DNA of 44,021 nt from Clostridiaceae bacterium (GTDB lineage: Bacteria; Bacillota; Clostridia; DUPQ01): assembly GCA_012729955.1 (NCBI GenBank), contig JAAYBX010000099.1, positions 1 to 44,021 on the forward strand, read 5' to 3'. The notes below the pieces were generated by a model. That model was not told the origin of the DNA, searched no databases, and saw only the letters and a list, made by a program, of their open reading frames with translations. This document shows, piece by piece, positions 1 to 44,021 of this stretch. Made by a program: the position numbers and the translations under genes. The first letter of the stretch is position 1. Every line of letters starts with the position of its first letter.

Positions 1-2
1 AA

Positions 3-1607
3 AGAGAAGAGATAAGTGAGCAGATACGTGCATTATCTGAACTGACAGAAATGGCAGCTTCATACGGATTTGATATAACAAAACCAGCAACTGATACGAA
101 AGAAGCAATACAGTGGCTGTATTTCGGATATCTTGGGGCAATAAAAGAGCAGAACGGAGCAGCTATGAGTCTTGGAAGAGTATCTACATTCCTAGATATA
201 TATGCAGAAGAGGATTTGAAAAATGGAAAGTATACTGAGTCAGAAATACAGGAATTGGTAGATAATTTTATTATAAAACTACGGATGGTCCGCTTTTTGA
301 GGACTCCTGAATATGACGAACTGTTTAGTGGCGATCCGGTATGGGTAACAGAAGCCATTGGAGGGGTATGTGAAAATGGAAGACATATGGTTACAAAGAT
401 GAGTTACCGTTTCCTGCATTCCCTCATAAACCTCGGTCCTGCACCTGAACCCAATCTTACTATCTTGTGGAGTGAAGGTCTTCCTCAGCATTTTAAGAAC
501 TATGTAGCTTCTATTTCTATAAAGACATCATCAATCCAGTATGAGAATGATGATATAATGAGGCCTATTTATGGTGATGATTACGGTATAGCATGCTGCG
601 TTTCTGCAATGAGAATAGGAAAACAGATGCAGTTCTTCGGAGCACGAGTGAATTTAGGAAAAGCTTTACTGTATGCCATAAACGGCGGAAAAGATGAGAT
701 ATATGGGACGCAGATAACTGATGCATTTGAACCGATAACATCAGAATATCTTGATTACAATGAAGTAATGAAAAAGTATGACTATGTTTGTGAATGGCTT
801 GCCAAACTGTATATAAATACTCTTAATGTCATACACTATATGCATGACAAATACTGCTATGAACGTATTGAAATGGCTCTTCATGATGAAGAAGTTATAA
901 GGACTATGGCATGCGGAATAGCAGGATTAAGTGTTGTCACAGATAGTTTATCAGCTATTAAACATACAAAGGTGCGTGTAATACGTAATGAACAGGGACT
1001 AGCGGTAGATTTTGAATTAGAAGGGGATTATCCGAAGTTTGGCAATAATAATCCGGCAGTTGATGAGATAGCGGCTAGTGTTGTGAGAGATTTCATGGAT
1101 AAACTAAGAGGCCATAAGACATACAGGAATGCGAGGCCGACTATGTCAGTACTGACTATTACTTCAAATGTCGTATATGGAAAGAAGACTGGTTCAACTC
1201 CTGATGGAAGGAAAGCCGGCGAACCTTTTGCACCAGGTGCAAATCCTTTGCATGGACGTGACAGCCATGGAAGTATAGCAAGTATGAGAAGCGTGGCATA
1301 TCTTCCATATGAGCATGCTGAAGACGGGATTTCATATACATTCAGCATAATACCAGATGCACTTGGAAAGACAGAAGAAATAAGAAAAAATAACTTAACA
1401 GCTTTACTTGACGGATACTTTGCAGATTCGGGACATCACATAAATGTGAATGTGTTGAATAAGGAAGTATTGCTCGATGCAATGGAGCATCCGGAGAAAT
1501 ATCCTCAGCTCACAATTCGGGTAAGCGGTTATGCAGTAAATTTCATAAAAATGACAAGAGAGCAGCAGCTTGATGTAATATTCCGTACATATCATGAGAA
1601 ACTTTAA
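3..1607 (+). CDS. pflB: Formate C-acetyltransferase (pyruvate formate-lyase), 5'-truncated by the window edge
   Basis: Glycyl radical enzyme that converts pyruvate and CoA to acetyl-CoA and formate in anaerobic fermentation, in the cytoplasm. The reading frame is open from base 3 with no stop upstream, so the gene enters from outside. About 534 residues are visible of the usual 740-760, so roughly 200-220 N-terminal residues are missing. The paired active-site cysteines are seen in 'IACCVSAM' (PFL has CCVSPM), and the glycyl radical motif '[10 protein letters not shown]' sits 29 residues or fewer from the C terminus, as expected. The motifs '[18 protein letters not shown]' and 'GHHINVNVL' are also classic PFL. 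It is followed by its activase gene and a Crp-family gene in one operon-like array. Identity is as sure as motif reading allows. Confidence 0.96.
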
Positions 1608-1664
1608 GGTATATAATTTAGTGATGAAATCTAATTTGTATTAAATTTATATGAAAGGGTGAAA

Positions 1665-2471
1665 ATGAGCGTAAAAGGCTGGATACATTCAATAGAATCA
1701 TTCGGTACGGTGGACGGGCCAGGAATTAGATATGTCCTGTTCGTACAAGGCTGTCCTTTAAAGTGCCTTTACTGCCATAATCCCGACACTTGGAGCGTCT
1801 ATGAGGATAGAGACAAGCACAAAAAAGATACAGTCTGTGCAAAAAGATCAGGAGAAATGACTGATTCGGAAACGATAGTCAATGATATCTTAAGCTATAA
1901 AGGTTATATAAAAACAGGCGGAGTTACAATCTCAGGAGGAGAGCCTCTAATGCAGATTGAATTTGTGCTGGATATAATAAAAAGGTGTAAAGAAAACGGC
2001 ATACATACGGCTATAGATACTTCAGGATGCATATCAGTTACACGTTCAAAAGCAGTAATTGATGAAGTTGATCTTGTGTTATTGGATATAAAGAGTTTAG
2101 ATAATAAGCAGGCTATAAAGCTTACTGGAAGCAGTAATGTAAATACATTAGCTACTTTGGATTACTGTGAAAAGATAAATAAGAAAGTCTGGATCCGTCA
2201 TGTCCTCTTGCCAGGATGGACAATGGATATGAAAAGGTTAAATGACTTAGCAGATTATCTGAAACCGTATAAATGCATTGAAATGTTGGAGCTTCTTCCA
2301 TTTCATAAGATGGGTGAGTATAAATGGAAAGAGTTAGGTCTTGATTATACGCTATCAAAGACAGCAGAACCTGACAGAAATGATGTTGAGAGGGTAAAAC
2401 AGATTTTTATAAATAAAGGATTTTCACTGAACATTACTGCATCATATGGCGTGAAATCCAAAGGAGTATGA
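1665..2471 (+). CDS. pflA: Pyruvate formate-lyase activating enzyme (radical SAM)
   Basis: Radical SAM enzyme that installs the glycyl radical on PflB, reductively cleaving S-adenosylmethionine on a [4Fe-4S] cluster. The start of the protein has the family pattern 'SFGTVDGPGIRYVLFVQGC' followed by the cluster motif CPLKCLYCHNPDTW (C-x3-C-x2-C). 'GGVTISGGEPLMQ' is the SAM-binding GGE region. There is no ferredoxin insertion between these, as in true PFL activases and unlike the second activase at 32.4 kb. A GTG lies at 1659, but the ATG at 1665 has the better spacing to the GAAAGGG ribosome binding site. The stop codon abuts the ATG of the next gene (crp-like), so translation is probably coupled. 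At about 268 residues it is slightly longer than most PflA proteins (about 245). Confidence 0.95.
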   Translation: MSVKGWIHSIESFGTVDGPGIRYVLFVQGCPLKCLYCHNPDTWSVYEDRDKHKKDTVCAKRSGEMTDSETIVNDILSYKGYIKTGGVTISGGEPLMQIEFVLDIIKRCKENGIHTAIDTSGCISVTRSKAVIDEVDLVLLDIKSLDNKQAIKLTGSSNVNTLATLDYCEKINKKVWIRHVLLPGWTMDMKRLNDLADYLKPYKCIEMLELLPFHKMGEYKWKELGLDYTLSKTAEPDRNDVERVKQIFINKGFSLNITASYGVKSKGV

Positions 2472-3143
2472 ATGACTTTCAGATTGAAGGATAGCCCATT
2501 GTTTTATGATATGGTTCAAGAGGAGATCGATTCCTGTATTAGCTGTTCAAAAGCTAAGGTTCTTGAATTTTCGAAAGATGAAATGATATTTACTGCAGAT
2601 GCAGAGCCAAAATCTGTTTTTATCCTTCTTGAAGGGGATATCCTTATATATAAGGTGACATTATCCGGGAAGAGGGATATTTTCATGCATGTCGATAAAC
2701 CTGGTGATGTTTTCGGTGAGGTTTATCTTTTTATGAAGAAAGCAAGGTATGAATACTATTCTGTAACTCTAAAACCATCAAAAGTAATAGAGATACCCCA
2801 GGACTATTTCTACTATACATGTTCAGAAAACTGCGGCCACCATGTCAAGCTTATTCGGAACATGATGAGAATACTTGCACGAAAAGCTTACCTGTTTAAC
2901 TTAAAACTCCAGATACTTGCAAGCGGGACTTTAAGGCAGAAGATAACAAGATATCTTATTGAAAATATGGATGGCAATACCGTCAGGATGACAATGAACA
3001 GGGAGATGTTTGCTGATTACTTAAATGTTGCAAGACCTTCTTTATCCAGAGAACTGATGAATATGGAAAATGAAGGTTTATTGGTTATTAAAGGTAAGAC
3101 AATTGAAATACCTGATCCTAATATTCTGGATGAAGTGCTCTAA
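2472..3143 (+). CDS. Crp/Fnr-family transcriptional regulator, possibly FNR-like Fe-S sensor
   Basis: A 223-residue cytoplasmic regulator. Residues about 25-130 form a cyclic-nucleotide-binding beta-barrel ('SVFILLEGDILIYKV', 'PGDVFGEVYLFM'). The C terminus is a Crp-type winged helix ('MFADYLNVARPSLSRELMNM'). Four cysteines sit at about residues 22, 25, 117 and 121. An N-terminal C-x2-C plus cysteines near residue 120 recalls the [4Fe-4S] ligand layout of E. coli FNR (C20, C23, C29, C122), so oxygen or redox sensing is plausible but unproven. Its ATG begins right after the pflA stop, behind AAGGAG inside the end of pflA. It probably controls the fermentative switch that includes pfl. The effector is not known. 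Confidence 0.88.
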   Translation: MTFRLKDSPLFYDMVQEEIDSCISCSKAKVLEFSKDEMIFTADAEPKSVFILLEGDILIYKVTLSGKRDIFMHVDKPGDVFGEVYLFMKKARYEYYSVTLKPSKVIEIPQDYFYYTCSENCGHHVKLIRNMMRILARKAYLFNLKLQILASGTLRQKITRYLIENMDGNTVRMTMNREMFADYLNVARPSLSRELMNMENEGLLVIKGKTIEIPDPNILDEVL

Positions 3144-3220
3144 CTGCTCGCTTTCTTGTGCATGAAAAGAGAGGAATACACATACGGATATATTTATACT
3201 TTTATTAACGTGAGGTAGAT

Positions 3221-4078
3221 ATGGATTGGCTGGATAATATGAACAAGGCAATTGAATACATTGAGTCTAATCTGACTGATGAAATCAGTTATGAAAGAGC
3301 ATCTAGGATAGCATGCTGTTCGGTTTTTCATTTTCAGAGGATGTTCTCATATATAGCAGGAGTATCGTTATCCGAGTATATAAGAAGAAGAAAAATGACC
3401 TTAGCAGCATTCGACCTTCAATCTACAGAAGAGCTGGTTATTGATTTGTCACTTAAATACGGGTATGAATCGCCCACAGCTTTCAACAGAGCTTTTCAGG
3501 GTATTCATGGTATTTCGCCATCTAAAGCGAGAAAAGCCGATTCAGACCTAAAAGCCTATCCGAAAATAAGCTTCACGATTTCTATCAAAGGAGAAGAACA
3601 GATGAATTACAGGATCGTGGAAAAAGAGGAATTCAGAATAATAGGTTTTAAAGAGCATTATGAAATGAATGTTGATGAAGCATTTGCGAAAGTACCGTTA
3701 TTCTGGCAAAAGATTATCAAAGAAGGAAGAGTACCCAAAATTTTATCTATGATGAACAAAAAACCATCCGGATTATTAGGGGTAAGCACCTGCATGAATG
3801 GGAAAGATTTCGACTACTACATTGCGGTAGCATCTGATATACCGATAAGAGAGGATCTGTCAGAGTATAAAATTCCATCAGGGACATGGGCGATTTTTGA
3901 ATGTATTGGACCAATGCCGGATTCTATACAGTCGCTATAAAAGCGAATAGTTACAGAGTGGCTGCCTACATCAGGATATGAATATGCCAATGCACCGGAT
4001 ATAGAAGTGTACTATGATGGTGACCAGCAGTCAAAAGATTATAAATCAGAGGTGTGGCTCCCCATAGTAAAAAAATAA
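3221..4078 (+). pseudogene. AraC-family regulator with GyrI-like effector-binding domain, interrupted by in-frame UAA
   Basis: Residues 1-110 are a double helix-turn-helix AraC domain ('YERASRIACCSVFHFQRMFS', 'LSLKYGYESPTAFNRAFQ', ending in HGISPSKARK). From about residue 128 a GyrI-like (AraC effector-binding) domain begins with 'MNYRIVEKEEFRIIGFKEHY'. The frame hits TAA at 3938-3940 after 'GPMPDSIQSL'. The same frame then continues for 45 codons with the expected family ending (KRIVTEWLPTSGYEYANAPD, then an acidic strand and VWLPIVKK) to TAA at 4076-4078. The missing position is usually Trp or a similar residue in this family, so a full-length ancestor of about 285 residues is clear. The truncated product would lose only the last beta-strands and may or may not fold. 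The ATG at 3221 follows GAGGT. Confidence 0.85.
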
Positions 4079-4100
4079 ACAGATGTGAATCTGTAATATC

Positions 4101-4129
4101 AATAACCTCATATAGTGAGGTTATTTTAT
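4101..4129 (+). terminator. Rho-independent terminator
   Basis: Perfect 10-bp stem AATAACCTCA / TGAGGTTATT with a 5-nt loop, followed by TTATA. It lies 23 bp after the reading frame of the interrupted AraC-GyrI gene ends. It is AT-rich, so of moderate strength, and it separates that gene from the XRE-flavodoxin unit. Confidence 0.7.
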
Positions 4130-4137
4130 AATCCCTA

Positions 4138-4199
4138 ATGTAAAATATACTTGACAGTAAGTAATATAAAATATACTATATGTCTATAATATTTTACAT
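4138..4199 (+). promoter_or_regulatory. Promoter and inverted-repeat operator upstream of the XRE regulator
   Basis: TTGACA at 4151-4156 is followed by TACTAT/TATACT at 4172-4179 (15-17 nt spacing), and another TATAAT lies at 4185-4190. The promoter is bracketed by a perfect inverted repeat, ATGTAAAATAT at 4138-4148 and ATATTTTACAT at 4189-4199. A related half-site, GATGTAAAACAT, occurs at about 4224-4235. This arrangement suggests autoregulation by the XRE protein encoded just downstream. The repeats are seen directly; the binding protein is inferred. Confidence 0.55.
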
Positions 4200-4263
4200 C
4201 AGGTATGCATATAAAAGCATATTATGGATGTAAAACATATAAAGAGGATGATTATACCTGATA

Positions 4264-4485
4264 ATGAGAAAAGATACCCCTATCAAGAATAATATACGAA
4301 AACTGCGTTTTTTTGCTGACGAGATGACTCAGCAGCAGTTAGCAGATAAAGCAGGAGTATCCAGACAGACAATAATATCCATAGAAGCAGGAAAGTGTTC
4401 GCCATCACTTGAACTTGCTTTCAAAATAGCCATTATTTTTAATGTTGGAATAGAGGAGGTTTTCGAATATGATGCCACACAATAA
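4264..4485 (+). CDS. Small XRE-family (Cro/CI-type) transcriptional regulator
   Basis: A 73-residue protein that is almost entirely one helix-turn-helix domain: 'MTQQQLADKAGVSRQTIISI' followed by EAGKCSPSLELAFKIAIIF. This is the compact YgzD/ansR-like class common in Bacillota, which binds DNA as a dimer without a sensor domain. The gene overlaps the start of the flavodoxin gene by 17 bases, so the two are translated together. The inverted repeats at 4138-4199 are its likely operator. The start is the ATG at 4264; the only purine-rich stretch upstream (AAAGAGGATG, about 4241-4250) is somewhat distant, so initiation may be weak. Confidence 0.88.
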   Translation: MRKDTPIKNNIRKLRFFADEMTQQQLADKAGVSRQTIISIEAGKCSPSLELAFKIAIIFNVGIEEVFEYDATQ

Positions 4486-4984
4486 AATGAACACTCTTGT
4501 AATAGTGAGTTCATATCATCAGAAGAATACGGAAAAAGTTGCAATGAGGATTGCGCGAGTACTGAATGGAAATATCATTTCAGCCTGCAAGGTGAATACT
4601 GATGAGTTGTCAGGATTCGATTTGATAGGCTTCGGTTCAGGAATTTATGACTCTAAACATCACGAGAAACTTCTCAATCTGGCTGATAAGCTTCCTGTAA
4701 AGAAAAACATGAAAGCCTTCATTTTTTCAACAGATGGAGCACCAAGATTCATATATAACAGCGACCTTTTGCTTAAGGACAAGATGAATAAGGATCATGC
4801 TGCTTTAAGAGCGAAGCTGAAGGATAAAGGTTATGAGATAATCGGTGAATTCAACTGCCCAGGATTAAACAAAAACAGTTTTTTGAAGTATATCGGCGGA
4901 TTCAATAAAGGCAGACCGAATGAAAATGATCTGCAGCTTGCTGAAAAATTTGCATTTAAACTTAAAAATGACTGGCTTATATAA
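4469..4984 (+). CDS. Flavodoxin-fold protein
   Basis: A 171-residue cytoplasmic protein of flavodoxin type, probably an FMN-dependent electron carrier or small quinone-reductase-like protein. The N-terminal strand and phosphate loop read 'NTLVIVSSYHQKNTEKVAMR'. 'DLIGFGSGIYDSKHHEKLL' is the second FMN-contact region, and 'KAFIFSTDGAPR' the third strand. The loop is less Thr/Ser-rich than in classic flavodoxins, so the assignment is to the superfamily only. The start has AGGAGG with about 8 nt spacing. Paired XRE-flavodoxin genes are common in Clostridia, where the regulator controls the flavoprotein; that role is inferred here. Confidence 0.82.
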   Translation: MMPHNKMNTLVIVSSYHQKNTEKVAMRIARVLNGNIISACKVNTDELSGFDLIGFGSGIYDSKHHEKLLNLADKLPVKKNMKAFIFSTDGAPRFIYNSDLLLKDKMNKDHAALRAKLKDKGYEIIGEFNCPGLNKNSFLKYIGGFNKGRPNENDLQLAEKFAFKLKNDWLI

Positions 4985-4996
4985 TCAGGTATAATT

Positions 4997-5262
4997 ATGA
5001 ATAGTAAAATCTATGAATTCAAAGCAGTAATAAAGAAAGTACCGGATATTGATGGCGCATATGTTGAAGTGCCTGTAAATATAAAAAAGAGCCGGTAAAG
5101 GCAGAATACTGTTCCATGCGACATTCGATAATGAGCCATATGGTGGGCAGGTAATGAAAATGGGAACAGAAGATTATATAATTGGAATATGCAAGGACAT
5201 AAGAAATAAAATTAGCAGACAGCATATTTATAACAAAAAGAGAAAGAGAGAATGCAAAATGA
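4997..5262 (+). pseudogene. DUF1905-family protein, frameshifted
   Basis: From ATG 4997 the frame reads MNSKIYEFKAVIKKVPDIDG then AYVEVPVNIKKSR and stops at 5096-5098. The DUF1905 continuation (GKGRILFHATFDNEPYGG, KMGTEDYIIGICKDIRNKI) is in a second frame starting near 5094. The natural ending (IFITKREREN) is in a third frame near 5226 and ends at TGA 5260-5262. That TGA overlaps the ATG of the next gene as ATGA, which supports the third frame as the native end. At least two indels have therefore broken a small gene of about 90 codons. The function of DUF1905 proteins is unknown. The breaks could be real decay or assembly errors. Confidence 0.75.
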
Positions 5263-5621
5263 ATGATGATAATAAAACATATAAAACAATTGATGAGTAT
5301 ATGTTGATATTTCCTGAGAATATCAGGATTCGTCTATCAAAAGTCAGAGAAGCATTAAAGGATACATTACCAGATGCAAAAGAAAAGATATCATGGAACA
5401 TGCCTACATACTGGGATAAACATAATATCATACATTTTGCTGCATATAAAAACCACATTGGACTGTATCCTGGGGAAGAAGCGATAATTTATTTTGCAGA
5501 TAGATTAAAAGACTATAAAACCAGCAAAGGCGCGATTCAATTTCAGTATGATGAACCTATTCCTCTCGAACTGATTTCTGATATAGCAAAATGGTGTTAT
5601 GAGACTGGTAATCACCATTAA
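5259..5621 (+). CDS. DUF1801 (YdhG-like) domain protein
   Basis: A 120-residue protein matching the DUF1801/YdhG fold. Family marks are 'YKTIDEYMLIFPENIRIRLS', 'DAKEKISWNMPTYW', 'FAAYKNHIGLYPG' and 'KGAIQFQYDEPIPLELI'. These small cytosolic proteins have no established reaction. The open frame extends upstream to 5154, but that part belongs to the broken DUF1905 gene. The ATG at 5259 overlaps the expected DUF1905 stop (ATGA) and is preceded by the purine-rich AGAAAGAGAG. DUF1905 and DUF1801 are often neighbours or fused, so this was probably a translationally coupled pair of which only the second gene is intact. Confidence 0.85.
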   Translation: MNDDNKTYKTIDEYMLIFPENIRIRLSKVREALKDTLPDAKEKISWNMPTYWDKHNIIHFAAYKNHIGLYPGEEAIIYFADRLKDYKTSKGAIQFQYDEPIPLELISDIAKWCYETGNHH

Positions 5622-5629
5622 CTGACAAA

Positions 5630-6044
5630 ATGAAAAAGAAATTACTTACAGACTATAAAGTACCATATATTGCTGATATTGAAAGTCTTGTCCAGACACA
5701 AAGCAAAACTACTCTGGCGAACTGGGCTATTGATTATGCTGAAATCAATATTCTGAAGATATGGCAAAATATTATCCTGATGATATAAGACCATTTGAAG
5801 CAATAGCGGAAGCAAGAAGGTGGTTAGCAGGTGAAGTCAAGCTTCCATATGTCAAATCATGTATACTAGCGTGCCATATGTCTGCACGTGAATCACAAAA
5901 GAATCTTACAGCATTCGTTGCTGCAAGAGCTATAGGCCAGAGCGCATCAACAGTTCACTCAGCTAGACACTGTATGGCGCATTAGCTGTTTCATATGACA
6001 ATACAGGTATACAAGCTTCATGGGAGCTTATTGAAAAAATATAA
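5630..6044 (+). pseudogene. Imm5-like 'putative immunity protein', twice frameshifted
   Basis: The protein is recoverable only across three frames. Frame one starts at ATG 5630 (MKKKLLTDYKVPYIADIESL through YAEINILKIWQ). Frame two resumes at about 5767 (KYYPDDIRPFEAIAEARRWL through ARAIGQSASTVHSARHCMA). Frame three resumes near 5983 (LAVSYDNTGIQASWELIEKI) and ends at TAA 6042-6044. The first break fits loss of one A in an A-run; the second is near GCGCATTAGC. The joined product of about 138 residues resembles the putative immunity proteins of polymorphic toxin systems (Imm5-like, with the A/G-x-A-x-x-x-H-A-rich centre). No toxin gene is near. It is probably inactive unless the indels are sequencing errors. 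Confidence 0.7.
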
Positions 6045-6186
6045 AATATGAATGCCTCTAGATGAAAGAAGCTCTGGAAAAGATTTTTGTTAAAGATGAA
6101 ATAAATCCTATTAGCAATATTGCGAATAAAAACAGTATTAAAACTTAATAATATATTATCTCATTTATTTATTTTATTATGCATAG

Positions 6187-6207
6187 TATAATTGTATTAT
6201 AGGGGGG
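6187..6207 (+). promoter_or_regulatory. Putative -10 element and strong ribosome binding site of the heliorhodopsin gene
   Basis: TATAAT at 6187-6192 lies 25 bp before the ATG, followed by an unusually G-rich Shine-Dalgarno (AGGGGGGT, 6201-6208). No convincing -35 is seen. The preceding 140 bp holds only a 28-codon open frame (6062-6148) that I do not recognise and take as debris of the decayed block. Confidence 0.4.
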
Positions 6208-6216
6208 TAGTAAAAT

Positions 6217-6999
6217 ATGGAAAATAAAATTTTCACGAAACTAAGAAGATTCAATCTGTTTATGGGGTGTCTGCACTTTGTACAAGGTTTAATGATGCTT
6301 ATCCTTTCTCTGACATGGTCAAACATAAAAGAATTCACACCAATTATCTATTCGTATTTCTTAAAATTTGATACACAGGCAATGAGGCTTGTAACAGAGA
6401 CTGACCAGTTATTCAAGCTGCCATTCGGTATTCTTGTATCAGCATTTCTTTTCTTATCCGCACTTGCTCATTTTATAATAAGTTTACCTAAAAAAACGAA
6501 TGACATATACAATAATGATTTAAAAAAGAATATCAATCAGTTCAGGTGGTATGAATATGCTCTGTCATCATCACTTATGATAATACTTATTGCAGTATTA
6601 TTCGGTGTGTTTGATATTGGCGCATTAATTGCTATATTTCTTCTTAATGCTTCAATGAATCTTTTCGGTCTTTTAATGGAGAAGATGAATCAGAACAGGG
6701 AAAAGACTGACTGGACCGCATTCATATTCGGTTCATTAGCAGGTATAGGCCCATGGATAGTTATAGCCCTTTATGGATTTGGTAATGCAGATCCTGCTGA
6801 AGTACCATGGTTTGTATATGCTATAGTCGGAACATATTTTGTTTTCTTTAATCTTTTCCCGATTAACATGATATTGCAGTATAGAAAGAAGGGCAAATGG
6901 GCAGATTACCTTCATGGCGAGAGAGGATATATTATCTTAAGCCTTTGTGCTAAAACAGTACTTGCTTGGCTTGTGCTGTTTGGGGTAATGCAACCGTAA
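6217..6999 (+). CDS. Heliorhodopsin
   Basis: A 260-residue seven-helix membrane protein of the heliorhodopsin family. These are retinal-binding proteins with inverted topology (N terminus cytoplasmic), distinct from type-1 rhodopsins. The retinal-binding lysine is K246 in 'LSLCAKTVLAWLV', matching the family's SLxAKxxLAWQ helix 7. The helix-3 counterion glutamate is E113 in 'QFRWYEYALSSSLMI'. Other hallmarks are 'FLLNASMNLFGLLME', 'GPWIVIALYGFG', 'FNLFPINMILQYR' and 'WADYLHGERGYIILSL'. No retinal or carotenoid synthesis gene lies in the window, so chromophore supply is unexplained. It is flanked by a decayed block and a tRNA-Ala gene 12 bp downstream, and it is probably monocistronic. The family's function is unsettled: photocycles are slow and no ion pumping is seen in most members. 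Confidence 0.93.
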   Translation: MENKIFTKLRRFNLFMGCLHFVQGLMMLILSLTWSNIKEFTPIIYSYFLKFDTQAMRLVTETDQLFKLPFGILVSAFLFLSALAHFIISLPKKTNDIYNNDLKKNINQFRWYEYALSSSLMIILIAVLFGVFDIGALIAIFLLNASMNLFGLLMEKMNQNREKTDWTAFIFGSLAGIGPWIVIALYGFGNADPAEVPWFVYAIVGTYFVFFNLFPINMILQYRKKGKWADYLHGERGYIILSLCAKTVLAWLVLFGVMQP

Positions 7000-7011
7000 A
7001 CTTAGAGGTGT

Positions 7012-7087
7012 GGGGGTATAGCTCAGCTGGGAGAGCGCTTGCTTCGCATGTAAGAGGCCAGGGGTTCGATTCCCCTTATCTCCACCA
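7012..7087 (+). tRNA. tRNA-Ala (anticodon CGC)
   Basis: A complete 76-nt cloverleaf with encoded CCA. The acceptor stem GGGGGTA pairs with TATCTCC and includes the G3-U70 pair that defines alanine tRNAs. The D-stem is GCTC/GAGC. The anticodon stem CTTGC/GTAAG carries the loop TTCGCAT, giving anticodon CGC (reads GCG). The T-arm is AGGGG-TTCGATT-CCCCT. It begins 12 bp after the heliorhodopsin stop. A dedicated CGC isoacceptor is less usual in low-GC Bacillota than UGC. Confidence 0.96.
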
Positions 7088-7249
7088 ATATGAAATTGTT
7101 TTAATGTTAAGGTATGCAAATTGCTCTTTCTTTTTTGAATGTTGGGTACGCATTTGTATTAAAATAGTATAATGAATTATAATGTGATTTGCTTATTAGA
7201 TGCTAAGATATATCTGATATCATTATCTGGATGAAAGGCTGGATTGAAT

Positions 7250-8005
7250 ATGTCAAAGTTTTTAAATACTTTATTAGCAATACGTGATTTTTATAAGCCA
7301 AACAGATTATCTATTAAGAAATTTACTATAAAAGATGATAAAAAGCATCCTTTTGCAATCATATGCCCTGGTGGAGGATATTATATGAATTGTGCTTTTG
7401 TTGAAGGCGATGACTATGCAAAAGAGCTTAATAAATTAGGAATTAATTGCTTTGTTATTTATTATAGAGTAAGAAAAAAAGCCTATTTTCCTAATCCAGT
7501 CGATGATGTTGCAAAAGCTTTGAGATATTTATTAGATAATAAGGAAAAGTATAATCTGGAAGATAATTATGTGATTGTTGGAAGCTCAGCCGGAGGACAT
7601 CTTGTTGGTATGTTTTCAAGAGAAGATATAGGTTACAAGAAGTATAATTTGCCAAAACCTGGTGCTACCATATTAGTATATCCTGTTGTAACACTGTGCA
7701 ATCTTACACATGAAGGAACGAAGAATTATATTCTAGGTAAGAATAATAATGAGAAGATGGTGAATTTACTAAGCTTAGAAAAAAATATTACAAAGGATTT
7801 TCCCAAAACATATTTCTTCTGCGGCAAAAATGATAATGTAGTAAATCCAATCGGATGCTTGAAGCTCAAAGAAGCATTTGATGAAAAAGGTGTTGAATAT
7901 ATTTTTCACTATTATGACAATCTTCCACATGGGGTTGGTATTGCAAAAGGAACTGAAGCAGAAAACTGGATAACTGAAGCTGTTAATTTCTGGTTAAGTA
8001 AATAA
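7250..8005 (+). CDS. Alpha/beta hydrolase, esterase-like (acetyl-xylan/carbohydrate esterase type)
   Basis: A cytoplasmic serine hydrolase of about 251 residues with no signal peptide. The oxyanion loop is 'AIICPGGGYYMN', the nucleophile elbow is GSSAGGH (Ser), the acid is in 'GKNDNVV' and the catalytic His in 'LPHGVG'. This arrangement is typical of BD-FAE/acetyl-esterase proteins (COG0657) that remove acyl groups from sugars. An in-frame TTG at 7244 is open, but the ATG at 7250 has better spacing to GAAAGG. It converges with the GH43-like gene, 4 bp away, and a joint role in trimming decorated glycans is plausible but inferred. The substrate is unknown. Confidence 0.82.
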   Translation: MSKFLNTLLAIRDFYKPNRLSIKKFTIKDDKKHPFAIICPGGGYYMNCAFVEGDDYAKELNKLGINCFVIYYRVRKKAYFPNPVDDVAKALRYLLDNKEKYNLEDNYVIVGSSAGGHLVGMFSREDIGYKKYNLPKPGATILVYPVVTLCNLTHEGTKNYILGKNNNEKMVNLLSLEKNITKDFPKTYFFCGKNDNVVNPIGCLKLKEAFDEKGVEYIFHYYDNLPHGVGIAKGTEAENWITEAVNFWLSK

Positions 8006-8009
8006 TGAA

Positions 8010-9137
8010 TTATTCGTAATCTTCCAGTTTCCATTCATCAAAATAATCTATAAATATCATTCCATCTGGATATTCTTCACATGGATCAATTATTCTTAAT
8101 GGAAACCACATATAATCAGCAATTGAAGTATTACTCCCTATGTCTGTAAATGGATTAAACTTAAATAGGTTCACTTTATATTTTATTGCAAGCTTTATAA
8201 AGTGAAATCCTAATCTGATTGACTTATATTTTCCCAAGAAAATTGCTTCAAAGAAATCTCTGTAGAAGGGGTAAGGGTAATCGATTGTTTTCGGACACCA
8301 TCTGTCTCCTAATGCTATATAAAGATTTTTTTTATTTGGTACTTTAAACACTGAAGATATCTGAGAATGATATGTAGTCTGACTCTTATCGTCAGGAGCA
8401 GGATCTCCTAATACTTTATATGGTCCATGAATATTTTCACTTACTGCTACTTCGCTGGGATTTGGGAAGTATCCTGTTGTTCCGGATGTAATCAGGAAGT
8501 GTTTTTTATTATAAATAAAGTGTGCGGTTGCTTCTCGAACATAAGGAGGACCTGAATGAGGAAAATGAGATGAATATACTTCTGAAACATCAGTATAGTC
8601 ATCATTCAGCTCAGCTATAATTGTTTCAGTATGAACTTTCTCAAACAGGTAATAAGCTTTATTTGTTTCGCTATCTATATATAAGTCAAAATCGCCTCCA
8701 TAAAAGCCAAAAGGCTTTAAGCGGTCTTTTACTATTATGTACGGCCCAAGAATACTATTTGCTGTCAGTACCAATTGAGTTTGGGACCCATCCTTTCGCA
8801 TAATTTTGCACCAGCAGACATAATTGTCATTCTTTTTGTTATAAATAATATGTGGTCTGTCTAGCATAGCTGTGTATGGATTTAGTGAAGAGTTTTCATC
8901 TTCCAAATCAGGTTTAATTATTAAGCCATTATCTTCCCAATTATATAAATCTTTAGAAGAATAACATCTTACTCCATATGTCCATAACTTTGATCCAGGT
9001 TTTGTGAATTCCTTATTTTCACCATAAAAGTAATAAATGTCATTCTTGTCATCATAGAATATTGAACCGCCATGTGCCTGCACCCTGTTTCCATTTATAT
9101 CTACTAATATTTGACCTGGTTTAAATGAAGTATTCAT
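8010..9137 (-). CDS. Glycoside hydrolase family 43-like (five-bladed beta-propeller) protein
   Basis: A 375-residue protein without a signal peptide, so probably intracellular. The opening 'QILVDINGNRVQAHGGSIFY' and 'YYFYGENK' are typical of the GH43 branch related to exo-beta-galactosidases/arabinofuranosidases. Propeller motifs follow: 'VRCYSSKDLYNWEDNG', 'LDRPHIIYNKKNDNYV', 'GGDFDLYIDSETNKAYYLF'. 'YVREATAHFIYNKKHFLITS' carries a likely catalytic Glu. The C-terminal ~60 residues depart from the propeller pattern. It starts at an ATG with GAGGAG upstream. It is convergent with an esterase-like gene. The exact sugar cannot be named from sequence. Confidence 0.75.
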   Translation of the reverse strand: MNTSFKPGQILVDINGNRVQAHGGSIFYDDKNDIYYFYGENKEFTKPGSKLWTYGVRCYSSKDLYNWEDNGLIIKPDLEDENSSLNPYTAMLDRPHIIYNKKNDNYVCWCKIMRKDGSQTQLVLTANSILGPYIIVKDRLKPFGFYGGDFDLYIDSETNKAYYLFEKVHTETIIAELNDDYTDVSEVYSSHFPHSGPPYVREATAHFIYNKKHFLITSGTTGYFPNPSEVAVSENIHGPYKVLGDPAPDDKSQTTYHSQISSVFKVPNKKNLYIALGDRWCPKTIDYPYPFYRDFFEAIFLGKYKSIRLGFHFIKLAIKYKVNLFKFNPFTDIGSNTSIADYMWFPLRIIDPCEEYPDGMIFIDYFDEWKLEDYE

Positions 9138-9350
9138 ATCTCATTCTCCTCAATATGTATGGATTATCAATTAAGTATGAAAGTTTAGTAATAGTGAAAT
9201 ATGTCTTTTACCAAGCTTTACTGTATCTGGCAATAAAAACAATTCTTTCATAAATATTATATCAATATTCTATAGTGATATTGACTTCAATTTTTTTATC
9301 GATAGTGCAAACTTGTTCATGAATACTGAGTAAAAGGTTTAACATAATAA

Positions 9351-9380
9351 TTGTTGTTCAGTTAAAAAGTGTTATATAAT
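9351..9380 (+). promoter_or_regulatory. Putative sigma-A promoter of the diguanylate cyclase gene
   Basis: TTGTTG at 9351-9356 and TATAAT at 9375-9380 with an 18-nt spacer, 35 bp before the ATG. The rest of the 278-bp divergent spacer (9138-9415) is AT-rich and shows nothing else that I recognise. Confidence 0.45.
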
Positions 9381-9415
9381 CAATATGTAAATAAATTTGC
9401 ATATCAAGGTTGAAC

Positions 9416-10597
9416 ATGAAAAAGAAACTGGCTGACACAATAAAAGAGATTATACAGATGGTAGATACTGATAAGGATACTCAGCAGGAATTTAACAAAC
9501 GCTTAATAACAGAGAACATCAGGCGTTTCATCTATCTTCTTGGCATTGTAATCTTTTCGCAGATTGTCTTTATGATTCTGGAAATTGTTGGAGTGGTTAA
9601 TTGGTATACTGCTATCTTTTTCATGAGGATTCTGATTATCTTTTTATGTCTTGCCTTTATTCTGACGATTCACCTAATACAAAAAAACACGTTTAAAAAG
9701 AAATTTACCTACTTGGAAATAATACTTACAATCATGCAGATATTAACTATCTTAATAGGATGTTACTTTGTTATATTCATGTTCAACAGCGGTATATACA
9801 GTTTCAGTACATTGCTTTTAGTTTCATTTGTAGCATCGCTGACTTGTGTTAAGAACCCATACTATGCAGGATTAGTATTTATAATTGTATTTGCTGCTAT
9901 GAGTATATTTATTAATGTCAGCATATTGAGTTTTTCTCTGTGGTATGGGGAATTTTTCATAGGGTTGGTGTTCATGATACTTTTATATATCGGTAATATA
10001 ATGAATTACAACAGGCATCTGAAACTGTTCCTTCAGGAAAAAGAAATCAAAGATATGAATGAACAGTTTAAAATCATGTCCCAGACAGATGATCTGACAG
10101 GCATATACAACAGAAGGAAGATAACAGAAGTTATTGATGACTATATTGGATTATCACAGAAGCATCACAAGTCTTTCTGTATCGCTTTGATAGATATAGA
10201 CCATTTCAAAAATATCAATGATGATTTCGGCCATAGTACCGGCGATAAAGTCTTATACTATTTTTCCAGCAACATCAAATTTCTGATGCATTCAACGCAT
10301 GTTTTATCAAGATGGGGAGGAGATGAATTCATAGTAGTAATGCCAAACTGTAATGATCAGGAAGGAAGCAAGGTAATTGAAGATATACGGATTGGAATCG
10401 AAAGATATAGATTTCCAGATGTCGGTCAAGTTACCTTTTCAGCTGGAATATCCTCTTACGAAGAAGGAGACGATATTTCGAAGCTTATTGATAAAGCGGA
10501 TATAGCTCTTTATGCTTCTAAGAAAAAAGGAAGAAATCAGATTAATGTGTATAATTCAGAGATGAAAAAAGAAGACCGGTTTTTTTCGAACATATAA
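9416..10597 (+). CDS. Membrane-bound diguanylate cyclase (GGDEF)
   Basis: A protein of about 393 residues that makes the second messenger c-di-GMP from two GTP. Residues about 35-205 hold some six hydrophobic helices forming an unassigned membrane sensor. A short linker leads to the GGDEF domain, starting at 'TDDLTGIYNRRKITEVID' with 'ALIDIDHFKNINDDFGHSTG' for metal and GTP binding. The active-site signature is 'RWGGDEFIVV' near residue 300. No RxxD inhibitory site is evident just before it, and there is no EAL domain. TTG 9410 is in frame, but the ATG at 9416 is 7 nt from AAGG. The signal sensed is unknown. Confidence 0.92.
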   Translation: MKKKLADTIKEIIQMVDTDKDTQQEFNKRLITENIRRFIYLLGIVIFSQIVFMILEIVGVVNWYTAIFFMRILIIFLCLAFILTIHLIQKNTFKKKFTYLEIILTIMQILTILIGCYFVIFMFNSGIYSFSTLLLVSFVASLTCVKNPYYAGLVFIIVFAAMSIFINVSILSFSLWYGEFFIGLVFMILLYIGNIMNYNRHLKLFLQEKEIKDMNEQFKIMSQTDDLTGIYNRRKITEVIDDYIGLSQKHHKSFCIALIDIDHFKNINDDFGHSTGDKVLYYFSSNIKFLMHSTHVLSRWGGDEFIVVMPNCNDQEGSKVIEDIRIGIERYRFPDVGQVTFSAGISSYEEGDDISKLIDKADIALYASKKKGRNQINVYNSEMKKEDRFFSNI

Positions 10598-10730
10598 TTG
10601 AATTTGTTAATGCAATTTATTACAGTATAATGATATATGCCTTCTTCTTTGATTTCTAAGATAAATTCACAAGTTACTACATCTTTACTTTGAAATATTG
10701 CTTTTCAGACTGATTTCCACTTTGTAAACA

Positions 10731-11219
10731 TCAGAAAATCACGTTGCTTCGTCTTTCCATTATGACAGTGTCTGTCCATATCCCATCTGAATCTTTGGCT
10801 ATCTTTTCTCTTGTGCCTATGATACGGAATCCGCATTTCATATGGAAACTGATACTTGCATGGTTCGTAGCTATTATTGAAGAGTATAAAGTCCAGATTC
10901 CATGTTCTTCTGATAAACTGATAAGCTTTTGCATCAGAGTGTATCCTATGTGCTGCCGCATTCTATCTTTATCTATATATATGCTTACTTCTGCAACTCC
11001 TTTATATGCTTGTCTGCAGCTTGTAGGACTTAAAGCTACCCAACCATCTATCTTACCTTCAGGGTTAACAGAAACCAGCCTGCATTCCCTTAAGTGAGAG
11101 TTATCCCATGAAGAGTATTCAGGTGCAGCAGTTTCGAATGTAGCGTTCTTCGAATCGATACCTTGCTGGTAAATCCTTTTTATTTCATTCCAGTCTCCTG
11201 GTTGCATTTCACGGATCAT
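10731..11219 (-). CDS. GNAT N-acetyltransferase, phosphinothricin-acetyltransferase-like
   Basis: A 162-residue GNAT enzyme that transfers acetyl from acetyl-CoA to a small amine. 'MIREMQPGDWNEIKRIYQQG' and 'NATFETAAPEYSSWD' are typical of the PAT/YwnH group. 'GVAEVSIYIDKDRMRQHIGY' includes the acetyl-CoA pyrophosphate loop, though the usual Q/R-x-x-G-x-G/A is altered to RQHIGY. 'NHASISFHMKCGFRIIGTRE' is the C-terminal motif. The open frame extends 41 codons further upstream, but that part is hydrophobic and off-family, so I choose the ATG at 11219. The substrate is not determinable. It converges with the diguanylate cyclase gene; the 130-bp gap between them shows no clear terminator. Confidence 0.86.
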   Translation of the reverse strand: MIREMQPGDWNEIKRIYQQGIDSKNATFETAAPEYSSWDNSHLRECRLVSVNPEGKIDGWVALSPTSCRQAYKGVAEVSIYIDKDRMRQHIGYTLMQKLISLSEEHGIWTLYSSIIATNHASISFHMKCGFRIIGTREKIAKDSDGIWTDTVIMERRSNVIF

Positions 11220-11374
11220 ATGATATAATCCTCTTTCCCGATTATGAATTGTAAAAATTATATAACACAAACAAAAAGATAGGAATATCCAAACATATAA
11301 GCTTTGCTGTATAATTAGATAAGAATAGTAACACATATGCATATCAAATTATCGAATTTATAAAGGGGATGTCA

Positions 11375-12139
11375 ATGGCTAATCATAATCATGAAGATTT
11401 AATTAATTCATTTCAATCTTTCAGTAAAGATGAGGAACTGCTTTCAAAAGTTATTGAATTTTTTCCATACCCTATCCAGATTTATTCGCCTGACGGCACG
11501 TCTGCAATGGTTAATAAAGCCATGCTGAATGAATATCATACACAGGATGCAAATCTGGTAGTGGGAAAGTATAATATTTTTACAGATCCCTCGATCATAA
11601 AGATGGGGCAGCTAAGCAAAGTTAAAAAAGCTTTTAAAGGTGAAACTGTATTTTTCAAAAACATCAAGGTCCCACTTGATTACATCAAATTAAGGTATGG
11701 CATAGTAGATATGGATTTAGAAGCAGTATTTCAGGACATAACGTTATTTCCGATATTCGATAATAAAAGAAATGTTGCATATGTTGCAGCTTTTTTGATG
11801 AATAGGGAAGTGTATAAAAGCAGAGATAAGATTGAAAAAGCCAGGATGTATATCGAAAAGAACTGGAACGAAAAATTTAACTTAGAAGAAATAGCTTCTT
11901 TTGTAGGCTTAAGCAGAGCGCATTTTGCAAAACTTTTCAAAAATCATACAGGTATCACCCCATTTGAACATTATAACAATTACAGGATCAGTAAGGTGAA
12001 AGAAAAGCTTATAGATACCAATCTTTCGATATTTCAAGCTTTTAATGAATGCGGCATGGAATATAACGGCCATTATGCAAAGGTGTTCAAGGAACTTACT
12101 GGGTATTCTCCATCTGAATATAGAAAAAAGATGGAATAA
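11375..12139 (+). CDS. PAS-AraC family transcriptional regulator (copy 1 of 3)
   Basis: A regulator of about 254 residues. The N-terminal half (about 25-145) is a PAS-like sensor: 'VIEFFPYPIQIYSPDGTSAM', 'VVGKYNIFTDP', 'DITLFPIFDNKRNVAYVAAF'. The C-terminal ~105 residues are a two-HTH AraC domain ('FNLEEIASFVGLSRAHFAKL', ending in GYSPSEYRKKM). The ATG at 11375 is 7 nt from AAAGGGG; the ATG at 11369 is too close. It is the first of three tandem paralogs sharing this architecture, separated from the second by 156 bp. The ligand and target genes are unknown; the large surface protein downstream is one possible target. Confidence 0.88.
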   Translation: MANHNHEDLINSFQSFSKDEELLSKVIEFFPYPIQIYSPDGTSAMVNKAMLNEYHTQDANLVVGKYNIFTDPSIIKMGQLSKVKKAFKGETVFFKNIKVPLDYIKLRYGIVDMDLEAVFQDITLFPIFDNKRNVAYVAAFLMNREVYKSRDKIEKARMYIEKNWNEKFNLEEIASFVGLSRAHFAKLFKNHTGITPFEHYNNYRISKVKEKLIDTNLSIFQAFNECGMEYNGHYAKVFKELTGYSPSEYRKKME

Positions 12140-12295
12140 ATGAGGACAGCTTAAGCACGTAAACGGTTTTACTTCTTTGTTATATAATAAATAGTATATA
12201 ATACTAATAGTGCATTACTTGACATAACAAATAATCTGAATAAAGCCATTATGTTTTCATTAATAAATCAAGTAATCGTGTTGTGGTAAGGGGAT

Positions 12296-13066
12296 ATGAC
12301 AGAAAAAGAACAAAACAACGTTAATAGTTCGTTTTATCCTATATGCGAAAATACAGAACTGCTATCTAAAATGATGGAATTCTTTATTTTTCCTGTACTA
12401 TATTTATCGCTAGAAGGAACTTTGCTCTATGCTAACAAGACATTTCTTTTAAAATACAATTTGGAAAATATTGATTCAATCAAAGTTAATTTCAATATTT
12501 TCAATGATCCGGAAATTAAACAAAAAGACAAAAGGGGAGTAATACTTAAGGCTTTTAAAGGTGAAACAGTGTTTTTAAGCGATGTGGATATTGATATTGA
12601 TGAAATTATAAAAAGTTATGGAGCATGCGGGGTTAATGCTTGCAATACCTATATGGATATCGTTTTGTTCCCAATTAAGAGTGAATGCAACAGAATGATA
12701 GGAGTTGCTGTACTTTTAGCATGTAATAACAAAGAAGAAAATGAAGTAATTATTAATGCTAAAAAGTATATTAAACAGAATTACATGAACAAATATGTTA
12801 TAGGGGAAGCATCAGATTATCTTCATTTCAGTAAATCATATTTTATTAAGCTATTCAAAAACAGCACAAACATTACACCGCATGAGTTTCTTATGTCATA
12901 CAAGCTTGAACTAGTAAAAGAAAAGCTGATTTCGTCCGGTATGACTGTAAAACAGGCATTTTGCGAGAGTAATCTTGTATATAACGGGCATATGGCAGAT
13001 GAGTTTAGAAAAAAATATGGCAGACTCCCATTGAGTTACAAAAAATCAGTTATAAAAGGAGAATAG
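12296..13066 (+). CDS. PAS-AraC family transcriptional regulator (copy 2 of 3)
   Basis: A 256-residue paralog of its neighbours. The PAS-like half ('MEFFIFPVLYLSLEGTLLYA', 'FNIFNDPEIKQ', 'KAFKGETVFLSDVD') carries an unusual Cys-containing insert, GACGVNACNTYMD, and later LLACNNKEEN, absent from the other two copies. The AraC half is present ('ASDYLHFSKSYFIKLFKNST', 'GRLPLSYKKS') but its final helix is less canonical. The start is the ATG at 12296 behind AAGGGG. It is 3 bp from the third copy, so the two are co-transcribed. The cysteines could sense redox or metal, which is speculative. Confidence 0.85.
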   Translation: MTEKEQNNVNSSFYPICENTELLSKMMEFFIFPVLYLSLEGTLLYANKTFLLKYNLENIDSIKVNFNIFNDPEIKQKDKRGVILKAFKGETVFLSDVDIDIDEIIKSYGACGVNACNTYMDIVLFPIKSECNRMIGVAVLLACNNKEENEVIINAKKYIKQNYMNKYVIGEASDYLHFSKSYFIKLFKNSTNITPHEFLMSYKLELVKEKLISSGMTVKQAFCESNLVYNGHMADEFRKKYGRLPLSYKKSVIKGE

Positions 13067-13069
13067 ATT

Positions 13070-13846
13070 GTGGAAGAGAATTTGCAGGATAAAAAAGATA
13101 AACTAACAGAATCAATAGTCTCTATGTATGATAATAAGGAGCTTCTAGTAAAAATAATAGACTTTTTTCCTTATCCGATACAGATATTTTCACTTGATGG
13201 TACAGCAAAAATAATTAATGATGCTACATTGAAAATGATAGGTATAAAAAAAAGGGAGAATCATGTAGGTAAATACAATGTTTTTAAAGATCCCATAATC
13301 CAGGAACTAGGCTGCATGGACGAAGTTAAGCAGGTATTGGATGGAAAGACTGTGTATTTAAAGGATTTTAATGCTCCTTATAGAAGGATGAAAGATTTTT
13401 TTGATCTTGAGGAAAAAGAAGTAAAAACAATAAGTTCAGATATTACCTGCTTTCCGTTATATAACAATGAAGGGGTTATGGAGCATTTTGCTGCAGTATT
13501 TGTATTTAAAAAGATATATGGCATTAAAGAGGAGATAAGCAGAGCCAAAAGGTACATGGATACACACTGGATTGAGTCATTTGATGCAGAATCAATCGCA
13601 AAAATAGCTTTTATGAGCAAGAAACATTTTACAAAACTTTTTAAAGAACAGTATGGAATGACTCCTCATGATTACTACTTCGATTTGAAAATACGAAAAC
13701 TGCAGGAGAAACTTCTGGATCGGAAAATCACAATTTCACAAGCTTTTTCAATATGCAATATTGACTACACAGGATATTACATAAAACTGTTTAAACAGAA
13801 AACCGGTTGCTCTCCTTCAGAATTCAGAAACAGTAAAAAAAGATAA
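13070..13846 (+). CDS. PAS-AraC family transcriptional regulator (copy 3 of 3)
   Basis: A 258-residue paralog starting at GTG 13070, 8 nt from AAAGGAG and 3 bp after copy 2. It is closer to copy 1 than to copy 2 in the sensor half ('IIDFFPYPIQIFSLDGTAKI', 'HVGKYNVFKDPIIQELG', 'DITCFPLYNNEGVMEHFAAV'). The AraC half reads 'DAESIAKIAFMSKKHFTKLF', ending GCSPSEFRNSKKR. The 207-bp spacer before the next gene is AT-rich and contains only a weak dyad (about 13984-14013), with no recognisable riboswitch. Confidence 0.88.
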   Translation: MEENLQDKKDKLTESIVSMYDNKELLVKIIDFFPYPIQIFSLDGTAKIINDATLKMIGIKKRENHVGKYNVFKDPIIQELGCMDEVKQVLDGKTVYLKDFNAPYRRMKDFFDLEEKEVKTISSDITCFPLYNNEGVMEHFAAVFVFKKIYGIKEEISRAKRYMDTHWIESFDAESIAKIAFMSKKHFTKLFKEQYGMTPHDYYFDLKIRKLQEKLLDRKITISQAFSICNIDYTGYYIKLFKQKTGCSPSEFRNSKKR

Positions 13847-14053
13847 ATATCCCTGAATAATACTATCTTTACTAAATAAGAGTATATATACCGTATACCT
13901 ATAGATAGATAATTAATAAAATAAATATAGTAGTGATAGTTTTAAAAACAGAAGATTTATGAAGATTTTGTGAATTTATAAATGACAGGTTGTAAAGCAA
14001 ACTACCACTGTTACAAATGATTAGAAAATTTAATAGTAAGGAGATTTCGCATT

Positions 14054-17000
14054 ATGAGGGCAAACATAAAGAAAGTGTTATCTTTGCTGATTGTATTATG
14101 CTTATTAGCAGCATATATACAACCGGCAGTATTCACAGTTTTGGCAGTCGGAACACCAGTCTGTGAGATAAACTCAATTGTTTATGATACATTTGCTGAT
14201 GCTTTAGCTGCTGTAAGTACAGATGAAACAATCAGACTGCTCAGTAACATAAACTACAACAGCGGTGTATCTATCAATGACATGAATATTACATTCGACC
14301 TTAACGGGTATACCTTAAATGTCATTAATCCTAATGATACAGGGGCTTATCTGGACCAGTGCGGGTTATATGTATCTGGAGTATCTGCTGTTAATATAAC
14401 CGGTACAGGAGAGTTTAATGTTCAGGGTAACAGGTATGGTGTTTATGCAACCTGCTTAACTGCAGGTGATACAAACGTAACAGTTACAAATGCATCAAGC
14501 CCTGCTGGAACAGGAGTATATTCAGATAAAGCTACAGTAACAGTTAAGAATGATATTAATTCGGGGTATGAAGGAGCGTTTGCTAATACAGAATCAAATA
14601 TTACGATTGAAGGTGATGTCATTGTGCACGGGGATAGCAGTTCTGGACTGAATATGATCTTTTCTTCCACTTTTACAGTCTATGGGGATATCTCTGTTAC
14701 TGGTGACTATATGGAAGGTATCAGAGGTAATGATAGTTGCAGTGTTACTGTGCATGGTAATGTTGACTGTACTGGAATAGGTACTGTCGGTGTTAGTTCA
14801 AATAATACGATAGTAGTAGTAAATGGTAATGTAAGAGCTCATATGACAGGTATCAAGGCAAGATCAGGCAGTAATATTACAGTTAATGGTGATATCACTT
14901 CATATGGCACTTCAGATGATGGTCTTTTAGGTGGTATCAGAAATGCTGTTTATGCATATGCTGGATCTACTGTAACAGTCCATGGAAATCTGTATTCAGA
15001 AAATATCGGAGTTTATATAACAGATGAATGGGGAGCAAGAATATCTTCCACTGTGACTGTAAACGGTTTTATCCAGGCTGCAGCTAGAGCGAATAGTAGT
15101 TATGTATACTTTGCTACTGATGATATCGGTATGATATTTGAAGATGGGTTACTTGATGATCCTGTGATGATCGGTTATAGAAAATACAATAATGCTAGCG
15201 GAGTGGTTTATGTATCAAAATTCGGTGGAGGAACAGGAACAATTGCAGATCCGTATATAATAAACCACTCTCACCAGTTATATAATGTCAGAGAGAATCT
15301 GGCAGATAATTTCCAGCTTGGAAATGACATTGATATGACATATTTTGTTCCAGATAACGGGTGGATGCCAATTGGCAGACAGGCCAGACAGTTTTCAGGT
15401 ATATTTGATGGTAACAATAAAATTATAAGCAATCTGAAAATGCAGCGGGAAACTCTGGCAGTCACTCCAAGATATCTTGGGCTTTTTGCATACACTAGCA
15501 CAACAGCACAAATTAAAGACATGAGCCTGACTAATGTTAATATACGCGGATGGGACAATATCGGCAGTGTGGTTGGATATAATAATGGTCATGTTCTTAA
15601 TGTCAATGCAAGTGTCACATTAAACTGTACAGATGACTTAGGAGGTCTGGTAGGATATAACAAAGGAACTATTGAAAATTCGTATGCTACTGGAACACTG
15701 ACCAATGGCACATTTTATGCTGGAGGTATAGCAGGACATAATGATGGAACCATAAGGAACTCATATTTTCGTGGTACAGTAAATGGTGACGAATATAATG
15801 GAGGTCTTGTAGGTTATAACAGAGGATCGGTTTATGACAGTTATGCTGAAATTACTGTCAATGGCTACTGGAGAACAGCAGGGCTGGTCGGATATAATAT
15901 GGGACTGGTAAAAGATTCCTACTCAACAGGTTCGGTTATATCAGATGGTGATTATGTCGGCGGTCTTGCGGGAGTAAATACTAATTTTACAACAGGTCCT
16001 GTATACCTTGGAGTTATTGACTCCTGCTACTCAACTTGTTCAGTGCAAGGCGATTATTATATCGGAGGTTTAGTCGGGTATAATGATGCTGAGATTAAAC
16101 TGAGTTATGCTACAGGTAATGTATCTGGAGAATATGATATTGGAGGTCTTGTCGGTGCACATTATGATTCAACATATGCACTTCTTGAAAACAGTTATGC
16201 AAGAGGGAATGCGTCAGGAAGAGGAAGTGTCGGCGGACTAACCGGCTTAAATGAAAAAACTGTTCAAAACTGCTATTCAACAGGTACAGTAACCAAGGTT
16301 GGTTCATATGGCGGACTTATTGGAGATGATCTGTCATCTAGCGGTGTTACTAATGCGTCATATTGGGATACACAGACATCAAATGCTTCCACTTCTCATG
16401 GTGGAGAAGGTAAAACCACTGTTTTAATGAAGACCGCTTCTACTTTTAGTTCATGGGATTTTAGCACAATATGGGGTATTAACGGCACAGATAATGATGG
16501 TTACCCGTATTTAAGATGGCAGGGATTCAGCTTAGTTTTACCTGTGGTAAGTGCAGTAAGCTTAAATAATATTACTAGGAATGATGTAACATTGAATTTT
16601 AATTCAGATACTGCAGGTACATACTACTATGTTATATATTCTGCGACAGACAGTACTCCTAATGCCGCAATAGTTAAGGCTCAAGGAGCAGCTATATCAA
16701 AAGGTACAGATAACGCATTAGCTGCATCAAATACAACATCAGTAACCGGATTAACTGCTGGAACCGCTTATAAAGCATATGTTGTTGTTGAAAATGCGGC
16801 AGGTACATTATCTAATGTTTCTGAGGCATCATTTTCGACTTTGCCTTCAAACACTATTCCAAACCGTAAGGTATCAGTTACAGGCACATATTCCGAAACA
16901 GTAACAGTGAACAATCCGTTCTCGTTAAATCTTAATGATATATTCGAGGATGCGGACTTGGATCCTCTGACATATACAGTATCGATAGCCGGAGCTGCCA

Positions 17001-17167
17001 AGATTGCTGCCGCTTCGAACTATACATATACACCTGCAATTGCAGGGGACACAGTACTGGTATTTAAAGCCAATGACGGGACTGCTGAATCGACAGACAC
17101 ATACACTGTAACAGTCACAGCTGTTACACCTACATATGCTTTAACCATAGCTGCAGGAACAGGCTGA
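14054..17167 (+). CDS. Large secreted surface protein, N-terminal part (beta-helix, GLUG repeats, FN3-like), ending at an in-frame UGA
   Basis: 1037 residues as read. Residues 1-31 are a Sec signal peptide (MRANIKKVLSLLIVLCLLAA then a cleavage region near FTVLA). Residues ~60-375 are Thr/Val/Gly-rich strands of a right-handed beta-helix (repeated 'VTVHGNV'-type turns). From ~500 to 790 there are about eight GLUG-like repeats ('GGLVGYNKGTIENSYATGTL' type). An FN3-like domain (~835-925), a cadherin-like repeat (930-1023) and the first residues of an InlB_B-type repeat follow. The frame stops at TGA 17165-17167 where the repeat expects Gly (AAGTG-x-NITAG), and it continues in the same frame to 19381. 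Without the continuation the product is secreted but lacks SLH wall anchors. The role is probably adhesion or glycan binding, by inference. Confidence 0.85.
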   Translation: MRANIKKVLSLLIVLCLLAAYIQPAVFTVLAVGTPVCEINSIVYDTFADALAAVSTDETIRLLSNINYNSGVSINDMNITFDLNGYTLNVINPNDTGAYLDQCGLYVSGVSAVNITGTGEFNVQGNRYGVYATCLTAGDTNVTVTNASSPAGTGVYSDKATVTVKNDINSGYEGAFANTESNITIEGDVIVHGDSSSGLNMIFSSTFTVYGDISVTGDYMEGIRGNDSCSVTVHGNVDCTGIGTVGVSSNNTIVVVNGNVRAHMTGIKARSGSNITVNGDITSYGTSDDGLLGGIRNAVYAYAGSTVTVHGNLYSENIGVYITDEWGARISSTVTVNGFIQAAARANSSYVYFATDDIGMIFEDGLLDDPVMIGYRKYNNASGVVYVSKFGGGTGTIADPYIINHSHQLYNVRENLADNFQLGNDIDMTYFVPDNGWMPIGRQARQFSGIFDGNNKIISNLKMQRETLAVTPRYLGLFAYTSTTAQIKDMSLTNVNIRGWDNIGSVVGYNNGHVLNVNASVTLNCTDDLGGLVGYNKGTIENSYATGTLTNGTFYAGGIAGHNDGTIRNSYFRGTVNGDEYNGGLVGYNRGSVYDSYAEITVNGYWRTAGLVGYNMGLVKDSYSTGSVISDGDYVGGLAGVNTNFTTGPVYLGVIDSCYSTCSVQGDYYIGGLVGYNDAEIKLSYATGNVSGEYDIGGLVGAHYDSTYALLENSYARGNASGRGSVGGLTGLNEKTVQNCYSTGTVTKVGSYGGLIGDDLSSSGVTNASYWDTQTSNASTSHGGEGKTTVLMKTASTFSSWDFSTIWGINGTDNDGYPYLRWQGFSLVLPVVSAVSLNNITRNDVTLNFNSDTAGTYYYVIYSATDSTPNAAIVKAQGAAISKGTDNALAASNTTSVTGLTAGTAYKAYVVVENAAGTLSNVSEASFSTLPSNTIPNRKVSVTGTYSETVTVNNPFSLNLNDIFEDADLDPLTYTVSIAGAAKIAAASNYTYTPAIAGDTVLVFKANDGTAESTDTYTVTVTAVTPTYALTIAAGTG
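16844..17123 (+). repeat. Direct repeat copy A (280 bp) in the surface protein gene
   Basis: It begins CCTTCAAACACTATTCCAAA and ends ACAGTCACAGCTG. It encodes one cadherin-like domain. It matches copy B, 813 bp further on, with only about two mismatches by eye (CTTAAT/CTCAAT and TCGAAC/GCGAAC). Confidence 0.95.
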
Positions 17168-19381
17168 AACATAACAGCAGGTGCTAATGGCAACTATGCA
17201 GAAGGTGCGGTAATAAGCATAACTTCAGCTGCAGTATCAGGATACTCATTTGCAGGATGGAGGACATCAGCAGGCGGTACTTTTGCGGATGCTTCTCTTG
17301 CAGGTACGACATTCACAATGCCTGGAAATGCAGTAAGCATCAACGCGGATTTTACGGCTATACCTCCGGTTCTGAGTTTGCAGAGTGCAAGCGCGGTTAC
17401 CCTTTTTGGAGCAACACTTAACTATACATCAGACATGGCAGGCACTGTATATTATCAGATACTAGCATCAGATGCTCCTGCTCCAGATATTTCTGCTTTA
17501 AGATTATCGGGAGTTGCAGCAGGTGCTCTTGCAGGTGCAAATCAGATTATAGCTTCAGGGCTTTTATCTTCTAGCTCATATAAGGCATATATAATGGTCA
17601 GAGGTACCACAGGCGCAGACTCTGCTATTACAGTAATTTCTTTTACAACATTAACACCTTCAAACACTATTCCAAACCGTAAGGTATCAGTTACAGGCAC
17701 ATATTCCGAAACAGTAACAGTGAACAATCCGTTCTCGTTAAATCTCAATGATATATTCGAGGATGCGGACTTGGATCCTCTGACATATACAGTATCGATA
17801 GCCGGAGCTGCCAAGATTGCTGCCGCTGCGAACTATACATATACACCTGCAATTGCAGGGGACACAGTACTGGTATTTAAAGCCAATGACGGGACTGCTG
17901 AATCGACAGACACATACACTGTAACAGTCACAGCTGCTGATGTACCGCCACTACCTTTGGTACCGTTGTACCAGTTCAATATTTCTGTAGGACCAGGAGG
18001 AAGTATAACCGCAGGATTTAATAACACAATTTCTGAAGGTACAAGACTTGGGATATCAGCAACACCTAACAGCGGATATGTATTTTTAAGATGGGTATCT
18101 ACAGGAAGAGGAGAGTTTATAGATTCGTCCAATCCATCGACAACTTTTATAATGCCTAGCGAAGATGTGATTGTAACTGCAGAATTTATATACATAGGAG
18201 ATTTGGATGAAGGCTTAGATTCAGGTTATTCTGCAAGCATTAGAGGAGCACTAGAAACTATGTGTCCTGTTATAATAGACAGTTCTGGATTTATGGCCAA
18301 CATAGAAACATCAGATGATGTATTTAATAATGATGACAATACTGTTATTGATGTTTCTGAAATTCCAAATGTACTGTCATACAGTTTATCTCTGCCAGCA
18401 CAGAACCTATCTAACCGTACAAATGGTAAAAAAGTATTATTTAATTCACCAATTGCAAAAATCGAACTTCCAGATAATATGCTTTCAAATCTTCAGGACA
18501 CTCATGGTCAAAAGGCTGTTATAACTATCAAGAAAGCAGGTAAAAATGATTTGAGCGATAAAATGGCTAAAATTGCAGGGGTAAGGCCGATAATTCAGCT
18601 GACACTGATGCTTGATGGACAAGAGATCAAATGGGAAAATCCTGAAGTACCAGTTCAGGTTGCCATACCATATGTGCCAACCGAACAGGAACTTTTAAAT
18701 CCGGATGCAATAACTGTTTGGGCACAAAACGATTCTGGTGAAGCTGAATGTGTTATAAACGGAAGATATGACCCATTAACAGGTACTGTAACTTTCAAAA
18801 CAAGATACTTTCAGTATTTTACAATCGGATATGATGAAAAGGACATTAATGGTATAAATGACGGTATGTGGTATGGTAAAGCAATGAAATTTGCTGCAAT
18901 ACATGATATCATTAAAAAAACTGATGATACATACAGCCCTTATGAAGAATTATCAAGACAACAGTTAGTTGTTATTATGTTAAAAGCATACAACATACCA
19001 TTGAATGATGATATTTCTGATAATTTCACTGATGCGGTTAATACGGATACTATAAGATATCTGGCGAAAGCGAGAAAATTAGGTATATCTAAAGGCATTG
19101 GAGATAATATGTTTAATCCTGATGGAAAAGTTTCAAGGCAGGAAATGATTACCATGCTTTACAGGATGCTTATGATTCTAAATGAACTTCCTCCAATGGC
19201 TAATGCAAGACAACTTACTGATTTTTATGATTATGAGTCAATTGCACCATGGGCAAAAGAAGCTTTCGAAGTTCTTATACAGGCAGGGGCTATAAATGGC
19301 AGTAATGGTAATTTATATCCGACCAGTATAGCGACTAAGGCAGAATTTGTTCAAATAATCTATAACCTCATGAAGAAATAA
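17168..19381 (+). pseudogene. C-terminal part of the same surface protein, with InlB-type repeats and SLH anchor domains, separated by the UGA
   Basis: The frame is open straight from the UGA at 17165; the first ATG is at 17318, inside a domain and with no plausible ribosome site or signal peptide, so independent export is unlikely. In order: the rest of an InlB_B-type repeat ('GYSFAGWRTSAGGTFADASL'), an FN3-like domain, a second copy of the cadherin-like repeat, another InlB-type repeat ('GYVFLRWVSTGRGEFIDSSN'), a ~190-residue linker domain, then three SLH motifs. The SLH motifs include 'FAAIHDIIKK', 'YLAKARKLGISKGIGDNMFN' and 'EAFEVLIQAGAINGSNGNLY'. SLH domains bind pyruvylated wall polymers. 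Full-length protein would be about 1775 residues. It is made only if the UGA is read through, repaired or recombined out. Confidence 0.8.
17657..17936 (+). repeat. Direct repeat copy B (280 bp) in the surface protein gene
   Basis: Near-identical to copy A and in the same reading frame. The 813-bp period is exactly 271 codons and encloses the UGA at 17165. The low divergence implies a recent duplication or ongoing gene conversion. Confidence 0.95.
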
Positions 19382-19397
19382 GCTAATTTAGATACTA

Positions 19398-19434
19398 AGA
19401 AGAGCTGTTCGGTTATGCGACAGCTCTTCTTTTA
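19398..19434. terminator. Bidirectional intrinsic terminator between convergent genes
   Basis: Perfect 11-bp stem AGAAGAGCTGT / ACAGCTCTTCT followed by TTTAT on the plus strand. It lies 17 bp after the surface protein stop and ends 17 bp before the end of the convergent aldo/keto reductase gene. The A-rich run on the left gives U-rich ends on the minus strand too. Confidence 0.85.
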
Positions 19435-19450
19435 TGTGTGTTTATACTCT

Positions 19451-20563
19451 TTACTGTCTTTGTAATTCGGCTAATTCACTCATAACTGTTTTGACGTCTA
19501 TATCCTGAGGGCAAAGGTCAGTACAAACACCGCAGGCTATACAATCTTCAGGTTTTCCAATAGAATCTGCTTTCTTTAAAGCATTTATCGCATACCACCG
19601 GCCATCAGTTCTATATTTGTTATATATGCTAAGATATGCAGGAATATTTATCTTAACAGGGCAGTCATCACAGCAGTAGCGGCATCCAGTGCAGGGAACT
19701 GTTACTTCATTCTTGAATGCTTTGCAAGCTTTAAAAAGTAAGGATTCTTCCTCATCAGAAAGTGAAAGATTATCATTAAAAGTTGATATATTCTCAATTA
19801 TCTGGTTCATATCTGACATTCCGCTTAATACAACTTTTACCTGTGAAAGTCTTTTAATCCATCTGAATGCCCATGAAGCCATACTCCAGTCAGGATGTGC
19901 TTTATTCAATTCCAATTCTGCTTTTTGTGATAGAACAGCTAATCTTCCGCCTCTAATAGGTTCCATTACTATTACAGGTATGTTTCTTTTTTCCAATATT
20001 TCGTATTCCTGCTTTGTATGTGAATAAAGCCAGTCGAAATAATTAAGCTGCATCTGAGTGAAGTCCCATTGTGTATGGTTTAAAAACTTTTCAAGTGTAG
20101 GTATGCTTGCATGAGTTGAAAAACCAAGATACTTTATTCTACCTTTTTCTTTTTGTCCCAGAAAATAGCTTACACTGCCTTCATCAATGTATCTTTGCAT
20201 GGTACTGTCAGATAACGCATGTATGAGATAAAAGTCAACATGATCGGTTTTAAGTTTTGTTAATTGTTCTTCAAATACGGCTTTATAATCTGGGTTTGCA
20301 TTAATATTAAATTTAGTAGCAAGAAAATAGCTGTTACGATCATATTTAGCCAGAGCTTCTCCTAAAAACTCCTCTGATTCGCCATTATGGTACATATATG
20401 CAGTGTCATAATAGTTTATGCCATTTGCCATCGCATAATCTATTATCTGCTTAGCTTTGAGTTTGTCGATATGTGTTCCAGTTTCAGTCTTAATAATTGG
20501 AAGCCTCATATTACCCATTCCCAGTGTAGAAAGCATTATTTCTTTGAACTTTTTATATATCAC
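19451..20563 (-). CDS. Aldo/keto reductase with C-terminal 4Fe-4S ferredoxin domain
   Basis: A 370-residue cytoplasmic oxidoreductase. The TIM-barrel AKR part (about 10-275) shows the catalytic Asp/Tyr motif 'YYDTAYMYHNGESEEFLGEA', Lys in 'FLATKFN' and His in 'DFYLIHALSD'. 'VIVMEPIRGGRLA' is typical of the ferredoxin-linked AKR group (COG1453). The C-terminal part holds two cysteine clusters, 'CTGCRYCCDDCPV' and 'CIACGVCTDLCPQDIDV', which should bind [4Fe-4S] clusters and allow ferredoxin-type electron transfer. The GTG start at 20563 has GGAGG 5 nt upstream, and a consensus promoter lies further up. The physiological substrate is unknown. Confidence 0.92.
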   Translation of the reverse strand: MIYKKFKEIMLSTLGMGNMRLPIIKTETGTHIDKLKAKQIIDYAMANGINYYDTAYMYHNGESEEFLGEALAKYDRNSYFLATKFNINANPDYKAVFEEQLTKLKTDHVDFYLIHALSDSTMQRYIDEGSVSYFLGQKEKGRIKYLGFSTHASIPTLEKFLNHTQWDFTQMQLNYFDWLYSHTKQEYEILEKRNIPVIVMEPIRGGRLAVLSQKAELELNKAHPDWSMASWAFRWIKRLSQVKVVLSGMSDMNQIIENISTFNDNLSLSDEEESLLFKACKAFKNEVTVPCTGCRYCCDDCPVKINIPAYLSIYNKYRTDGRWYAINALKKADSIGKPEDCIACGVCTDLCPQDIDVKTVMSELAELQRQ

Positions 20564-20604
20564 TATAACCTCCGATAACCGTTTTTTAACATGTCATTCT
20601 TCTA

Positions 20605-20633
20605 ATTATATTATCACTTGACGGTTATGTCAA
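20605..20633 (-). promoter_or_regulatory. Consensus sigma-A promoter of the aldo/keto reductase gene
   Basis: On the minus strand TTGACA (20628-20633), a 17-nt spacer and TATAAT (20605-20610), a perfect consensus, about 45 bp from the GTG start. The -35 overlaps a palindrome, TTGAC-N6-GTCAA (20618-20633), a possible operator. The remaining spacer to 20828 shows no other clear signal. Confidence 0.8.
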
Positions 20634-20828
20634 AAATACAGGTAAACAGATAGTATCATTAACCTACTTGCAGTTATGATTTGTATCTATAAGAGCAATG
20701 ATGGTATAATTTAATAAAGGCAGGTATACATTAATTTGACAGTTTAAACATAATATGGCTAATAAGCACATTTAAACAGATTATGTAGTATGTAAAGATA
20801 AATACTAAAAAAATATACGGGGGCTATT

Positions 20829-22289
20829 ATGAAAAAAGATTTGAGAAAACTGACTCTTCTGCATTCAAATGATATGCACGGGGATTTTATGAGCGAGAGG
20901 ATTGATAATGTGCTTGTGGGTGGGGTATCAATGCTGTCAGGCTATATTGATAAAGTGCGGAAGGAAGAAGAAAATGTAGTTTATGTTATAGCTGGAGACA
21001 TGTTCAGAGGATCGATTATTGATTCAGAATACAGAGGTATATCTACAATAGAGATAGTAAATATGCTATCTCCTGATGTAGTTACATTAGGAAACCATGA
21101 AGTTGATTATGGTATTGCCCATCTATTATTTATTGAAAAGCTAGCTAAATTTCCAATAATAAACAGTAATTTGTACATTAAGACTAATCATTCGCGTCTG
21201 TTTAAGCCTTATCTGATAGAAGAAGTTGGCGGTATAAAAATTCTATATATCGGTATACTGACAGAGGATGTTATTGCTCAAACAAAACAGGAGAATTTGA
21301 TAGGCTCAATTGTGGATGTATATGAAGCGGCAAAAGAAATAGGGAGGATATGTAACGCTTATAATAAAGAAGATATAGATTTCACTGTACTTCTAACCCA
21401 TATAGGTTTTGAAGAGGACAAGAAACTGGCTTCAATATTAGATCCTTCATGGGGAGTGGATATAATAATTGGAGGTCATTCACATACATTTTTAGAGCAG
21501 CCAGAAGTAGTAAATGGAATAATAATTGCACAAGCAGGAACCGGCGCAGACCAGGTTGGCAGGTTCGACATTGTTATTGATAAGGACAAAAACTGTATTG
21601 AGGAGTGGAAATGGCAGGCGATACCGATAAACAGTTCCCATTGTCCTGTTGATAAGGATTTAGAAGAGATAATCCTTCATTATCATGAAAAGACACACGA
21701 AAAGTTTGCAAGGATTATTACCCGTTTCAAACGGCCTCTTACACATCCTGCCAGAAATCAGGAAACTGAATTAGGTAATCTGTGCGCTGATGTTGTCGCA
21801 GACAGTCTTGGTTTGGATATCATGCTATTTGCTTCGGGCAGTATAAGAAAACAGGAACTAGGTCCGATTGTCACTCTTAAAGACTTCAAGGAGTGTTTCC
21901 CATTTGATGACAAGATATACAGGATAAAATTAACAAAGAAGCAGATAGAGAAAGCATTCAATACGATTTTAGGAAAAGAGCTGGACAGCCATACGGAATT
22001 TTATCAGGTTTCGAAAGGTTTTAAGGTAAAGTACTCTAATGAGCAGAAAAAAATCACTAACATTACACTAGAAAACCAGCCTTTAGATGATAATCACATA
22101 TATTCAATAGGCATGCAGGAGTATCATTTCAACAATATTGAGGACTTTATCGGCATTTCCAGAAAGGAAGCTGAGACCAATTCTCCTGTCAGAATAGTTT
22201 CAACTTCAAGTTGTGACGTTCTTGAAGAAGCATTTATGGTAATGAGGCTTGCTGATTCAGAAGTTGAAGGCAGGATAATAATTGAGTAG
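20829..22289 (+). CDS. 5'-nucleotidase / 2',3'-cyclic phosphodiesterase family metallophosphoesterase (UshA-like)
   Basis: A 486-residue protein. The N-terminal calcineurin-like phosphoesterase domain has all metal motifs: 'LLHSNDMHGDF' (D-x-H), 'VIAGDMFRGS' (GD), 'VTLGNHEVDYG' (GNHE), 'LLTHIGFEEDK' and 'IIIGGHSHTFLEQP' (GHSH). The C-terminal 5'-nucleotidase domain is present ('ETELGNLCADVVADSLGLD', 'ASGSIRK'). Unlike secreted UshA it has no signal peptide, since the protein starts MKKDLRKLTLLHSND, so it acts in the cytoplasm or leaves by another route. Substrates would be nucleotides or related phosphate esters. It stands alone; the downstream neighbour is convergent, 11 bp away. Confidence 0.92.
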   Translation: MKKDLRKLTLLHSNDMHGDFMSERIDNVLVGGVSMLSGYIDKVRKEEENVVYVIAGDMFRGSIIDSEYRGISTIEIVNMLSPDVVTLGNHEVDYGIAHLLFIEKLAKFPIINSNLYIKTNHSRLFKPYLIEEVGGIKILYIGILTEDVIAQTKQENLIGSIVDVYEAAKEIGRICNAYNKEDIDFTVLLTHIGFEEDKKLASILDPSWGVDIIIGGHSHTFLEQPEVVNGIIIAQAGTGADQVGRFDIVIDKDKNCIEEWKWQAIPINSSHCPVDKDLEEIILHYHEKTHEKFARIITRFKRPLTHPARNQETELGNLCADVVADSLGLDIMLFASGSIRKQELGPIVTLKDFKECFPFDDKIYRIKLTKKQIEKAFNTILGKELDSHTEFYQVSKGFKVKYSNEQKKITNITLENQPLDDNHIYSIGMQEYHFNNIEDFIGISRKEAETNSPVRIVSTSSCDVLEEAFMVMRLADSEVEGRIIIE

Positions 22290-22300
22290 TAACAAATATT

Positions 22301-22651
22301 TTAGCAATTATTACTGTGCTGATGCTCATGACAAACAGAACCGGATGATTCCAGCTTTCCTTCAAGATATTCCAGAACAGCTTTTTTAGCATCACCAGTC
22401 ACACCAGTAATAACTTCAACATTGTACTCATTGAACAAATCTACTGCACCTCCGCCCATTCCGCCGGACATTATTACATTTACTCCCAGTTCCGCTAGGA
22501 ATTTAGGCAGGAATCCAGGCCTGTGACCTGGATTTGGTATGGATTCGGATTTGACTATTTTTCTGTCTTCAATATCAAAAATATTGAAATTTTCACAATG
22601 ACCAAAATGTTCTGTTACAATGTTTTTTTCACTAGCTACTGCAATTTTCAT
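22301..22651 (-). CDS. NifX/NifB-type dinitrogenase iron-molybdenum cofactor family protein
   Basis: A 116-residue single-domain protein of the NifX/NafY/ORP fold, known to bind Fe-S or Mo-containing clusters. Family features are 'MKIAVASEKNIVTEHFGHCE' (with the HFG-H motif) and 'NVIMSGGMGGGAVDLFNEYN'. The C-terminal tail, CHEHQHSNNC, is rich in His and Cys and probably holds a metal. It is the last gene of the minus-strand operon and starts 3 bp after the Mrp-family gene's stop. A second NifX-like gene lies at 26.0-26.4 kb. No nitrogenase genes are near, so this is not nitrogen fixation; a cluster carrier role is inferred. Confidence 0.88.
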   Translation of the reverse strand: MKIAVASEKNIVTEHFGHCENFNIFDIEDRKIVKSESIPNPGHRPGFLPKFLAELGVNVIMSGGMGGGAVDLFNEYNVEVITGVTGDAKKAVLEYLEGKLESSGSVCHEHQHSNNC

Positions 22652-22653
22652 AA

Positions 22654-23490
22654 TTATTCCTCCATTTTACTTATATATTCCGCAGCATCATCCAGCCAGC
22701 TGCCTTCAAATAACTCTATCATACCTTTGTCTGAAGCAGCTGAAATTTTCGGATCTATCGGTATCTTACCTAATACTTTTATATCATGCTGCTTTGCGAT
22801 TTCATCTATATGGCTTTCACCAAAAATCTTATATTCTTTATTATTATCAGGACAGAGGAAATATGAATAATTTTCCACTATGCCTAGAACAGGGATACTC
22901 ATCATATTTGCCATCTTCACTGCTTTCTCTACAATCATTGAAACCAGTTCCTGAGGAGATGTAACTACTATTATCCCATTAATCGGTATTGACTGGAATA
23001 TTGTCAATGGTACATCTGAAGTTCCTGGAGGCATATCTATAAACATGAAGTCTACATCAGTCCATATGACTTCAGACCAGAACTGCTTCACGACATTTCC
23101 TAGTAAAGGCCCTCTCCATACTACTGGATCGGTATCATGTTCTAAAAGAAGATTGATAGACATAATGTCTATGCCTGTCTTACTTTTTATCGGATACATA
23201 CCCAAATCACTTCCTGAAGCTCTTTCTTTAATATTAAAAGCTTTCGGTATTGAAGGACCAGTTATGTCAGCATCCAGAACTGCTGAATGGTATCCTTTCC
23301 TTTTCATAAGAACAGCCAGCATGGAAGTGACCATTGATTTACCCACTCCGCCTTTACCGCTTACAACCGCGATTACTTTTTTAATACTACTCAAATGATG
23401 CATGTCTACTGACAGATCATTTATGGGGTTCTTATCTTCGCTTTTTTCAGTTTTACATTTTTCGCAGTTATTACTGCATCCTTTATCCAT
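22654..23490 (-). CDS. Mrp/NBP35-family P-loop ATPase (Fe-S cluster carrier)
   Basis: A 278-residue cytoplasmic ATPase. The N terminus, CSNNCEKCK, is a cysteine cluster as in Nbp35-type Fe-S scaffold proteins. The deviant Walker A is 'AVVSGKGGVGKSMVTSM'. Further family motifs are 'AVLDADITGPSIPKAF', 'WRGPLLGNVVKQFWSEV' and 'DMPPGTSDVPLTIFQSIP'. These ATPases hold and transfer [4Fe-4S] clusters. The C-terminal CXXC common in Mrp/NBP35 proteins is reduced to a lone Cys ('YFLCPDNN'), so cluster binding may rely on the N terminus. It is in the operon with two ferredoxin-containing MinD-type ATPases and two NifX-like proteins. Confidence 0.93.
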   Translation of the reverse strand: MDKGCSNNCEKCKTEKSEDKNPINDLSVDMHHLSSIKKVIAVVSGKGGVGKSMVTSMLAVLMKRKGYHSAVLDADITGPSIPKAFNIKERASGSDLGMYPIKSKTGIDIMSINLLLEHDTDPVVWRGPLLGNVVKQFWSEVIWTDVDFMFIDMPPGTSDVPLTIFQSIPINGIIVVTSPQELVSMIVEKAVKMANMMSIPVLGIVENYSYFLCPDNNKEYKIFGESHIDEIAKQHDIKVLGKIPIDPKISAASDKGMIELFEGSWLDDAAEYISKMEE

Positions 23491-23501
23491 TTTTTTTCTC
23501 C

Positions 23502-24326
23502 TCAGTTAATATTTATTTCCTTACCTGTATTAAGGTAACTGATTTTATCCTTTAAAACTTTACTTAAAATTCCAAACGCATCCTGACCGGTGCAATGGCA
23601 TGTGTAAAAAACTGATTGCAAACCTGACATGTATTTTAGCAGTTCTTTAATATATGCATCATCTTCTGTTGGTGTGTAGTTTCTGTTTGCTAGATGAAAG
23701 CCGCCGATAACAAATTGTGGCATGCAACCTTTCAACTCTTTGTAATGCTCCATTATATTCACAATACCATTATGGGAACACCCGGTAAACAGAAAATACC
23801 GGTTCTCCTCCGATATGGAAAGATTTAATTCATGAGAGAAATCGTCCAGAACAATATCTCCGTTATTTTCAACATACAGATTGCCGTTTGTAACAGGCAA
23901 AGGCATTTTGACTTTTACATCAGAGATAACCTCTATGTTTTTCCATATGAAAAATCTTCCTTTAACATATATCAGTCTCTTATTATCCCTTAATTTCTCA
24001 TCGAGTCCGATATATTCCATTTTCCCATTTCTCAGAGAATAATGTTTGTTAAAAGCATTACTATGTATAAACACTTCAACTTTACTGTTGGCTTCTAGAA
24101 ATCTTTCCAGTCCGCCACCATGGTCATTATGTCCATGTGATATGACCGCATAATCGATATTAGAAATATCTATACCCATTTTTATAGCATTTTCCATAAA
24201 AAGACCGCTAGCACCTGAATCAAACAGTATTCTTTTGCCGGAAGTTTCGATATACAGACTTAACCCATGTTCTGGTTTAAGGCCTTCTTTACTTGTCGTA
24301 TCCTCAACTAGAGTTTTTATAATCAT
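23502..24326 (-). CDS. Metallo-beta-lactamase-fold hydrolase, dihydropteroate/MptA-associated type (COG1237)
   Basis: A protein of about 274 residues with the binuclear metal motif 'AVISHGHNDHGGGLERFL' (H-x-H-x-D-H). Further ligands are in 'LFTGCSHNGIVNIMEHY', 'FVIGGFHLAN' and 'FYTCHCTGQDAF'. This is the branch named after a methanopterin-pathway enzyme (COG1237). In bacteria its members often sit with MinD-type Fe-S ATPases, and their reaction is unknown. The GTG at 24332 overlaps the previous stop; the ATG at 24326 has AAGGTG with good spacing and is preferred. Translation is coupled to the upstream ATPase gene. Confidence 0.85.
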   Translation of the reverse strand: MIIKTLVEDTTSKEGLKPEHGLSLYIETSGKRILFDSGASGLFMENAIKMGIDISNIDYAVISHGHNDHGGGLERFLEANSKVEVFIHSNAFNKHYSLRNGKMEYIGLDEKLRDNKRLIYVKGRFFIWKNIEVISDVKVKMPLPVTNGNLYVENNGDIVLDDFSHELNLSISEENRYFLFTGCSHNGIVNIMEHYKELKGCMPQFVIGGFHLANRNYTPTEDDAYIKELLKYMSGLQSVFYTCHCTGQDAFGILSKVLKDKISYLNTGKEININ

Positions 24327-24328
24327 GA

Positions 24329-25201
24329 TCACACCTTATCTAGAAGCCTTTCGAATACTTTTACATAAATCTGTTTTATTGCATCAGACGCTTTTCCGTC
24401 ATAGTCAGTAACAGGCTTATTCTCATTAATTGCGTATATTGCAGATGAGTCATAGGGTATACAGCCAGCAAATAATATATCTTCTTTTTCGCACAGCTGT
24501 TTTATCTGTTCAGTAATTCCTGTATTAATATCATATTTATTTACGCATAGCATAATATCTGTTTCAAAGCTTCTTGCTGTCTTAATTATTCTTTCCATAT
24601 CCGAAAAGCCTGAAAGGGAAGGCTCCGCAACTATTAAGACCATATCTACCGCGTTCAGAGAAGCTATAACCGGACATCCTATTCCTGGAGAGCCGTCAAT
24701 TACTGCAAAAGCTGTATCTTTTTTTGCGTTATCTTTCATCTGTTTTTTTACTTCACTAACAAGTAAACCTGAATTTCCGTTTCCAGGATGAAGTTTTGCT
24801 GTGGAAAATACTCTCTTCTCATTCCTGTACAGCATCAGATCACCAACTACATTGGGTTTCATAGTAACTGCGTTTACAGGACATACAAGTCTGCAGACAG
24901 CGCATCCTTCGCATGAATTTGTATCAATAATATATTTTTCTCCTTCTATTACTGCGCCAAATCTGCAATGTGTATAACATAATCCGCATGATATGCATTT
25001 GTCAGGATCGATATTTGCTTTTTTTAAGCCGTAGAATCCTTTTAATGAGTAAGTTTCATCATTATGGCTGACAAGGTGCAGATTAGGAGCATCAACATCA
25101 CAGTCAGCATATGCTTCTGCTTTTGATAAAGCTATAAATGCGGATGCGACTGTGGTTTTACCTGTACCGCCTTTTCCACTTAGTATTAGGAGCTGCTTCA
25201 T
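24329..25201 (-). CDS. MinD/ParA-superfamily ATPase with inserted 2[4Fe-4S] ferredoxin domain (copy 2)
   Basis: A 290-residue protein. The deviant Walker A is 'LLILSGKGGTGKTTVASAFI'. At about residues 60-110 two ferredoxin-type cysteine clusters are inserted: 'CISCGLCYTHCRFGAV' and 'CEGCAVCRLVCPVNAV'. The ATPase fold resumes with 'AVIDGSPGIGCPVIASLNAV' and 'VAEPSLSGFSDMERI'. This is the COG1149 family, paired here with a paralog, as in the ORP (orange protein) systems of sulfate reducers, and likely to form a heterodimer. Its ATG overlaps the upstream paralog's stop (ATGA). ATP-driven assembly or delivery of a metal cluster to the NifX-like partners is inferred. Confidence 0.93.
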   Translation of the reverse strand: MKQLLILSGKGGTGKTTVASAFIALSKAEAYADCDVDAPNLHLVSHNDETYSLKGFYGLKKANIDPDKCISCGLCYTHCRFGAVIEGEKYIIDTNSCEGCAVCRLVCPVNAVTMKPNVVGDLMLYRNEKRVFSTAKLHPGNGNSGLLVSEVKKQMKDNAKKDTAFAVIDGSPGIGCPVIASLNAVDMVLIVAEPSLSGFSDMERIIKTARSFETDIMLCVNKYDINTGITEQIKQLCEKEDILFAGCIPYDSSAIYAINENKPVTDYDGKASDAIKQIYVKVFERLLDKV

Positions 25202-26040
25202 TTTTCTACCCCCAATCTTATCTTTTCCAGTAAAGAGATAAAAAGTTTACTGTAGTGTTCTGATTCCTGTGCTGCGATTTTGCCTTCAGAATTCAATAGT
25301 CCGAGTTCTCTGTCAAATGCAATGGATTCCAGTATGGGTATTGAAGCTTCTTGACAATAATCAGCTGATGGGTTTTTCCCATCTGTGCATTTGTTTAGGA
25401 CTGCTCCATATGGCTTATTGTATAATTTGACAAGTTCATGCACCATCTGAAGATTATGAGCTCCAAATATTGAAGGTTCAGCAACAAGTACACAGTAATC
25501 CGCATCTTTTATGCTTTCAATTACTGAACATGAGCTTCCAGGAGGGCAGTCTATAAATATGTCTTTACCTGTGTTGTAAGGATCGTCTTTTAGCAGTTGT
25601 TTTATTATAGGGATACCTGAAGTTTCTCCTGTATTTAAGATTCCTGTCTTTACCATGATACTGCCCGAATAACCATATTCATAATGCCCTATGGTCTTGT
25701 TTTTTTCTGATATTGCTTTTTGAGGACATATGATCTCGCATCCTCCACAGGAATGACAGATTTTATCGAACACCATAAGTTTGCTGCCAATATATGCTAA
25801 AGCGTGAAACTCGCAGAATAAGACACATTTTCTACAGCCATTACATAAATATTCATCACAAACAGGTATTTGGACATTGACATCAGTTTTTTGCATTATT
25901 ACCGGTTTAAAGAAAAGATGCCCATTAGGCTCTTCAACATCGCAATCAATGTAAACAGAGTTTTTATTTGCATAAGCAAGATTTACAGCGACAAAGGTTT
26001 TTCCCGTTCCTCCTTTACCGCTCAATACTGCAACCTTCAT
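25198..26040 (-). CDS. MinD/ParA-superfamily ATPase with inserted 2[4Fe-4S] ferredoxin domain (copy 1)
   Basis: About 280 residues. Walker A is 'VAVLSGKGGTGKTFVAVNLA'. The ferredoxin insert has 'CNGCRKCVLFCEFHALAYIG' and 'CHSCGGCEIICPQKAISEKN'. 'IFIDCPPGSSCSVIESIKDA' and 'VAEPSIFGAHNLQMV' belong to the nucleotide-binding core. It is paralogous to the next gene, and the two overlap by 4 bp (ATGA). A GTG at 26049 is in frame, but the ATG at 26040 lies 5 nt from AGGTGA and gives the canonical MKVAVLSGKGG start. It belongs with the NifX-like gene just upstream, whose stop overlaps the Shine-Dalgarno region. Confidence 0.93.
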   Translation of the reverse strand: MKVAVLSGKGGTGKTFVAVNLAYANKNSVYIDCDVEEPNGHLFFKPVIMQKTDVNVQIPVCDEYLCNGCRKCVLFCEFHALAYIGSKLMVFDKICHSCGGCEIICPQKAISEKNKTIGHYEYGYSGSIMVKTGILNTGETSGIPIIKQLLKDDPYNTGKDIFIDCPPGSSCSVIESIKDADYCVLVAEPSIFGAHNLQMVHELVKLYNKPYGAVLNKCTDGKNPSADYCQEASIPILESIAFDRELGLLNSEGKIAAQESEHYSKLFISLLEKIRLGVEK

Positions 26041-26045
26041 ATACT

Positions 26046-26408
26046 TCACCTATGTCCGTGTAATCCTGGGTGAATTTCTGTTAATGGTTCTAGAGAACCT
26101 TTTTTATATAACTCTATATTTTCTATCAAAGATCCCGGAACAGTTTTATACATCCGAACTCCAGATGAATGTATAACCTTTGCAGCATTCTCTCCGCAAC
26201 GTGGAGTAAGAAGAATATCAGCTTTGTTATCAATTATCGATTGAGCGGCTTGAATACCTGCCCCTCCTGGTGCATTTGCAGCAGTATTTTCTATAAAGTC
26301 TGCTTTATCATTATCTGTATTGTAGTATAAATAGTATGGTGCTCTTCCAAAAGATATGCATACTTGTGAATTCAGATTTCTCTCATCTGCTGGTATTGCT
26401 ATTTTCAT
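26046..26408 (-). CDS. NifX/NifB-type iron-molybdenum cofactor family protein
   Basis: A 120-residue ORP/NifX-fold protein: 'MKIAIPADERNLNSQVCISF', 'GRAPYYLYYNTD', 'ENTAANAPGGAGIQAAQSII' and 'ADILLTPRCGENAAKVIHSS'. The C terminus ends in a short His tail (HPGLHGHR). The protein shares its fold with the 116-residue homolog at the operon's end but has a different set of Cys and His, so the two may bind different clusters or act in sequence. Ribosome site TAGGAGG. It lies between the DUF134 gene and the MinD-type ATPase pair, the usual order in ORP-like modules. Confidence 0.88.
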   Translation of the reverse strand: MKIAIPADERNLNSQVCISFGRAPYYLYYNTDNDKADFIENTAANAPGGAGIQAAQSIIDNKADILLTPRCGENAAKVIHSSGVRMYKTVPGSLIENIELYKKGSLEPLTEIHPGLHGHR

Positions 26409-26417
26409 AAAATCCTC

Positions 26418-26786
26418 CTAATACTCCTCATTGAATCCGTTACCATGTCTATGCCTTCTGCAGCCTCTTCCTTGACAGCCTCGGCCTATACCGCTACATA
26501 ACATATATTCTCCGCCTTCAATTACAAGGTTCTTTCCATTTACTAATGAATCAGCAAGTTTTTTCCTTGCTTCACTGTATATGCCCTGTATTGTCGTTCT
26601 GGCTATATTCATCTGGTCAGCGCATTGTTCCTGTGTGAATCCCTCAAGATCGATAAGCCTTATTGTCTCATATTCATCAACCGTCATTATAACCGTTTCT
26701 AGTACGGTGCCTGTTGAAGACATAGGACCGAAACGGTTTGTCTGGGGCAGTTCACACACTGTACGCCATTTTCTAGGTCTTGCCAT
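26418..26786 (-). CDS. DUF134 helix-turn-helix protein, likely operon regulator
   Basis: A 122-residue protein of the DUF134 family. 'MARPRKWRTVCELPQTNRFG' is the family's N-terminal signature. The sigma-70-region-4-like HTH reads 'EGFTQEQCADQMNIARTTIQ' followed by GIYSEARKKLADSL. The C-terminal tail, GIGRGCQGRGCRRHRHGNG, is Cys/His/Gly-rich and may sense a metal or cluster. DUF134 genes are commonly placed with NifX-like and DUF5320 genes in anaerobes. It could bind the tandem palindromes at the operon promoter (27127-27174), but a role for the neighbouring Crp-family protein is equally possible. Confidence 0.88.
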   Translation of the reverse strand: MARPRKWRTVCELPQTNRFGPMSSTGTVLETVIMTVDEYETIRLIDLEGFTQEQCADQMNIARTTIQGIYSEARKKLADSLVNGKNLVIEGGEYMLCSGIGRGCQGRGCRRHRHGNGFNEEY

Positions 26787-26820
26787 GGTTAACCTTCCTT
26801 ATTTTTATCATTCTTTAGAA

Positions 26821-27102
26821 TCATTTTAATTCATCTATCTGTTTATTGATAGATGCAAGCTCTTCTTCAAGATACTTCTTCTGATCTAGAAGAAGCTGTT
26901 TTGAAGGCTTTTCAGTATATTGAGGATTATTGTTAAAATATGATTCGTTATATGCAGTGAATCCTCTTCCTAAGCCAAAACCACCGCTTCTTCTTCTGCC
27001 ATAAAAGCCTCCTATAGGGCGTCTGGTACCAGTACAATAACCCATTCCTCTTCCTGTTAAAGGCCCCATTCCCATCGGTCCGGTTCCATCAAATCTTGGC
27101 AT
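26821..27102 (-). CDS. DUF5320 family small protein
   Basis: A 93-residue protein starting 'MPRFDGTGPMGMGPLTGRGM' followed by GYCTG, the hallmark of DUF5320. The middle is Gly/Arg/aromatic-rich (GFYGRRRSGGFGLGRGF) and the C-terminal ~35 residues form a probable coiled coil ('QKKYLEEELASINKQIDELK'). An ORF start at 27132 is open, but the ATG at 27102 has GGGAGG with 8 nt spacing and the family's exact N terminus. It is the first gene of the eight-gene operon and lies just behind the operator pair. The function of the family is unknown; it consistently accompanies NifX-like proteins. Confidence 0.85.
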   Translation of the reverse strand: MPRFDGTGPMGMGPLTGRGMGYCTGTRRPIGGFYGRRRSGGFGLGRGFTAYNESYFNNNPQYTEKPSKQLLLDQKKYLEEELASINKQIDELK

Positions 27103-27126
27103 TTCAACAACCTCCCGTTTCATTTC

Positions 27127-27175
27127 TGACATATGTCAGATACTACCAGTATATCTCATTACTGACATATGTCAA
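27127..27175 (-). promoter_or_regulatory. Promoter with two identical 12-bp palindromic operators for the NifX-MinD operon
   Basis: The perfect palindrome TGACATATGTCA occurs at 27127-27138 and again at 27163-27174, 36 bp apart. On the minus strand, -35 TTGACA (27170-27175) overlaps the upstream copy. A 16-nt spacer and -10 TATACT (27148-27153) follow, placing the second copy about at the transcription start and first transcribed bases. A site over -35 plus a site at +1 is the usual layout for repression. The sequences are seen; repression and the identity of the binding protein are inferred. Confidence 0.75.
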
Positions 27176-27191
27176 TAACTAATTTGAGAAA

Positions 27192-27824
27192 TTATATAAC
27201 TTTTATATAATCTCTGTTTAATTCTATAAGCTTATCTTTATGCATTTTTGCAAGTTCTCTGGAAAGGGAAGTTCTCTGAACTCCCATAAGCAGCGCAAGG
27301 TCTTTTTTTGTCATATTTAATTTTACAATATTGCTTTTCTGTATCTGGCTCTGTTTTTTCAAGTAATTTATCAATATCTGCCTCAATTTAAGCCTGACAT
27401 ATCCTCTTATCCTGTCACCTAATATGAAAGCGTTATCTGATATGTTTTCAAGATATGATTTTAAGAAATCTGGATACTCGCATATAAGATGAAATAAATC
27501 ATCTTTTTTTATCTGCATTACTATCACATCTGATTTCGCAAAGATGCTCATTGGATATGAAGGTGTTTTGGAAAAAAGAAGATTACCTCCTATAATGTCT
27601 GTTTTTGTGAAATTAGTTACACACATTACATTACCTTCTTCATCTATCCTGTCAATTGAGACATTGCCTTCAATTATTACTTCCAGATGAGAGCAGATGT
27701 CATTCTCCAGATGCATACAGCTTCCTTTTGAATATTTTCTTATATTGATTACATTGCTTTTTATCAGCTCCGCATATTTTTCATCTGGTATGTGTTTTGT
27801 AATAAGGTTAATATGTTTTTCCAT
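27192..27824 (-). CDS. Crp/Fnr-family transcriptional regulator
   Basis: About 210 residues. The cNMP-binding barrel spans roughly 20-125 ('GSCMHLENDICSHLEVIIEG', 'TKTDIIGGNLLFSK'). The winged helix is at the C terminus ('MTKKDLALLMGVQRTSLSRE'). The frame is open to TTG 27845, but the ATG at 27824 has AAGG at suitable spacing and leaves the palindrome at 27836-27853 outside the coding region. It sits between the Fe-S operon and a divergent NapH-like gene. It probably binds GTGTTAC-N4-GTAACAC, activating the divergent gene and perhaps controlling itself. Its effector is unknown; cysteines at 'SCMH' and 'DICSH' might sense metal or redox. Confidence 0.88.
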   Translation of the reverse strand: MEKHINLITKHIPDEKYAELIKSNVINIRKYSKGSCMHLENDICSHLEVIIEGNVSIDRIDEEGNVMCVTNFTKTDIIGGNLLFSKTPSYPMSIFAKSDVIVMQIKKDDLFHLICEYPDFLKSYLENISDNAFILGDRIRGYVRLKLRQILINYLKKQSQIQKSNIVKLNMTKKDLALLMGVQRTSLSRELAKMHKDKLIELNRDYIKVI

Positions 27825-27835
27825 TTCCAGTCCTT

Positions 27836-27879
27836 GTGTTACCAATGTAACACATTTCTAAGAGAACTTAAAGTATACT
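27836..27879 (+). promoter_or_regulatory. Crp-type palindrome at class II activator position, with -10, upstream of the NapH-like gene
   Basis: The 18-bp palindrome GTGTTAC-CAAT-GTAACAC (27836-27853) is followed by TATACT at 27874-27879 with no recognisable -35. With a transcription start near 27886, the palindrome centre (27844.5) falls at about -41.5, the classic class II position for Crp/Fnr activators. It lies 12 bp upstream of the divergent Crp-family gene's start, so it may also autoregulate. Confidence 0.7.
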
Positions 27880-27900
27880 GTTAAAATAATGGAGGTCTGT

Positions 27901-28554
27901 ATGAATAAGACATGGATAACAATAATAAGGATAGCATTTTTCGGAATATTTCTATTTTTAATGCTTATAGGAAAGCCATTCATCTGGCTTGCTCTTTATG
28001 CTGCAAGCTTGATTGCAGCATTATTCTTTGGAAGGATATACTGCGGATTCATGTGTCCGATAAATACTGTTATGGCTCCTGCTGAGTTTTTATCAAAAAA
28101 GATGAATATTCAAACTGAAAAAACACCAAAATGGCTTTCATCAGGAGTTTTTGCATGGGTATTTTTAGGAATAAGTATTGCACTAATGCTAGTATTCAAG
28201 AAAGCTGTACATATTGATCTTCCTATTATACCAATCTGGATTGCTGCAGGTTTTTTGATTACATTAAGGTACAAGCCTCATGTGTTCCATAATTTGATCT
28301 GTCCGTTTGGTACTCTGCAGGGTTTGTTTGGCAAAAAACCGCTTTTTTCTAAAAAGGTGGATAAAGAAACCTGTATTGGATGCAGATTGTGCGAAAAAGC
28401 CTGCCCTTCAGATGCGATAAAAGTATCTTCTGAAACAAAGAAAGCAACTATTACAGCAAATCTTTGTCATCAGTGTACTAACTGCAAGGATGTCTGTCCA
28501 AAAGACTCAATACTATATAAAAGAGCTGAATATCACTTGAAGAATATAGAATAG
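27901..28554 (+). CDS. NapH/NosR-like membrane 4Fe-4S binding protein
   Basis: A protein of about 217 residues with four or so membrane helices and two kinds of Fe-S site. 'GRIYCGFMCPINTVMAP' and 'HNLICPFGTLQG' are the paired CxxxCP motifs of the NapH/NosR/RnfE-like membrane electron carriers. The C-terminal soluble part has two ferredoxin clusters, 'CIGCRLCEKACPSDAI' and 'CHQCTNCKDVCPKDSI'. It should pass electrons across or along the membrane. An upstream ATG (27889) is in frame, but the ATG at 27901 follows GGAGG with correct spacing. Its promoter carries a Crp-type palindrome. It may provide electrons for the adjacent cluster-building operon, which is inferred from proximity only. Confidence 0.9.
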   Translation: MNKTWITIIRIAFFGIFLFLMLIGKPFIWLALYAASLIAALFFGRIYCGFMCPINTVMAPAEFLSKKMNIQTEKTPKWLSSGVFAWVFLGISIALMLVFKKAVHIDLPIIPIWIAAGFLITLRYKPHVFHNLICPFGTLQGLFGKKPLFSKKVDKETCIGCRLCEKACPSDAIKVSSETKKATITANLCHQCTNCKDVCPKDSILYKRAEYHLKNIE

Positions 28555-28563
28555 TGACATAAT

Positions 28564-28603
28564 GTAACATAGTTACTGATAGCATATGTTATAGAGATAT
28601 AAT
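28564..28603 (+). promoter_or_regulatory. Putative promoter and dyad upstream of the cupin gene
   Basis: TATAAT at 28598-28603 precedes the cupin gene. A dyad, GTAAC-ATA-GTTAC (28564-28576), is centred about 40 bp before the expected start, and TAACATA/TATGTTA (28565-28591) forms a wider repeat. GTAACA is also the half-site of the palindrome at 27836, so shared control is possible though weakly supported. Confidence 0.4.
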
Positions 28604-28632
28604 TATTATGTTAGTATTTGAGGAGGTTAATA

Positions 28633-28947
28633 ATGATAGAGCAGGTATTTAAGTTATCCACAGGGGATACAAAAGCAATCGAGAAAGTGATATTTGACGA
28701 AAATCTTCACTACATACATCTGGTCTTCAACAAAGATGACAGTCTTCCTGAACACTATTCCAATTCTAATGTATATATGACTGTTATAAGAGGGATTTTA
28801 AGCATCGGGTTAGCAGACCAGCAGATTAAAACATACGAAAAAGGAACACTTCTAAAAATACCGAAAGACACACTTATGAATGTAGGTAACAAGCATGATG
28901 AGGTTTTGGAGATAATAATCGTGAAAGCTCCAGCTCCATTAAAGTGA
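28633..28947 (+). CDS. Small cupin-domain protein
   Basis: A 104-residue single beta-barrel. Cupin motif 1 is recognisable but sparse in metal ligands ('DSLPEHYSNSNVYMTVIRGI' with one His), and motif 2 reads 'KGTLLKIPKDTLMNVGNKHD'. The GGAGG ribosome site is 7 nt before the ATG at 28633; the upstream frame from 28618 is not used. Such small cupins next to Crp-family regulators and ferredoxin proteins are frequent in Clostridia, but no reaction is established. It could bind a metal or small ligand. Confidence 0.78.
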   Translation: MIEQVFKLSTGDTKAIEKVIFDENLHYIHLVFNKDDSLPEHYSNSNVYMTVIRGILSIGLADQQIKTYEKGTLLKIPKDTLMNVGNKHDEVLEIIIVKAPAPLK

Positions 28948-29028
28948 ATATGAGTAAATACCTATTTATTGTTGTATGATTGTGTGAAATAATGCATAAT
29001 CATATTAATGTGAATAAAGGTGGTATAT

Positions 29029-30153
29029 ATGTTACTTACATCAAAAGAAAGAATAATGAGGATTTTTGAGAACAAGCAGATTGACAGGCCTGCTATAAAG
29101 TTATGGGGAGCATGGAAATACCAGGAAGGCGATGAACTGCTTCATCCATCATATGAACCAATTGCTAGAAAAGCGAGCGATATAACAGATCTGTTTATAT
29201 ATGCTCGGTCTCCATATAATATGTATTGCGGGAAGAATGAAAGTATAAGCAGCGAATATGTAGAAATTGGTGATCCCTTATGGGTAAAAAGGCATAATAT
29301 TTACCATACTCCAATGGGAGATTTAAGGCATGTGCAGATGATTTCCAAGGTTGGTGAACCAGGATATACAATTGAGTATCCGGTTAAGGAACCTGATGAT
29401 TTAAAAAAGATATTATCAATTCCCTATACGCCTTATGACTATTCAGATAATATACAAAAACATCAGGATCTATTGAAGGACAGAGGGGTAGTAATGCTGA
29501 CTATTGATCATATCGGTTATTCATTACAACGGTTAACAGGTTCAGAAAATCTTGCTTTATTCAGTTTTGATTGCAGAGAACTGGTTCTAGAAGTTTTAGA
29601 TGTTTTTGCGAAAAGGCTATATGAACATGTACGAACTGCAATTAATAACGGTGTGAGAGTTCCATTTTCTTGGGTAGGACCTGAACTGCTGACACCTCCT
29701 TTAATGACTGATCATGATTTTGATGAATTCTGCTTCAATTATGATAAGCCGATTTGTGATATGGTACACAATGCAGGCAGTTATGTATGGATGCATTGTC
29801 ATGGAAAAGTAAGGAAGCTTCTGGAAAGATACATAAAAATGGGTATAGATATATTAAATCCTCTGGAACCTCCAAAAAATGGTGATGTTGACATGGCTGA
29901 AGCAGCAAAAACATTTAAAGGGCGAATAGGTTTGGAGGGTAATATTGAAATGCAGGATATACTGCTTGAAGAACCGGAAATTTTAAAAGAGTCTATTAAA
30001 AACTGCGTTGAAGCCGGTAAGGAAAGCGGCAGGTTTATTTTATGCCCGTCATCAGGTTTCATGGAATATCCGAAACCTACCCAGCACTATCTGAATAATC
30101 TTATGACATATCTGGATTACGGTTTTGAATGCGTAAATAAAGCGGCATATTAA
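29029..30153 (+). CDS. Uroporphyrinogen decarboxylase-family protein (MtaA/CmuA-like methyltransferase)
   Basis: A cytoplasmic protein of about 374 residues with the URO-D TIM-barrel fold, of the group used by corrinoid-dependent methyltransferases rather than heme synthesis. The zinc-site pattern of that group is visible: 'SYVWMHCHGKVRKLLE' (H-x-C-H) followed ~60 residues later by a Cys in 'FILCPSSGFMEYP'. 'GIDILNPLEPPKNGDVDMAE' and 'GRIGLEGNIEMQDILLEE' are typical. The GTG at 29020 is open, but the ATG at 29029 has AAAGGTGG upstream. It precedes the glycyl radical enzyme gene by 73 bp on the same strand. No corrinoid protein is encoded nearby, so methyl transfer, decarboxylation or another reaction remain open. 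Confidence 0.82.
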   Translation: MLLTSKERIMRIFENKQIDRPAIKLWGAWKYQEGDELLHPSYEPIARKASDITDLFIYARSPYNMYCGKNESISSEYVEIGDPLWVKRHNIYHTPMGDLRHVQMISKVGEPGYTIEYPVKEPDDLKKILSIPYTPYDYSDNIQKHQDLLKDRGVVMLTIDHIGYSLQRLTGSENLALFSFDCRELVLEVLDVFAKRLYEHVRTAINNGVRVPFSWVGPELLTPPLMTDHDFDEFCFNYDKPICDMVHNAGSYVWMHCHGKVRKLLERYIKMGIDILNPLEPPKNGDVDMAEAAKTFKGRIGLEGNIEMQDILLEEPEILKESIKNCVEAGKESGRFILCPSSGFMEYPKPTQHYLNNLMTYLDYGFECVNKAAY

Positions 30154-30160
30154 CTGGTTA

Positions 30161-30191
30161 TTATTGACAATAATACTCTTGATGGTATGAT
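30161..30191 (+). promoter_or_regulatory. Promoter and 13-bp palindrome upstream of the glycyl radical enzyme gene
   Basis: TTGACA at 30164-30169, a 16-nt spacer and TATGAT at 30186-30191. The -35 lies inside the palindrome TTATTG-A-CAATAA (30161-30173), which could be a repressor site. The glycyl radical enzyme and its activase may thus be induced separately from the URO-D-like gene in front. Confidence 0.6.
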
Positions 30192-30226
30192 TAATATTAA
30201 GCAAAAATAGCATTAAAGGATAAATA

Positions 30227-32383
30227 ATGGAAAACGGATTTACATACTCACAGAGGCTTGAAGCGTTATTATCAGCCAAAAGGATACAGACTGAGAAGAA
30301 GATTGCTAAGTTCGGAAGGACCATCGACGTGGATGACAGAGGGAATCTTGTCGTGCCTGATGACTTTGTTTTTTCGCCTGTTCCAAATCATAGCAGCGGA
30401 GGTTTCTTCGGACCTTATGCATGCGGTATGAATTACAAAAAGCTGTTACATGAGCATCCTGTTACAGTAGATGAAAACACAGGTCTTCTTGGGAGCTGGA
30501 TGGTTATGCTTATAGATTACAAGAAGCCTTTATGGAATCCGGATATAAGATTCACACACCTTCATAAAGAACAGAAGATGTATGATATTGTACATGGAAT
30601 CGGGGGTGTACAGCATTTTTTAGCGGATTATTCGCTTGGATTGCAATTAGGATTTAACGGGATAAGAGAAAAAATCAGATTTTATGAGAAAAGCAGCGAT
30701 GCATCTAAGAAAGAATTTTATTATGGCTTAAACGAATGTGTTGCAGGCATATATGATTACATAACAAGGCATATTGCAAGAGCGCGTGAGCTTGCAGAAC
30801 AGATAAATGATAAAGACAGATCCGACAATTTAAATATACTCGCAGATATGAATGAAGAGCTTCTGAAACGACCTGCAAGAACTTTCCATGAAGCGGTCCA
30901 GTGGATGGCTTGGTTTCTTGTTGCCGGTGATATGTATAATGGAGGAGCAAGTGCAATCGGTGATATAGACAGGATACTAAAGCCATACTATGACAATGAT
31001 GTCAGACAAGGAATCTTAACTGAAGAGCAGGCTATTTTCTATATATGCAACTTTCTAATTATTGACAATGCGTACTGTCAGATAGGCGGATGTGACGAAT
31101 TCGGAAAGGATAATACGAATGAATTATCGCATATAGTGCTCGAAGCGGTTCATAAGATGAAAATCCCTGCAAGCGTATGCGTGAGGGTGCATGAGAATAT
31201 AGATAAGGACTTTTTCTATAAATCAGTCAAGTATCTTCTTACTGACAGGACAGGCTCTCCTAATTTCATAGGAGACAAAGCGATGACCGAAGGATTTATG
31301 AGAAACGGTTATTCAAGAGAACTTGCTGTAACAAGAGTGAAATGCGGGTGCCACTGGTGCGCTATACCAGGGAAAGAATACACGCTAAATGACATTGTTA
31401 AGATTAATTTCGTAGCAGTATTTGATACAGCTTTTAAAGACATGATGAACAGCGGTAACCAGCCATCAGTACAACTGTTATGGGATACCTTTGTAAGACA
31501 CATCAACAGAGCAGTCAAGGTAACAGCAGAAGGAATGGATTTTCAGATTGAACATATGCATGAGGTTTTCCCGGAACTTCTGATGGACCTTTTATGTGAA
31601 GGGCCCATTGAGAAGGGAATGGATGCTTCAAACGGAGCTTTGGAATATATTAATCTATGTGTTGACGGAGCAGGATTGGCTGTTGTCGCAGACAGCTTCG
31701 CTGCTTTGGAAAAACGTATTGAGATCAATAATCAGCTAACATGGGGACAGATAGACCAGGCTTTAAAGAACAATTATGATGGATATGAAGATATCCGTCT
31801 TATGATGAAGAACTCTGACCATTATGGTAACGGGGGGACTATTGCTGATACTTATGCTCAAAAGATAGTGAAAGAGTTTGTAACAGCAGTAAAGAAAGAA
31901 CCTACACCTAATGGGCATAATATGATTCCTGGCCTTTTCTCTTGGGCAAATACTATACCGATGGGAAAAGCAGTAGGGGCAACTCCTAACGGAAGACTTG
32001 CTTTTACACCCATATCACATGGCGCAAATCCGTTACCGGGTTTTAAAGACAGCGGTGCATTAACAGCTATGGCTAATGCGGTAGCTTCAGTACAGTGCGG
32101 ATATGGCAATACCGTACCGATACAGCTGGAGATAAATCCTGTCACATTGAAAGGTGAAGAAGGCATAGCAACTATGATGACTTTCATTTATGCTTATTTG
32201 AATAAAATGGGCGGAACTTTAATGAATATAAATATAATGGACAAAGAGAAGTTACTTGATGCGCACAAAGATCCATCGAAATACCCTGAACTGATTGTAA
32301 GGGTAACCGGATTCTGCGCATATTTCGCTTTATTATCAGAGGATTTTAGAAAACTGGTGGTAGACAGGATGATTAATGAATAA
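30227..32383 (+). CDS. Glycyl radical enzyme of unrecognised substrate class (PFL-like fold)
   Basis: 718 residues, shorter than most non-PFL glycyl radical enzymes (780-850). The glycyl radical loop is 'LIVRVTGFCAYFALL' with the radical at G695. 'HGANPLPGFKDSGALTAMAN' and 'ATPNGRLAFTPI' are the usual region before it. The thiyl-radical loop reads 'TRVKCGCHWCAIPGKEYTLN' with C373, C375 and C378. The eliminase and decarboxylase classes I know (choline lyase, diol dehydratases, hydroxyproline dehydratase) have GCVE with a Glu base; here the Glu is replaced by Trp and extra cysteines are present. The stop overlaps the activase ATG by 8 bp, so the pair is coupled. The substrate cannot be named. 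It is assigned to the superfamily with high confidence, to function with none. Confidence 0.93.
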   Translation: MENGFTYSQRLEALLSAKRIQTEKKIAKFGRTIDVDDRGNLVVPDDFVFSPVPNHSSGGFFGPYACGMNYKKLLHEHPVTVDENTGLLGSWMVMLIDYKKPLWNPDIRFTHLHKEQKMYDIVHGIGGVQHFLADYSLGLQLGFNGIREKIRFYEKSSDASKKEFYYGLNECVAGIYDYITRHIARARELAEQINDKDRSDNLNILADMNEELLKRPARTFHEAVQWMAWFLVAGDMYNGGASAIGDIDRILKPYYDNDVRQGILTEEQAIFYICNFLIIDNAYCQIGGCDEFGKDNTNELSHIVLEAVHKMKIPASVCVRVHENIDKDFFYKSVKYLLTDRTGSPNFIGDKAMTEGFMRNGYSRELAVTRVKCGCHWCAIPGKEYTLNDIVKINFVAVFDTAFKDMMNSGNQPSVQLLWDTFVRHINRAVKVTAEGMDFQIEHMHEVFPELLMDLLCEGPIEKGMDASNGALEYINLCVDGAGLAVVADSFAALEKRIEINNQLTWGQIDQALKNNYDGYEDIRLMMKNSDHYGNGGTIADTYAQKIVKEFVTAVKKEPTPNGHNMIPGLFSWANTIPMGKAVGATPNGRLAFTPISHGANPLPGFKDSGALTAMANAVASVQCGYGNTVPIQLEINPVTLKGEEGIATMMTFIYAYLNKMGGTLMNINIMDKEKLLDAHKDPSKYPELIVRVTGFCAYFALLSEDFRKLVVDRMINE

Positions 32384-33287
32384 GACATACGGCTGCATAT
32401 TTGATATACAGCGATTCTCTCTTCATGATGGTCCTGGAATAAGAACCACGATTTTTTTTAAAGGGTGTAATCTTAGGTGTTTCTGGTGTCACAATCCAGA
32501 ATCCATAAATCTGCAACCTGAAATACAAGTATATGCGCATAAATGCATTCACTGTGGAAAATGTATTACGGTGTGTCCGCAAAATGCTATTTACAAGAAT
32601 GGCAGTTCCTTTGTTTTTTCTAGGGATTTATGTATGAAGTGCGGAAAATGTGTAGATTCGTGTTATACGAATGCGAGAGTAATGGCAGGAAAGACAGTCA
32701 GCGCATCAGAAGTAATGTCAGAAATAATGAAGGATGAGCCTTTCTACAATGATAATCAGGGAGGAGTAACTTTTTCAGGCGGTGAGCCTATGCTTCAACC
32801 GGGGTTTTTAAAAACCTTGCTTGTAGCATGTAAAGAAAAAAAGATTCATACTGCTGTTGATACTGCAGGTAATGTCGCATTTGAAAAGTTTGCTGAAATA
32901 GCTCCTTATACTGATCTTTTTTTGTATGATATAAAATGTGTAGACGAGAAGAAGCACAAGCAAGTTACTGGTTCAAATAACAAAAAGATACTTGCAAATC
33001 TCGTACTACTTGATGAGATTGCAAAAGAGATAATAATTAGGATTCCGATAATACCGGGCATGAATGATACAGATGAAGATATGCATGCAATCGGTATTTT
33101 ACTGAGAAACTTAAAGAAAGTTACTAAAGTCCAGCTTCTTCCATTTCATAATATGGCTGAATCAAAATATGAAAGTATGGGAATGGAGTATAAAGCCAAG
33201 GATTTATCCGCACCAAAAAAAGAAAGGATGCAGCAGTTTGCATCCATAATTTCCTCGTATGACATAAACGCCATAGCAATCAGTTAG
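32376..33287 (+). CDS. Glycyl radical enzyme activating enzyme (radical SAM with two ferredoxin clusters)
   Basis: A 303-residue activase for the preceding enzyme. The radical SAM cluster motif is 'FKGCNLRCFWCHNPESINL' (C-x3-C-x2-C). Between this and the GGE motif ('GGVTFSGGEPMLQPGFLKTL') is an inserted ferredoxin domain with 'CIHCGKCITVCPQNAI' and 'CMKCGKCVDSCYTNAR'. That insertion is typical of activases of non-PFL glycyl radical enzymes such as those for choline, glycerol, arylacetates and toluene. The start 'GCIFDIQRFSLHDGPGIRTT' is canonical. Its stop overlaps the stop of the convergent glycosidase gene by 4 bp, with no room for a terminator. Confidence 0.95.
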   Translation: MNKTYGCIFDIQRFSLHDGPGIRTTIFFKGCNLRCFWCHNPESINLQPEIQVYAHKCIHCGKCITVCPQNAIYKNGSSFVFSRDLCMKCGKCVDSCYTNARVMAGKTVSASEVMSEIMKDEPFYNDNQGGVTFSGGEPMLQPGFLKTLLVACKEKKIHTAVDTAGNVAFEKFAEIAPYTDLFLYDIKCVDEKKHKQVTGSNNKKILANLVLLDEIAKEIIIRIPIIPGMNDTDEDMHAIGILLRNLKKVTKVQLLPFHNMAESKYESMGMEYKAKDLSAPKKERMQQFASIISSYDINAIAIS

Positions 33288-35437
33288 TGAGACTTGTTGA
33301 TATTAAACACTATATTAACTTTGTTATCAGTAGGTTCGATAACAGCTTTTTGTCCGGTAATTATTAAAGAGCCGCCTGATGTGCTTGCTAGTGATACTTT
33401 TGCATTCTTATCAGGAAGCCGCAAATATATGCAAAGTTTCTTACTCTTATCAAAAGCTTTCAAATCTGTGGTAAAAGTAATGGTTTCTTCAGATATTTGA
33501 ATGCGGAAAGATATTTTACCCCAGAATGTAGGAGCATCCTTTACCTCAATTAGATTACCTTCTTCATAGAAATATCTTGGGACTGCGCATGTTATATGCA
33601 GCATATCATCGTTAAAAAGATGATCTGATATAAGCATATCCCTTACAAACTGTGTGATACATATCGGCGTCCATGCATGCTGAAGGTCACCGGTTATCTT
33701 TTTCGCCCCCTTTTCCTCTGTTCTTTCCTCACACCATGTGAATAGCGGTGTTCCATGATTAAGTGCCGAAACAAGATAATCGGCTGAAATGTCTGCTTTA
33801 TCAGACAGTATGTTGACATAAGCCATTGCATCCAATGCAATAGCGACCCATAATCCGTCAGGTATCCATCCAAGATTTTTGGGAAGTCCTCCCGTACTTA
33901 TATTACTTTGAAGTTTATTCATCGTACCCACTGCCAATGGATGATTTACTGAAAGTATGTTAGATGGATAAACCGCATCAGCTACACCCCATCTGCTCCC
34001 GGATTTATTATAAGCGGACCCGCCTATCCAGATAGAGCCATCCTGTTCTTTTATGTGGCCTTCTTCCAATGATTTTAATATGCATCCTTTGTAATCCAGA
34101 TAATCAGCAAGGAGCATAGCATAAACATCATCTCTATTTAACTCTTTTGCTGCCCAGACTGCCGTTTCCAAGCCCATGCAATGCAGGAAGTTGTGAGGAT
34201 AAAATACACCGAAAAGGTCATCATTATCTTTTAAACCACAGTCTCCCATGCCTCTTGGCATTAAACCCCAGTAAGGTGAATCTGGGCTGTTTTTCTGTTT
34301 AGTCTTATCTCTCTGTTCTTTTGACCATTTAGCGGAACGAAGCATTCTTTCAAAGTTTTCCTTTAAAAATTCTTTGTCTCCGGTCCTTAAATAATACTGT
34401 TTGACGCATAAGCTTTTCCATCCGGAGGTAGACCACATATACTTGCCCCATTGCTTGTCATCTTCCCAAGAACCGTTCTCTATCTGAAACTGTGCTACAA
34501 ACTCGATGTTCTCTTTTGCCTGTTCAAAAAAACCATACTTGCTTAAAGCAAGGGATTGAAAACAAGGTTCACCGGTATTTGCGCTTCGGTACATTTCCGT
34601 ACCAGCGAGCCCGGCGATTCTGCCGTCAGCCTGTTCTTCCCTCATGACGAATATATCACATAAGCATGCTTTATATGCGTTTTCAATTAATTGGTCTGGC
34701 AAATCAAACACAGGTGCCTTTCTAATTATATCTTTCCATGCATTTAGTCCTTGTTCGCATAGAGTATTCCAGTCTGTCCCTAACAGAACATCAATATCAT
34801 CATTGTATTTTTTATTAGGGCGGATAAGTATGTTATTGGCGGTTTCTCCAGCCTTCAGCGAATAAGCATATGTCACAGCCTCTCTTCTTGAAGGAACAGT
34901 TCCATTAATGCTGGCATCCATTATTACTATCCTGTCTGAGGCATCATTAAAAATTGGATTGACTACACTGTATTTGCAGTCAAAATCAACCCATTTGGTA
35001 TTTATGGTGTTATCCAGCACGCACGCATCAAGATATACTTTCTTATCCATATCAGTTGTATTGGCAACAGATATATTAAGTACATCTCCAAGTTCAGTAG
35101 CTACACATTGTATAGTTAAAAGTGTTCCATCGGCCTGTGCTTTATATAGTAATGATGGTATGTACCCATCAATTCTTTCCCAGCAAAAAGCTTCCATCGC
35201 TACATCATTACATTTTGCTGTAATTTTAACCTTCCAGTCCAAACGAACTCTTTTATATGCGCCTAAAGGGTTATTTTTTGTATTACTGTCGCTCCATAGC
35301 ATCATTAACGACTCTTTTGTACAGTCAAAAAGTGTCTTGTTGCTTGATTCTGGCAGGCATACACATATCCTGTGAGGCTCAGCAAAAGCATAACTGAAAT
35401 CAATTTGTGTTTTTTTCATTCTACTTGCATGATACAT
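33284..35437 (-). CDS. Six-hairpin (alpha/alpha)6-barrel glycosidase-like protein
   Basis: A 717-residue protein without a signal peptide. An N-terminal beta-sandwich (about 1-240) is followed by an all-helical catalytic region rich in 'GSWEDDKQWGKYMWSTSGWK', 'GLMPRGMGDCG', 'FYPHNFLHCMGLETAVWAAK' and 'DLQHAWTPICITQFVRDML', then a C-terminal beta-domain. This resembles GH78/GH95/GH127-like intracellular glycosidases, with acidic residues in the ED and D-C-G loops as candidate catalysts. The family number cannot be set by eye. It is the last gene of a three-gene minus-strand unit. The start is ambiguous: ATG 35437 or ATG 35419. It is probably the enzyme that releases the sugar part or acts on the cluster's substrate, which is inferred. 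Confidence 0.65.
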   Translation of the reverse strand: MYHASRMKKTQIDFSYAFAEPHRICVCLPESSNKTLFDCTKESLMMLWSDSNTKNNPLGAYKRVRLDWKVKITAKCNDVAMEAFCWERIDGYIPSLLYKAQADGTLLTIQCVATELGDVLNISVANTTDMDKKVYLDACVLDNTINTKWVDFDCKYSVVNPIFNDASDRIVIMDASINGTVPSRREAVTYAYSLKAGETANNILIRPNKKYNDDIDVLLGTDWNTLCEQGLNAWKDIIRKAPVFDLPDQLIENAYKACLCDIFVMREEQADGRIAGLAGTEMYRSANTGEPCFQSLALSKYGFFEQAKENIEFVAQFQIENGSWEDDKQWGKYMWSTSGWKSLCVKQYYLRTGDKEFLKENFERMLRSAKWSKEQRDKTKQKNSPDSPYWGLMPRGMGDCGLKDNDDLFGVFYPHNFLHCMGLETAVWAAKELNRDDVYAMLLADYLDYKGCILKSLEEGHIKEQDGSIWIGGSAYNKSGSRWGVADAVYPSNILSVNHPLAVGTMNKLQSNISTGGLPKNLGWIPDGLWVAIALDAMAYVNILSDKADISADYLVSALNHGTPLFTWCEERTEEKGAKKITGDLQHAWTPICITQFVRDMLISDHLFNDDMLHITCAVPRYFYEEGNLIEVKDAPTFWGKISFRIQISEETITFTTDLKAFDKSKKLCIYLRLPDKNAKVSLASTSGGSLIITGQKAVIEPTDNKVNIVFNINKSH

Positions 35438-35460
35438 AAACAGCTAATCATGCTCCCTCC

Positions 35461-36264
35461 TTAAATCTGATTTATTCCAAGTATTCTTTTCGCATTACCA
35501 CCCAGTATCATATCTTTGGATGTCTGGTTAATAGGTAAGCTTTTAATAGCGGATATTTCGTTTTTCGCATTGCTCCAGGGTGAGTCAGAACCGAAAAGTA
35601 TCCTGCTTGCTCCATGAATATTAAGTATTCTTAGAAACTGCTCTTTCCCGTAATACTCGAATCCCATGGAAGTATCAAGATATATGTTCTTGCCTGCAAG
35701 ATATTTCTCCACATCATTCCACATATTATGTCCTCCAAGATGAGCAGCAATAATGATTCCGCCTTTCATCCGATCAGCAATAAATGCAAATTTTTCAGGA
35801 TTACTTCTGTATGGAGGAGGCATTCCGTGATCTTCGCCAGCATGGTGCAGAATGATTAAACCTTTATCTAATGCGTAATCATATATTCTTAAAGCTTTTG
35901 GATCATCAATTACAAAGTTCTGATATTCGGCATGAAACTTAATACCTTTGAAACCCAGGCTGCATACGAAATCTATATCTTTTTTATAATCATCAGTGTG
36001 AGGGAAAATTCCACCGAAAGCAATTATCCTGTCATCGGATATGCTTTGAGCCCACAAATTGGTTTTTTCCAATTGAGTCTTTTTTGTTATTATCGTCTGA
36101 ACTACAGATTTATCGATACCCCATTGATCCATTTTATCAATAAGGCTTTTTTTTGTAAGATCAGTCGTTGGCTCATATCTATAATTAATATTCCTTAAAA
36201 GCGTTTCTTTGGCTTTTGGTGCAAGATCATCAGGAAATATATGAGTGTGAAAATCTATTATCAT
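35461..36264 (-). CDS. Amidohydrolase family 2 (ACMSD-like metal-dependent hydrolase/decarboxylase)
   Basis: A TIM-barrel protein of about 267 residues. Metal ligands are visible in order: 'MIIDFHTHIFPDD' (H-x-H), 'FKGIKFHAEYQNF', 'LIILHHAGEDHG', 'IIIAAHLGGHN' and 'RILFGSDSPWSN' (Asp). This branch includes aromatic decarboxylases (ACMSD, gamma-resorcylate decarboxylase) and lactonases such as 4-sulfomuconolactone hydrolase. M1 at 36282 overlaps the ribosome site; the ATG at 36264 has AAAGGAAG at the proper distance. It lies between a sugar-type dehydrogenase and a glycosidase in one unit, which favours a lactone or ring-opened sugar-acid substrate over a simple aromatic, though not decisively. 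Confidence 0.82.
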   Translation of the reverse strand: MIIDFHTHIFPDDLAPKAKETLLRNINYRYEPTTDLTKKSLIDKMDQWGIDKSVVQTIITKKTQLEKTNLWAQSISDDRIIAFGGIFPHTDDYKKDIDFVCSLGFKGIKFHAEYQNFVIDDPKALRIYDYALDKGLIILHHAGEDHGMPPPYRSNPEKFAFIADRMKGGIIIAAHLGGHNMWNDVEKYLAGKNIYLDTSMGFEYYGKEQFLRILNIHGASRILFGSDSPWSNAKNEISAIKSLPINQTSKDMILGGNAKRILGINQI

Positions 36265-36351
36265 ACCGCTCTTCCTTTTCATTTACTGAATATAACATCA
36301 TAATCTCTTATATTCAAGGAGACTTTGGAACATATTCCGCATATATGGTTT

Positions 36352-37518
36352 TTATCTGACTGAATTCACATTCACCCAACAGTTTTCCTTGATGGATAAT
36401 TCCACAGCATCCAAAACCTGGCTGCATTTCAAACCGTCATAAAAGTCAGGTTTTGTATTTGTGTCGTTTGATATGCTTTCGAAAAACTCATAAAACTCAT
36501 GAACAAATGTATTTTCATATCCTATAACATGACCTGCAGGCCACCATGATTGCATATATGGATGTATACCTTCAGATGCTTGGATGAGGCGGAATCCTTT
36601 ATATTCTTCTTCATCTTCCATGTTGTAGTAAAGAAGTTCATTCATTCTTTCAAAATAGAATTTCATACTTCCTTTTTCTCCGTTTATTTCAAAGTACATA
36701 TCATTCTTGTGACCGCCTGCAAATCTTGTAGTTTCAATAGTGCCAAGAGCACCATTAGTGAATTTCATAAGAAATATAGTTGCATCATCAACATCTACTT
36801 CTTCCATTATCGCATTAGCATTCTTTTTCTGAGCGGAAAGACCTGTCATTTCCTGTACAGAAGGTCTTTGCTTTATAAATGTCTCGCTAATAGCGGATAC
36901 TTTTTCAATATCAGAAACTAAAAATCTGGCTAAATCCACAACATGAGCGCCTAAATCCCCTAATGAGCCGGAACCAGCTACTTTTTTATCCAGCCTCCAC
37001 ACTTTCGGGAAATCAGGATCCATTATCCAGTCCTGCAGGAACGCTCCTCTGAAATGAAATATCCTTCCAAGCTTATTCTGTTCAATCATTTTTTTTGCAA
37101 GCATAATAGCAGGGACATATCTGTAGTTGAACCCTATCTGATGTTTAATTCCTGCTTCATTGGCTGCTTTATACATCATCAGGGCATCTGCATAATTGAG
37201 AGCAAGAGGTTTTTCACAGAAAATATGTTTTTTTGCTTCAGCTGCAGCTATTGCAGGCTCTTTATGAAAATCGGATGGAGCAGTTATATCTATAACATGT
37301 ATGTCAACCCTCTTAATTAATTCTTTCCATGAAGTCATGTGTTCAGAAAATCCATATTTCTTTGCTGCAGAAGAAACGCTTTTTTCATCTCGTCCGCAAA
37401 TAACCTTTCTGACTATATTATCTGTCACGTTGAAAAACATCGGTAACATGGAAAATGCATTAGAATGAGCCTTGCCCATGAATTTATAACCTATAAGGCC
37501 AACATTTATATCCTTCAT
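36352..37518 (-). CDS. Gfo/Idh/MocA-family NAD(P)-dependent oxidoreductase
   Basis: 388 residues. The N-terminal Rossmann fold has 'NVGLIGYKFMGKAHSNAF', and the family's EKP motif is in 'KHIFCEKPLALNYADALM'. The C-terminal domain opens with 'QIGFNYRYVPAIMLAKKMIE' and 'SGSLGDLGAHVVDLARFLVS', the latter carrying the conserved D-x-G-x-H-x-x-D residues. Members oxidise or reduce sugars, inositols or, in some cases, deglycosylate by a keto intermediate. It is the first gene of the unit with the amidohydrolase and glycosidase; a keto-sugar route in which it oxidises a glycoside and the others process the product fits the order of genes, as inference. Confidence 0.92.
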   Translation of the reverse strand: MKDINVGLIGYKFMGKAHSNAFSMLPMFFNVTDNIVRKVICGRDEKSVSSAAKKYGFSEHMTSWKELIKRVDIHVIDITAPSDFHKEPAIAAAEAKKHIFCEKPLALNYADALMMYKAANEAGIKHQIGFNYRYVPAIMLAKKMIEQNKLGRIFHFRGAFLQDWIMDPDFPKVWRLDKKVAGSGSLGDLGAHVVDLARFLVSDIEKVSAISETFIKQRPSVQEMTGLSAQKKNANAIMEEVDVDDATIFLMKFTNGALGTIETTRFAGGHKNDMYFEINGEKGSMKFYFERMNELLYYNMEDEEEYKGFRLIQASEGIHPYMQSWWPAGHVIGYENTFVHEFYEFFESISNDTNTKPDFYDGLKCSQVLDAVELSIKENCWVNVNSVR

Positions 37519-37575
37519 CTTTTTGTACCCTTTCTTTATATTCAGCTATTAAATTATATCATACATGACTTTCAT

Positions 37576-37603
37576 TGATGATGGTTTTATTGTAGAATCA
37601 TCA
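37576..37603. promoter_or_regulatory. Inverted repeat in the divergent spacer
   Basis: TGATGAT (37576-37582) and ATCATCA (37597-37603) with a 14-nt spacer, in the 110-bp region between the oxidoreductase and the PLP lyase genes. It could bind a shared regulator of both units. No clear consensus promoter boxes are seen on either strand. Confidence 0.3.
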
Positions 37604-37628
37604 GTATAGATTTAGTTTGGAGATTCGC

Positions 37629-38657
37629 ATGATTAATTTAAGAAATGACTACAGCCAGATTGCACATCCACAGATTATGAAGGTATTATCTGATGCCTGC
37701 TTAAATGTAAATGAAGGTTATGGGCTGGATGAGAACAGCCAAAGAGCTGTTCATGTAATCAGAGAATTGCTTGAGGATAATTCCTCAGACATTCATTTTC
37801 TGATGAATGGTACAGGGACCAACAAAACTGTGTTGTCACACATTTTAAGGCCTTATCAAGCAGTTATATCCTGTGATACAGGACATATCAATGTGCATGA
37901 GACAGGAGCAGTGGAAGCAACAGGGCATAAAGTAATCGTATGTAATGGTATAGATGGCAAGCTTGACAGAGAACTTGTCGAGCAGGCTTTTTATAACCAT
38001 ACAGATGAGCATATGGTAATGCCAAAAGCAGTATACATTTCAAATGCGACGGAGACAGGAGCAGTATATACTCTTAGCGAACTAAAAGATTTAAGACATA
38101 TATGTGATAAGCTGGGTCTTTATCTGTATATGGATGGAGCAAGACTTGGTGTGGCCATGCAGTCAGAAAAAAATAATATCAAATGGAAGGATCTTTCTTC
38201 TTTATTTGATGCTTTCTGTATAGGCGGTACGAAAAATGGCGCAATGCTGGGAGAAGCGGTCGTTATATGCAATGAGGAACTTAAGAAAGATTTCCGGTAC
38301 AGTATTAAGAATGGCGGCGGCATGTATGCAAAAGGATTCATTATCGGGATGCAGTTTTATGAACTGTTTAGGGATGGTCTGTACAATGAACTGGCAGATA
38401 ATTCGAACAGGATGGCTGATATGCTGAAAAAAGGACTAATAGCCGCAGGTTATAGGATGGAATATGATTCATATACCAATCAGCTTTTTGTTATTATCAA
38501 TAAAACACAAGCTAAAGAATTATCTGATAAAATCATATTTGAGACTATACGGGAAAAGTCAGATAAGCAAATGGTCATAAGATTTGTAACCAGTTTTGCT
38601 ACTAAAGAAAAAGAGATAAAGGAAGCTCTAAGGATAATGGAGGAGCTGAATAGATGA
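37629..38657 (+). CDS. Threonine aldolase / beta-eliminating lyase family PLP enzyme
   Basis: A PLP fold-type I enzyme of about 342 residues. 'INLRNDYSQIAHPQIMKVLS' is the family N terminus. 'GTGTNKTVLSHIL' is the phosphate-binding region, 'YISNATETGAVYTLSELKDL' follows, 'LYMDGARLGVAM' carries the PLP-contact Asp and 'FCIGGTKNGAMLGEAVV' the Schiff-base Lys. These enzymes split L-threonine or other beta-hydroxy amino acids to glycine and an aldehyde. The TTG at 37617 is open, but the ATG at 37629 is 6-7 nt from GGAG. The stop overlaps the next ATG as ATGA. Whether it works in the neighbouring catabolic module or simply in glycine metabolism is unclear. Confidence 0.9.
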   Translation: MINLRNDYSQIAHPQIMKVLSDACLNVNEGYGLDENSQRAVHVIRELLEDNSSDIHFLMNGTGTNKTVLSHILRPYQAVISCDTGHINVHETGAVEATGHKVIVCNGIDGKLDRELVEQAFYNHTDEHMVMPKAVYISNATETGAVYTLSELKDLRHICDKLGLYLYMDGARLGVAMQSEKNNIKWKDLSSLFDAFCIGGTKNGAMLGEAVVICNEELKKDFRYSIKNGGGMYAKGFIIGMQFYELFRDGLYNELADNSNRMADMLKKGLIAAGYRMEYDSYTNQLFVIINKTQAKELSDKIIFETIREKSDKQMVIRFVTSFATKEKEIKEALRIMEELNR

Positions 38658-39889
38658 AACCTGAACTCGTTTTATTAAGGGAATATGCCAAGAAATATGC
38701 TCAACTGGCATTGAGCGAAAGCAATTTAAAAAGACCAGATCAATACAGGAAACTTAACAGTCTTGAAATGGTTAAACCTCCGATTCTTGTTTTTGAAGTG
38801 CCATGGGGTGAACTTGAAGACCAGAAAGAGCTAAAACTCGAATGTGAAACAGATTTATATAGAGGAATTGAGAGAGCTATAAAAAGAACACTATATCAAT
38901 TTAAGAATTTCGAAGGAGATTATGCTATTCATCCATATTACAAAGTGAAGATCAGAACAAAAAGCACAGGCATTGGTCTTAACGTGGAAGAAGTTAAGAT
39001 AAATTCCACAACAGGCACAGATATTAGCGCTCATGAATATCATGATGTTTTGCCTGATGAGGATTCTTTGGAAAACATTACAATGCCTACGATAGAGACA
39101 GATAACGAAGCGACGCAAAGAGCACTTGAAGCAGCACATGAAGTATTTGATGGAATTATGGATGTGGGTTTAGGAGGGTATCAGTTTTATTTCAATATGT
39201 GGGATGAACTGCCACGATACCATGGAGTAGAAAAATGCCTTATTGACATATATGACAGGCCGGAATTTATGCACAAAATGATGAAAAGATTTACAGATTA
39301 TCACGAGGAGACTATTAATTTGTATGAGAAACTTAATATTCTTGAAACAGATGCTTACTACCTTCACTGTACACCGGCATGCACATATGAGCTTCCTGTA
39401 AAGGATATAACTAAGGAAAAAGTCAGCGCTAAGGATGTTTGGGGAAGAGGAATGGCCCAGATATTTGCTGTTGTTTCTCCTGATATGCATAAGGAATTTG
39501 ATATAGGGTATATGAAAAGACTGTTTGACAGATGCGGCCTTACTTATTATGGCTGTTGCGAGCCTTTGGATAAGAAGATAGATATATTAAGAGAGTTCAC
39601 TAATTTACGCAGAATATCTATTACCCCTTGGGCGGACGCTGATGTTGCTGCAGATGCGATGGGAGATAAGTATGTACTCTCAGCAAAGTCAAATCCTGCA
39701 TATGTATCTCAGCCAGTATTTGATCCACAACCAGTTATTGAAGAGACTAAAAAAATACTTTTAGCATGTAAACGGAACAATACTCCTTGTGAGTTTATAC
39801 TAAAGGATATTTCCACCATTAACAGAAATCAGAACCATCTGACACAATGGGTAAAAACAGTATCAGATACGATAGACAGATACTGGTAA
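38654..39889 (+). CDS. Uroporphyrinogen decarboxylase-family-like protein (second, divergent)
   Basis: 411 residues, translationally coupled to the PLP enzyme. The C-terminal two-thirds match the URO-D/methyltransferase barrel: 'IDIYDRPEFMHKMMKRFTDY' , 'LTYYGCCEPLDKKIDILREF' and 'RRISITPWADADVAADAMGD'. The last third includes 'DPQPVIEETKKILLACKRNN'. The N-terminal ~130 residues are longer than usual. Instead of the H-x-C...C zinc pattern of the gene at 29.0 kb, there is a CC-E motif (GCCEP) plus 'LHCTPACTYELP'. It likely handles a different substrate. Such proteins are frequent in glycan- and aromatic-degrading anaerobes but mostly uncharacterised. Confidence 0.72.
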   Translation: MKPELVLLREYAKKYAQLALSESNLKRPDQYRKLNSLEMVKPPILVFEVPWGELEDQKELKLECETDLYRGIERAIKRTLYQFKNFEGDYAIHPYYKVKIRTKSTGIGLNVEEVKINSTTGTDISAHEYHDVLPDEDSLENITMPTIETDNEATQRALEAAHEVFDGIMDVGLGGYQFYFNMWDELPRYHGVEKCLIDIYDRPEFMHKMMKRFTDYHEETINLYEKLNILETDAYYLHCTPACTYELPVKDITKEKVSAKDVWGRGMAQIFAVVSPDMHKEFDIGYMKRLFDRCGLTYYGCCEPLDKKIDILREFTNLRRISITPWADADVAADAMGDKYVLSAKSNPAYVSQPVFDPQPVIEETKKILLACKRNNTPCEFILKDISTINRNQNHLTQWVKTVSDTIDRYW

Positions 39890-40939
39890 CTATTTATATA
39901 TATATTCAAATGTGTATGCTTCTGATGAGGAAGTAAATTTATCTATAAGCCCTTCAGTGATATATATAGTATTGTTTTCGGTTATAAAGACAGCTTCAAA
40001 ATCCTGGTACTCTTTCCATATCTCAACAGCCTTATCTAATCCTGTTACAAAAAGACCGGTAGACAGAGCATCAGCATATGTGCCGTCATCAGCTATTATT
40101 GTAACTGATACCAGACCGCTTTCTGCCGGATATCCGGTATGCGGATCAATTATATGATGATATATTTTATCGTTTTCTTCAAAATATCTCTGATAAGAGC
40201 CTGAAGTAATTATTGAACAGTCAGTATTGTGGATTATTCCGACATAAGCGCTTTCATCATATGGATCCTGTATGGCGATATTCCATACTGAATCATAGGA
40301 GTTAAGCCCGAACACCTGCATATTTCCTCCCAAAGAGAGCATTCCGGAATCAACACCCAAATCCATAAGCAGCTGAGCTGCTTTCTGTCCGGCAAACCCT
40401 TTGCTAACAGCTCCTAAATCTATCTGTATTCCTTCTTTCATATACAGCATATTATCTTCAAGCCGGATTTTCTCATATCCGATCAGTTTAATGGTGTTTG
40501 CGATACTGGTTTCATCTGGAACTGTATAGTTACGGTTATAGAATCCCCATAGTTTCATTAGCGGTAATACAGTGATATCAAAAGCTCCGTCAGTCATTTT
40601 CGAGACTTTTAATGCTGTGTTTATCTGTTCAGCAAGCTCATCAGATACATGTATGCTATTGCCAGACGAATGGTTTGCTTCTGATACTTCGCTGTCTTCT
40701 GAATGGGCGGAAAAAGCAGCATCATAGGCCACAATCTGCTCATAAGCTTTTTGCATATTTTTTTCAGCATTGCGGGAGATGATGGAAAAAGACATTACAG
40801 TATCCATAGCTAAAAAGGAAGCTGTATGCATTCCATTTTCTTTAGTTATATATAAGGATGATTCTTTTGAACATCCGCTTAATATTAACAATAAGCATAA
40901 AACGAATATAACAACTCTTTTCATAGCTTTAACAGCCAT
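39890..40939 (-). CDS. apbE: FAD:protein FMN transferase, lipoprotein
   Basis: A 349-residue enzyme that attaches FMN from FAD to a Thr/Ser of flavoproteins such as the Rnf or Nqr subunits, on the outer face of the membrane. The signal peptide ends in the lipobox 'CLLLILSGCSKES'. Family motifs: 'TASFLAMDTVMSFSI', 'AHSEDSEVSEANHSSG', 'TDGAFDITVLPLMKLWGFYN', 'IDLGAVSKGFAGQKAAQLL', 'LGGNMQVFG', 'HHIIDPHTGYPAESGLVSVT' and the metal Asp in 'DALSTGLFVTG'. It starts at ATG 40939 behind AAAGG. Its stop abuts the stop of the URO-D-like gene. No Rnf genes are in the window. It also follows the phosphoribosyltransferase gene on the same strand (33 bp gap). Confidence 0.94.
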   Translation of the reverse strand: MAVKAMKRVVIFVLCLLLILSGCSKESSLYITKENGMHTASFLAMDTVMSFSIISRNAEKNMQKAYEQIVAYDAAFSAHSEDSEVSEANHSSGNSIHVSDELAEQINTALKVSKMTDGAFDITVLPLMKLWGFYNRNYTVPDETSIANTIKLIGYEKIRLEDNMLYMKEGIQIDLGAVSKGFAGQKAAQLLMDLGVDSGMLSLGGNMQVFGLNSYDSVWNIAIQDPYDESAYVGIIHNTDCSIITSGSYQRYFEENDKIYHHIIDPHTGYPAESGLVSVTIIADDGTYADALSTGLFVTGLDKAVEIWKEYQDFEAVFITENNTIYITEGLIDKFTSSSEAYTFEYIYK

Positions 40940-40972
40940 TATTGTGCCTTTCAGAAAAACCTTTTAGGGTTT

Positions 40973-41530
40973 TTATCTCTTTATTGTTCCATCCGGATTA
41001 AATAAAGGAAGCGGAGCAATATATGTTATATCATTCCGATAAATCGCATCACCTTCAGCAAGAACGGCCATTTTTCCAGCGACTATTCCGCCAGCTTGCA
41101 GAACCAGTTCCTCAACGGCGCGTAATGAGCCTCCTGTAGATATTACATCATCGACTATAAGGATGCGTTTTCCCTTCATGAATTCTGCATCAGCAGTATC
41201 AAGATATAGTTTTTGAAGGCTGGATGTGGTTATTGATTTGACATCGACTTCGAATACACCTGTCATATACAGTTTAGGGGCTTTTCTTGCAAGAAAATAC
41301 TTATTCTTACCGCTCTGCCTTGCCATCTCATGTACGATTGGAATACCTTTGGATTCAGCAGTAATAGCATAATCATATTCAGGTGCGAGCTCTAAAAGTC
41401 TTTTTGCGCATGCAATAGTAAGTTCCACATCTCCAAATACTACAAAAGCAGCTATGTACAAGCTGTCTGTGACTTTACATAAGGGTAATCTTCTTTCCAG
41501 TCCGGCTATATTAATATCATAATAATCCAT
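40973..41530 (-). CDS. Phosphoribosyltransferase family protein (adenine/xanthine PRTase-like)
   Basis: About 185 residues. The PRPP-binding signature is 'RILIVDDVISTGGSLRAVEE', and 'YDYAITAESKGIPIVHEMAR' and 'YFLARKAPKLYMTG' are typical of type I PRTases close to Apt/Xpt. It probably salvages a purine base to the nucleotide, or acts as a regulator; the base cannot be chosen by sight. The open frame extends to 41710, but the hydrophobic/AT-rich extension is not coding. GAAAGGA precedes; ATG 41530 (MDYYDINIAGLERRL) gives better spacing than ATG 41542. A minus-strand TATAAT at 41570-41575 fits this start. It is probably co-transcribed with apbE. Confidence 0.8.
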   Translation of the reverse strand: MDYYDINIAGLERRLPLCKVTDSLYIAAFVVFGDVELTIACAKRLLELAPEYDYAITAESKGIPIVHEMARQSGKNKYFLARKAPKLYMTGVFEVDVKSITTSSLQKLYLDTADAEFMKGKRILIVDDVISTGGSLRAVEELVLQAGGIVAGKMAVLAEGDAIYRNDITYIAPLPLFNPDGTIKR

Positions 41531-41756
41531 TTGTGAATGCATCCTTTCAATGCCATTTTTAACATATATATTATACATCAAAAAAAGGATATATTGAGTA
41601 TTAAATCTATTGTTTATCCGAAGAATGCATATAGTATTTAATTCATTCACATACAGTGGTTCCATAAAGAAATATATAAGATTTAAGATTAAGCAGCTTG
41701 TCAATATCATATAGTATTATAATTGTGAACAATTTATTAACTTTTAAAATATCATC

Positions 41757-41784
41757 TTGAAATGATAATTGGAAATGATATAAT
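41757..41784 (+). promoter_or_regulatory. Sigma-A promoter of the mscL transcript
   Basis: TTGAAA (41757-41762), 16-nt spacer, TATAAT (41779-41784). The expected start near 41791 leaves an untranslated leader of about 190 nt before mscL. Confidence 0.7.
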
Positions 41785-41790
41785 TGAATC

Positions 41791-41930
41791 ACTATGAAGC
41801 TGGTAAAGGTGAACAACCTTTTTCTAGGCCGGCTGAGTCTTTGAAAGATCTGAAATCGGCGTTCTGCAGGATTGATGATCTTTCTTCTTATGTAGGACAA
41901 AATATCAATTGCCATTGCAATTATTTTTCT
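41791..41930 (+). promoter_or_regulatory. Structured 5' leader of mscL, possible attenuator or riboswitch (class not recognised)
   Basis: Several nested stems are visible. AGCTGG pairs with CCGGCT (one U-G) around an inner hairpin AAAGGT-GAACA-ACCTTT. A perfect 8-bp stem GAAAGATC (41843-41850) / GATCTTTC (41877-41884) encloses AATC/GATT with an apical GGCGTTCTGCAG. Then comes AATTGC-CATT-GCAATT (41907-41922) followed by ATTTTT, a weak intrinsic-terminator shape, and finally GGGAGG before the ATG. I do not recognise the consensus of any known riboswitch, including the ydaO c-di-AMP class. The stems are seen; regulation is inferred. The rest of the 41531-41790 gap is AT-rich promoter DNA. Confidence 0.45.
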
Positions 41931-41980
41931 TCGGTGTAAAATTAAATAGTAGGGAAATTTTAACATAGGGAGGCTACTAT

Positions 41981-42439
41981 ATGGCTAAGAAGAACAAAAC
42001 AAGTCTGATGAGCGAATTTAAAGCATTTATAACGAAAGGAAACGTAATCGATTTAGCAGTCGGTGTAATAATCGGAGCTGCATTCGGGAAAATCGTATCT
42101 TCATTTGTAAATGACATATTGATGCCAATAATAGGGCTTGTAATGGGCAAGGTGAATTTCAACGACCTTAAATGGATACTAGCTACAGATGCAGAGGGTA
42201 CTGTTACATCATCAGTAAACTATGGAACATTCATCCAGTATATTCTGGATTTTGTCATCATGGCAGCATGTGTATTCCTGCTAGTCAAGCTTATAGGCTT
42301 AATGAGAAAGAAAGCTGAAGAAGCAAAACAGAAGCAGAAAGAAGAAGAAGCGAAGGCAGCACCACCAGCTCCGCCTGCTCCTTCCAAAGAAGAAGTACTT
42401 TTAACAGAAATTAGAGATCTGTTAAAGGAAAGAAAGTAA
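41981..42439 (+). CDS. mscL: Large-conductance mechanosensitive channel
   Basis: A 152-residue homopentameric membrane channel that opens on membrane tension to release solutes in osmotic downshock. '[20 protein letters not shown]' is the amphipathic N helix and start of TM1, and '[20 protein letters not shown]' carries the pore-lining Gly/Ala-rich segment. TM2 is '[20 protein letters not shown]'. The cytoplasmic tail has an AAPPAPPAP linker before the C-terminal bundle helix '[16 protein letters not shown]'. The GGGAGG ribosome site is strong. It is expressed from its own promoter with a long structured leader. Confidence 0.98.
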
Positions 42440-42467
42440 AAGATAAATATGTTACGAGGAGGGGAAG

Positions 42468-42803
42468 ATGGACGGATTTGATGATTTTGGCAAAAAGCTG
42501 GAAAATGCAGGGAAAAAGTTCTTCAAAAAGACAAAAGAGTTTGCTGACACTACAAAACTTGCAATAAAGTTAAAGGATTTGGAAATAGATCTTGAAAACC
42601 TTTATCAGGAAGCAGGTAAAAAAGCATATCATGGTGAAGATGCAAAGGAAGTTTTCGCTCAGATAACCTCTATGCTTGAGCAGATAGAATCGGTAAAAGG
42701 GGAGATCGCCGAAGCTAAAGATATGAAGATCTGCAGTAACTGCAAAGCTGAAATGCCAAAAGAAGCCGTTGCATGTATGAAATGCGGCAATAAGTTCGAA
42801 TAG
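42468..42803 (+). CDS. Small protein with coiled-coil and C-terminal zinc ribbon
   Basis: A 111-residue protein of unknown function. Residues 1-80 are charged helix, probably coiled coil ('FGKKLENAGKKFFKKTKEFA', 'AQITSMLEQIESVKGEIAEA'). The C-terminal ~25 residues are a zinc ribbon, 'KICSNCKAEMPKEAVACMKC' (C-x2-C ... C-x2-C), of the zinc-ribbon_2 type. GAGGAGGGG precedes the ATG. It lies 28 bp after mscL and 3 bp before the dCMP deaminase gene, so the three are likely co-transcribed. Proteins of this layout are widespread in Clostridia and often called zinc-ribbon domain proteins. Confidence 0.85.
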   Translation: MDGFDDFGKKLENAGKKFFKKTKEFADTTKLAIKLKDLEIDLENLYQEAGKKAYHGEDAKEVFAQITSMLEQIESVKGEIAEAKDMKICSNCKAEMPKEAVACMKCGNKFE

Positions 42804-42806
42804 CTT

Positions 42807-43286
42807 ATGAAGAGGATAGATTACATTTCCTGGGATGAGTATTTCATGGGTATTGCCATTTTGTCTTCAAAAAGAAGCAAAGACCCTAATACCTGTGTAG
42901 GCGCATGTATAGTGGACGAGAATAAAAAGGTACTGTCTCTTGGGTATAATGGGATGCCGATCGGATGCTCTGATGATGTTTTTCCATGGGAAAGGGAAGG
43001 GCAGACGCTACAGACCAAATATCCTTATGTGTGCCATGCTGAACTTAATGCAATTCTGAATTATGATGGCTACGGACTGAAAGGGAGCACTCTTTATGTT
43101 ACTCTGTTTCCATGTAATGAATGCTCCAAAGCAGTAATACAGAAAGGAATAAAAAAGGTTATTTACCTTGATGACAAGTATGCAGAACAAGATGCAACAA
43201 AAGCATCAAAAATGATGTTTGATGCTGCAGGTGTCGAGTATATTCAGTATTTTCCTAGAGGTAAGAATATTACTATAAATCTGTAG
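42807..43286 (+). CDS. comEB: Deoxycytidylate (dCMP) deaminase
   Basis: A 159-residue zinc enzyme that deaminates dCMP to dUMP for thymidylate synthesis; the B. subtilis homolog is ComEB. Zinc motif 'YPYVCHAELNAILN' (H-A-E) and 'TLFPCNECSKAVIQKGIKKV' (P-C-x2-C) are complete. 'SKDPNTCVGACIVDENKKVL' and 'GYNGMPIGCSDDVFPWERE' bind substrate and give the dCMP-specific pattern. A weak site (the end of the previous gene) precedes the ATG at 42807, so it is probably translated by coupling. Its end overlaps the end of the convergent lipid kinase gene by 14 bp. Confidence 0.95.
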   Translation: MKRIDYISWDEYFMGIAILSSKRSKDPNTCVGACIVDENKKVLSLGYNGMPIGCSDDVFPWEREGQTLQTKYPYVCHAELNAILNYDGYGLKGSTLYVTLFPCNECSKAVIQKGIKKVIYLDDKYAEQDATKASKMMFDAAGVEYIQYFPRGKNITINL

Positions 43287-44021
43287 GCTTTATAACATTT
43301 ATTAAGCCAGGCACGATTTCCATTCTGACACTCTTTCTTTCAACAATCTCACCTTCAATGTTTACTTTAAGCATATCCTTACTTTCTAGGGATATGCTTT
43401 TTCCTTTTGGAAAGGTTATTCCTTCTATACCAGCATGTTTGCCTTTCATGTATTTTGGAAGCACTTTGAATATAAAAGCAAGATTTTTATCTTCCACGAT
43501 GCACATGTCAATTATACCGTCACAAAATGATGTATGGGGGACAGGCATAAATCCTCCACCATAATACTTGCCATTTGTACAGGCCGCCAGCATCACCAGC
43601 CCATCATGTATAACCTGCCCATCTATAGTGATTTTAACATCAAATTTCGTTTTTTTCTGGCTTAGAGCCTTGATGAAACCCATAAGATATGAAGGGACGC
43701 CAGTTACTCGGTACTTTCTTGTATAATATGTCGAGTTGTATGCCGCTTCCGCATCTACACCTAGAGACAATATATTCACGCAGTATTTGAATTTTTCTTC
43801 ATCAAACAGTTTTATAGCATCTACCTTTATTACATCTCCTTCAATGGTCCTTCTAACGAGATCAGTTCTTTTGGTATAATCCATAAGACATTTGATAAAG
43901 TCATTCCCGCTGCCGGCAGGCAGAATTCCTATCGGGGTATCATAACCAGCAACTCCGTTTGCTGCTTCGTTTACAGATCCGTCACCGCCAGCTATATATA
44001 TCCTGTAGCCGCCTTTTTTAG
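43273..44021 (-). CDS. Diacylglycerol kinase-family lipid kinase, N terminus cut by the window edge
   Basis: The frame is open past the ATG at 43884 to the right edge. The part before that ATG encodes the catalytic signature, 'IAGGDGSVNEAANGVAGYDT' and 'PIGILPAGSGNDFIKC', so the true start lies outside. The visible ~248 residues include the C-terminal beta-domain ('TYYTRKYRVTGVPSYLMGFI', 'GKYYGGGFMPVPHTSFCDGI', 'KGKHAGIEGI', 'EGEIVERKSVRMEIVPG'). These cytosolic or peripheral enzymes phosphorylate diacylglycerol or related lipids (DgkB/YegS type). About 40-50 N-terminal residues are expected to be missing. Confidence 0.94.
   Translation of the reverse strand, partial: KKGGYRIYIAGGDGSVNEAANGVAGYDTPIGILPAGSGNDFIKCLMDYTKRTDLVRRTIEGDVIKVDAIKLFDEEKFKYCVNILSLGVDAEAAYNSTYYTRKYRVTGVPSYLMGFIKALSQKKTKFDVKITIDGQVIHDGLVMLAACTNGKYYGGGFMPVPHTSFCDGIIDMCIVEDKNLAFIFKVLPKYMKGKHAGIEGITFPKGKSISLESKDMLKVNIEGEIVERKSVRMEIVPGLINVIKPTDL

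Follow-up and report, generated by a model that had tools for sequence, protein, structure and literature searches.

A glycyl radical enzyme family carrying tryptophan in place of the C-x-E glutamate

Introduction

The presence, in a Clostridia genome, of a glycyl radical enzyme (GRE) whose active-site loop lacks the C-x-E glutamate raises the question of whether this loss is confined to one protein, and of which reaction such an enzyme could catalyse. GREs are oxygen-sensitive radical enzymes. In relatives, a glycyl radical oxidises a cysteine to a thiyl radical, which in turn abstracts a hydrogen atom from the substrate (PMC11528403). The C-x-E glutamate following this cysteine has been described as conserved in GRE eliminases, as base or as an essential residue (PMC7077986, PMC12451663, PMC6453916). 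The gene lies in a 44,021-nucleotide stretch of a Clostridiaceae bacterium (contig JAAYBX010000099.1, positions 1 to 44,021, hereafter the window), for which a first-pass annotation made from the sequence alone had reported the missing glutamate and proposed a reaction that differs from the eliminations already known. The observation is correct; we extend it here to a whole family, and the interpretation given to it proves partly right.

Results

The GRE gene and its locus

The GRE gene (30227..32383, + strand) starts with an ATG, has an AGGA-type ribosome-binding site upstream and encodes a 718-amino-acid protein that matches PF02901 (residues 125-580, 313.5 bits for a cut-off of 24.3, E-value 4.5e-93) and PF01228 (residues 597-700, 64.0 bits for a cut-off of 22.2, E-value 2.1e-17). 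The latter match and the motif RVTGFCAYF (residues 692-700, 32300..32326, + strand), in which RVTGF at 692-696 conforms to RVxG[FWY], confirm G695 (codon 32309-32311) as the radical glycine recognised in the first pass. The translation also contains the cysteine loop described there, KCGCHWCAIPGKEY (C373, C375, C378), which reads C-G-C-H-W-C-A-I-P-G-K-E over residues 373-384 (31343..31378, + strand; codons of C375 at 31349-31351, W377 at 31355-31357 and E384 at 31376-31378) and, when extended, K372-C-G-C-H-W-C-A-I-P-G-K-E384-Y-T-L-N-D389.

The next gene (32376..33287, + strand), which shares its first 8 bases with the end of the GRE gene, stop codon included, encodes a radical-SAM activase. 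The ferredoxin insertion attributed to it in the first pass was found as two ferredoxin-type 4Fe-4S repeats, alongside the CX3CX2C motif CNLRCFWC; the protein reaches 366.6 bits with TIGR02494 (cut-off 174), and its nearest model is that of the HypD activase (376 bits, under that model's cut-off of 425). Directly upstream of the GRE, and in the same operon, is a gene for a URO-D/MtaA-like protein (29020..30153, + strand), which scores 34 bits against TIGR01463 for a cut-off of 235. A possibly co-transcribed gene at 28618..28947 (+ strand) encodes a small protein that is cupin-like by eye, without a Pfam match. On the minus strand lie a gene for a 717-amino-acid protein with a weak resemblance to oligosaccharide amylases (33284..35437), convergent with the activase and also adjoining the GRE in its closest relative (L046/L063), a gene for an Amidohydro_2 protein (35461..36282) and, 4 kb downstream of the GRE, a gene for a levoglucosan-dehydrogenase-like Gfo/Idh/MocA sugar dehydrogenase (36352..37518, 419.5 bits for a cut-off of 650).

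A sister genome carries an intact copy that is 81% identical to the window GRE, with a dN of 0.13 and saturated synonymous sites; intact homologues and this dN rule out a pseudogene or an assembly artefact. Two further GREs occur in the genome to which the window belongs: the C-terminal part of a classical pyruvate formate-lyase (PFL), truncated at the start of the contig, with a CCVS loop and followed by a PflA-type activase (window 51-2471, + strand), and a 792-amino-acid protein with a GCQE loop and an RIHGTF glycine motif that forms a lone branch in the tree (C189:11781-13562, - strand). The window also encodes a heliorhodopsin (6217-6999, + strand; PF18761, E-value 2.5e-100), in what is apparently an anaerobic Clostridia genome.

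Tryptophan occupies the glutamate position

We aligned 193 GREs, comprising 106 members of the GC[HNQ]W family, gathered by searches of the window's own order, its own class and GTDB, and 87 others, made up of sequences from the same class, the YbiW and PflD proteins of E. coli, and HypD and CutC sequences validated with NCBIfam. The C375 column holds a cysteine in 193/193 sequences, and C375 is by homology the catalytic cysteine. The phmmer, profile and MAFFT alignments all place C375 on the catalytic cysteine of GCVE enzymes, W377 on the glutamate and C378 on the following residue, so that C375-H376-W377 stands where eliminases of this class (GD, PD, CutC, HypD, IslA/IseG, HpsG and PflD) have C-x-E. 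A misalignment hiding a standard C-x-E elsewhere, which would have run counter to the first-pass reading, is thereby ruled out.

Tryptophan is found at this position in 106/106 family members and in 0/87 other GREs. The loop is GCHW in 81 sequences, GCNW in 23 and GCQW in 2, and own-class members retrieved by a protein search without a motif requirement all carry the tryptophan, which therefore is not a chance substitution. H130, C375, W377, E384, D389 and D480 are invariant in the family (n=106), H598 is conserved in 100/106, and the glycine motif is kept wherever it is complete. C373 (S/V/A), H376 (H/N/Q) and C378 (M/S/C) vary. They thus do not belong to the family signature and are ruled out as catalytic residues, and the three cysteines and a histidine to which the first-pass annotation gave meaning are a local trait. 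The signature is instead W377 at the C-x-E glutamate position, with E384 and D389, in the pattern GC[HNQ]W...PGxE...D. H130 corresponds to HypD His160, and its column holds a histidine in 63/66 other GREs; the H160Q variant of HypD is inactive (PMC7077986). D389 aligns with the aspartate of the glycerol dehydratase and PflD loops. A paired swap was also observed between two other columns, most other GREs having Asn633/Gln667 and all GC[HNQ]W members Gln633/Asn667 (window-GRE numbering).

The part played by the missing residue differs among known enzymes. As had been stated for the diol-dehydratase, choline-lyase and hydroxyproline-dehydratase classes alike, it is a proton acceptor in CutC, where Glu491 takes the hydroxyl proton (PMC12451663), and an equivalent role was proposed in IseG (PMC6453916). 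For the hydroxyproline-dehydratase class that statement is too simple, since Glu436 of HypD, though essential, has been proposed to bind the leaving hydroxyl rather than to act as a base (PMC7077986).

The invariant E384 lies at +9 of the catalytic cysteine, and with the loss of the glutamate at +2 this looks like a swap between the two positions. The family could then be an ordinary diol-dehydratase-type eliminase in which E384 has moved into the glutamate's place with the same chemistry. We regard this as rather unlikely, because HypD has a glutamate at +9 together with the one at +2, and this residue, Glu443, is without mention in the HypD structure paper (PMC7077986); the +9 position may therefore not face the pocket, and E384 may be structural.

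A separate clade found in many phyla

Searches give at least 878 bits for family members and at most 308 bits for all other GREs, and the tree separates sequences with the tryptophan from those without it with a support of 1.0, on a long branch (length 1.48). The GC[HNQ]W sequences thus form one clade, in agreement with the earlier suspicion that the protein belongs to a cluster without a characterised GRE. No named NCBIfam GRE family was reached: the best match was to the TIGR01774 subfamily (278.6 bits, cut-off 678), and the equivalogs tested (CutC, HypD, HpsG/HpfG, IAD, HPAD, PflD-type and PFL) gave at most 241 bits for a cut-off of about 1000. Taken with the alignment and the tree, these scores rule out membership in a characterised GRE cluster. 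In the open-licence literature, a scope outside which most subscription papers fall, we found no description of the family, nor of a GRE with URO-D or MocA; the family probably sits among the uncharacterised clusters of published GRE networks (e.g. PMC6453916).

A scan of GTDB species genomes returned 547 relatives. The best 80 of these include Clostridia, Chloroflexi, Bathyarchaeota, Poribacteria, Latescibacteria, Ignavibacteria, Bacteroidota, Planctomycetota, Verrucomicrobia, Kiritimatiellae, Lentisphaerae, Acidobacteria and spirochaetes, besides other groups; judging by the titles, every one of the 80 comes from an uncultured genome. The family is present in 8/11 genomes of the window's order and in 28/391 genomes of a spread sample of its class.

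The Clostridia also hold a large radiation of other short GREs (about 660-760 amino acids, L173-L212) with varied cysteine loops, such as GCYE, GCWE, ACWE, GCNQ, GCSQ, GCWG, SCMG, GCNM and GCWD. Several genomes encode between 6 and 14 GREs, in part arranged in tandem, as with the three copies bearing GCNQ in L186 and the several that share a contig in L196-L198.

An eliminase-type fold with a shortened segment

The AlphaFold2 model, built from a 20-sequence family alignment, has a mean pLDDT of 89.4 and a pTM of 0.91. Foldseek ranks glycerol dehydratase (1r8w) at the top, with PflD (8id0) and CutC among the first matches (TMq 0.82-0.84, about 21% identity), and the TMq to most eliminase structures is 0.80-0.85. 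By profile score, PflD leads with 295 bits and glycerol dehydratase follows with 285, as against 105 for PFL and 105-145 for PFL and the succinate synthases together.

The first-pass annotation had remarked on the shortness of the protein, which is due for the most part to the loss of 20 residues between beta2 and beta3 and to a shorter N-terminal region. The beta2-beta3 segment (residues 270-292 of the window GRE) counts 23 residues, whereas long GREs and PFL have a median of 43 and other short GREs range over 23-44, and the deletion is found in all 106 family members. By alignment, the stretch removed is the substrate-facing one that in HypD contains Ser334 and Phe340, two residues which HypD activity requires (PMC7077986).

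Gene neighbourhoods

Context was counted over 108 non-redundant family loci, activases being located by a six-frame search. An activase lies within 600 bp of the GRE in 76/108 loci; the other 32 have none adjacent, several of them despite ample flank. At L038, L059, L076, L082, L128, L131 and L140 the GRE is flanked on either side by about 9 kb in which no activase is near, and the GREs of these loci may be served by a shared activase from another part of the genome. That some 30% of loci stand apart from an activase would fit a degenerate or non-catalytic GRE paralogue. We consider this very improbable, given that C375, W377, E384, D389 and H130 are all kept in 106/106 sequences, as is every complete glycine motif, that synonymous sites are saturated at the dN noted above, and that the activase gene overlaps the GRE here.

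The neighbourhoods are variable and many loci are truncated. Genes within four genes of the GRE were compared with those lying farther away on their contigs. Gfo/Idh genes, which 33/108 loci have at 4 kb or less from the GRE, are enriched near it (50/621 near vs 4/284 far, p = 2.7e-5); for URO-D-like genes, found at this distance in 19/108 loci, the enrichment is weaker (18/621 vs 1/284, p = 0.011), and for ABC permeases and TIM barrels it is not significant on its own (p about 0.1). An operon with the order activase, GRE, URO-D, ABC transporter and PfkB-type kinase recurs at L078 and L106, and at L127 without URO-D; the GRE occurs with two Gfo/Idh genes at L034-L040, and with a cupin, a mannose-6-phosphate-isomerase-like protein and a TIM barrel in an operon at L054 and L057. 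Some loci hold sugar ABC transporters, xylose-isomerase-like TIM barrels, FGGY and PfkB-type kinases and glycosidases, and single loci a GH38-type protein or, by eye, sialidase- and fucosidase-like proteins. Judged from gene content, these settings point to carbohydrates, though to no single sugar.

The URO-D-like genes would fit one specific kind of substrate, an O-methylated sugar or related methyl ether from which the enzyme would release methoxy, the URO-D/MtaA-like neighbour handling the C1 unit or the product. Such a gene lies directly upstream of the window GRE and within 4 kb in the loci counted above, one order being activase, GRE, URO-D and ABC transporter, and the host genome has 32 matches to the URO-D/MtaA family and 2 to corrinoid proteins (PF02607). 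In a 2.28-Mb genome that has 32 URO-D matches, however, adjacency is a weak signal; the neighbour falls far below the TIGR01463 cut-off, none of the genes next to it was seen to encode a corrinoid protein, and URO-D and Gfo/Idh genes occur together in only 1 locus. Methoxy release is, on balance, improbable.

A radical sugar epimerase, an isomerase or a C-C bond enzyme, in which C375 would move a hydrogen or start an addition or retro-aldol reaction, has also to be weighed. These reactions need no general base, so the glutamate would be dispensable, and it is gone in every family member; PFL, an enzyme of C-C bond chemistry, has none either and shows, as previously stated, adjacent cysteines (CCVS in 12/12 PFLs). 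The neighbours also include isomerase-type TIM barrels and Gfo/Idh genes. Against these points, the eliminase residues H130 and D389 are retained at 100%, eliminases are the nearest structures and profiles, with PFL and the succinate synthases far lower, and a second conserved cysteine is missing as hydrogen donor, because C373 and C378 vary. Enzymes of this kind are therefore unlikely.

Discussion

Our preferred reading, to which we give slightly less than even confidence, is that the GC[HNQ]W proteins are an uncharacterised family of carbohydrate-active GREs that have the radical-SAM enzyme of the adjoining 3' gene as their activase and act as C-O lyases with a different base. After activation, the G695 radical would oxidise C375 to a thiyl radical, and the latter would take a hydrogen atom from the bound substrate, a derivative of a carbohydrate or polyol. 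The substrate radical would then shed a C-O leaving group, by dehydration, ring opening or cleavage of a glycoside or ether, and the product radical would recover the hydrogen. Hydrogen abstraction by C375 and the role of H130, which would stand in place of the essential eliminase histidine, are well founded by homology, and C-O cleavage is probable in view of the fold, the retained residues and the gene context. With W377 in the place of the C-x-E glutamate, some other group has to take the proton. Candidates are the invariant residues E384, D480, or D389 together with H130; the substrate could also accept it, for instance as a keto-sugar made by the neighbouring Gfo/Idh dehydrogenases, and a ketone-bearing substrate of that kind may need no such base. 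Together with the shortened beta2-beta3 segment, W377 would probably shape a larger, aromatic-floored pocket fitting a sugar ring, and is most simply explained as the floor on which the sugar stacks.

Several facts run against this reading: the family lacks the base by which the eliminase mechanism of other GREs is defined, and of the four essential acid-base residues of HypD (His160, Asp278, Asp339 and Glu436; PMC7077986) only the histidine has a counterpart. The variable and often truncated neighbourhoods, the loci with no adjacent activase, the possibly structural role of E384 and the non-significant enrichment of ABC permeases and TIM barrels also count against it. It is possible, and we propose it more tentatively, that the family is a distinct GRE class that works on carbohydrates without the C-x-E base, with Trp377 as sugar floor and a reaction outside those known for GREs; splitting of a keto-sugar glycoside or of a methyl ether would be examples, as would radical epimerisation. 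The reaction beyond the known eliminations that was proposed in the first pass is thus possible, but the fold and the nearest profiles are those of eliminases, and the eliminase histidine and one substrate-binding aspartate are retained.

A clade of several hundred sequences, in which all members examined have tryptophan for glutamate, spans many phyla including Archaea in settings of sugar catabolism. It shows that the C-x-E motif is dispensable for a widespread GRE, and it suggests that anaerobic carbohydrate breakdown includes a step so far undescribed.

Comparison with known enzymes

Among known systems, PflD and YbiW (8id0, 8yjo, 8id7), the GREs that open the ring of 1,5-anhydromannitol- and anhydroglucitol-6-phosphate by means of a glycyl radical (PMC12441222), have sugar substrates and share with the family the fold (TMq 0.83-0.85) and the histidine of the H130 column. 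PflD has in addition the top profile score and the loop aspartate of the D389 column, and its loop SIPGRTYGLHDI resembles AIPGKEYTLNDI of the window GRE. Unlike PflD (GCVE) and YbiW (GCIE), the family has GC[HNQ]W, at 19-22% identity, and it differs from both in that they have the beta2-beta3 segment, a PTS context and phosphosugar substrates. The B12-independent glycerol and 1,2-propanediol dehydratases (1r8w, 5i2a), which include the top Foldseek match (TMq 0.84), have in common with the family the catalytic cysteine, the H130 and D389 columns and the radical-glycine motif; the family departs from them by its tryptophan and by lacking the beta1 Ser/His motif and the beta2-beta3 segment, at 21% identity. 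With HypD (6vxc) it shares the catalytic cysteine, the essential His160 (H130 here), the glutamate at +9 and the nearest activase model, whereas Asp278, Asp339, Glu436, Ser334 and Phe340 of HypD are without equivalent. PFL is alike in its GRE fold and in lacking the C-x-E glutamate, but the family has G374-C375 instead of adjacent catalytic cysteines, scores about 105 bits against it and has other C-terminal motifs. Finally, the aminoacyl radical enzymes, with an Ala, Ser or Thr radical (PMC11528403), are likewise divergent GRE homologues, many of them metagenomic; they alter the radical residue, whereas the GC[HNQ]W family keeps the glycine and alters the C-x-E position.
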